DNA of 38,373 bases, from assembly GCA_014193395.1 (NCBI GenBank), contig BJHT01000029.1, positions 1 through 38,373 on the forward strand, in the 5' to 3' direction. The notes beneath the pieces were generated by a model, which was given only the letters and a program-made list of their open reading frames with translations, ran no database searches and had not been told where the DNA came from. Every line of letters starts with the position of its first letter. Within the stretch, counting starts at the first letter, position 1. The stretch is from Verrucomicrobiota bacterium (GTDB taxonomy: Bacteria; Verrucomicrobiota; Verrucomicrobiia; Limisphaerales; BJHT01). The translations under genes and the position numbers were made by a program. Positions 1 to 38,373 of the stretch are shown piece after piece.

Positions 1-264
1 ATGTGCAAGGTCTCCGGCATGGTCACCGAGGCGCACTGGGAGAACTGGCACGCGCCGGATTTTCGTCCGTATCTCGTAGGCCGCTTCGTGGTCGTCGGTC
101 CCGAGCGCCTGATGATCGGTTCCGACTGGCCGGTGAGCCTGCTGGCCGCGACGTATGAAGAATCCTTCGGCCTGGTGAGTGATTACCTCGCGCAATTCCC
201 CGCCGCCCTCCGCGACCAAGTCCTCGGGGGCAATGCTGCAAAATTCTACGGTGTGAAACCCTGA
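1..264 (+). CDS. Amidohydrolase (COG3618-like), 3' end only
   Basis: The gene is cut by the window edge, so the first Met seen is probably internal. The visible 87 residues match the C-terminal part of TIM-barrel metal-dependent amidohydrolases of the amidohydrolase-2/COG3618 type, which hydrolyse lactones such as L-fuconolactone and related sugar lactones. The marker is GPERLMIGSDWPV near residue 40, where the Asp of GSDWP is the catalytic and metal-binding residue. The closing segment NAAKFYGV is also usual for the family. The substrate cannot be told from this fragment, although the lyase gene next door would fit sugar catabolism. The stop is TGA at 262-264. The next gene is convergent. 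Confidence 0.72.
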   Translation: MCKVSGMVTEAHWENWHAPDFRPYLVGRFVVVGPERLMIGSDWPVSLLAATYEESFGLVSDYLAQFPAALRDQVLGGNAAKFYGVKP

Positions 265-311
265 GTGCACTCGCCGCAGCCGCCGACGTGAAAAGGCGGA
301 CAGTTCTCTCC

Positions 312-491
312 TTGTAGGAGTCGAGGTTACGAGACTCTAACCTTCTTCACGCGAGACGCGGCCTAAGTCTTGTGGATCTGACTTGGTCAAGGCGCATGGA
401 ACCGGAGCGCGGTTTCACGACACGGCGGGGGGTAGTTGGGGCGGGCCTCTCGTGGAAGGAGGTTAGAGTCTCGTTACCTCGATTCCTACAA
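312..491. repeat. Long inverted repeat between convergent genes
   Basis: Two 31-base arms (312-342 and 461-491) are reverse complements with 2 mismatches, separated by about 118 bases. The arms begin TTGTAGGAG and end ACTCTAACC. The pair at 5091-5258 starts with a similar word (CTTGTAAGAG), so both may belong to one family. The rest of the 265-696 gap holds two small GC-rich hairpins and no gene that I can support. Confidence 0.8.
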
Positions 492-527
492 AGGCAGGCA
501 CGGGAACGTTAGCCGGGGAAGGTCTCG

Positions 528-582
528 GACGCGCGTTAGCGCGTCAGCACCCCGATGTGGCAGGGACGCACTGCGCGCGTCC
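528..582. repeat. Two GC-rich hairpins of a dispersed palindrome
   Basis: GACGCGC-GTTA-GCGCGTC occupies 528-545, and a related palindrome (GGACGCAC-TGC-GCGCGTCC) occupies 564-582. The second has one imperfect position in the stem. A third copy lies at 5312-5330. They sit 3' of the amidohydrolase gene and downstream of the converging lyase gene. No T-tract follows, so a terminator role is possible but not shown. Confidence 0.6.
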
Positions 583-696
583 GTGATCTTTCCCTCCGCC
601 GATGTCCGCACCTGGAATTAGCGCCCCCGCCAATACCTACGCGACCGCGCAGGGACAAGTCAGTGGCACCTCGGCCCCACCCGTCTCATGAACCTT

Positions 697-2805
697 TCAT
701 GGCTGGCGCGTCACGTTCGCGCGCACGGCGGTGCGGCTGAGGGTGATGTCCCAGGTGGCCTCGGGCGTGGTGATTTTTAGTGGCGCGGGATCGGTCTCGG
801 CGGCGGCGACTTGGCGGAGGCCGTCGCCGCGGCCGCTGATATCGTAAACAACGATGAAGCGGGTGCGGGTGTCGTGGCGGCGGCGGATCAGGCACGGGGC
901 CTTTTGGCCGAGGTGATAGCCGATGCCGGTGGTGGTGAAAATTTCCTCGGGCGCGCGGTCCGCAAGCCACAGGCGCAGGCGCGGGGCGTCGGGCTTTTTC
1001 GCATCCTCGGCGAAATCCCAGCGCGAGCCGCCGGTGATCTGCCAGCGGCGCGGGTCTTTCAAGTGCTGGTAGCCGTCGTCGTTGCCGGGCGCGACAGGCA
1101 CGCCGTCGTCGCGCGATTCAACCGGGCCCAGGCTCGCGGCGAGGGCGTGGGCGAACCAGTCGATCTGGCGTGGGCGGGTGGCTTCGACCTCGAAAATGTC
1201 CGCGAGAAACTGCGGCGTGAGCAGGAGGAAACGCCGCAGCGTCGCACCGGAATAGGCGGTGTCGCATTCAGCAGCGCATGCGGAGAAATTGGTCGCGACG
1301 TGGAAAAACAGGAGCTTGCCGGTGGCCGGATGCTGCGACTGGCCGGCGAGGGTGACGGTGTTGTGGGCGGCGGTGGTTTTGGACCACGACTTGTGCTCGG
1401 GCACGCTGTAGGTGAGGCGGCCGGGATCGAGCAGCCATTCGCGGCCGTTGGCGAAGAGCGTGATGTTGAGTTTGTCGGGATGCCCGTGGCCGCCGCCGTG
1501 CGGGCCGTAGTCGAGGAAGACGGCGGTCGCGCCGGGGCCGCTGCCCGCGCGGAGAATCGCGAGACCGGCGTCGGCGAGATTTTCAGAAAGCGTGGGCAGC
1601 GGGGAAATCTCCGTGGCGGCGGGGCCGAGGAGCGCGGTGAGTTTCGCGGGGTTCTTCCACGCGGCAGCCTGGCCGAAGAGCGGTTCGCGATAGGTTTTCC
1701 ACGCCCATTCCCACGCGCCGGCGAACTGCCGGATGTCACCGGGATCGCTGTCGTTGATGGCGGGGAAGACGCCGTTGGGATAGGCGGCGGCGAGGGGCGC
1801 GCGCAACATCGCGCGCAGGCGCGGCTCGTCGTGCAGGGGCAGGCCGAGACGGCGGCCGGCATCGACGAGTTCGAGCAGGGCCTGGAGCGCGTAGTTGTGG
1901 TAGGCCATCGTGCCTTCGTGCCAGAGGCCGTCCGCGCCGAGGCTGCGCTGGAGCTGGTCGTGGAAGCCGCCGCGCATGGTGAGGACTTTCTGCACGAGCG
2001 CGGCGTCCGCGCGCACGGAGGCGATGGCGAGGAGGCCGGCGTTGTACCACGTCTGGTGATTGATCGTGTCCTGATTGAACGCGAGCAGCGTCTCCGCCGT
2101 GAGTCCGAAGAGATCGCGCTCGACCAGTTCGCGGTCGGCGGCGGTCCACGCGGGCGACGTGCGGGTGAGGTCGTAGCCTTTGGCGAAACGAATAATGCCG
2201 ACGGCCTCGTCGAGGCTTTGCACGTAACGCCGCCCGCCCCAGCGCGCGAGAAATCCCCGCATTCCCCAGCGGTCCAGCCGCGACGGGTAGGACGGATATT
2301 CGCGGGCGAGGTGAACCAAAATGCCGCGCACCTCGGCGGCGTAACGGTCCTCGCCCGAATACGCGAACGCCCAACCGAGCGTCTCCGCCGCGCGCTCGGC
2401 AGCGTGGTGCAACTGCCCGCGATACGCCGCGACGACCTTGTCATCCGTGAAGTGTTTGCCGCACTTGGGGCATTGATGCTCCTTCGCATTGTTCGCCCGC
2501 AACGTCGCGCCATCCGCCGGGCAGGCGTAGTAGAAAACCCAGCCGCCGTAGCCCGCGGGCAGCTCGACGGGCTTGGCCAGCAGTGCTTCGCCGGCCGCAA
2601 TGGCTGCGGCGCGGGTCCTGGGAAAATCCAGCGCGGCGCGGAGTGCGGCGAGTTCCGCAGCGGTCGTGGCCAGCCGCGGTGGAGGGGGAAAAACAGGCGT
2701 CACGTCGGCGGCGACGGCAGCGAAGGGGGCGAACCCGACCCCGGTGCAGACGGCCAAACCCCAGACGATCCGGGCGAGCGCCGTGATCTTTCGCGGATGG
2801 TTCAT
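697..2805 (-). CDS. Exported heparinase II/III-family polysaccharide lyase
   Basis: The 702-residue protein has an N-terminal signal peptide ending near residue 33 (AVAA). It then shows a zinc-ribbon-like pair, CPADG at about 93 and CPKCG at about 113, which is common in heparinase II/III-type lyases. An alpha/alpha toroid follows with NHQTWYNAG at about 247, holding the Asn-His pair expected in the active site. The C-terminal beta-sandwich region opens with GPHGGGHGHPDKLN at about 435, which contains the catalytic/metal-site His cluster. Such enzymes cleave uronic-acid-containing polysaccharides by beta-elimination outside the cytoplasm. Whether this one takes alginate, heparin-like chains or another uronan cannot be told from sequence. 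The start is ATG at 2805. It faces the amidohydrolase gene convergently, and an antisense frame of similar length is a high-GC shadow. Confidence 0.85.
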   Translation of the reverse strand: MNHPRKITALARIVWGLAVCTGVGFAPFAAVAADVTPVFPPPPRLATTAAELAALRAALDFPRTRAAAIAAGEALLAKPVELPAGYGGWVFYYACPADGATLRANNAKEHQCPKCGKHFTDDKVVAAYRGQLHHAAERAAETLGWAFAYSGEDRYAAEVRGILVHLAREYPSYPSRLDRWGMRGFLARWGGRRYVQSLDEAVGIIRFAKGYDLTRTSPAWTAADRELVERDLFGLTAETLLAFNQDTINHQTWYNAGLLAIASVRADAALVQKVLTMRGGFHDQLQRSLGADGLWHEGTMAYHNYALQALLELVDAGRRLGLPLHDEPRLRAMLRAPLAAAYPNGVFPAINDSDPGDIRQFAGAWEWAWKTYREPLFGQAAAWKNPAKLTALLGPAATEISPLPTLSENLADAGLAILRAGSGPGATAVFLDYGPHGGGHGHPDKLNITLFANGREWLLDPGRLTYSVPEHKSWSKTTAAHNTVTLAGQSQHPATGKLLFFHVATNFSACAAECDTAYSGATLRRFLLLTPQFLADIFEVEATRPRQIDWFAHALAASLGPVESRDDGVPVAPGNDDGYQHLKDPRRWQITGGSRWDFAEDAKKPDAPRLRLWLADRAPEEIFTTTGIGYHLGQKAPCLIRRRHDTRTRFIVVYDISGRGDGLRQVAAAETDPAPLKITTPEATWDITLSRTAVRANVTRQP

Positions 2806-2893
2806 GGGCTGACGTTAGCACCCTGTTCCTGCGGGCCAATCGCTAATCCGAAGCCGCAGATTCAAACGCGAACAATTCCTGTGATTCGCCGTG

Positions 2894-2964
2894 GTAGCCG
2901 CCGAGGTGACGAGGCGGATCGTGCCGTAGGGCGAGGCCGTCCGCCTCCTCACGTCGGCGGCTAC
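2894..2964. repeat. Inverted repeat, 25-base arms
   Basis: Arms 2894-2918 and 2940-2964 are reverse complements with 2 mismatches and a 21-base loop. The arm begins GTAGCCGCCGAGGTGACGAG. It lies in the divergent gap 2806-3353 together with the hairpin at 3020-3083. No promoter could be assigned in this gap. Confidence 0.82.
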
Positions 2965-3019
2965 AGGTGTAAGGCCGTAATGCCCGTCGGGAAATAGACA
3001 CGAAGGTTTTCCCAGAACC

Positions 3020-3083
3020 TCCCGCAGATTCAAGGCGACCACAGATTAAATTTCCCATCTGTGGTCGCCTTGAATCTGCGGGA
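3020..3083. repeat. Perfect 27-bp inverted repeat (hairpin)
   Basis: Arms 3020-3046 and 3057-3083 are exact reverse complements around a 10-base AT-rich loop. The arm contains CGCAGATTCAAGGCGACCAC. A solo relative of one arm lies at 14595-14617. As RNA this would be a very stable hairpin. It lies between divergent genes and has no T-tract, so it does not look like a simple terminator. Confidence 0.88.
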
Positions 3084-3353
3084 AGCCTCGGCGGTTCACG
3101 GCCCCGGTGCATGATCGAAATCGGGAGTGAAGACTTTTTCACAAACCTGCCCCCGGGAGCGTCGCCGATCTCCGCTCTCCCACGGCGCATGCGCGACCAA
3201 AATCGTCCGGGCACACCGCGCCCATCGGACGTCACGCGCTGCGACCGGGGAACTCTCGCTGGATTGCGGGCCACTTCGTCCGCCCCGAATCCCCCGTTGA
3301 CATTCAATCCGGTGAACCCCACGTTCCCGCACAATCTGCCCAGCCAAATTATT

Positions 3354-3989
3354 ATGAAAACCATCTCCTGTTTCATCGTGCTCGTCGCCCTTACCCTCAC
3401 CGCCAACGCCCAGGTCAACGGCACGCTCCTCAAGAACAAGGCCAAGACGACGCGAGCCAACAACAACGGCACGCCGCCTCCCGCCCCGGCGGTCGCCGCC
3501 CGTCCCGGCGCGCCCGCTCCGGCCGCCCCCTCCGGTCCCACCTACATCGTCCCCACCGCGCCACTGGCCACCGTTCAGTCCCAGAGCATCAAACGTCTCG
3601 AGGCCGACATCGCCACGATGAAGAGCAAGACCGAGGTCACCGCCGAGCAGAAACAGAAACTCACCACTGACCTGCTGGCCGCCGCCGCCGGTGCCAAGCC
3701 TTCCGAGGAAGCCATCCGCAAACTGGCCGACAGCCTCGGAGCCGCCATCGCCAACCAGAAGATCACCTCGCAGGACCAGGCCAAGCTCGCCCGCGATCTC
3801 CACGCCGCGGTGAACAGCGCCACCACGCCCGCCGAGCAGACCGGCGCCATCATCAAGGACGCGAAGGAAATCCTGATCGTCTCCGGCACCGCTCGGCCCG
3901 CCGCCCAAGCCGTCGGCGCAGACCTCCAGGCCATCATCGCCGAGTTGCAAAAGAACGCTCCGACTGCCACCGCCGCGCCAGCGAAATAG
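3354..3989 (+). CDS. Exported Ala/Pro-rich helical protein, function unknown
   Basis: I do not recognise this 211-residue protein. ATG at 3354 was chosen because it gives a good signal peptide (MKTISCFIVLVALTLTANAQ, cleavage after ANA). An in-frame start at 3111 would put charged, Pro-rich sequence before it. The mature part begins with a Pro/Ala-rich low-complexity stretch (about residues 45-75). About 130 residues of predicted helix follow, rich in Ala, Lys, Glu and Gln, with phrases such as AEQKQKLTTDLLAAA and QDQAKLARDLHAA. It is probably periplasmic. It lies 260 bases upstream of the DUF350 gene on the same strand, so co-transcription is possible but not shown. Confidence 0.7.
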   Translation: MKTISCFIVLVALTLTANAQVNGTLLKNKAKTTRANNNGTPPPAPAVAARPGAPAPAAPSGPTYIVPTAPLATVQSQSIKRLEADIATMKSKTEVTAEQKQKLTTDLLAAAAGAKPSEEAIRKLADSLGAAIANQKITSQDQAKLARDLHAAVNSATTPAEQTGAIIKDAKEILIVSGTARPAAQAVGADLQAIIAELQKNAPTATAAPAK

Positions 3990-4249
3990 CCGCGGTCTCT
4001 TGTCGATCCGAACGCACCGCGCCACCGCGGCCGCCACTGACGCCCCCAACATCGGTGAAATCTCGCCACTCGGCTGGCCCGCAGAATCCCCGCGAACTAC
4101 GGGAATTTCCCGGCGCGGTTGCTGCCCGCACGCAACACCCACCTTTTCCGAACCACGTCCAAATGTTCCATCGCCACGACTGCTGCTCACCCACGACCAC
4201 CACGGACTGTTCGGATTCCCCGGCCATCGCGGTTCCCGCACGCCGTGCC

Positions 4250-4558
4250 GTGAGGAGAATGTCCCTGCTCACCGCCATCCTTGGCGCGGCTTTGTTCGCG
4301 ACGACCACGGCGATGGCGGCGGACGGCACCGGTGTCCTCCCGTGGCCGCCTGAGACCTTCTTGCAGGCCATCCTCGGCAGCGTCGCTTTCGGTCTGGTCG
4401 GCATCGTCCTGGCCATAGCCGGCTTCAAGCTCTTCGATGCGGCGACGCCGTTCAGCCTCGAAAAGGAAATCTGCGAAAAGGGAAACCTGGCCGTCGCCAT
4501 CGTGTGCGCCGCGATGATCTTGGGCATCTGCCTGATCATTTCCAAGGCGATGTCCTGA
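4250..4558 (+). CDS. DUF350 family small membrane protein
   Basis: The start is placed at GTG 4250, giving MRRMSLLTAILGAALFATT with a basic n-region and cleavage after AMA. The ATG at 4259 would lose the positive charge, and the long upstream extension (from 4055) looks non-coding. After the signal there are two hydrophobic segments, about residues 38-60 and 80-100. Between them lies the family signature GFKLFDAATPF followed by SLEKEI and GNLAVAIV. DUF350 proteins normally carry two such two-helix units, so this is a one-unit version. The biochemical role of DUF350 is unknown. Its neighbour is a small lipoprotein gene 55 bases downstream. Confidence 0.72.
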   Translation: MRRMSLLTAILGAALFATTTAMAADGTGVLPWPPETFLQAILGSVAFGLVGIVLAIAGFKLFDAATPFSLEKEICEKGNLAVAIVCAAMILGICLIISKAMS

Positions 4559-4598
4559 GCCGGCGGACGCGCTGTCGCCGGTGCTGTCAGCCATCGAC

Positions 4599-4604
4599 AG
4601 GAGG
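4599..4604 (+). promoter_or_regulatory. Strong Shine-Dalgarno for the small lipoprotein
   Basis: AGGAGG lies 9 bases before ATG 4614. It stands out because most starts in this window have no recognisable Shine-Dalgarno, and it fixes the start of the next gene. Confidence 0.75.
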
Positions 4605-4613
4605 CCATAACTC

Positions 4614-4982
4614 ATGCGTGCGGGGAGGAAAAAATCCAAGCGGGTCATGCTCCTCATCACCGGTTCCGTGATGTTCGGTGCATGCCACCATGAAGCCCCG
4701 CCGCCGCCCGCCACCTTGGACCTGTCCGCCAATCCCGACTCGACCAACTACGCGGGTACAAACTACGCGGGCACGAATCAGTTCGGCACCAACTCGTCGC
4801 CGGGACAGCCCCAGCGCCCGCACTACACCCACACGACCTATTCGCCGTGGATCGGTTCGCACGGTCGCATTGGCGGGATCGGCAGAGGCAGTGGCAGCAG
4901 CTCCGGGAGCAAAAGCAGCCAGCCACCGTCCACGTCGCGCAACGGATTCGGCTCGCACGGCCACAGCTCCTCGGGAACCTGA
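4614..4982 (+). CDS. Small Ser/Gly-rich lipoprotein next to DUF350
   Basis: The 122-residue protein begins with a basic n-region (MRAGRKKSKRV), a hydrophobic core and a lipobox-like MFGAC, so it is probably a lipoprotein with Cys24 as the modified residue. The Phe at -3 is not the usual Leu, so this is not certain. The mature part has a short repeat (TNYAGTNYAGTNQFGTN) and ends in a Gly/Ser-rich tail with NGFGSHGHSSSG. That tail recalls the C-terminus of DUF1190 proteins such as YgiB/YjfM. In Escherichia coli a DUF350 gene (yjfL) also lies beside a DUF1190 gene (yjfM), so the pairing here may be analogous. The likeness is short and low-complexity and is not proof of homology. Confidence 0.6.
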   Translation: MRAGRKKSKRVMLLITGSVMFGACHHEAPPPPATLDLSANPDSTNYAGTNYAGTNQFGTNSSPGQPQRPHYTHTTYSPWIGSHGRIGGIGRGSGSSSGSKSSQPPSTSRNGFGSHGHSSSGT

Positions 4983-5090
4983 CTGACCCGCCGAGCCGAC
5001 GGGGTCTGGCGCGAGGGAAGGCGCGAACGGATTGCACAGCGAAAGCACCCGAACGGCAATTCGCCGCCGGAACGCGCCGACGCACGCCTT

Positions 5091-5258
5091 CTTGTAAGAG
5101 ACGACGTGAGGAGGACCCGAGCGCCGAAACGGCGCAGCATGGGGCCATCGTACCCGATAAAGGGAGGGGGGTACGTTGGCAGACTCTGACCTTTTTCGGC
5201 AGGCGTAGCGGGGTTGGGTAAGAGGAGGTGAGAGCCTCCTTACGTCGTCTCCTACAAG
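5091..5258. repeat. Inverted repeat between convergent genes
   Basis: Arms 5091-5114 and 5235-5258 are 24 bases long with 2 mismatches. The arm starts CTTGTAAGAGACGACGT. The right half also folds on itself (GGAGG...CCTCC, about 5217-5242). The spacer of about 120 bases has no supported gene. Together with the next two entries this fills the 4983-5341 gap. Confidence 0.8.
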
Positions 5259-5260
5259 GG

Positions 5261-5287
5261 ACTCGCGGGCGGGCCGCCCGCGCTCCT
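5261..5287. repeat. 27-base GC palindrome shared with 17991-18017
   Basis: This segment is the exact reverse complement of 17991-18017. Its core is a palindrome, CGCGGGCGGGCCGCCCGCG. It directly abuts the right arm of the preceding inverted repeat. Confidence 0.8.
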
Positions 5288-5311
5288 GGGCGGCGGTGGG
5301 GGATAGGTTAC

Positions 5312-5330
5312 GGACGCGCGCAGCGCGTCC
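5312..5330. repeat. GC hairpin 3' of the giant propeller gene
   Basis: GGACGCGC-GCA-GCGCGTCC is a perfect 8-bp stem 11 bases past the stop of the minus-strand gene at 5342. It could act in 3'-end formation, but no T-run follows on the minus strand. Relatives are at 528-582. Confidence 0.65.
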
Positions 5331-5341
5331 CTACCGAGGTG

Positions 5342-8300
5342 CTATTTCAAATCGTTGAGCAGGTCGTCGAAGCCTTTGTCTTTGGATTTTTTGGCGGTGG
5401 GATCGACCTGGCTGGAGGCGGGTTCGGCGTGGAAGCGGAGGTGGCCCCAGAGGTTCGGGTGGAGGCGGGCTTCGCTCGGAGCGTCGGCGACGACGGTGGT
5501 GGCTTGGTTGGACCAATAAATTCGGCGCAGGACTTCGTTGCCGTCGCGGCCGCTGGCGAGGATGCCCCAGTCGAATTTCAGGCGCAGGTTCGGGCGGATG
5601 ACGAGGCCGATGGCTTTCAAGGGGATGGCGGCTTCGACGATGTAGCCGCGGTCTTCGAACATGCGGGCGTGGGCGAGGCGCACGCCGCTGAGGCGGGTGA
5701 CGCGGTCGAAGGAAACTTCGGCGACGGGCGAAACAGCGCGCCAGACTTGGTCCGCAGGCGTGCCGGGGACGGTGGACTGGTAGAGGACGGCGGCGGGTTC
5801 GTCGCCCATGATTGAGAGGAGGAGGCGCTGGTCGCCGGCGACGGGGGCCTGGCGGTCCTCGGGCGCGGCGGGGTCGAGGGCGAGCTGGAGATCGACGGAC
5901 GCGCCGGTTTTGAAGAGGCGATCCCATTGCGTGCCGGTGTTGCGGAACGGTCCCTGGCCGCGGACTTCGTAGGCGACGTAGAGGTGCTGGTCGTCGTGGC
6001 CGATGCGGAATTTGATGTCGTCGATTTCGGCGCTGACGTAGGGCCAGTCGCTGAGGCTGCCGTCGATTTTTGGCGGCGTCTCGAAGCGGTAGGAATCGAG
6101 CACGGGGGCGCGCTGATAGACGAGGCGTTGCTCGTGCTGGCGTTCCCAATCTTGCGCTTTTTGGAGGTCGGCGGCGGTGATCGTCAGTTCGCCGCCGAAG
6201 CGTTTGAAGCGCTCGAGGCCGGTGACTTCGAGTACGCTGGCGTGGTTGTGGCCGGCGACGACGTAATATTTGTTGTCGGCGCGGCTGCGCGTGAACCAGC
6301 CCCAGAAATGCTCCTGGCCGGCGGTGGCGTCGTCGAGGCGCATCCCGCGCGGGCGCTCGGGCATGCTCCAGGCCTGCGCGGCGGGCGTGCGGAGGTCGCG
6401 GAAAATCTGTCCGGCGAAGAGGCCGTCGGCGGTCCAGATGTTCCACGCGCCGTAGTTGGCGTGGACGACGACGAACTCGCCGAGATCGCCGGCGGGCGCG
6501 GTGTCGTGGCCGACCCACGCGAATTGCGAGACGACCTGGTCGGGCCGCCAGGGCTTGGTGTTTTGCTGCACGCCCGCGCCTTCGCTGGCGTAGCTCCAGA
6601 GCTGGTCGCCGGTGGGCGTGAACAGTCCCTCGCCGTGGCGGTCGCCGCCGAGGCGATGGTAGTTGCCGTTGTCGAGGCGGATGAACGCGCGGCCTTTGCC
6701 GGCGAGGGCGGCGACGTTTTGCTCTTCGTAAACGGGCGTGCCGTTCGGGAGAAATTCCTTCACCACCCAGCGCACGCGGCCGGCCTGCACGCTGAGGTCG
6801 GATTGAAAGGGCGTGACGCCGTTCATGTCGGCGGGCTTGGGCGAGAGCGCGACCTCCTCGGCCTGCACCGCGCCGTCGCCGTTGCGGTCGGTCCAGATGA
6901 ATTTGAAATTGGCGAGCACGGGCGTGCCGAGTTGCGCGAGGAGCTGGCGGTCGGCGAACGGCTCGAAGCCGTTGGCCTGGCCGACGGCGGCGACGAGTTT
7001 CAAACGGTCGCCGGTGTGGAGATAGACCGCGCCGTAGGATTGCTCGGGGCCGTGGACGTGGAAGCTGGTGACGAGATAATCGCGGCCCTGCACGCGGATG
7101 GGGATGTCGCCTGCGCGCGTCGCGCCGGTCCAGGTGAGATTTTTCAAACGGGTTTTGCCGGTGGTCCAGTCGAGCTCGAATTCGAGCGGACCGTAAAAGA
7201 GGCGGCGTTTGTCCCACGGATCGAGCGCGCCGCCGCTGCCGTAGGCGGTCGGGCCGAAAAAGTCCTTCAGATGCTTGCCGTCGGTGGTCCACTGGCTGAT
7301 GCGTTTGGGCCAGTAGGTCCAATCGACGGCCCACAGATGGCCGGCGCTGTCGGCGGCGAGGGCGGTGATGTGGTTGAGGCGCTGCGGATCCCACGGGCCG
7401 GGCTGGTAGCCGCCGGGCGTGCCGATGGTGCGGAGGAATCTGCCATCGGGCGCATAGACGCGGATGTGGCGGCGCTCGGGCGCAACATCGAAGACGTAGA
7501 GGTTGCCCTGCGCGTCGGCGGTGATGGCGGTGGGCTTCAGAAGATCGGTGGCGAGCGTGGTGTGCGGGCCGCCGGTGAGATCGAGGCGGAGGAGTTTTTC
7601 GCCGGCGGCGGCGAAGAGTTCACCGCGCGGGTTGAAGGCGAGCAGGTTGCCGGGGGACCATTCGTGGCCGGGTTCGCCGACGCCGGTGAGGGGCAGTTCC
7701 TGGATGATTTTGCCGGACTTGGCCTCGAGGACTTCGAGGCGTTCGTTCATCAGCGGATCGACGGGCGCGTCGCCGCCGAGATGGCGCAGCGGGGCGACGC
7801 CGTAGAGACGGCAGCGGGTTGGATCGATGATTTGCGCGCCGTGATCGGCGCGGAAGCCGTATTCGTCGCGCACGAGGAACTGCTCGACGACGCGGATGCG
7901 CAGGGCGCGGGTGCGGACCTCGCGGCCGAAATCGACGTAGCTGTCGAAGTAGCGGGCGTGGCCGTTGTGGCTGGGGAAACCGCTGTGGTGGTAGTGCCGG
8001 GCCTGGGTGAATTCTCCCACTTTTTCCCAGCCGTCCGCGGCGGCGAGCGGGGGCGTGGGACTCGCGCCCGTGTAGGCCTCGATCACGGCGCGCTTGGCGT
8101 GCATCTGCTGGATGGCGATGCCGCGCAGGGGCTGCGGCTCGCGCCATTCCATGAGGTAAATGCCGGGGTCGGCCTCGCTGACGGGCGCGGTGCGCTGCGC
8201 GTCCCAGACGCCGTCGGCATCGAGCTTGCCGGAGCTGACGCGGATTTTTTCGGTGACGGGCACGCGGGCGAAACGGCGAGCAAGCAGCTTCATGCCTTCG

Positions 8301-10672
8301 ATCGCGCCGAACCAGAGGTCGTCTTTCGAGGTGCGCTTTTTGCCCGTCGTGGGCGGGTCAAGATCGACGACGGGCGAGGTTTTTCCGGCATCATCAAGAT
8401 CGGCGATGAGGTCGTCGGCCCCGCGTTGGAAGGTGATGCGGAGGGCGCGGGTCCGGGTGTTTTCCGGCGCGGCCCAGACGGCCCAGACGTTGGTGTCGGT
8501 GGTGCTGAAGGGGAGCCATTGTTTCGCATCGTCGGCGTTGGGCGGATAAGGCGCGCCGGGTTTGAGGAGGCTGAGTTTCACGAGCCACGGCTGATTTTGC
8601 GGATAGGGGAACACGACGCTGCCGAGCGCGACGGGCTGATGGAACGCGAGCACGACGTGCTGCTGGCGGGCCGCGCCGCGGGTGGATTCGATGAAGGTGA
8701 GGCCGTGGCCGGGCGCGTAGCCGGGCGGGTTGTTGCCGAGGCGGAAGAGGCGGAGAAAATCGTCGCGCGGGTCGGGGACGACTTCGTAGGCGAAGCGTTC
8801 CTTGCGTTTGGCGAGATAGCCGGGGACGCAGTTTTGAATGTCCACGTCGGCGGGCGCGGCGGCGTTGACGAGCCAGTTCTCGGGCGCGCGGATCGCCATG
8901 TACACCTTGCCGTCGCGGGCGGCGAGGCCCTGCAGGCCGCGGTTGCGCGTGTTCGTGGGCGGGAGCAGCGCGACGGTGCGGACGGCCTTGGTTGCGACGT
9001 CGATGCCCCAGATGCCCTCGGTGCGGGCGTCGAGGCCGCGCTGGCGGGCGAAGTTGTTGGCGGGCGCGGCGCTGAAGACGGTCGGGCCGTCGCTCGCGAG
9101 CCACCACGCGCCGGTGAAGGCCTCGAAGGAATGGTAGCCCCAGAGTTTTTTTCCATCGGTGTCGGTTTCGATCAACGACACGCCGCTCTCGGCGACGGGC
9201 GCGCCGAGAAAAACCTTGTCGCCGGCGACGCACGCGGCGCGCGGGGGCGAGTGATCGGCGAGCCAGCCGTGCGGGCCGTTCGCGCCGGAGAGCCACGGGG
9301 CGCGGTCGGGGAAGTGATCGCCGACATTCGGGTAGGCGGTCATCTCGTAGCGGAGTTCGAGGGGCGGATGCGTGATGGCTTTCCAGCGATAGGTGCCGGG
9401 AGAAACGTAGCGGCCCTGTTCGTCTTTGAGATCCCAGTGCTCGGCGAGCGGGCCGGCGGGGCGCTCGATGTTCGCGATGAGATTGCGGACGCGATGGCCG
9501 TCGGCGGAATCCACGACGAGCGTGACTTTGCCGGGCGCGGCGAGGGAGTAGTCGATGGCGGTGGGCGGATGCGACGCGGTGGCGGCGCTGGGGGCGGACG
9601 CGGGAACGGGCGCGTCGCCGAGGTCGATGAAAGCCTGGAGGCAGTCGAGGGAGGCGAGCTGGGGATCGCGGCCGGCCTTGGTGATTTCGATTTTGAGACC
9701 GCGCGTGGTGAGCGGGGCGAAGGTGATCCAGCGGCCCGGTGCGGCGTTTTGGATGGTGGCGGGCAGGGCCTTCCATTCGTCGCGCGTGCCGGCGGCGGGG
9801 TTGATCGAGTCGGGGCCTTGGAAGGTGAAGAGCTTGATGCGCTCGAAGGTTTGGGCGTCATCGGCGAGGAGGCCGACGAGGCGCGGGGTTTCGCGGATTG
9901 ATGCGCCGACGGTTGGGTGAGTTTCAGTTTTCGGCCAAGAGAGGATGAACCACGCGGGTTCGAGATCGGAGATGGGCGGGCGCGGGTTGACGCCTTTTTG
10001 ATCTTTGCCCGAGTTGCGCCAGCCGCGGCCGCCGTGGTCGCGAGTCACGAGCGATGCCGGGGTGAATTCGCCGTCGGCGTTGGCAATGGCGCGGGGCGTG
10101 ACGGAGAACAGGCGCGCGGCGAGCGGGCGGAGAAAATCGAGGCGGGTCTGATCGGTGGCGCGCGGGACGGTGCAGAGGATGGCGCGGGTCTCGAGCGAGA
10201 GCGGGGGCGGGAGCGGCGTGCAGCGCGGGAAATTCTGGCCCCGTGGTGTTTCGAGCGCGAGCCAGTGGGCGTCGTTGTTGGGATCACCGGGGAAGGGCGC
10301 GTCGGCCTTGAGCACGCGCAACTGGCCGACGCCGCCGAGCAGCGAGCCGATGCGCACGGGCCGCTGGAGCGCGATGCGAAAATGCACGGTGCCGGGCGCG
10401 CGCGGATTCGCGGCGGGCGGAGCCTGCCAGCGCGGGCCGTCGTTCGCGAAGCCGAGAGCGCGCTGAAGCGTTTCGGCGGTGGCGGGAACTGATTGCTGGT
10501 CGCGGAAGGCGGCGCTGGCGCCGAGGTCGAGCGCGTCGGGTTTGAACGCGGGGTCGAAGGGCGCGGCGTCCGCGACGATGGCGAAGAGCACGACGAAAAG
10601 AAGGAGGGACGGTGCGCAGGGGCGGCGGCGGGGCGGAGAGCAGGCGGGCGCGGGCGCGACGGGGTGTTTCAC
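5342..10672 (-). CDS. Giant exported beta-propeller protein with CBM9-like C-terminus
   Basis: This 1776-residue protein starts at a GTG (10672) with a Pro/Arg-rich n-region and a hydrophobic signal core ending near residue 36 (VADA). About residues 370-435 resemble a FlgD-type Ig-like domain (VDSADGHRVRNLI, ERPAGPLAEHWDLKDEQGRY, SPGTYRW). Long stretches of NHL/SMP-30-type propeller blades follow, for example AITADAQGNLYVFD and ALAADSAGHLWAVD around residues 1050-1120. DRNGDGAVQAEE near 1262 is an EF-hand-like calcium loop. From about 1530 the sequence KIDGSLSDWPYV and later segments match CBM9-like sugar-binding domains. No hydrolase active site is evident, so it is more likely a secreted binding or scaffold protein than an enzyme. 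The long antisense frames over it are composition shadows. Confidence 0.75.
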   Translation of the reverse strand: MKHPVAPAPACSPPRRRPCAPSLLLFVVLFAIVADAAPFDPAFKPDALDLGASAAFRDQQSVPATAETLQRALGFANDGPRWQAPPAANPRAPGTVHFRIALQRPVRIGSLLGGVGQLRVLKADAPFPGDPNNDAHWLALETPRGQNFPRCTPLPPPLSLETRAILCTVPRATDQTRLDFLRPLAARLFSVTPRAIANADGEFTPASLVTRDHGGRGWRNSGKDQKGVNPRPPISDLEPAWFILSWPKTETHPTVGASIRETPRLVGLLADDAQTFERIKLFTFQGPDSINPAAGTRDEWKALPATIQNAAPGRWITFAPLTTRGLKIEITKAGRDPQLASLDCLQAFIDLGDAPVPASAPSAATASHPPTAIDYSLAAPGKVTLVVDSADGHRVRNLIANIERPAGPLAEHWDLKDEQGRYVSPGTYRWKAITHPPLELRYEMTAYPNVGDHFPDRAPWLSGANGPHGWLADHSPPRAACVAGDKVFLGAPVAESGVSLIETDTDGKKLWGYHSFEAFTGAWWLASDGPTVFSAAPANNFARQRGLDARTEGIWGIDVATKAVRTVALLPPTNTRNRGLQGLAARDGKVYMAIRAPENWLVNAAAPADVDIQNCVPGYLAKRKERFAYEVVPDPRDDFLRLFRLGNNPPGYAPGHGLTFIESTRGAARQQHVVLAFHQPVALGSVVFPYPQNQPWLVKLSLLKPGAPYPPNADDAKQWLPFSTTDTNVWAVWAAPENTRTRALRITFQRGADDLIADLDDAGKTSPVVDLDPPTTGKKRTSKDDLWFGAIEGMKLLARRFARVPVTEKIRVSSGKLDADGVWDAQRTAPVSEADPGIYLMEWREPQPLRGIAIQQMHAKRAVIEAYTGASPTPPLAAADGWEKVGEFTQARHYHHSGFPSHNGHARYFDSYVDFGREVRTRALRIRVVEQFLVRDEYGFRADHGAQIIDPTRCRLYGVAPLRHLGGDAPVDPLMNERLEVLEAKSGKIIQELPLTGVGEPGHEWSPGNLLAFNPRGELFAAAGEKLLRLDLTGGPHTTLATDLLKPTAITADAQGNLYVFDVAPERRHIRVYAPDGRFLRTIGTPGGYQPGPWDPQRLNHITALAADSAGHLWAVDWTYWPKRISQWTTDGKHLKDFFGPTAYGSGGALDPWDKRRLFYGPLEFELDWTTGKTRLKNLTWTGATRAGDIPIRVQGRDYLVTSFHVHGPEQSYGAVYLHTGDRLKLVAAVGQANGFEPFADRQLLAQLGTPVLANFKFIWTDRNGDGAVQAEEVALSPKPADMNGVTPFQSDLSVQAGRVRWVVKEFLPNGTPVYEEQNVAALAGKGRAFIRLDNGNYHRLGGDRHGEGLFTPTGDQLWSYASEGAGVQQNTKPWRPDQVVSQFAWVGHDTAPAGDLGEFVVVHANYGAWNIWTADGLFAGQIFRDLRTPAAQAWSMPERPRGMRLDDATAGQEHFWGWFTRSRADNKYYVVAGHNHASVLEVTGLERFKRFGGELTITAADLQKAQDWERQHEQRLVYQRAPVLDSYRFETPPKIDGSLSDWPYVSAEIDDIKFRIGHDDQHLYVAYEVRGQGPFRNTGTQWDRLFKTGASVDLQLALDPAAPEDRQAPVAGDQRLLLSIMGDEPAAVLYQSTVPGTPADQVWRAVSPVAEVSFDRVTRLSGVRLAHARMFEDRGYIVEAAIPLKAIGLVIRPNLRLKFDWGILASGRDGNEVLRRIYWSNQATTVVADAPSEARLHPNLWGHLRFHAEPASSQVDPTAKKSKDKGFDDLLNDLK

Positions 10673-10830
10673 AGGGCGAGATCGACGCAGGCCAATGCGG
10701 ATCGTTCAACCGAACGCGGCGACGCGGGTTGTTTGGGCCGCTTTCAATTGTTGCGTCACTTCACCACCCCCTCCCGCGTCGGGCTGCGCGACGTTATCCC
10801 GATTGGGCCAAGGACGAGCGGGGATCGGGA

Positions 10831-11289
10831 TCAGAGCAGCCGCGGATCGAAGGAGAAAGGCTCGGGCTTGCTGATGACGATTTTTTTGAAATCGGGATGC
10901 GCGGGATTGAGCAAGTAGTTCGGCTCGGCGGGAATGATGACGCTGGGCAGCTTCAGCACGGCCGAACGCAGCTCCTTCGACCAGCGATCACCGATGGCCT
11001 TGGTCGAAGGCGGTGGCGGTTCGTTGGTCCAATCGGGCGGCAGCGTGGTCGGAGGAAGTTGCTCGACCAAGGCATCGTCGAATTCGAGGCGGAAGGTGAC
11101 GAACTTCAACGGCACGGGATGATCGAGATGGACCAGTATCTCCAAGGCCGCCAACGAGACGGTGCCGCTGGCATACACGACCCCGACGCCCCGCGAATTC
11201 CAGCGACCGCCACCGCGCGACGCGCCTTCGCCGCTGAAAGCCGTGGCGGCGTGTCTCTCCTTAACAATGCGCCAGGCCTGACCCATCAC
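10831..11289 (-). CDS. RES-domain toxin (NAD-consuming type)
   Basis: The 152-residue protein shows the RES family signatures. These are WRIVKERHA near the N-terminus, GGRWNSRG with Arg29, VVYAS with Tyr39, SLAALEIL with Glu50, and the C-terminal PSVIIPAEPNYLLNP. RES toxins (Res, MbcT, ParT) consume NAD+ in the cytoplasm and stop growth, and Arg, Tyr, Glu and Ser at these places form their active site. All are present, so the toxin looks intact. The start is GTG 11289 or ATG 11286. The bases GTGATG overlap the antitoxin stop TGA (11286-11288), so translation is probably coupled. The gene order antitoxin-toxin is normal for this type II system. Confidence 0.9.
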   Translation of the reverse strand: MMGQAWRIVKERHAATAFSGEGASRGGGRWNSRGVGVVYASGTVSLAALEILVHLDHPVPLKFVTFRLEFDDALVEQLPPTTLPPDWTNEPPPPSTKAIGDRWSKELRSAVLKLPSVIIPAEPNYLLNPAHPDFKKIVISKPEPFSFDPRLL

Positions 11290-11810
11290 GAATAGACCCC
11301 GTATTCAATGCGGCCGAGGAGATCCTCGACTTCCCGGGCGCCCACTTCGGTTTCCGCGTACTCGAGCGGGATGGCGCCACCGAGGCCGAATTGCGGAGCC
11401 GACAGCCACCGGCGCGCGTCCTCGAGGGACTCCAGCACCGTGACCGCCTTGTCGAGGAGGCGGGTGTAGCGCACGACGCGATCCGATTCGGCGGGATCAA
11501 GCCGGCCCGCGAGCATGCGCCGGTGCAGCGTGGCCTTCGAGATGCCGAGCATGGGAACAAGCTTTTCCATCGGCAGGTCGAGTTTCCCGCGCAACTCGTC
11601 GAGCATCCGGATGGGGAATCCCGCCTTCAGCGAGCGGATGAGGGCGGACGGTGCGGAGCGCGACAGGCCCGCGGCCTGCGACCGACCACGCCCCGACAAG
11701 AGCGCCGGGGCCGATCGCGGGACGCGCACCGTTCCGCGGTGGACAGGCCGAGCGCTTCGGTGTGCGCCGGCCGCCGGCTTGGATTTTGGTTTGCCCAAGG
11801 TCTTTTTCAT
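11286..11810 (-). CDS. Xre/MbcA/ParS-type antitoxin (DUF2384)
   Basis: The 174-residue protein has an Xre-like helix-turn-helix region at about 70-115 (LPMEKLVPMLGISKATLHRR) and a C-terminal DUF2384 toxin-binding region (ARRWLSAPQFGLGGAIPLEY, ending RIEYG). It should neutralise the RES toxin and repress its own promoter. The first 55 residues are an extra Arg/Pro/Ala-rich stretch that is probably disordered. They could be real or reflect a start chosen too early. An in-frame stop at 11823-11825 rules out anything longer, and ATG 11810 lies directly after the promoter. Upstream on the minus strand is a palindrome overlapping the -10 box. Confidence 0.88.
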   Translation of the reverse strand: MKKTLGKPKSKPAAGAHRSARPVHRGTVRVPRSAPALLSGRGRSQAAGLSRSAPSALIRSLKAGFPIRMLDELRGKLDLPMEKLVPMLGISKATLHRRMLAGRLDPAESDRVVRYTRLLDKAVTVLESLEDARRWLSAPQFGLGGAIPLEYAETEVGAREVEDLLGRIEYGVYS

Positions 11811-11811
11811 T

Positions 11812-11848
11812 TGAGACAGAATTTAGTCTCATTTGCGACCAACGTCAA
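11812..11848 (-). promoter_or_regulatory. Toxin-antitoxin promoter with palindromic operator
   Basis: Read on the minus strand, TTGACG (11848-11843) and TAAATT (11825-11820) are separated by exactly 17 bases, a good sigma70-type match. The palindrome TGAGAC-8 bases-GTCTCA (11812-11831) covers the -10 box, the expected place for an Xre-antitoxin operator. Transcription would start 1-5 bases before ATG 11810, so the mRNA would be nearly leaderless. Confidence 0.7.
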
Positions 11849-11965
11849 TTTGCAGCTTTTGCCGGGCCTTACGACGCGGCAGTCTGCCAGCGGTCGTAAG
11901 AATGCGGCTGTGCGGCCGTCGCACCGAAACCTCGCCGTGGGCTTCGGCGTGCGCCGCGCCCTCCG

Positions 11966-12592
11966 TCATTTACCCGACTCATCCAACGGCAGCCATTGCA
12001 CGGCGTCGGCGATGACGACGTGTTTGGGGTCGGTGCCGTCGGTGGCGATGCGCACCCAGCCAACGCGGCCGGCGGTGAAACGGAAGGTGCCGAGGGTGCG
12101 GAAGAGGCGCTGGTGCGGGGCCGGTTCCTGCTGGTTGATGCGCAGCGTGGTCTCGCCGTCGGCGTGATGAATGGTGACGGGCGCGTTGGTGGCGCGGCGG
12201 ACATTGTAACAATGAGCCAGACGCACTTCGTAACGGCCGTCGCGGGGCAGCGTGGGCGTGAAGGTCACGGACTTTTTGCCTTTGTCCTCCTTTTGATCGT
12301 GGAGGTAGCCGTGGCCCACGTAGGGCGGGGTGTGCGTGGAGTACTGCCATTTGCCGACGAGCGTGGCGGCGGTGTCATCGACGACGATGCCGGGCAGTGA
12401 CGCGGGGTCGGCGACGATGAACGGGACGAGGGCGGGATTGTCCACGTCGCCGGGCGGATGCGTGTTGGGCACGGCGTCGGGATGCGGCGTGAGTTTGGGG
12501 ACGCCCGGCGCGGCGAGGAGCGCGAGCAGCGGAGACACCAGCAACAGCAGCGCGGCGAGGCGGAGAATCGAGCGTGGGTTCAGGAGGTTCAC
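11966..12592 (-). CDS. Exported golvesin/xanthan-lyase C-terminal-like domain protein
   Basis: The 208-residue protein starts at GTG 12592 with a hydrophobic signal (LRLAALLLLVSPLLALLAA). Nearly all the rest is one beta-sandwich domain of the golvesin C-terminal/xanthan-lyase accessory type. The marks are IVVDDTAATLVGKW, YVGHGYLHDQ, GRYEVRLAHCY, APVTIHHADGETT and VIADAVQWLP. Such domains usually sit at the C-terminus of secreted polysaccharide-active proteins and probably bind sugar or assist folding. Here it stands alone. It lies 43 bases after the SASA esterase gene on the same strand, so the two are probably co-transcribed. Confidence 0.8.
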   Translation of the reverse strand: MNLLNPRSILRLAALLLLVSPLLALLAAPGVPKLTPHPDAVPNTHPPGDVDNPALVPFIVADPASLPGIVVDDTAATLVGKWQYSTHTPPYVGHGYLHDQKEDKGKKSVTFTPTLPRDGRYEVRLAHCYNVRRATNAPVTIHHADGETTLRINQQEPAPHQRLFRTLGTFRFTAGRVGWVRIATDGTDPKHVVIADAVQWLPLDESGK

Positions 12593-12635
12593 GGGGTTTG
12601 GTTTGGGAGCGGATCAGCGGCGGGGCGCGGGCGTT

Positions 12636-13541
12636 TCATCGCGGCCAGTCCAGCCACGCTTTCGCCATGCGCCGGCCGAGTTCGAGTTTGGCACCCTTGC
12701 TGAAGTGCAGGTTGTCGTAGCGCTGCGGGCGCAGGTCGAGCGTGTCGAGGTAGCGGAAGGTCGGATCAGCGGCGGGCAACGCGGATTGTTGCGCGCGGAC
12801 GACATCACCGTTTTTTCCACCGGAGGCGATGCCGCCAATGATGACGCGCATCGCCGCGGCGTTGGGCAAATCTTGGCGCAGGTTGGTGGCGAGCCGGCGC
12901 AGGCGTTCGCCGGAGGCCGCGGCTTCGGCGGCGCTGTCGCTCTCGCCCTGCACGTAGAGCAGCGCGGCGAGCTCGAACGTGACGCCGTCGGGCAGGGCCT
13001 GAACCGCCCGGCGCACCGTGTCCACGACATGCCGGTACATGTGGTCGTCGGTGTGATCTTTGAGCCAGAAACTGTTGCCGCCCCCGCCGCGGCTGGCTTT
13101 GACGAAGAGGAAGTTTTTCTCCCCCGCCGCCGCCAGATGCCGGCAGAACCCAATCTCCGGCCCCCAGAACAACGGGTCCGCGCCCGCGCCTTTCTGCGCG
13201 CGCAGCGTGACGATTTTTCCACCTGAGTCATCGTAGAGCGCCGTCGGGCCGTCGCCCGCGCGGGTCGAGCGGTTCGCCCAGAAAAACGGAATCTGCGCGT
13301 CGAGCGGATCGGTGCCCGGCGTGATGTCCGGCTCCTTTTTGTCGGCGGTGGTCCCGAGGCTGTTCGACTGGCCGGTGAGGACGAAGATTTTCACGCGCGG
13401 GCCGCCGGGCGGGAGCAGCGGCGCGGCGGGTTGCGCCCAGGTCACTGCGGCGGTCGTCAACAGCGCGAGGACGCCGGCCAGCAGCGCGCGTGGCGACCGG
13501 CGCTGACGGCGCGCGGCGGCGGGAGACGTGGGAGGGTTCAT
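12636..13541 (-). CDS. Exported SASA-family carbohydrate esterase
   Basis: ATG 13541 gives an RR-containing n-region and a hydrophobic core ending near TWAQ (residue 37). An in-frame ATG at 13568 would overlap the preceding gene. The mature protein is an SGNH-fold sialate O-acetylesterase-like (SASA/CE6-type) esterase. It shows VLTGQSNSLG with the nucleophile Ser59, YVQGESD in the oxyanion region, and a C-terminal DNLHFSKGA that supplies the Asp-x-x-His pair. These enzymes remove acetyl groups from hemicellulose or sialic-acid-type sugars outside the cytoplasm. It follows the BD-FAE-like esterase gene by 10 bases, so the pair forms an operon. Confidence 0.85.
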   Translation of the reverse strand: MNPPTSPAAARRQRRSPRALLAGVLALLTTAAVTWAQPAAPLLPPGGPRVKIFVLTGQSNSLGTTADKKEPDITPGTDPLDAQIPFFWANRSTRAGDGPTALYDDSGGKIVTLRAQKGAGADPLFWGPEIGFCRHLAAAGEKNFLFVKASRGGGGNSFWLKDHTDDHMYRHVVDTVRRAVQALPDGVTFELAALLYVQGESDSAAEAAASGERLRRLATNLRQDLPNAAAMRVIIGGIASGGKNGDVVRAQQSALPAADPTFRYLDTLDLRPQRYDNLHFSKGAKLELGRRMAKAWLDWPR

Positions 13542-13551
13542 GTTCAGCGAT

Positions 13552-14445
13552 TCACTTCGCGAGCGCATCGCGCACGAAGTCGAAGAGCGCCTTGGTCGAG
13601 GGATCGTCTGGCAGGCCGAGGTTTTCGTTGATGCGCGGGTGGTTGGTTTCCTTGGCGGCGAACGCCTTCGCGGGAATGCCCGCTTCTTTCAGCACGTTCT
13701 CGAGGCGTCGCGCCTGCATCGTGTTGTCGGGATGATCGGCGACATGAAGGATGAGAAACGGCGGGATGCCTTTGCCCTTGGCGACGTGCGTGACGGCCGA
13801 GTAATCGCGGTGCAGCGCGGGGTCGTTGCCGAATTTCAAGCGGTGCCCAAATTTGGGCATCGGGAAGCCATGCACGCGCAGACGCGTCTCGGCTGTCTCG
13901 ATGATCGCGGGCACGTCGTAGGTGTCGCCGTCCACGGGCACGCAGCCTTTGAGCACGGAGAAAGGCACGCCCTCGGCCTTGAGGTAGCGGTCGTCGGTGC
14001 AGATGAGCGCGGCGAGTTGCGCGCCGGCGGAATGGCCCATGACGAGGATGCGTTTGGGATCGCCGCCGTGTTCGGCGACGTGCTCGTAGGTCCAGCGCAT
14101 GGCTTTGGCGATGTCGCGGAAGATGGTGACCATGTCCACCTCGGGCAGCAGGCGGTAGCCGGTGGAGACGAAGACAAAACCTTTTTCCACGAAGGCCTGC
14201 GGCTTGAGCTGGATGGCGGTGCGGTCGCCGCCCTGCCAGCCGCCGCCGTGAATCCAGAAGACGACGGGCAGATTCTTCGCGCCGGCGGGCGCATAGACAT
14301 CGACCATCTGGCGCGGGTTCGCGGGCGTGGCGTAGGGAATGTTCGCGGCGGTGGCCTTGATGGTCGGCGTGTCGGCGGCGCGGGCGGAGACACACAGGAA
14401 GCCGAACGTGGTGAGCAGGGTGAGCAGGCGGAGGCGTGGTTTCAT
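13552..14445 (-). CDS. Exported alpha/beta-hydrolase, BD-FAE-like esterase
   Basis: ATG 14445 gives a 297-residue precursor with a signal peptide ending SARA (about residue 23). A longer frame to 14550 lacks a signal at its start. The alpha/beta-hydrolase features are all present: HGGGW (66-70) for the oxyanion hole, GHSAG with Ser139, HVADHPDN with the acid at 237 or 240, and NHPRIN with His269. The family includes bifunctional deacetylase/feruloyl esterases that act on decorated plant or algal polysaccharides. It is first in a minus-strand run with the SASA esterase and the golvesin-like protein, which supports joint removal of ester groups from a polysaccharide. The exact ester is unknown. 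Confidence 0.85.
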
Positions 14446-14594
14446 GGGGTGAGAGGAAGTGGCGCGTGGCCGGTGGTTTTGCGAACGGCTGTAGTAGGAA
14501 ACGGACGGACTGATTGCGCGGAGCATGTCGCGGCAGGGCGGTACGGTCATCCGTTTTTTTGGCGCGCCTTCGGGCCGTGAACTGCCGGGATTTT

Positions 14595-14617
14595 CCGCAG
14601 ATTCAGGGAGACCACAG
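14595..14617. repeat. Solo arm related to the 3020-3083 hairpin
   Basis: CCGCAGATTCAGGGAGACCA and the bases after it match the arm of the hairpin at 3020-3046 with a few changes, but a full second arm is absent (only a short CTGTGAGG-type match follows). The 14446-14784 gap otherwise holds nothing I can assign. Confidence 0.6.
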
Positions 14618-14784
14618 GAGGGAAAACTGATCTGTGAGGGCTGGAAATCGGCGGCGTGCAGGTGGTTAGCGAAACGGCCTTAAGGGAGGCTTCCGTCGGC
14701 GAGCCGCGGTGGTGGTGGTGGCATTCACGAGCGGGACGAGGCACGCCCCTTGGTGTTCCGACCAAGCGAGGCTGGAGTTCGGAA

Positions 14785-15072
14785 CTAATTCGGCGGCGTC
14801 GGCTTCCGGTTGTCTTCCACGAGCAACACCGCCGCCGCGATGGTGTTCACGGAGCGCAGGATTTTCTGCGCCTCGCCGGGATCGGCGATCTTCAGTCCGA
14901 AATTCTTGTCCAAGGCGACCACCAGTTGCAGTGCGTCCACCGAGTCCAGCCCCAAGCCTTCCGGTCCGAATAGCGGCGTGTCATCGCCGAGTTCGGCGGC
15001 GCTCACCTGGAGCATGAGGTTGTCCACGAGCAGCAACTTGATGCGCTGTTTCAGGTCGGTTTGGTTGGGCAT
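14785..15072 (-). CDS. Acyl carrier protein
   Basis: ATG 15072 gives 95 residues, normal for a free-standing acyl carrier protein. GLGLDSVDALQLVVALDKNF carries the Ser that receives 4'-phosphopantetheine, and GLKI plus the following helix fit the fold. The carrier holds acyl or aminoacyl groups as thioesters in the cytoplasm. No ketosynthase, acyltransferase or ligase is in the window, so its pathway is unknown. The sequence reads more like a specialised carrier than the FabF-partner AcpP, which usually has DSLD/EL motifs. A longer frame to 15456 runs into the divergent gene and is unlikely. Confidence 0.88.
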   Translation of the reverse strand: MPNQTDLKQRIKLLLVDNLMLQVSAAELGDDTPLFGPEGLGLDSVDALQLVVALDKNFGLKIADPGEAQKILRSVNTIAAAVLLVEDNRKPTPPN

Positions 15073-15385
15073 AATTCCATGAGCGGCGGGCACTCGATGT
15101 GCGCGAACCTGCGGCGCAAGCACCCGCCGGGCAAGGTCAAACCCGCCGCCGCCTGAGATCGTCCCGCTGGCGAACCGGATGCCTTCAGTTTTCTTGCAGT
15201 TGTCCGTTAGCCTGCCACGGAGTTCTGCCGATAGTCTGATCAACGTGTGAGCAAATCTCGGATCAGCGATTGCGGCCGACTCGGCCGGACGCGGCATGAC
15301 CGCCGTGAGGTTCCGTGCCCGCGCCGGTCGCGGTGCCGGGCGCGCCGCGCCCGCAGGGCAACGCCGCACGCGCCCTGTTCCTGAC
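15073..15385. other. Divergent intergenic region, nothing recognised
   Basis: This 313-base gap must hold promoters for the acyl carrier gene (minus) and the pilus ATPase operon (plus). I could not find a convincing -35/-10 pair, a long palindrome or an RNA structure. Confidence 0.5.
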
Positions 15386-16228
15386 ATGGTAGCGCAACTG
15401 ACAGACCTCGAGCGCGGGCAACTGCAGCAGACCATCGACATGTTCGAGGTCATCACGCAGTCGCAGCCGCAGGACTGCCAGTCGCTGGAGATTCTGCGCG
15501 AATCCTACGCCAAGCTCGCCCGCGACCAGGACGTGCTGCGGACCTCCAAGCGCATCGCCCAGGCCTACGTGCAACTCGGCCAGCTCTCCGCCGCGATCCT
15601 CGAATACGAAAGCATTCTCCAGCGCCAGCCCAATGATCCCGACGTGCAGCAGGCGCTGGCCCGGCTCGACAGCAGCTCCAACACGATGGTCGAGGCGACC
15701 GTGGAAATCTCCTCCTTCCGCGCGCCCAAATCGTTGTTTGGCGCACCGAAAGGCGCCGACGGTCGCACGGCCCCGGCGGAAATCGACGACGGCCGGACGA
15801 CGATGCGGAAGCTCTTTCTCGACGCCAAACTGATCCAGGAAGCCGACTTCAACCGTTGCTGGATCACGCCCGACACGGCGGACACGGGCCAGGTGAACGA
15901 GCCGTTCATCCAAATCCTCGCCGACCGCGGCCTGCACCCGCTCGACAAATCACTGAAGCTCCTCTGCGAAAAAGCCCGCGTCGGCTACCTCCCGGTGGAC
16001 AAGTGCGACATCGACATCGAGTGGGCGCGCAGCTTCCCGCGCAAAGTCTGCCAGCGCTGGTGCGTGCTGCCCTTCGACCGCATGAGCAAGTCGATCCTCG
16101 TGTTCACCGCCAACCCGTTCAACAAACAGGCCACCAAGGAACTCGAGGCCACGCTCAAGGGCCGGATCGTCTGGTACCTCACCCAGCCGCCGGAGCTGAT
16201 TAAATTTCACCGGAAGGTGTTCCGCTAA
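15386..16228 (+). CDS. TPR protein with a GspE N-terminal-like domain
   Basis: ATG 15386 gives 280 residues. The frame continues upstream to 15296, but that part is Arg/Ala-rich and not convincing. Residues 1-92 form TPR-like helical pairs (LERGQLQQTIDMFEVI, AYVQLGQLSAAILEYESIL). After a linker, about residues 140-280 resemble the N-terminal (MshEN/T2SSE_N) domain of secretion ATPases, with MRKLFLDAKLIQEADFNRCW at the start and ILVFTANPFNKQATKELE near the end. There is no ATPase core. The gene ends 9 bases before the PilB-type ATPase. It may therefore be a separate regulatory or docking subunit for that motor, possibly sensing cyclic-di-GMP as some MshEN domains do (inference). Confidence 0.72.
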   Translation: MVAQLTDLERGQLQQTIDMFEVITQSQPQDCQSLEILRESYAKLARDQDVLRTSKRIAQAYVQLGQLSAAILEYESILQRQPNDPDVQQALARLDSSSNTMVEATVEISSFRAPKSLFGAPKGADGRTAPAEIDDGRTTMRKLFLDAKLIQEADFNRCWITPDTADTGQVNEPFIQILADRGLHPLDKSLKLLCEKARVGYLPVDKCDIDIEWARSFPRKVCQRWCVLPFDRMSKSILVFTANPFNKQATKELEATLKGRIVWYLTQPPELIKFHRKVFR

Positions 16229-16237
16229 GTCGCGCCT

Positions 16238-17980
16238 ATGCCTCCCATCAAATCATTGGGCGAACGCGTCGCCGACGCGCTGATCGAGGACGGCCTGCTG
16301 CCCAAGACCAAGGTCGAGGAACTCCTCGAACTGCAAAAAAAAGACGGCACCCGCCTGCTCAAGCTCCTGACCGAAAAAGCGCTCGTCAACGACCTCGACC
16401 TCGCCGTCGCCACCGGGCGTGTGCTCAACACGCCGCCCGTCAACCTTCCCCGCATCGGCATCCCGCCCGAGGTCGCCGGACTGATCTCCAAGGAGCTCGC
16501 CAAGACCTACTGCGTCCTGCCGGTCTCGCGTCTGGAGGCCAAGCTCTTCCTCGCGATGGCCGACCCGCTGAACGTCCTCGCCATCGACGAGGTCCGGCGC
16601 ATCACCAAGCTCGAGGTCAGCCCGCTCATCGCCCCCGAGAAGGCGATCCTCGACAAGCTCAACAACCTCGACGCCGGCCGCAACGCCAGCATGGAGGAAG
16701 TCATCAAGGCCGCCGAGAAACAGGCCGAACTCGAGGCCGAGGCAGAAGGTGCCGAGCTGATTGCCGAGCAAAATGAAAACCTCAGCGCCGACCAGCTCGC
16801 CGCCGCCGGCGAGGAAGCCCCCGTCGTCAAGCTCGCCAACCTCATCCTCGTCCAGGCCATCAAGGACCGCGCCAGCGACATTCACATCGAGCCCTTCGAG
16901 AAAATGGTGCGCCTGCGCTACCGCGTGGACGGTGTGCTGATCGACGCCACCCCGCCGCCCAAGAACCTCCAGATGGCGCTTATCTCGCGCCTGAAAATCA
17001 TGTGCAGCCTCGACATCGCCGAGCGCCGCCTGCCGCAGGACGGCCGCATGAGAATGAAGGTCGGCAGCAAGGACATCGACCTGCGCGTGTCGTTCATGCC
17101 CACCGTCCACGGCGAAAAAGTCGTCCTCCGCGTCCTCGACAAATCGAACCTCACCGCCAGCCTCGACAAGCTCGGGATGGACCCGCACACCTTCAAGCGC
17201 TTCAAGGAAGCCGTCGATGCGCCACACGGTTTGATCCTCGTCACCGGACCCACCGGCTCGGGCAAAACCACCACGCTCTATTCCGCGCTCAACGAACTCA
17301 ACAGCCCCGACTACAACATCATCACCGTCGAGGATCCCGTGGAATTTCAAATCCCCGGCATCAACCAGGTGCCGGTGAAAAAGGAGATCGGCCTCACCTT
17401 CGCCACCGCGCTGCGCTCGATCCTCCGCCAGGACCCGGACATCTGCATGATCGGCGAAATCCGCGACTCCGAGACCGCCGAGATCGCCGTCGAGGCCGCG
17501 CTTACCGGCCACCAGGTCCTGAGCACCATGCACTGCAACGACGCCGCCGGCGCCGTCTCGCGCCTCGATGACATGGGCATCGCGCCCTTCCTCATCTCCT
17601 CCTCGCTCCTCCTCACCTGCGCCCAGCGCCTCATGCGCCGCATCTGTCCCGCGTGCAAGGAGCCGATCACCTATCCGGCCAAGATGTTCGAGGATCTCAA
17701 CATTGACCGGAAATCTTTCGACGGCGTGCAGCTTTTCCGCGGCCGCGGTTGCGACCGCTGCAAAAACACCGGCTACACCGGACGCCTTGCCATCATCGAG
17801 GTCATGCCCGTCTCCGATGAAATCCGGAAGCTCATCATCAAACGCGTCAGCGCCATGGAAATCGCCAAGGTCGCCGAATCCGAAGGCATGCAAAACCTCC
17901 GCGCCGTCGCTCTCCAGAAAGTCCGCGAAGGCGTCTCCACGCTCGAACAGGCACTGCTCCTGACGGCGAACAATCATTAG
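16238..17980 (+). CDS. pilB: PilB/GspE-type assembly ATPase
   Basis: This 580-residue hexameric ATPase powers type IV pilus extension or type II secretion from the cytoplasmic face of the inner membrane. Residues 5-150 are its own GspE N-domain. The core shows Walker A GPTGSGKTTTL (about 337), the Asp box VEDPVEFQI (about 365), Walker B ICMIGEIRD (about 402) and the His box GHQVLSTMH (about 425). A zinc-binding insert has CPAC (about 470) and CDRC (about 505). All catalytic residues are present. A Glu/Ala-rich stretch at about 150-185 separates the N-domain and core. It is the second gene of a tight pair with the TPR protein. pilC, pilT and pilin genes are not in the window, so pilus rather than type II secretion is a best guess. 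Confidence 0.9.
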   Translation: MPPIKSLGERVADALIEDGLLPKTKVEELLELQKKDGTRLLKLLTEKALVNDLDLAVATGRVLNTPPVNLPRIGIPPEVAGLISKELAKTYCVLPVSRLEAKLFLAMADPLNVLAIDEVRRITKLEVSPLIAPEKAILDKLNNLDAGRNASMEEVIKAAEKQAELEAEAEGAELIAEQNENLSADQLAAAGEEAPVVKLANLILVQAIKDRASDIHIEPFEKMVRLRYRVDGVLIDATPPPKNLQMALISRLKIMCSLDIAERRLPQDGRMRMKVGSKDIDLRVSFMPTVHGEKVVLRVLDKSNLTASLDKLGMDPHTFKRFKEAVDAPHGLILVTGPTGSGKTTTLYSALNELNSPDYNIITVEDPVEFQIPGINQVPVKKEIGLTFATALRSILRQDPDICMIGEIRDSETAEIAVEAALTGHQVLSTMHCNDAAGAVSRLDDMGIAPFLISSSLLLTCAQRLMRRICPACKEPITYPAKMFEDLNIDRKSFDGVQLFRGRGCDRCKNTGYTGRLAIIEVMPVSDEIRKLIIKRVSAMEIAKVAESEGMQNLRAVALQKVREGVSTLEQALLLTANNH

Positions 17981-17990
17981 CGCAGCAGTC

Positions 17991-18017
17991 AGGAGCGCGG
18001 GCGGCCCGCCCGCGAGT
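17991..18017. repeat. 27-base GC palindrome, inverted copy of 5261-5287
   Basis: It begins 11 bases after the pilB stop and matches 5261-5287 exactly in reverse complement. The core forms a stable GC hairpin with no T-tract. Confidence 0.8.
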
Positions 18018-18050
18018 GCCCCGTGCCGGAGCCGGCTCAAGCTCCAGGCC

Positions 18051-18230
18051 TAAAGCTCAAAGCTCAAGGGAAGTGACCAAGCGAGTCCAAGCACCAAGGC
18101 GTAACCCTTCCGTGACGGCCGCGCGCCTTCCGCGCTGTTCGCGCCGCCGCCCCGCTCGAAAGGCGCGACGCACTCCGCCTGGTGCTTGGCGCTTCCCTTG
18201 AGCTTTGAACTTTGAGCTTTGAGCTTTTTT
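18051..18230. repeat. Inverted repeat built on a heptamer
   Basis: The left arm (18051-18101) and right arm (18176-18230) are imperfect reverse complements. The left arm has AAGCTCA repeated before AGGGAAG. The right arm has the complement in four near-copies with period 7 (TGAGCTT units, one varied). The centre is GC-rich and no gene is visible. It fills most of the 17981-18258 gap. Confidence 0.8.
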
Positions 18231-18258
18231 CGCCAAATCCCGACACTGCCGCCGCGAC

Positions 18259-19449
18259 ATGAACCGGGTGCTATTCGTTGATCACGTGGACCGCATCCTC
18301 GGCGGTGCGCAGGTCAACCTGCTCGAGCTGCTGCCCGAGCTGCTCGCGGAGCCGTCGCTGCGCGTCGCGTGTGCGTGCGCGCCCGCCGGACCGTTGAGCC
18401 AGCGCCTGCGCGAACTGGGCGTCGAACAATTCCCCCACCAGCTACCGGCCGCCGCCGGCGCGCTGCGCGTGGTCGGCCGCGGCTTCTCTTTTTTCAACGC
18501 ACTCCGCGCCCACGCCGCGCTGCGCGAAGCCCAACGTGAACTGGAAAAAACCCTCGCCGCCTTCCAGCCGTCCGCCGTGATCTCCATTCCGAACAAAGAC
18601 CACTTCTGCGCCGCCGCCGCGTGCCGCAGTGCGGGCGTGCCATCCGTTTGGTGGGTGAACGACATCGTCTCCGCGCAGTTTTTCTCGCGCCTCGTGCGCG
18701 CGGTGTTTTTGTTCCGCGCCAGACGCAGCGCCGCGCAAGTCGTGGTCGTCTCCGACTACGCCCGCCGCGCGCTGCTCGACCAGGGCCTGCCCGCCGCAAA
18801 AGTACGCACGATCCACAACGGCATCCCGCTCGCGCGCTACGCCCGCACGACTCCGGGGCATCTCCATCGGCTCCTGAACCTGCCGCAGGACGAGCCGCTC
18901 GCGGGCATCGTCGGTCGCTTCACGCCGTGGAAGGGGCAGGACTTTTTCCTGCGCCTCGCCGAACGCTGGATGCGCGAAAACCCGCGCGGGCATTTCGTTT
19001 TGGTGGGCCAGGCCTTCAACGAAGAGCAGGCGTTCGAGGCGGAGCTAAAACAATTTGTCAGCGCGCACGGACTCGGCGCGCGCGTTCATTTCGTCCCCTT
19101 TCAAAGCGACGCCCCCGCCGTCTTCAGCGACCTCTCCGTGCTGCTGCATTGCTCGACTTCGCCGGAACCGTTTGGCCGCGTGATCGTCGAGGCGATGGCC
19201 GCGGGCACGCCCGTCATCGCGGCCCGCGACGGCGGTGTGCCCGAAATCATCACCGACGGCGTGGACGGCTTCCTTGCGCCGCCCGGCGATCTCGACGCCT
19301 ATCTCGCTGCGCTGCGCAGAGTGTGGTCCGGCCCGCCCGCCGCCGCGCTCTCCGCCGCCGCGCGCCGCACCGTCGCCGAGCGCTTCTCGATCACGCGCGT
19401 GAAGACCGAATTCCAAAAGCTCATCGCCGACGTGACCGCCGCCGCATGA
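18259..19449 (+). CDS. GT4-family glycosyltransferase (first of three)
   Basis: The 396-residue protein has a GT-B fold glycosyltransferase pattern. The N-terminal nucleotide-binding half begins MNRVLFVDHVDRILGGAQVN, with the GGA loop typical of GT4. The C-terminal half has IVGRFTPWKGQDFFL and the EX7E-type motif EPFGRVIVEAMAAGTPVIA near residue 302, followed by GGVPEII. Such enzymes add a sugar from a nucleotide-sugar donor with retention. It opens a plus-strand cluster with two further GT4 enzymes and a polyprenyl-phosphate sugar transferase, so it probably extends a lipid-linked surface polysaccharide. Donor and acceptor are unknown. Confidence 0.85.
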   Translation: MNRVLFVDHVDRILGGAQVNLLELLPELLAEPSLRVACACAPAGPLSQRLRELGVEQFPHQLPAAAGALRVVGRGFSFFNALRAHAALREAQRELEKTLAAFQPSAVISIPNKDHFCAAAACRSAGVPSVWWVNDIVSAQFFSRLVRAVFLFRARRSAAQVVVVSDYARRALLDQGLPAAKVRTIHNGIPLARYARTTPGHLHRLLNLPQDEPLAGIVGRFTPWKGQDFFLRLAERWMRENPRGHFVLVGQAFNEEQAFEAELKQFVSAHGLGARVHFVPFQSDAPAVFSDLSVLLHCSTSPEPFGRVIVEAMAAGTPVIAARDGGVPEIITDGVDGFLAPPGDLDAYLAALRRVWSGPPAAALSAAARRTVAERFSITRVKTEFQKLIADVTAAA

Positions 19450-19538
19450 AACCGGAACGAGAGATTGCGGAGATGGAACCATCGAAGCACGTCGCTGACC
19501 CCGCGAGCGCGAAGCCGCCTGGGGAGGCATTCCGGCTG

Positions 19539-19727
19539 TGGAGTGCGTTGACTTGTCACCGCTTTCCCGAGGCGACTTGTCGCCGTCGGACAGAGAGGAG
19601 CCGGCGCACTCGCCTGGGGCGTTCACGGCTCGCGCCAGCGCGGGCACGCACGCTTGACCGGACGCGCCCGGAGGTTCGACGGCGACAAGTCGCCTGCGCA
19701 AAAGCGGTGACAAGTCCCCGCACTCCA
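19539..19727. repeat. Long palindromic element, copy A
   Basis: The ends (19539-19590 and 19676-19727) are imperfect reverse complements that themselves contain short palindromes such as GGCGACTTGTCGCC. A very similar element lies at 21003-21191, after the next glycosyltransferase gene. Both share an internal TTCACGGCTCGCGCCAGCG. A frame of about 105 codons through it (from 19446) is not a gene. Confidence 0.88.
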
Positions 19728-19764
19728 AACTGTTTCTCTCCGTGGTCTCGCCGCAGTTTTTAGG

Positions 19765-20988
19765 ATGAACACCCCGCGCCATTTCATTTTCCTGACGCTC
19801 GGGTTTCATCCCGATCAAGTGGGCGGCGCGTTTCGTTACGTGGCCGAGGTGGCGACGCGCCTCGCCGCGCGCGGGCATCGCGTCGAGGTCATCTGCCCGA
19901 ATCCGGCGAACCAACTCGCCGCGACCGAGCCGCGCAGCGGCGTGACGCTTCATCGTTTCCCGAACGGCGAGGGCTTTTTCTGGACCAACTGGCGTCGCGA
20001 AAACGCCGCAGCCTCGCAGCTTCTCCACGCTTGTCTCGCCAGCGTCAACACCGCCCCCGCCGCGCGCCCGCTCATCGTCGTGTGCCACGCGTTCCTCGCA
20101 CCCGCCGCTGCGGATGCGCCTGCGCCGCAGGTGGCGCTCTTCACCGGGCCGTGGGCGGAGGAGTTCTTGTTCTCCCGCCGGTCGCGTCGCCGGTCGCTGC
20201 CGAAGCGTTGCTTCGACACGCTCGTCGCGGATCGCCTGCGCGCCGTCGAGCGTGCCGGACTGGCGCGCGCGCGGCGCATTCTCACGATCAGCGATTACTA
20301 CGTGGCGCAGTTGCCGCGGTGGCATCCCGTCGCACTGCCGCCGGTGACGATGATGTCCGGCGGCGTGGACGCGGAAACATTCCGCCCCGCCACCGACCGC
20401 GCCGCCGTGCGCGCGAAGCTCGGGCTCGCGCCCGACGCGTTTGTCTTCCTCACCGTGCGCCGCCTCGATCCGCGCATGGGATTGCTCACGCTGCTCGAAG
20501 CCTTCGCCGCCGCACGGCGGGGGCATCCGCACGCGCGGCTGTGGATCGCCGGCAGCGGCCCGCAACGCGACGAACTCACGGCCCGCGCCGCCACGCTGGG
20601 CCTCGGCGACAACGTGCGTTTCCTCGGTTTCGTGCCTGACGCCGAACTGCCCGACTGCTACCGCGCCGCCGACTGCACCGTGGTGCCCTCGCTCGCGCTC
20701 GAAGGCTTCGGATTGGTGACCGCCGAATCGCTCGCGTGCGGCACGCCCGTGCTCGGTTCGGACTCCGGCGCGACACCCGAACTGCTCGCGCCGCTGGGAC
20801 AGCACCTGCTGTTCACATCGGGCTCCACGGAATCGCTGGCCGCAAAACTCCGCGAAGTGCTCGCCGCGCCCGCGTCGCTGCCCGCCCGCGAACGCTGCCG
20901 CGAATACGCGGTGCAAGCCTTCTCGTGGAATCGCCCCGTGGCCGCGCTCGAACAGGCTGCCGCGGATTTCACGGGAGGTGCGCGATGA
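19765..20988 (+). CDS. GT4-family glycosyltransferase (second of three)
   Basis: The 407-residue protein is another GT-B enzyme. The N-terminal half begins FLTLGFHPDQVGGAFRYVAE with the GG acceptor loop. The C-terminal half has LTVRRLDPRMGLLTLLEAF, LWIAGSGPQRDEL and LEGFGLVTAESLACGTPVLG (about 311), then SGATPELL. The last is the donor-binding EX7E region. The start MNTP at 19765 directly follows palindromic element A. The stop at 20988 abuts element B, so the gene is bracketed by two copies of one repeat family. It probably acts on the same surface glycan as its neighbours. Confidence 0.85.
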   Translation: MNTPRHFIFLTLGFHPDQVGGAFRYVAEVATRLAARGHRVEVICPNPANQLAATEPRSGVTLHRFPNGEGFFWTNWRRENAAASQLLHACLASVNTAPAARPLIVVCHAFLAPAAADAPAPQVALFTGPWAEEFLFSRRSRRRSLPKRCFDTLVADRLRAVERAGLARARRILTISDYYVAQLPRWHPVALPPVTMMSGGVDAETFRPATDRAAVRAKLGLAPDAFVFLTVRRLDPRMGLLTLLEAFAAARRGHPHARLWIAGSGPQRDELTARAATLGLGDNVRFLGFVPDAELPDCYRAADCTVVPSLALEGFGLVTAESLACGTPVLGSDSGATPELLAPLGQHLLFTSGSTESLAAKLREVLAAPASLPARERCREYAVQAFSWNRPVAALEQAAADFTGGAR

Positions 20989-21002
20989 GACTGAAGCTGG
21001 TT

Positions 21003-21191
21003 TGGAGTGCGGTGACTTGTCACCGCTTTCCCAAGGCGACTTGTCGCCGTCGAACGCCGAGGCGGGTCGTTTCGCAATGGGGCATTCACGGCTCGCGCCA
21101 GCGTTGGCGCGCGACGCGGGTCCGAACGCGCACTGAAATTCGACGGCGACAAGTCGCCTGCGCAAAAGCGGTGACCAGTCACCGCACCCCA
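21003..21191. repeat. Long palindromic element, copy B
   Basis: The layout is the same as at 19539-19727. The left end contains GGTGACTTGTCACCGC and GGCGACTTGTCGCC. The right end mirrors them, with CGGCGACAAGTCGCC and GGTGACCAGTCACC. The centre differs from copy A except for the shared TTCACGGCTCGCGCCAGCG. It begins 15 bases after a stop codon. Confidence 0.88.
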
Positions 21192-21302
21192 AACCGCCGC
21201 GGCGCGCGCAGATTTCGGCACGCGGACGGTCCCCGCCCGCAGCGGCAGCGACTCCGCAAAGGCGCCAAAAATTTCGAGCGGCCCAGCTCCGTTGCTGCCG
21301 CA

Positions 21303-21322
21303 GCGACCGGGGACCGGTCGCG
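21303..21322. repeat. Short palindrome also found at 31116-31136
   Basis: GCGACCGGGGACCGGTCGCG occurs here and again 9.8 kb downstream in another intergenic gap. It resembles the short palindromes inside elements A and B in style but not in sequence. Confidence 0.7.
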
Positions 21323-21370
21323 CTCCACTCTGGATTCAGCTCAGCACCGACGCCGCCCGGCCACCGTCCC

Positions 21371-21390
21371 CATCCGTGTCCATCCGTGGT
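21371..21390 (+). repeat. Tandem decamer before the third GT4 gene
   Basis: CATCCGTGTC and CATCCGTGGT stand in tandem, 18 bases before ATG 21409. From memory, similar CCATCCGTGG phrases are widespread in intergenic DNA of PVC bacteria. Here it occupies the place where a promoter or ribosome site would be. Confidence 0.6.
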
Positions 21391-21408
21391 CAAGAACCAG
21401 TTCCTAGG

Positions 21409-22533
21409 ATGAAAATTCTCGAACTCGGCAAGTTCTACTTCCCGCACAAGGGCGGCATCGAAACGCTCCTGCGCGCTTGGTCCGAGGGCTTCGTGCGGCG
21501 CGGCGCGGAAGTCGATTGCGTGGTGGCCAACGACTGCGCGCGCACGACGCACGAGGTGATCAACGGCGTGCGCGTCCACCGCCTCGCCAGCTTCGGCATG
21601 GTGCTCTCGACCTCGATGTGTCCGGCCTACGCCGCGGCCACGCGACGGCACGCGGCTGATCTTTGGCATGTTCAGTTTCCCAATCCACTGGCCGATATTT
21701 CGAGTATCGCGGGGCCGCGCACGACGCCGCTGGTCCTGAGCTACCACTGCGACGTGGTGCGACAGGCGACAGCGATGCGGTTCTACCGGCCCGTGCTGAA
21801 CGCGCTGCTGCGGCGGGCGACGCGGATCGTGGTGTCCACGCCGCAGCATTTGGAATTTTCGCAGTGGCTCGCGCCGTTTCGCGACAAGTGCGAGGTGATT
21901 CCGTTTGGGATCAACCTCGCGGCCCTCGCGCTCACGCCCGAGCGCGAGCGGCGCGTCGCCGAGCTGCGCCGCGAGGCGGGCGGCCGGCCCATCGTGCTGA
22001 ATGTCGGCCGGCTCGTCGGTTACAAGGGACAGCGGTTTTTGCTCGAAGCTTTGCGCGAACTGGACGCGGTCGCGTGGATCGTCGGCACCGGCCCGCTCGA
22101 GGCGGAACTACGGCAGCTCGCGACGGAGCTCGGCGTCGCCGACCGGGTGAAACTGTGGGGCGGCGTGAGCGACGCGGACCTGCCGGCGCTGCTGCACGCG
22201 TGCGATGTGTTCGCGCTGCCGTCGATCACGGTGGCCGAGGCGTTCGGGATTGTGCAGGTGGAGGCGATGGCGTGCGGCAAGCCGGTGGTGAGTTGCGCGT
22301 TGCAATCAGGCGTAAAATTTGTCAATCAACACGGCGTGACAGGACTTTTGGTCACTCCTGCGGATAGTGCGGCGCTGGCCGCCGGGATTCGTTCGCTCCT
22401 GGGGGATGCTTCCTTGCGCCAAAGAATGGGTGCCGCCGCCCGCGCCCGGGCGGCGGCTGAGTTTGCGGAAGACGTGATGGTGGACCGTTATTGGCAGTGC
22501 TTCGAGCGGGTGCTCGCGGCGCGCAAATCGTGA
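21409..22533 (+). CDS. GT4-family glycosyltransferase (third of three)
   Basis: ATG 21409 gives 374 residues beginning MKILELGKFYFPHKGGIETL, the classical GT4 N-terminus with the KGG acceptor loop. The frame continues to 21292, but that part runs through repeat DNA. The donor half has LNVGRLVGYKGQRFLLEAL, WIVGTGPLEAEL, and AEAFGIVQVEAMACGKPVVS (about 277) as the EX7E motif. The stop overlaps the GTG start of the sugar-1-phosphate transferase by 4 bases, so the two are translationally coupled. This makes it the clearest partner of the lipid-linked glycan initiation enzyme. Confidence 0.88.
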   Translation: MKILELGKFYFPHKGGIETLLRAWSEGFVRRGAEVDCVVANDCARTTHEVINGVRVHRLASFGMVLSTSMCPAYAAATRRHAADLWHVQFPNPLADISSIAGPRTTPLVLSYHCDVVRQATAMRFYRPVLNALLRRATRIVVSTPQHLEFSQWLAPFRDKCEVIPFGINLAALALTPERERRVAELRREAGGRPIVLNVGRLVGYKGQRFLLEALRELDAVAWIVGTGPLEAELRQLATELGVADRVKLWGGVSDADLPALLHACDVFALPSITVAEAFGIVQVEAMACGKPVVSCALQSGVKFVNQHGVTGLLVTPADSAALAAGIRSLLGDASLRQRMGAAARARAAAEFAEDVMVDRYWQCFERVLAARKS

Positions 22534-23690
22534 GGACTTATCTCGCCATGTTTATTCTGTCGGCCCTCGGGGCGTGGTTCGCCACGCCGTGGGTGCGCCG
22601 CCTGGCGTGGCGGTATGGCGTGCTCGACCAACCCAGCGACCGCAAGGTCCACACCGAGCCGATGGCGCGCCTTGGCGGGCTGGCGGTCTTCATTGGCTTC
22701 TGCCTGCCGTGGCTCGGCTTTCTCCTGCTGAAAAATCGCGTCGCCGGAATTTTCGCCGAGTATTGGGAAATGTTCTGGGCGCTGCTGGCCGGGTCGCTCG
22801 CCATGCTGCTGCTCGGTATTTACGACGACCTCAAGGGCCTCAAGGCGACGCCCAAATTCATCGTGCAAACCGCGGTCGCCGTGACGCTCTACTACGCCGG
22901 CTTCAAGATCACGCGCCTGACCAATCCCTTCGGCCCCGCCATTGAACTCGAATGGCTCTCGCTCCCCGTCCCGGTCCTCTGGATGGTCGGCATCACCAAC
23001 GCGATCAATCTCCTCGACGGCATCGACGGCCTCGCGACCGGCGTCACGGCGTGCATCGCGATGTCGCTGGCGCTGATCAACATCGTGTACGGCAATGTCA
23101 TCGTGGCGCTGCTGACGCTCGCGCTGGCCGGGGCGTGCTTCGGTTTCCTCCCGTTCAACTCGTCGCCGGCGCGGATTTTTCTCGGCGACACGGGCAGTTT
23201 GTTCATGGGCCTGATGCTCGCGTGCATCGGGATTCTGTCGCTGTTCAAGGCGGCGACGGCGACCTTCATCCTCGTGCCGGTGCTGATTTTTGGCGTGCCG
23301 TTGTTCGACACCGCCGCCGTGATGCTCGGGCGGCTGCTGCGAAGGAAGCCGCTGTTCGAGGGCGACAAAACACATGTGCATCACCGCCTGCTGCGCGTGG
23401 GGATGACGCACAAGGAGGCGGCGTTTTACCTCTACGCAGTCACCCTGCTGCTCGCGGGCGTCGCCATTTTCATCAGCTTCAATCAAAGCGCCGAGGGCAT
23501 CTGGTATTTCGGCACGCTCGGGTTGCTGGTGGCCACGGCGGGCTGGCTGGCGTGGCGGCTGCGCGCCTTCCGCCGGCCGACCACCGCTGACATCGCGACG
23601 ACCGCGGCGGACCTCCATGCGACCGTGGCAGACGCCGCGACCGCAAGCGAATCATGCTCGAGCTCGAAGAAGCCCTGTCCCGTATCCTGA
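22530..23690 (+). CDS. WecA/TagO-type polyprenyl-phosphate GlcNAc-1-P transferase
   Basis: GTG 22530 overlaps the previous stop (GTGA) and gives 386 residues starting MRTYLAMFILSALG. The in-frame TTG at 22491 is inside the previous gene. This polytopic enzyme (about 10-11 membrane segments) transfers a HexNAc-1-phosphate from UDP-sugar to undecaprenyl phosphate, the first step of surface polysaccharide synthesis. The family motifs are DQPSDRKVHTEP, GIYDDLKGLKATPKF with the Asp pair, NAINLLDGIDGLATG, FLGDTGSLFMG, and HVHHRLL near the C-terminus. The soluble tail (about residues 345-386) is Ala/Thr/Ser-rich and overlaps the start of the MoeA gene by 37 bases. Confidence 0.9.
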   Translation: MRTYLAMFILSALGAWFATPWVRRLAWRYGVLDQPSDRKVHTEPMARLGGLAVFIGFCLPWLGFLLLKNRVAGIFAEYWEMFWALLAGSLAMLLLGIYDDLKGLKATPKFIVQTAVAVTLYYAGFKITRLTNPFGPAIELEWLSLPVPVLWMVGITNAINLLDGIDGLATGVTACIAMSLALINIVYGNVIVALLTLALAGACFGFLPFNSSPARIFLGDTGSLFMGLMLACIGILSLFKAATATFILVPVLIFGVPLFDTAAVMLGRLLRRKPLFEGDKTHVHHRLLRVGMTHKEAAFYLYAVTLLLAGVAIFISFNQSAEGIWYFGTLGLLVATAGWLAWRLRAFRRPTTADIATTAADLHATVADAATASESCSSSKKPCPVS

Positions 23691-24862
23691 CGCGGATGCC
23701 CGCCCCGCGGCGCGAGGTCGTCCCCCTCGCGAACGCGCTGGGCCGCGTGGCGCTCGACCCCATCGCGGCCCCGATTTCCCTGCCCCCGTTCGACAACTCC
23801 GCGATGGATGGCTACGCCGTGCGCGCCGCCGACGTGACCAATGTCAGCCAGGAGAATCCCCGCTCGCTGCGCCTGATCGGGCGCACGGCGGCGGGCGAAG
23901 TTTTCGGCGGCGAGGTCGCGGCGGGAACGTGCGTGCGGGTGTTCACCGGCTCGCCGCTGCCGCGCGGCGCGGACGCGGTCGTGATGCAGGAGGACACGCG
24001 CACGGATGCGGGCGCACCGGGGGCAGTCGCTTTTCTCGACAGCGCGAAACCCTGGGAAAATGTCCGCTTCGCCGGCGAGGACGTGAAGGCGGGCACCGCC
24101 GTGGCGAACCCCGGCGAGCGCATTTCCGCCGGCCGCGCGAGCCTGCTGGCCGCGCTGGGAATCAGCACCGTCGCCGTCGCGCGCCAGCCGCAGGTGGCAC
24201 TGCTCGCCACGGGCAGCGAACTGCGCGAAGCCGGCCAACCGCTCGCGCCCGGTCAGATTTTCGAGAGCAACCGCCTCGGTCTCGGCGCTTTCGTGGCGCA
24301 GGCGGGCGGGCGTCCGCAGCGCTTCCCGCTCGTGAGCGACACGCTCGCTGGAACGCGCGCCGCGCTGGCCGAAGCATTCGCGCAAAGTGATGTAGTGGTG
24401 ACTTCCGGCGGCGTGTCCGTGGGGGAATTTGATTTTGTGAAGGACGCCTTCACTGCGCTTGGTGGCGAACTGAACTTCTGGAAGGTCGCCATCCGCCCCG
24501 GCAAACCGTTCGTCTTCGGCCAGCTCGGGGAGAAATTTCTCTTCGGCGTCCCCGGCAATCCCGTCTCGGCTCTTGTCACCTTTTTCCTCCTTGTCCGCCC
24601 CGCGCTCCTGCGCTGGCAGGGTGCCCGCGACCTCGCGCCGCCGACGCATCCCGGGACTCTCACCGAGCCGCTGGTCAACCGCGGCGACCGCCGTCATTTC
24701 ATTCGCGTGGCCGTCGATCCCACCGGCTCCGTGCGTCCCTCCGGCGTGCAAGCCTCGCACTTCCTCAGTTCGCTCGCCGACGCCCACGGCCTGGTCGATG
24801 TCCCGCCCGCGACCACCCTCGCCGCCGGCCAGCCCGTGCGCGTGCTGCGCTGGGACATCTGA
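23654..24862 (+). CDS. moeA: Molybdopterin molybdenumtransferase MoeA
   Basis: MoeA inserts molybdate into adenylylated molybdopterin in the cytoplasm. The 402-residue length is normal for the family. Motifs in order are PPFDNSAMDGYAVRA (about 44), FTGSPLPRGADAVVMQEDT (about 96), ATGSELREAG (about 190), TSGGVSVGEFDFVK (about 250) and GVPGNPVSALVTFF (about 297). The C-terminal domain IV follows. Key Asp residues of the active site are present. No other moa, mob or mod genes are in the window, so its presence behind a glycan cluster is probably an accident of gene order. The start lies 37 bases inside the preceding gene. Confidence 0.92.
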   Translation: MLELEEALSRILTRMPAPRREVVPLANALGRVALDPIAAPISLPPFDNSAMDGYAVRAADVTNVSQENPRSLRLIGRTAAGEVFGGEVAAGTCVRVFTGSPLPRGADAVVMQEDTRTDAGAPGAVAFLDSAKPWENVRFAGEDVKAGTAVANPGERISAGRASLLAALGISTVAVARQPQVALLATGSELREAGQPLAPGQIFESNRLGLGAFVAQAGGRPQRFPLVSDTLAGTRAALAEAFAQSDVVVTSGGVSVGEFDFVKDAFTALGGELNFWKVAIRPGKPFVFGQLGEKFLFGVPGNPVSALVTFFLLVRPALLRWQGARDLAPPTHPGTLTEPLVNRGDRRHFIRVAVDPTGSVRPSGVQASHFLSSLADAHGLVDVPPATTLAAGQPVRVLRWDI

Positions 24863-24889
24863 GCGAGAAGTTTCTCCCCGGATATTCCT

Positions 24890-24991
24890 AAACCACTAAC
24901 CGGCACTAACCGGCACTAATAAGACATTACGCCGACCTCGCTCTCCCGGAGTTCAGGATGCTTGGCTACCATTAGTGCCGGTTAGTGGTTT
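24890..24991. repeat. Inverted repeat with tandem decamer
   Basis: Left arm 24890-24920 contains CACTAACCGG twice in tandem. Right arm 24971-24991 is an exact reverse complement of a version lacking one decamer (21 bases). It sits between the convergent moeA and 25064 genes, so an RNA hairpin here could end transcription from either side, although no T-tract is seen. Confidence 0.85.
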
Positions 24992-25063
24992 TCGGTCGCG
25001 GTCCCCCCGCGCTGCCGAGGAGATACGGATGGGCTATCTCCAAGTTACCAGCCCGGCACTCGG

Positions 25064-25417
25064 TCAGATGCCGAAATACTTGCTGGCGAGCTGCACGCCC
25101 TTGTCGAGGGCAGCGGCCACCTTGACGGCGACTTTCATGGCGTGGACGAGCTTATCAATATCCTGCTTGAGTTGCTCTACCTTGCCCATCGCCGCGGCCA
25201 CCTTCTCGCCGGCCGCCTTGAACGCCGCCGTGTTCGCCTCCAAGTCTTCCCGCTGCAGTTCGGTCACAATGTCAAAGACCACTTCCTCGGCCCCATAAAT
25301 GCGATCCTTGGCCTCAATGGTGGACGCAGCCCAGTAAGCATCAGTCAGCGTGTCGTAGAGATTCTGCATGGCGTCCAGCGTTTCCTGGCGGGACGGGGCA
25401 TTTTTAGTTTTAGGCAT
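25064..25417 (-). CDS. Small helical protein, function unknown
   Basis: I do not recognise this 117-residue protein. It has no signal peptide. It begins MPKTKNAPSRQETLDAMQNL and is predicted almost wholly helical. Two charged helices come first (about 10-60), followed by an amphipathic Ala/Lys/Val-rich helix (about 65-112, with KVEQLKQDIDKLVHAMKVAV). It could form a coiled-coil partner. It follows the lipoprotein gene on the same strand by 53 bases, and the two share less extreme GC and codon use than the glycosyltransferase cluster. This suggests a small acquired unit. ATG 25417 has no Shine-Dalgarno. Confidence 0.72.
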   Translation of the reverse strand: MPKTKNAPSRQETLDAMQNLYDTLTDAYWAASTIEAKDRIYGAEEVVFDIVTELQREDLEANTAAFKAAGEKVAAAMGKVEQLKQDIDKLVHAMKVAVKVAAALDKGVQLASKYFGI

Positions 25418-25470
25418 AAGTAGGTTGTAGTTTGGTTTTGCAGTTATGATTGGGAGTTAGGAACGGACAG

Positions 25471-26403
25471 CTATTTCCTCTCCAGAGAATCGTAGAATTT
25501 TTTGACCCGTTGCGCCTCGGCGGCCAGCTCCCGGATGCGGGCATCAATCTCGACCTTGTTATCAGTGAAGACATCCAGCAACCGGCCGTGCGCCTTCCGC
25601 AGCGCAGTGATGCTCCGCTCCATCGCGGCATAAGTCGCGTCCGCCTCGCGGGCCTCGACGATGAGATGCGCCAGCGTTCCGATTGCCTGCCGCTTGGCCG
25701 GAGGATCGAAGCGGCTGTCCCGGATGTACTTATCCTCGGACATCTGCAACTGGGTGTATTGGTTTCTGACAATACGGCGCAGGGCCTGCAAATCTTTGGC
25801 CAGCGCCGCCGTGATCGCCTCCACCTGCGGGTCCATTTCCCGGATGACGGCCCGGACGCCCTTTTCCCGTTTGGCGCGGATGAACCATTCACCCAGCTTC
25901 CCCACCGCGGTGGTCACCGCGCGCAGTTCATTGGCCTCCAGTACGCGTTCGCCGCTGAAAGTCTTGGTGGTGCCGATGGTGTTGTTCACCCGGCCCAGTT
26001 CTTCACCGAATCTCCTGGTGGCGGCATCGAATTCATCAAGCTGCTCGTTGCCCATCATGACGGCGAGCTTCTGACTGTAGAGCGCGAGCGCATCCAACAC
26101 GGCCTCCCGCGCCCCGCGCGTCTCCGCGGTGAACAAGGTCTGGAATTTCTCGGGATGGAAGCCGGCGGTGTCATAACTCACCACGGACCGCAACACCTGC
26201 ACATCGTAGTACTTCCGCTCGGCGGTGTCATACGCCGCCTTGGTGTTGCTGGCCGCGAGCGTGGTGGCCTCCGAGAAGGCATTGATGCGGGTCAACGCGG
26301 CATCCGTGGAAACGCAACCGGCCAGCAGCAAGAGAGTGACCGCCGTGATGCCCGTCGCCCAGAGCCGTATCAGGGCGTTGGAGGATTCGTAGTTAGCTTT
26401 CAT
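25471..26403 (-). CDS. Coiled-coil lipoprotein, function unknown
   Basis: ATG 26403 is preferred over 26430 because it starts a compact signal, with TAVTLLLLAGC giving a textbook lipobox and Cys29 or so as the lipidated residue. The mature part of about 280 residues is helical and charged with no recognised domain. Notable stretches are TKAAYDTAERKYYDVQVL, YSQKLAVMMGNEQLDEFDAA and, near the C-terminus, DARIRELAAEAQRVKKFYD. Most likely it is anchored to a membrane and works with the 117-residue protein encoded just downstream. Known lipoproteins of this size with similar helical content include adaptor and stalk proteins, but no homology is claimed. Confidence 0.75.
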   Translation of the reverse strand: MKANYESSNALIRLWATGITAVTLLLLAGCVSTDAALTRINAFSEATTLAASNTKAAYDTAERKYYDVQVLRSVVSYDTAGFHPEKFQTLFTAETRGAREAVLDALALYSQKLAVMMGNEQLDEFDAATRRFGEELGRVNNTIGTTKTFSGERVLEANELRAVTTAVGKLGEWFIRAKREKGVRAVIREMDPQVEAITAALAKDLQALRRIVRNQYTQLQMSEDKYIRDSRFDPPAKRQAIGTLAHLIVEAREADATYAAMERSITALRKAHGRLLDVFTDNKVEIDARIRELAAEAQRVKKFYDSLERK

Positions 26404-26747
26404 GAGATAGTTACTCGAGTTTTGGAACACGTCCGTATTAGAGCCCCCAACAGAAAGCGGTGCAGCGCGAAGGCTTTTACGTCGGGGAACGACTAGGACT
26501 GTGCCTATTCTGTTTTCCCTGTCCAGCGTCTATTTCCAGTTCGCCGCGGTGCCGCGCCTCTCCGAACCTTGCGCCATGGTCGGTCAACACTGAGCGAGGT
26601 TGCCGTCGCTCCCCGGCGCGTTGAGTTGCTCGCAGTGGTGCCGAAATGCGCCAGAGGACCGGTGGACTACAGTACTTCGCCACCGCAGATTTTCCCTACT
26701 TCGACAGAGCCAGCGCAACTGCCGGTAGGGAATTCGAGTTACCACTT

Positions 26748-26910
26748 ATTCTGATGCGCGTTCAAGATGAGGCTAAGTCGCGCCGGGATTTTCGCTGCTG
26801 GCAAGGCGCGAGGAAGGAGCATATCCAGACGGGATCTGTGACTGACGAGCAACGCCGCCAGCGGCGAAAAGACCCAGCGAATTAGCCTCAGCTTGAACGC
26901 GCATTAGAAT
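26748..26910. repeat. 163-base MITE-like palindromic element
   Basis: Outer arms 26748-26776 and 26882-26910 are 29 bases with 2 mismatches and contain ATGCGCGTTCAAG. The inner parts also pair (GGGATTTTCGCTGCTGGC against its near complement), so almost the whole element folds on itself. No flanking target duplication is obvious. It lies in the 1.1-kb gap 26404-27533, which has no supported gene. Confidence 0.85.
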
Positions 26911-27245
26911 TAGCCGTAACCATTCAGTCGAACTGAATCTTTTGGACCATAGAGACACGATCAATACAGAGGATGACCAAAGACTCGCTGGTCGTTCGTC
27001 CTTCACTTATTGGTGGCTTTCTGTCGTCGCCGTCCGTCGTGCCTCGTTGTCGTAGAACTTTTCAGTATCCTCGCGCGCCGCTAGGATTTTCCGGTCGCAC
27101 AGACGGCCGGCTCAGCCTGTCACCATTTCGTCCCTTACCATTCCCATGCCCCAAATTCCTCGGCCCGACTCGGCCGCACTCACGAACCGCTGCGTCCTGC
27201 CCTCCCCGCGGGGAGGCTGCCGTGCGAGCGCGGGGCCTTCCCTTT

Positions 27246-27366
27246 GGCTCCTTCCCGCTCTGCGTTGCTGCGGATCTCTGCCGTGTTCCACTCCGCGTCA
27301 CCGCGAGCGGAGCGTTTCCTGAATACACCGCAGAGATTGGAAGGAACGCAGAGCGGAGAGGGCGGA
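27246..27366. repeat. Inverted repeat with CTCTGCG words
   Basis: The left part (about 27246-27300) with CCCGCTCTGCGTT and GATCTCTGCCGTG is mirrored by the right part (about 27308-27366) with ACACCGCAGAGAT and AACGCAGAGCGG. Pairing is imperfect near the centre. From memory, CTCTGCG/CTCTGCGGTG phrases are common intergenic words in PVC and related genomes. It lies 3' of the YHYH-PEBP gene. Confidence 0.72.
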
Positions 27367-27533
27367 TTCATGTGCATGGCGTGCTCCCTGCGGAAGTTGT
27401 CAGAGTGTTCCATCCACCCTTGTCGCCCCATGTGCTTAGCGTTGGTGGCAGCCCCGCCGCCCTGAGTGCCTCGCATCTCGGCAGTCCATCAGAATTGACG
27501 CGGCTGAACGGCTGCGACTCAGGCCAGCGAGCT

Positions 27534-29339
27534 TCAATTCGCCGGCCCGCGCCGTGGCCCACCGGGTCCGGACGGCCGCGGGTTTTCACCCGGTCCGCCG
27601 AGCAAACTCGTCCGGTCGTGAGTGACCTTGAGTTGCGCGCTGTCGAGAATGAGATCCTTCATGGCGGCGAGAAGGAGGTCGCGATTTACCTCGGCGGATG
27701 GCGTGGAGATTGGCACGGGTGCCGCGAGCGCGAAGGCGGTGAGGAGGTACGCCTTCACGCCGGGACCTTTCGAGTGCGGCGGCGCGTAGCCGGGGCGGCG
27801 GTTGACGCTGTTGTTTCCCAAGGTTCCGACGCCATGCGAATCTTTCGGCAGGCTCCCGACATTTGCCGGGATGTTGTAGAGCACCCAATACCACTTGGCC
27901 CGGCCCTCGGGGTCGAGATGGTCCATGATGATGGCGAAGCTCTTCGTGCCCGCCGGTGCGCCGGACCACTCGAGCGGCGGCGAGATTCCCGCGCCATCGC
28001 CGGTGAATTCCACCGGCAGTGCGCCGCCATTGGTGACGGCGGAACTGCGGAGGAGGAACGTGCCGCTCCGCTTGGGCGTGTAACTGTCCGCGGCGACCGC
28101 GCCATTCGCGTCTCTGGGCGGAGGTGTTTCGCCACGGACGGGCGGAGGAGGAGGAGGGGGCGGCGGGGGCGGGCCGCCGCGACCGGGGCCGCGCTGCGGA
28201 CCGCCGCGACCATTCGGCGCGCCGGGGCCACCGCCACCTCCGCGCGGCTGTTGCGTGTAAGTCTCGGTCGTCACCTGGCCGCGGCCGTCCACGTACTCGA
28301 AGCGCGCGGTTTTGGTGTCGGTGACCGCATAGTTGATGGCGCGCGTTTCACCACCGATTTCGTATTGCAAACTGAAGCTCTGATTTTCCCGCGACTGAAA
28401 ACCCGTGATCCGCGCCCCGCGCAACGGCGTGCCCGCGCCGCGCCAGCCGCCCGCCGCCGGCTGCGGGTCCACTTGTCCGTCGCGCTCGACGACCTCGCCG
28501 TGAAAGCCGCCGTTCACGTAGGGATACTTCGTCGAGCCGTGATAGTGATAGCCCAGGCCCGCGACGTCGTGACCGTTGAAACGGTCGAGCTGCGTGGGCG
28601 CGGAACCGTCGGGTTCGGTCAGTCCGTAAATTGGATAGCCGTCCAGCGCGTAGGCGATGGGCAGGTTTTTGCCCAGCACGCTTTGCAAGTGAAACGGCGC
28701 GGCGTGGTAATGGTAATCGTCCGCGCGCCCGCAGTGGCCGCCCCATTGGTCCAGTTCGCCGATCTCCTGTGAGATTTCCCCGCGATTGTTCTGCGGATTG
28801 AAGATGGGAATGCCGTTCGCCGCGAGCGCGATGGCTCCGCGGAGGAAGCGGTTCTTGATCGACACCGGATTTTTCGCCGGCACCGGCCGGAGCGGAAGGC
28901 GCCACGCGTTGTGGCCGGAATAGTCATGCGGCAGCGGTACCTGCTGCTGCCATGCCGTGATGCCGACCATCATGTTGTGCGCGGGCAGGCCGTCGGATTC
29001 GACGAAGAGGAAGTTCGCATCGGCGCGCGTTTTCACTTTCGGCGCGAACGGAGCGAACGCGGCGGCCACGCGCGCCGCCGGGCCGGAACCCGCCGCCTCA
29101 GCGACGCTCGCCGCCGTGACGCGGGTCTCCCGTGAAGCTGCTGCTGCCAGCCTGATGAAGCGTCGGACTTCCTCGTGCGTGCGCGGCGAGTTCCCCTGCG
29201 TCTGCGGCGGCGCGACGCTGAAATCGTACTGCGGCGCGCCGTGGTCGTGGGCTGTTTCGCCAATCAGATGCGCATGGCCGTGGTGTGCTGCACCGCCGAG
29301 GACCAGCACGCACGCGAACGGGAGGCAGATGAATTTCAT
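27534..29339 (-). CDS. Exported YHYH-domain/PEBP fusion protein
   Basis: The 601-residue protein has a signal peptide (about 1-23) and a His-rich mature start (HHGHAH, then ETAHDHG). A YHYH domain follows, with the name motif at DYHYHAAP (about 208) and a second GYHYHGS (about 267). About residues 365-410 are a Gly/Pro/Arg linker with an 11-Pro run. The C-terminal part, from about 430, is a YbhB/YbcL-type PEBP domain: GDGAGISPPLEWSGAPAG, AIIMDHLDP, WYWVLYNIP and AYLLTAFAL. The usual DP and HW ligand-pocket motifs appear as DHLDP and WYW. The His clusters suggest metal binding outside the cytoplasm. Function is unproven for either domain in this form. Confidence 0.82.
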   Translation of the reverse strand: MKFICLPFACVLVLGGAAHHGHAHLIGETAHDHGAPQYDFSVAPPQTQGNSPRTHEEVRRFIRLAAAASRETRVTAASVAEAAGSGPAARVAAAFAPFAPKVKTRADANFLFVESDGLPAHNMMVGITAWQQQVPLPHDYSGHNAWRLPLRPVPAKNPVSIKNRFLRGAIALAANGIPIFNPQNNRGEISQEIGELDQWGGHCGRADDYHYHAAPFHLQSVLGKNLPIAYALDGYPIYGLTEPDGSAPTQLDRFNGHDVAGLGYHYHGSTKYPYVNGGFHGEVVERDGQVDPQPAAGGWRGAGTPLRGARITGFQSRENQSFSLQYEIGGETRAINYAVTDTKTARFEYVDGRGQVTTETYTQQPRGGGGGPGAPNGRGGPQRGPGRGGPPPPPPPPPPPVRGETPPPRDANGAVAADSYTPKRSGTFLLRSSAVTNGGALPVEFTGDGAGISPPLEWSGAPAGTKSFAIIMDHLDPEGRAKWYWVLYNIPANVGSLPKDSHGVGTLGNNSVNRRPGYAPPHSKGPGVKAYLLTAFALAAPVPISTPSAEVNRDLLLAAMKDLILDSAQLKVTHDRTSLLGGPGENPRPSGPGGPRRGPAN

Positions 29340-29540
29340 GGAAGGCAGAGGTTTTGATTCACTTCACGAGCGCACCCGCGAGGCGCGGAACGGGTCCGAC
29401 ATTTCAGTGTTGGGTCCGGCCGGACTTTTCAACCCGCGTGCGAATGCCGCCAGTGTGGCCCGGCTCAAGGTCCGCGCTCCAGACGAAAGTCGCTGACGGC
29501 ATAGGCACGGCGGCAAGGGATCGGGGGCAGGGGTATTATC

Positions 29541-29614
29541 GGCAAAGGAATGAAGGCAAGGGAATGGGACGGGGAGACTTTTTGTCTTCATTCCTTTGCC
29601 TCCATTCCTTTGCC
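29541..29614. repeat. Inverted repeat with 13-base tandem units
   Basis: Arms 29541-29566 and 29589-29614 are 26 bases with 2 mismatches around a 22-base loop. Each arm is two near-copies of a GGCAAAGGAATG-type unit. It lies in the divergent gap 29340-29900, upstream of the GAPDH promoter. The rest of that gap holds no gene. Confidence 0.85.
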
Positions 29615-29813
29615 AAATAAGTTTTTGCGGGATCGAGATCCGATTCGTGTGAGCCGCGCCGTCGAGTTCGGACCGCCCGGTTCCAGCCGTCGCTTTCTGC
29701 GGCGTGAACGCCGCGCTCCGCACCTCGAATTGCCGCCCGGCGCGGCCCCAAACCCACGGCGCAGCGCCCGTTTCCGACCGCGCCGGAGACTGCAAAAAAG
29801 GGGGAATTGAACG

Positions 29814-29841
29814 TTGACCCTCCGGGGTTCCCGACTAGCAT
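29814..29841 (+). promoter_or_regulatory. Candidate GAPDH promoter
   Basis: TTGACC (29814-29819) and TAGCAT (29836-29841) are 16 bases apart. That is a fair sigma70-type pair 60 bases before the GAPDH start. A 7-bp stem (29842-29848 with 29855-29861) lies directly downstream and would fall around the predicted transcription start. The ATG is preceded by an A-rich stretch without a clear Shine-Dalgarno. Confidence 0.5.
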
Positions 29842-29888
29842 CCCGCGCTTGTTTGTGCGGGCTGTGGTCAAAGTAACAACGAAATTAA

Positions 29889-30950
<1,062 letters not shown>

Positions 30951-30974
30951 GTCAGTTCTCCAAACTCTCCGCCA

Positions 30975-31005
30975 GCGGCGTCCCGACCCCCGGGACGCCG
31001 CTTTT
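30975..31005 (+). terminator. Intrinsic terminator after gap
   Basis: A perfect 11-bp stem (GCGGCGTCCCG at 30975-30985 with 30991-31001) and a 5-base loop are followed by TTTTG. It lies 25 bases after the gap stop. This is the clearest terminator in the window, and it separates gap from the motor operon. Confidence 0.9.
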
Positions 31006-31115
31006 GTTTGTCCGCATCGCCGGTCCGGCGGGCGCGGGCGATCCCCGCCCGCGGCGGGTGCGAACCCACGAAGGTGCCGGCAGAATTCGGACGTCTCGGG
31101 TGCAGGCGAACAACT

Positions 31116-31136
31116 GCGACCGGGGACCGGTCGCGC
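31116..31136. repeat. Second copy of the short palindrome at 21303
   Basis: GCGACCGGGGACCGGTCGCG repeats the 21303-21322 sequence. It is in the gap before the motor operon. Confidence 0.7.
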
Positions 31137-31150
31137 GCCGGTGGCCTCCG

Positions 31151-31198
31151 CCGTGCAACCGTGCAACCGTGCAATCGTGCGATCGTGCAATCGCGCGG
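31151..31198 (+). repeat. Six tandem octamers upstream of the motor operon
   Basis: CCGTGCAA occurs three times, then TCGTGCGA, TCGTGCAA and a decayed TCGCGCGG, with an unbroken period of 8. It ends 72 bases before the ATG of the channel gene. No -35/-10 pair could be assigned in the 30951-31270 gap. Confidence 0.85.
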
Positions 31199-31270
31199 GT
31201 GCGCGAGTTGCCCGTTGACTTGCCGGGGCCGCATCGGGCAGAACACGCCCCAGCAAACCCACAAAAAGTC

Positions 31271-34200
31271 ATGATTCGATTCCATTGTTCCGCCTGTGCG
31301 ATGAAGTTGACGGTCGAACCCGAGCACGCCGGTGCCACGGTCAACTGCCCCGGCTGCGGGCACAAACTCACGGTCCCGCCGGCGCCCAAAGACGACGGCA
31401 AAGGCCCGGCGTCCACGACGGCCAGCCGCGCCGGCTGGAAGGAGACCGATCCCGCCAACGCCAACCCGTGGCTGTCGTTGGCGATCGGTTTCGGGGTGTT
31501 CGCGTTTTTCTACCTGTCGGCGATGCCGTTCAAGGGGTCGTACTATTACGATATTTTGTACAAGCGCAGTTGGGTGAACTTCGCCGAGACGTTCTGCTTC
31601 GGGTGGGGCGTGGGTTATCTCATTTTGAAATTCCTCAAGTTCAAGCATCAGCGCAACGCGTTGCTGCTCGATGTGGTGCCGCAGAACCTCGGGCGCGAAA
31701 TCACCAAGTCGAACATCCATGTGTTCATCGCGCATCTCTACGCGCTGCCGGTCAAGCTGCGCGACAGCATGATGGTCAACCGCATCCGCAAGGCGCTCGA
31801 ATTGTTCGAGGTGCGCCAGGTGAACGGCGACGTGGCCACGATGATGGCCAACCAGTCGAACATCGACGCGGCGCGCATCGGCGGCAGCTTCACGTTGTTG
31901 CGGGTGTTCGTGTGGGTGATTCCGATTCTCGGGTTCGTCGGCACCGTGCTCGGCTTGTCGGTCGCCATCGGCAGCTTCAAGGACGTGATGGGCGCCGCCA
32001 AAGACGTGGACAGCCTGATGTCCTCGCTGGGCAACGTGACGGGCGGTCTCGCGACGGCGTTCGACACGACGCTGCTGGCGCTGCTGTACGCGATCGCTTT
32101 GAGCCTGCCGATGTCGTCGCTGCAAAAGCTGGAGGAGGATCAACTCAATCATGTCGATGCCTACTGCAACGAAATCCTGCTGCCGCGGCTGAACGACGGC
32201 TCCAACACCGCGGGCGGCGACATGGGTGCGCTGGCCGAAGTGTTGACGGCGTCCCTCACACGTGCGCACACGCAGTTTCTTACGGGGCTGGACGGAGCGA
32301 GCACGCTGATCCGGGCGCAGAGCGAAGGGATGGAAAAGCGGGCGGCGGAAAATCAGCGGCTGGTGCAGGAATCGTTCACCAAGGCGGTCACCGTGTTTCA
32401 GGAAGGCGCGGCCAAGGCCTTGGGCGACCTCGGCAAAACTGCGGGCGAAAGCATCGAGAGCCTCAGCGGCACGATGAAAAAAGCCAGTGAGCACGTCGCG
32501 TCGCTCGAGAAAGTGGCCGCGACGCAGCAGGCGCAGATTGATGCGTCGGTGAAGCAGACGCTGGCGAAATTGCAGGAGGATTCCAGCAAGGTGATCGCCC
32601 AGGCGGTGACGGGCGCCATTTCCGAAACTTCCAAGGCCATCGAGAACACCTTCAAGCCCGCCGTGCAGCAGGTCACACTCCTCAGCGACGCGGTGAAGGC
32701 CACCGCCGGGCATGTGGCCACGCTCGAGCAGCGCGCCAGCGAACATCAGGTCGTGGTGCAGAAGTCGCTGCAGGAAGCCATCGGCCGCGTGCAGCAGGAC
32801 GCCTCGAAGCTCCTCGTGGAATCCATCAAGGCCTCCGCCGACCAGTCCTCCAAGGCAATGGAAGAAGTGATGAAGCCGGCGATGACCCAGCTCGCCGCAA
32901 TTGGCGCGACGGCCAAGCTGGCGGTCGAGGAATCAGCCTCGCTCCAGAAACAGTCGCGCGAACAGCACGCGGCGGCGCAGCAGGCGTTCATCTCCACCAC
33001 CGCGCAGTTGCAGCGTGACTTGAGCAAGACGCTCGAAGAATCCACCAAACCGGTGACGCAGCATTTTGCGGGGCTGGCCGAGAGTGTGAAGGCGGCCGTC
33101 GGCGCGGTCTCCGCGCTCGAACAGCGGACGCGCGAACAGCAGGCGCAGTCCGAGCGGAACGCGCAGGAAGCCGTGGCACAGTTGCAGCGTGAGAGCGCGA
33201 AGGCGCTCGAGGAAGCGCTGCGGCCCGCGTCCGTGCAGCTCGCCGCACTGGCGGGCCTCGTCAAGACCGCCGCGGACAATTCGCTGGCGCTGGAGAAACA
33301 GAGCCGCGAGCAGCAGACCGCCACGTTGCGGACGGCGCAGGAAGCGGCCGCGCAATTGCAGCGTGAGACGAGCAAGGCGCTGGAAGACGCGCTCCGCCCG
33401 GCCACCACGCAACTCGCCGCGCTGGCAGGCTTGGTGAAGACCGCCGCGGACAATTCACAGGCGCTCGAGAAGCAGAGCCGCGAGCAGCAGGCCACCCTGT
33501 CGCGCGCCGCCCAGGAGGCCCAGACCGCCGCGCTGCGCTCGGCGCAGGAGGCCTCCACCCAGTTGCAACGCGAGACCGCCAAGGCGCTGGAGGACGCGCT
33601 CCGGCCGGCCGTCACCCAGCTCGCCGCGCTGGCCACCGGGGTCAAGACCGCGACCGATTCCACCGCGGCCCTCGAACGTCAGGCGCGCGAGCAGCAGGCC
33701 GCCGCCGAGCGCGCGATGCAGGACGCCGTCAGCCGCTTGCAGCGCGATTCCGTCAAGGCGTTCGAAGATGCGTTGCGCCCCGCCGCCCAGCAGCTCGGCA
33801 CCTTGGGCGAAAGCGTCAAGGCCGCCGTCACCCAGCTCACCACGCTGGACCGCGCCGGTCGCGACCAGCAGATCGCGGCGCAGCGGGCGATGGAAGAAGC
33901 CGCCGCCAAGCTTCAGCGCGACACCGCCAAGTCCCTGGAAGACACCATGCGGCCCGTCGTGGCGCAGTTCGGTTCCCTCGCCGACAGCCTCCGTTCGGTG
34001 TCGGATCACGTCGGCTCGCTCGACCGTCAGGCCCGCGAGGGTCAGGAAGCCACCCGCCGCGGCGTCGAGGAAAACCTCGCGCGTCTGCAACGCGAATCGA
34101 TCAAGGGTCTGGAAGAAGCCCTGCGCCCCGCGGCGCAGCATCTGGCCGCGCTCGGCGAGACGGTGCGCGCCGCCACGCAGCAGCTCAGCGGTCTCGACCG

Positions 34201-34441
34201 CCATGCGCAGGAACATCAGGCCACGGTCGCCCGCTCGGTCGAAGCCAGCGTGGGCAAGCTCCAGCAGGATGCCAGCCGCGCCGTCGAGGAAGTCATGCGC
34301 GGCGCCACCACGCAACTGGCCACGCTCCAGCAGGGCATCGCGGCGTTGAACCAGACGCTGACCGAACTGAACGGCAAGCAGGTCATCGTCCAGCAGCAGA
34401 AGCCCGGCGGCGTGTTCAGCCGGATGCTGGGCAAAGGCTGA
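31271..34441 (+). CDS. MotA/TolQ/ExbB-like channel with zinc ribbon and giant coiled-coil tail
   Basis: ATG 31271 (upstream frame is repeat DNA) gives 1056 residues. Residues 6-29 form a zinc ribbon (CSAC...CPGC). Four membrane segments follow at about 66-87, 104-123, 207-235 and 255-283. The last two carry the MotA/TolQ/ExbB hallmarks PILGFVGTVLGL (218-229) and AFDTTLLAL (263-271). In this family a pentamer of such subunits surrounds a dimer of single-pass subunits and turns ion flow into movement. From about 290 to the end is a tail of about 765 residues, predicted coiled coil, largely regular 58-residue units. The tail length and layout resemble ZorA of Zorya. Two single-pass subunit genes follow at 40 and 46 bases, so a three-gene operon is likely. 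No biological role is known to me for this form. Confidence 0.85.
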   Translation: MIRFHCSACAMKLTVEPEHAGATVNCPGCGHKLTVPPAPKDDGKGPASTTASRAGWKETDPANANPWLSLAIGFGVFAFFYLSAMPFKGSYYYDILYKRSWVNFAETFCFGWGVGYLILKFLKFKHQRNALLLDVVPQNLGREITKSNIHVFIAHLYALPVKLRDSMMVNRIRKALELFEVRQVNGDVATMMANQSNIDAARIGGSFTLLRVFVWVIPILGFVGTVLGLSVAIGSFKDVMGAAKDVDSLMSSLGNVTGGLATAFDTTLLALLYAIALSLPMSSLQKLEEDQLNHVDAYCNEILLPRLNDGSNTAGGDMGALAEVLTASLTRAHTQFLTGLDGASTLIRAQSEGMEKRAAENQRLVQESFTKAVTVFQEGAAKALGDLGKTAGESIESLSGTMKKASEHVASLEKVAATQQAQIDASVKQTLAKLQEDSSKVIAQAVTGAISETSKAIENTFKPAVQQVTLLSDAVKATAGHVATLEQRASEHQVVVQKSLQEAIGRVQQDASKLLVESIKASADQSSKAMEEVMKPAMTQLAAIGATAKLAVEESASLQKQSREQHAAAQQAFISTTAQLQRDLSKTLEESTKPVTQHFAGLAESVKAAVGAVSALEQRTREQQAQSERNAQEAVAQLQRESAKALEEALRPASVQLAALAGLVKTAADNSLALEKQSREQQTATLRTAQEAAAQLQRETSKALEDALRPATTQLAALAGLVKTAADNSQALEKQSREQQATLSRAAQEAQTAALRSAQEASTQLQRETAKALEDALRPAVTQLAALATGVKTATDSTAALERQAREQQAAAERAMQDAVSRLQRDSVKAFEDALRPAAQQLGTLGESVKAAVTQLTTLDRAGRDQQIAAQRAMEEAAAKLQRDTAKSLEDTMRPVVAQFGSLADSLRSVSDHVGSLDRQAREGQEATRRGVEENLARLQRESIKGLEEALRPAAQHLAALGETVRAATQQLSGLDRHAQEHQATVARSVEASVGKLQQDASRAVEEVMRGATTQLATLQQGIAALNQTLTELNGKQVIVQQQKPGGVFSRMLGKG
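32651..34441 (+). repeat. 174-base (58-codon) internal repeats in the tail
   Basis: A landmark codon block encoding (K/R)P-A-x-x-Q or a near variant starts at 32651, 32870, 33044, 33218, 33392, 33599, 33773, 33947, 34121 and 34295. The steps are 219, 174, 174, 174, 207, 174, 174, 174 and 174 bases. The 207-base step is 174 plus 33, that is one extra 11-residue hendecad. 58 residues equal four hendecads plus two heptads, so phase is kept. Units vary in sequence, so they are not a recent expansion. Confidence 0.92.
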
Positions 34442-34481
34442 TTCTTGGATTAGCCTGTCGCCTGATTAACCGTCGATTGCC

Positions 34482-35267
34482 ATGGCACGAGTCAAAGCCA
34501 GTTCCGTTCCGGCCGTTTCGCTCTTCCCGTTTTTGAGCATCCTCGCGTGCCTGTCCGGCGCAATCGTGGTGATGATCAGCATCCTCAGCCTGATGCAGAC
34601 GACGGAGAGCACCACCAAGGCCAAGGCCAAGAACCCGCTGGCTGAGGAGATGATGAAATTGCAGAAGGAGCTGAACAAGCTGAAGCCCACGCGCGACAAT
34701 CTCGCCGCCCTCGAGGAGGTCGAGAAGAAGCTGATTCAGTTGCAGGAAGGCGTGAAGGGCAAGGTCGAGACCGACGCCATGCGCGTGCGCCTGCAGGCTG
34801 AGTTGGAGAATATCCAGATCGTGCTCGGCAATCTCCTGAACGAGCAGCCCGCCGTGCAAAAGGAACTCGAGGCGTTGAAGAAAGAACTGCTCGCGCGCCA
34901 GAAGAAGCCCGAGGACATGGTGCCGATGCTCAAGGTGCAGGGTGGCGGCTCGGGGTTCGGCGCCGGGCGGCGCCTGTTCGTCGTCGAGGCCACCGCCGAT
35001 TCGCTCATCGTCCACAAGAACAAGACCGAGCAGTATCGCTTCGCCACGAGCACGGTGGGTGCCGACAAGGAACTCAATGCCTGGCTGGCTTCCATCGGCC
35101 GGCAGACGAACCACCAAATCCTGTTCCTTGTGCGCTCGAACGGTTGGAACACCTACCAGCGCGGCGCCGGCTGGGCCGAGAATCAGTACAAGCTTAATAC
35201 CAGCAAGATGCCCATTCCCGGCAGCGGTCTGGTGGACATCGCCGAGTTCGAGAAGTTCATGAAGTAA
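34482..35267 (+). CDS. ExbD/MotB-like single-pass subunit lacking a membrane acid
   Basis: The 261-residue protein begins MARVKASSVP and has one membrane segment at about 12-38 (LFPFLSILACLSGAIVVMIS). Its position next to a channel subunit and its topology fit the ExbD/TolR/MotB group. The conserved membrane Asp of that group is absent: Ser19 stands in the LFPFLS part. A charged coiled coil spans about 45-135, and a C-terminal globular region of about 110 residues (GAGRRLFVVEAT to the end) is not recognised. There is no OmpA-type peptidoglycan-binding motif. It probably pairs with the next protein inside the channel pentamer (inference). Confidence 0.7.
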   Translation: MARVKASSVPAVSLFPFLSILACLSGAIVVMISILSLMQTTESTTKAKAKNPLAEEMMKLQKELNKLKPTRDNLAALEEVEKKLIQLQEGVKGKVETDAMRVRLQAELENIQIVLGNLLNEQPAVQKELEALKKELLARQKKPEDMVPMLKVQGGGSGFGAGRRLFVVEATADSLIVHKNKTEQYRFATSTVGADKELNAWLASIGRQTNHQILFLVRSNGWNTYQRGAGWAENQYKLNTSKMPIPGSGLVDIAEFEKFMK

Positions 35268-35313
35268 CGCGGTTCACCGCCCGCCTTTTTCCACCCCCAA
35301 CCCCCCAATCCCC

Positions 35314-36498
35314 ATGGCCAGACGCAACCAAACGAATCTCGACGAGAGCGTGAACATGGACTCGATGATGGACAACATGACCAATGTTGTCGGCACCCTG
35401 CTGCTCGTGCTCATCGTCGTGCAATTGAAGATTGGCATGACGGCCAACCAGATCGAAGAGAGCCTGGCCAACGTGAAGGCGGAGGACATCGCCGCCGCCA
35501 AAGCCGAGGTCGCCAAGACCGAGGCCGACCTGAAAAAACACAACGCGGACGAGGACACGCTGGACGAAATGCTGAAGGGCAAGGCCGCAGATTTACGCCA
35601 GTTTCAAGCCAGCTTGGAAAAGCAGGGCATCAAGTTCGACGATGTGGACAAGCTCAAAAACGAGGTCGCCGAGAAGCGCAAGGCCGAGGAGAATGTGAAG
35701 AAGGAGATGATCGCCCTCCAGACCGAGCGGGACAAATTGAAGGCGCAACTGGACACCACGCCCATTCCCGTTGCGCCGCCCCCGGTGGATATCCGCGTCC
35801 CCATTGCCAAGCCGATTCCACAAGGGGCGGAGTTCTTCAACGCCTCGGTCCTCAGCAACAAGGTCTATATGATCACCGACGCGGTGATCCGGAAGCGGGT
35901 GATGGATGAGTTCGAGAAGAACAAGTTCAACCTGGTGTTTACCAACCGGACGGAGAAAGACGGCAAGGTGACCACGGTGTACAACCACAAGGAAACCCGT
36001 GACTTGCTGATGGCCGCCAAGATCAGCGATGAATTCATGGAACCGATCTTTCCCTTGAACGAAATGGCCGACCGCATCGCCATGCAGATCCGGCCCAAGG
36101 CCGACGGCGGCGAGACGGCCGACCAACTGGATGACAACGATTCCAAATTTCGCAGCTTCCTCGTCAAGCTGCGCGCGCGGCCCAAGGCGGTGATGTGGTT
36201 CAAGGTCGATCCCTCCTCCATTCCGGCCTACCTCAAGGCCCGCGAGCAATGCACCCGGTACGGCATCCCGGCCGGTTGGGAATTTAGTACCCAGACTGTG
36301 TTCGGCACCGAAAACCTCGCCTTCGTGGTCAACCGCATCAAAGAGCCGCCCCCGCCGCCGCCCCCACCGCCGCCGCCCCCGCCGAGCACCGTGCCGCCGC
36401 CGCCACCCCCACCGCCGCCGCCCGTGGTCGCTGCCGCGCCGAAGCCGCCCCCGCCGACCGTAATCACCATCGCCCCGCCGAAGAAGTCGCTGGATTAA
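35314..36498 (+). CDS. ExbD/MotB-like single-pass subunit with acid and proline-rich tail
   Basis: The 394-residue protein begins MARRNQTNLDESVNMD and has one membrane segment at about 22-40 (MTNVVGTLLLVLIVVQLKI). Asp20 (MMDNMTN) sits at its start and aligns in position with the proton-carrying Asp of ExbD, TolR and MotB. Asp16 is a second candidate. A coiled coil spans about 45-150. A region of about 190 unrecognised residues follows. The C-terminus, from about 345, is almost all proline in two long runs (13 and 10 Pro), which could reach through or bind another protein. No OmpA-like domain is present. The gene is last in the operon. Confidence 0.7.
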   Translation: MARRNQTNLDESVNMDSMMDNMTNVVGTLLLVLIVVQLKIGMTANQIEESLANVKAEDIAAAKAEVAKTEADLKKHNADEDTLDEMLKGKAADLRQFQASLEKQGIKFDDVDKLKNEVAEKRKAEENVKKEMIALQTERDKLKAQLDTTPIPVAPPPVDIRVPIAKPIPQGAEFFNASVLSNKVYMITDAVIRKRVMDEFEKNKFNLVFTNRTEKDGKVTTVYNHKETRDLLMAAKISDEFMEPIFPLNEMADRIAMQIRPKADGGETADQLDDNDSKFRSFLVKLRARPKAVMWFKVDPSSIPAYLKAREQCTRYGIPAGWEFSTQTVFGTENLAFVVNRIKEPPPPPPPPPPPPPSTVPPPPPPPPPPVVAAAPKPPPPTVITIAPPKKSLD

Positions 36499-36725
36499 GT
36501 GGGTGGCGAAGCGGCGATTGCTGCGCCTGACTTGTGATTCCGCAGTGGCGGCATCGAAACGCCATGGTGCAATCCGGGTCGGATTTGGGACTGCCGAATG
36601 AGGCTGCCGAGTGAGGGCGGAGTTCGCCGATCCACATTCGTATGTTCAAACTCGGCGGTGCATAAACGGACCAGCTTCGGAGGCCTGAACTCTTAGATGC
36701 TGAACAATACTGTCGGCCGGCTAGG

Positions 36726-38219
36726 TCAGCGGACCTGACCTTTCTCGCGGGTCTTGGCAAGGAGGGCTTGCAGTTCGGCGACTTTGTCGGGGTTTTGCGA
36801 GTAGAGATTGTGGCGTTGGGGCAGGTCTTTGGAGAGATCGTAGAGTTCGCCGGGTTGGTCATTCTTCGAGTAGTTATTGGCTTCATCGAACCACGCTGGA
36901 ACCTTGCTCACGCCGCCAGTCTTCGCGTCGATGAGCAGCCAGTGCTGGTGGCGCAGGGCATAGCCCTTGGGGTTGGTGTTGTGAACGATGGTGGTGCGCG
37001 GGCTGGGGGCGCGGTCTTTCCAGACGGGGAGGAGATTATGGCTGTCATCGGCGGTACCAGCGGGCAGGACGGCACCTATCGCTGCGGCGAGGGTGGCCAT
37101 GAGGTCCACCTGACTGATGAGGGCGTCTCTCACACCGCCTGGGGTCACGACACCAGGCCAGCGGACGATGAAGGGCACGCGGTGGCCGCCTTCCCAGATG
37201 TCGCGTTTGAGGCCGCGCAACGGGCCGGCACTGCGATGCTGGAAATTACGGATGCGCTCGTAGGCATAATGCTCGGGACCGTTGTCGGCGGAGAAGACCA
37301 CGATGGTGTTCTGACTCAGTCCGTGCTCATCAAGCGCCCGCAGGACTGCGCCGACGGTGGCGTCAGTCTGGACCACATAGTCTCCGTAACCACCGGCTTT
37401 GGATTTTCCGACAAACTCGGGAGCCGGGACGATGGGTGCGTGCGGGGAGGTGAAGGGGAAGTAGAGAAAGAAGGGTTCCTTGTCACTCTTGCGTTGGGCG
37501 ATCCAATCAACGGCTTTGGCAGTGAGTCTGGGCATGACGCCGTAGAAGTCCCAACCCGGAGCCATGGGGCCGGGGCGGCATTCCCAGGCGCCTTCGGCGG
37601 TCTTGGGAGTGATGGTCAGTGGTTCACTCGGGACGGTGAGGACGCGGTCGTTCTCAAACCAGGTGTAGGGTGGGAAGTTGGGGACATCGTCGCCGAAGTA
37701 GTAATCGAAACCACGGGCGAGCGGTCCGCCGGGGATGGGGCGCGACCAGTCAAAGGCGTCGGGGCGGTAACCGGTCGTGGGGTTGGGTTGGGCGCCGGGT
37801 TTCTTGATGGCATCCCAGTCCCAGCCAAGGTGCCACTTACCGATGCAGGCGGTGCGGTAGCCTTGCTGCTTCAGCATTTTTGGCAGAGTTAATTCCGAGT
37901 CGAAGACGGGCGGGCCGAAGGAATTGACGATGCCGTGAAACTTGCGCCAGTGAAACCGGCCGGTAAGCAGGGCGTAGCGGCTGGGGGAACAGATGCCGGA
38001 GGAACTGTGCGCGTCCGTAAAGCGCAGACCTTCGCCGGCAAGGCGGTCGAGGTGGGGCGTGGGTATCTTCGACTCAGGGTTTTGGCAAGCGAGGTCGCCG
38101 TAGCCCATGTCATCGGCATAGAGGATGACTATGTTGGGTTTGGCAGGCTTGGCTTCAACTGCGGGGAGGTGGGTGACGAGTGATCCAAGGAGCAGGGTGA
38201 GCAGGAAGGATAGTTTCAT
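36726..38219 (-). CDS. Exported arylsulfatase-type sulfatase
   Basis: The 497-residue precursor has a signal peptide ending near AVEA (23). It is an S1-family sulfatase that removes sulfate esters from sulfated glycans or small molecules outside the cytoplasm. The metal site ADDMGYGD has Asp36 and Asp37. The formylglycine motif is [14 protein letters not shown] with Cys77. GKWHLG (Lys128, His130), TSPHAP and SADNGPEH complete the active site. Cys77 must be converted by a formylglycine-generating enzyme, not encoded here. Start ATG 38219 has no clear Shine-Dalgarno. It converges with the motor operon. The gap 36499-36725 holds no recognised structure. Confidence 0.93.
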
Positions 38220-38270
38220 TGGAGATCTGTGAAATTAGATTTGGCAGGGTGTACGAGATAAAAGTGGGGG

Positions 38271-38373
38271 CTACGAGCGGGAAGCCCAGAAATCTTCGAA
38301 GCGGTCGGAGAGCAGACAGGTGCGGAGCGCGAGGATGGCGTTGGCACCGCGGACCGACCACCGCATGCCGGAG
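38271..38373 (-). CDS. Transposase C-terminal end (ISKra4-like), cut by window edge
   Basis: Read on the minus strand from 38372 there are 33 codons, then TAG (38273-38271). They read SGMRWSVRGANAILALRTC and then LLSDRFEDFWASRS. This matches the usual C-terminal end of ISKra4-type transposases, as I remember it, with GMRW and GA-x-AILALR. The gene continues beyond the window, so I cannot say whether it is intact. Its stop is 51 bases from the sulfatase start, so an element end may lie in 38220-38270. Confidence 0.6.
   Translation of the reverse strand, partial: SGMRWSVRGANAILALRTCLLSDRFEDFWASRS

Follow-up and report, generated by a model that had tools for sequence, protein, structure and literature searches.

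The window analysed here is a stretch of 38,373 nt (contig BJHT01000029.1, assembly GCA_014193395.1) from a Verrucomicrobiota bacterium. At positions 31271–36498 it carries three consecutive genes, all on the plus strand, which we call A, B1 and B2 (Table 1). Pfam and hydropathy analyses bore out the preliminary description of this trio as a MotA-family operon, in which a channel subunit with a zinc ribbon and a tail of ~765 residues is followed by two distinct single-pass proteins.

Table 1. Features of the A-B1-B2 locus, in positions of the window
Feature	Position	Strand	Description
Terminator-like hairpin, intrinsic type	30974..31002	+	12-bp perfect stem, then TTTGTTTG; consensus match only
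A, 1056 aa	31271..34441	+	Zinc ribbon, predicted TM helices, MotA/TolQ/ExbB domain, repeat tail of ~765 aa
Zinc ribbon, N-terminal, in A	31286..31357	+	Four-Cys pattern (Cys 6/9/26/29)
MotA_ExbB channel domain, A residues 172–293	31784..32149	+	Pfam PF01618
Tail of A, predicted cytoplasmic	32141..34438	+	58-residue units; prolines at residues 463–953; hydrophobic period 3.63; tip KPGGVFSRMLGKG
B1, 261 aa	34482..35267	+	One TM helix, SLFPFLSILACLSG, with Ser19; coiled coil; small alpha/beta domain
B2, 394 aa	35314..36498	+	One TM helix, MDSMMDNMTNVVG, with Asp20; coiled coil; alpha/beta domain; Pro-rich stretch; conserved C-terminal PKKSLD

The hairpin and its T-rich stretch lie 3' of the upstream GAPDH gene and before A, and this predicted element suggests that the trio forms its own transcription unit. 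Position 30890 was rejected as an alternative start of A, since it lies ahead of the terminator, and since the ribbon starts just past the ATG at 31271. In the spacer 5' of A (31144–31196), an 8-bp tandem repeat resembling CGTGCAAC runs for about five steps.

The neighbours of the trio in the window are metabolic: GAPDH, a sulfatase and a YHYH/PEBP protein, followed farther away by glycosyltransferases, a T2SSE-type ATPase and MoeA. The YHYH/PEBP protein (27534–29339, minus strand) is a fusion in which a proline run separates a YHYH domain from a phosphatidylethanolamine-binding-protein domain. The minus strand also encodes an antitoxin of the Xre/MbcA/ParS type (11286–11810), as well as a 1776-codon ORF (5342–10672) which found no match in Pfam and overlaps a 1324-codon ORF on the opposite strand.

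Subunit A and its repeat tail

The channel domain of A scored a modest 33.3 bits with PF01618 (cut-off 22.9), and 38.4 bits in the genome search. Thr225 (GTV motif, TM3) and Asp265 (TM4) are conserved at 98–100% among 77 aligned homologues, the value for the TM4 Asp being 98%. The ribbon cysteines are 100% conserved in these homologues, which were chosen for carrying the ribbon motif; the nearest solved sequence is the zinc ribbon of AgmX (7zok), at a non-significant E of 0.27. The linker W-x-E-x-D-x-x-N at residues 56–63 is likewise conserved in all 77. A hydropathy scan gave strong hydrophobic segments at residues 64–89, 201–240 and 256–287. A further segment, recognised by eye near residues 101–120, would bring the count to four helices, as in MotA, and would place both the ribbon and the tail in the cytoplasm. 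Profile searches of the same genome found six further MotA_ExbB genes and five ExbD (PF02472) genes, with B1 and B2 not among the latter, indicating that the trio supplements an ordinary set.

The tail starts after the last hydrophobic segment, which ends near residue 287. Its 58-residue repeat was detected by autocorrelation (1.19, where shuffled sequences reached at most -0.15 at lags of 40–90) and is marked by prolines at residues 463, 536, 594, 652, 710, 779, 837, 895 and 953, which are spaced by 58 residues apart from two steps, of 69 and 73. Hydrophobic positions recur with a period of 3.63 residues, a value equal to 58/16 that indicates a nearly straight predicted helix bundle; a straight helix of 765 residues would measure ~110 nm at 0.15 nm per residue. 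Moreover, adjacent 174-nt DNA units reach up to 79% identity, so that the array has probably grown recently.

The giant tail is not a constant feature of the system. Among the homologues, most tails are 139–160 residues long (~148), two have 189–199, one set has 249–297 and ten have 521–820. The tree of A shows at least two origins of the long tail, one in the clade of the window and the other in locus L111. With short tails in the majority of homologues, the basic function cannot depend on a long rod. Most tails end in a basic-aromatic tip of the KKKGWFSR type, which reads PGGVFSRMLGKG in the window.

B1 and B2

In both B1 and B2 the TM helix is single and N-terminal. Neither protein matched the ExbD, MotB or OmpA families in Pfam, and these families were also absent from the matches listed for 134 aligned homologues (66 + 68) scanned singly; what matches there were in Pfam, and those of the B1 and B2 profiles among PDB sequences, were for the most part coiled-coil noise. 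The two profiles align with each other over the TM region (E 1e-7) and over the C-terminal domain (E 6e-7), and on this evidence B1 and B2 are diverged paralogues. The similarity between the ExbD and B profiles is weak in the TM helix and finds no support in the periplasmic domain. The earlier label 'ExbD/MotB-like' thus holds for the architecture and the TM alignment of the two proteins; it does not hold at the level of family matches, nor for B1 in respect of the motor Asp, which it lacks.

AlphaFold2 predicted B1 with a pLDDT of 75 and a C-terminal beta-beta-beta-alpha-beta-alpha-beta domain. For B2 (pLDDT 82), it gave a confident domain at about residues 165–345 and a fairly confident C-terminal peptide. 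Searched against the PDB with Foldseek, neither model found a match at E <= 1e-3; the best-ranked matches had RNase H-like folds at low query TM-scores (about 0.1–0.25) and were set aside.

In the profile alignments, of which those with ExbD are weak, Ser19 of B1 lines up with Asp20 of B2 and with the conserved Asp of ExbD. Asp20 is invariant across the B2 alignment. Residue 19 of B1 is Ser in the window's clade and in most relatives, and Asp in one clade. This residue is coupled to position 16 of B2: B1-Ser goes with Asp16 in 49 of 49 cases, and B1-Asp with Val16 in 29 of 29. Given that the Asp group is a single clade with full support on the tree of A, the Ser/Asp swap is one coupled change and counts as one observation, not 78; repeated covariation was discarded on the same ground. 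When outgroups are included, the Asp clade is nested within the Ser group, which suggests, under a long-branch warning on the rooting, that the Asp of B1 was lost and then regained.

Distribution and surroundings of the trio

We collected 80 loci from other genomes with the B1 profile, a sample that by construction holds loci with B1. The order A-B1-B2, on one strand, was found in 76 of them (L097 having a broken B2 frame), which speaks for a genuine unit and not a chance arrangement. The four exceptions comprise L051, L104 and L114, which stop at contig ends, and L074. In the latter an insertion-element-like ORF follows B1, while B2 is present at full length (412 bits) on a different contig of that genome, beside an ORF of this kind. 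On these two contigs, L074 and L188, the ORF (CSCCGKSGP...) stands after B1 and before B2 and so splits the operon. We therefore rejected this genome as a case of B1 working without B2. All six genomes of the window's taxonomic order that gave a strong B1 match also gave a strong B2 match. Pairwise distances of A, B1 and B2 correlate with one another (r 0.82–0.93 over 55 loci, a value that includes species relatedness), which fits the inheritance of the three sequences as a unit.

Nearly all loci bear Verrucomicrobiota in their titles. Cultured, non-pathogenic carriers include Haloferula rosea (L118) and Roseibacillus ishigakijimensis (L107). L103, on a contig titled as a Klebsiella pneumoniae MAG, groups inside the window's clade in the tree, and its organism label is probably wrong. 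The spread is patchy: the trio occurs in 25 of 247 good-quality genomes of the class.

Clustering of the flanking ORFs of the 80 loci found no gene shared with the trio outside groups of close relatives. Only genus-level synteny was seen, in the form of a ribB/ribH/nusB/ftsY-like run in Prosthecobacter-type genomes, together with common sulfatase and DUF1501-like genes (all named by eye from sequence). No ZorC/D/E-like effector and no TonB, TolA, Pal or receptor gene is conserved beside the trio in these flanks. The AglRQS motor of Myxococcus acts together with the Glt envelope proteins, whose genes are likewise unlinked. By tblastn, B2 was found in neither plasmid nor phage collections, and B1 was not found in plasmids. 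These results speak against the trio belonging to a defence island or having an effector that is inherited with it. Thus the flanks and the Pfam scans agree with the preliminary description in that a ZorA-like long tail occurs here with no OmpA domain and no effector nearby, and the defence context for which it recommended a search was not found in the flanks or in the plasmid and phage collections.

Weak matches of the B1 profile in other Verrucomicrobiota classes fall in further A-B-B' trios (L169–L175 and L180–L182). In these (L169–L174, L181 and L182, with L175 and L180 as variants), A has about 294–385 aa, no ribbon was detected and there is no long tail. The TM motif is FFSFQDIITSxTGIM in B1 (core FQDIITSxTG) and LELLLDTMCNTFGG or LLLDTMCNTFGG in B2. 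The gene order is that of the window trio, whereas Asp is present on both B proteins in most sampled loci. The window system is the ribbon-and-tail branch of this larger two-B motor set, and the ribbon-less trios of the other classes are apparently undescribed.

Looser arrangements were also encountered. In L176, L177, L183 and L184, an A of ~500 aa is followed at some distance by a short B-like protein (~223–241 aa) with the motif LDSFLDIxTCxxGVL, and L184 has a second small B-like protein. In L178 (4307–6395), tandem proteins with the TM motif SFLDCICCGFG lie 3' of a weak MotA-type gene. The class often has canonical ExbD genes in adjacent pairs (G058:C35, G062:C30, G064:C17, G071:C65, G073:C6 and others).

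Known motors and the proposed mechanism

Within PADLOC, the best match of A was ZorA2 (36 bits, E 7.5e-10). The ZorAB complex of Zorya types I and II has a ring subunit of the MotA family whose long cytoplasmic tail is helical, as is predicted for A of the trio, and ZorB has an ion-conducting Asp in its TM helix, to which Asp20 would correspond in B2; the tail of ZorA is a bundle of five C termini that is needed for function (PMC11890865). In Zorya, however, the B subunit is of one kind and carries a Pal-like peptidoglycan domain, and ZorE or other effectors are present, whereas the trio has two B paralogues devoid of a peptidoglycan domain, a zinc ribbon on A and no effector that we could find. 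Membership of Zorya was excluded on the absence of a conserved effector in the flanks of the 80 loci and on the metabolic neighbours, that of MotAB on the absence of an OmpA-type peptidoglycan-binding domain from B1 and B2, and that of TolQR/ExbBD on their lack of a PF02472 match.

Contrary to the earlier claim, two B subunits do have precedents. The Myxococcus gliding motor AglRQS likewise consists of one MotA-like and two different ExbD/TolR-like subunits encoded in a single cluster (PMC3169522, PMC9389320), and it is still open whether AglQ pairs with AglS or each with itself (PMC9389320). AglQ and AglS match Pfam ExbD (6.7e-18 and 3.1e-15), both with a predicted Asp, and AglR has only 245 aa; the trio was not assigned to this system because its two B proteins are by profile not ExbD/TolR. 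Published ExbB sets with tandem exbD1/exbD2 genes and the ExbD pairs of the same class also join one A to two B genes, but both B of the exbD1/exbD2 type are canonical ExbD, whereas B1 and B2 do not match ExbD and show only hints of similarity to it in the TM helix. A 2025 survey of MotAB relatives reported varied extra domains on non-flagellar A subunits and took the gene immediately downstream of A as the B subunit (PMC12505986), so that at most one of two B could be detected. One A with two B (AglRQS, tandem ExbD) and long tails (ZorA) are thus each known separately. The combination of a ribbon, a variable repeat tail and two non-ExbD B paralogues with no effector is apparently undescribed in the open-access literature searched, where we also found no description of the trio under another name, in line with the initial expectation.

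The known 5:2 motors have a dimer axle with an ion-binding Asp on each helix, and the alternation of the two sites is central to the rotation model. We propose that the trio encodes a free-standing motor of this type (MotAB/ExbBD/ZorAB kind) with a B1-B2 axle and a rotating cytoplasmic rod, a reading for which we consider the chances evenly balanced. By homology to the MotA family, five A subunits would form an ion-driven pentameric ring, probably powered by a flow of protons or sodium. Because B1 and B2 are linked, paralogous and changed together, the axle inside the ring would consist of one TM helix of each and not of two copies of one protein, giving a 5:1:1 stoichiometry; the coupled swap is consistent with one such mixed axle. 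Ions would flow via the invariant Asp20 of B2 and, given Ser19 in B1, only one axle helix would bear the usual carboxylate in the window's clade. On the periplasmic side, the axle would be held by the alpha/beta domains of the two B proteins. On the cytoplasmic side, the five tails of A would assemble into an Ala/Gln/Leu-rich, nearly straight rod of up to ~110 nm, its length set by the count of 58-residue units, and its tip may pass motion or a signal to a cytoplasmic partner. That the rod would turn with the ring is inferred from the five-chain tail bundle of ZorA (PMC11890865). More tentatively, and at less than even confidence, the trio may represent a distinct motor class, defined by an obligate B1-B2 heterodimer axle, a single Asp helix in most members and a ruler-like rod that extends in 58-residue steps from a fixed ring to a conserved tip.

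We regard it as rather unlikely that the trio is an envelope force transducer of the TolQR/ExbBD kind. Its output would be periplasmic, through the Pro-rich extension and the conserved C-terminal LD of B2, and the tail of A would merely stabilise or place the ring. Such a role agrees with the short tail of the majority of homologues and with the last residue of B2, an Asp in 76 of the 82 loci (in several of the remainder, B2 is cut off by a contig end). The Pro-rich stretch, of ~40 residues, is reminiscent of the linkers of TonB and TolA. Yet the flanks of the 80 loci hold no conserved neighbour, hence no partner gene of the TonB, TolA, Pal or receptor kind; the C terminus of B2, with a pLDDT of ~86, may fold back onto its own domain; and the conserved tip of the A tail is left unexplained.

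Improbable in our view is a second arrangement, in which one kind of ring serves two alternative motors, A5-B1(2) and A5-B2(2), or B1 is a regulatory plug outside the axle. In its favour, the B1 of the window's clade has no ion-transport Asp, which would suit a plug or an inactive paralogue, and in AglRQS, too, the pairing of AglQ and AglS is still open between hetero- and homodimer (PMC9389320), but the conserved A-B1-B2 order and the coupled B1/B2 swap speak against both versions. That the trio is a Zorya-like anti-phage sensor, with its effector encoded elsewhere or acting through the tail tip, seems very improbable: the ZorA2 match, the patchy spread and the long tail would suit it, but no ZorC/D/E-like or other conserved gene accompanies the 80 loci, plasmid and phage copies were not found by tblastn, B1 and B2 lack an OmpA-type peptidoglycan domain and the genes around the trio in the window are metabolic.

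Should B1 and B2 share one axle, as in the motor that we favour, nature would offer versions with the Asp on one helix (and Ser on the other) or on both, and the role of the second site would be testable in the absence of engineered heterodimers. The tails, from ~148 to 820 residues, provide a natural series of rod lengths on otherwise similar motors. Moreover, searches based on ExbD overlook a whole set of B subunits, and the trio adds a widespread, unnamed motor family to the Verrucomicrobiota.
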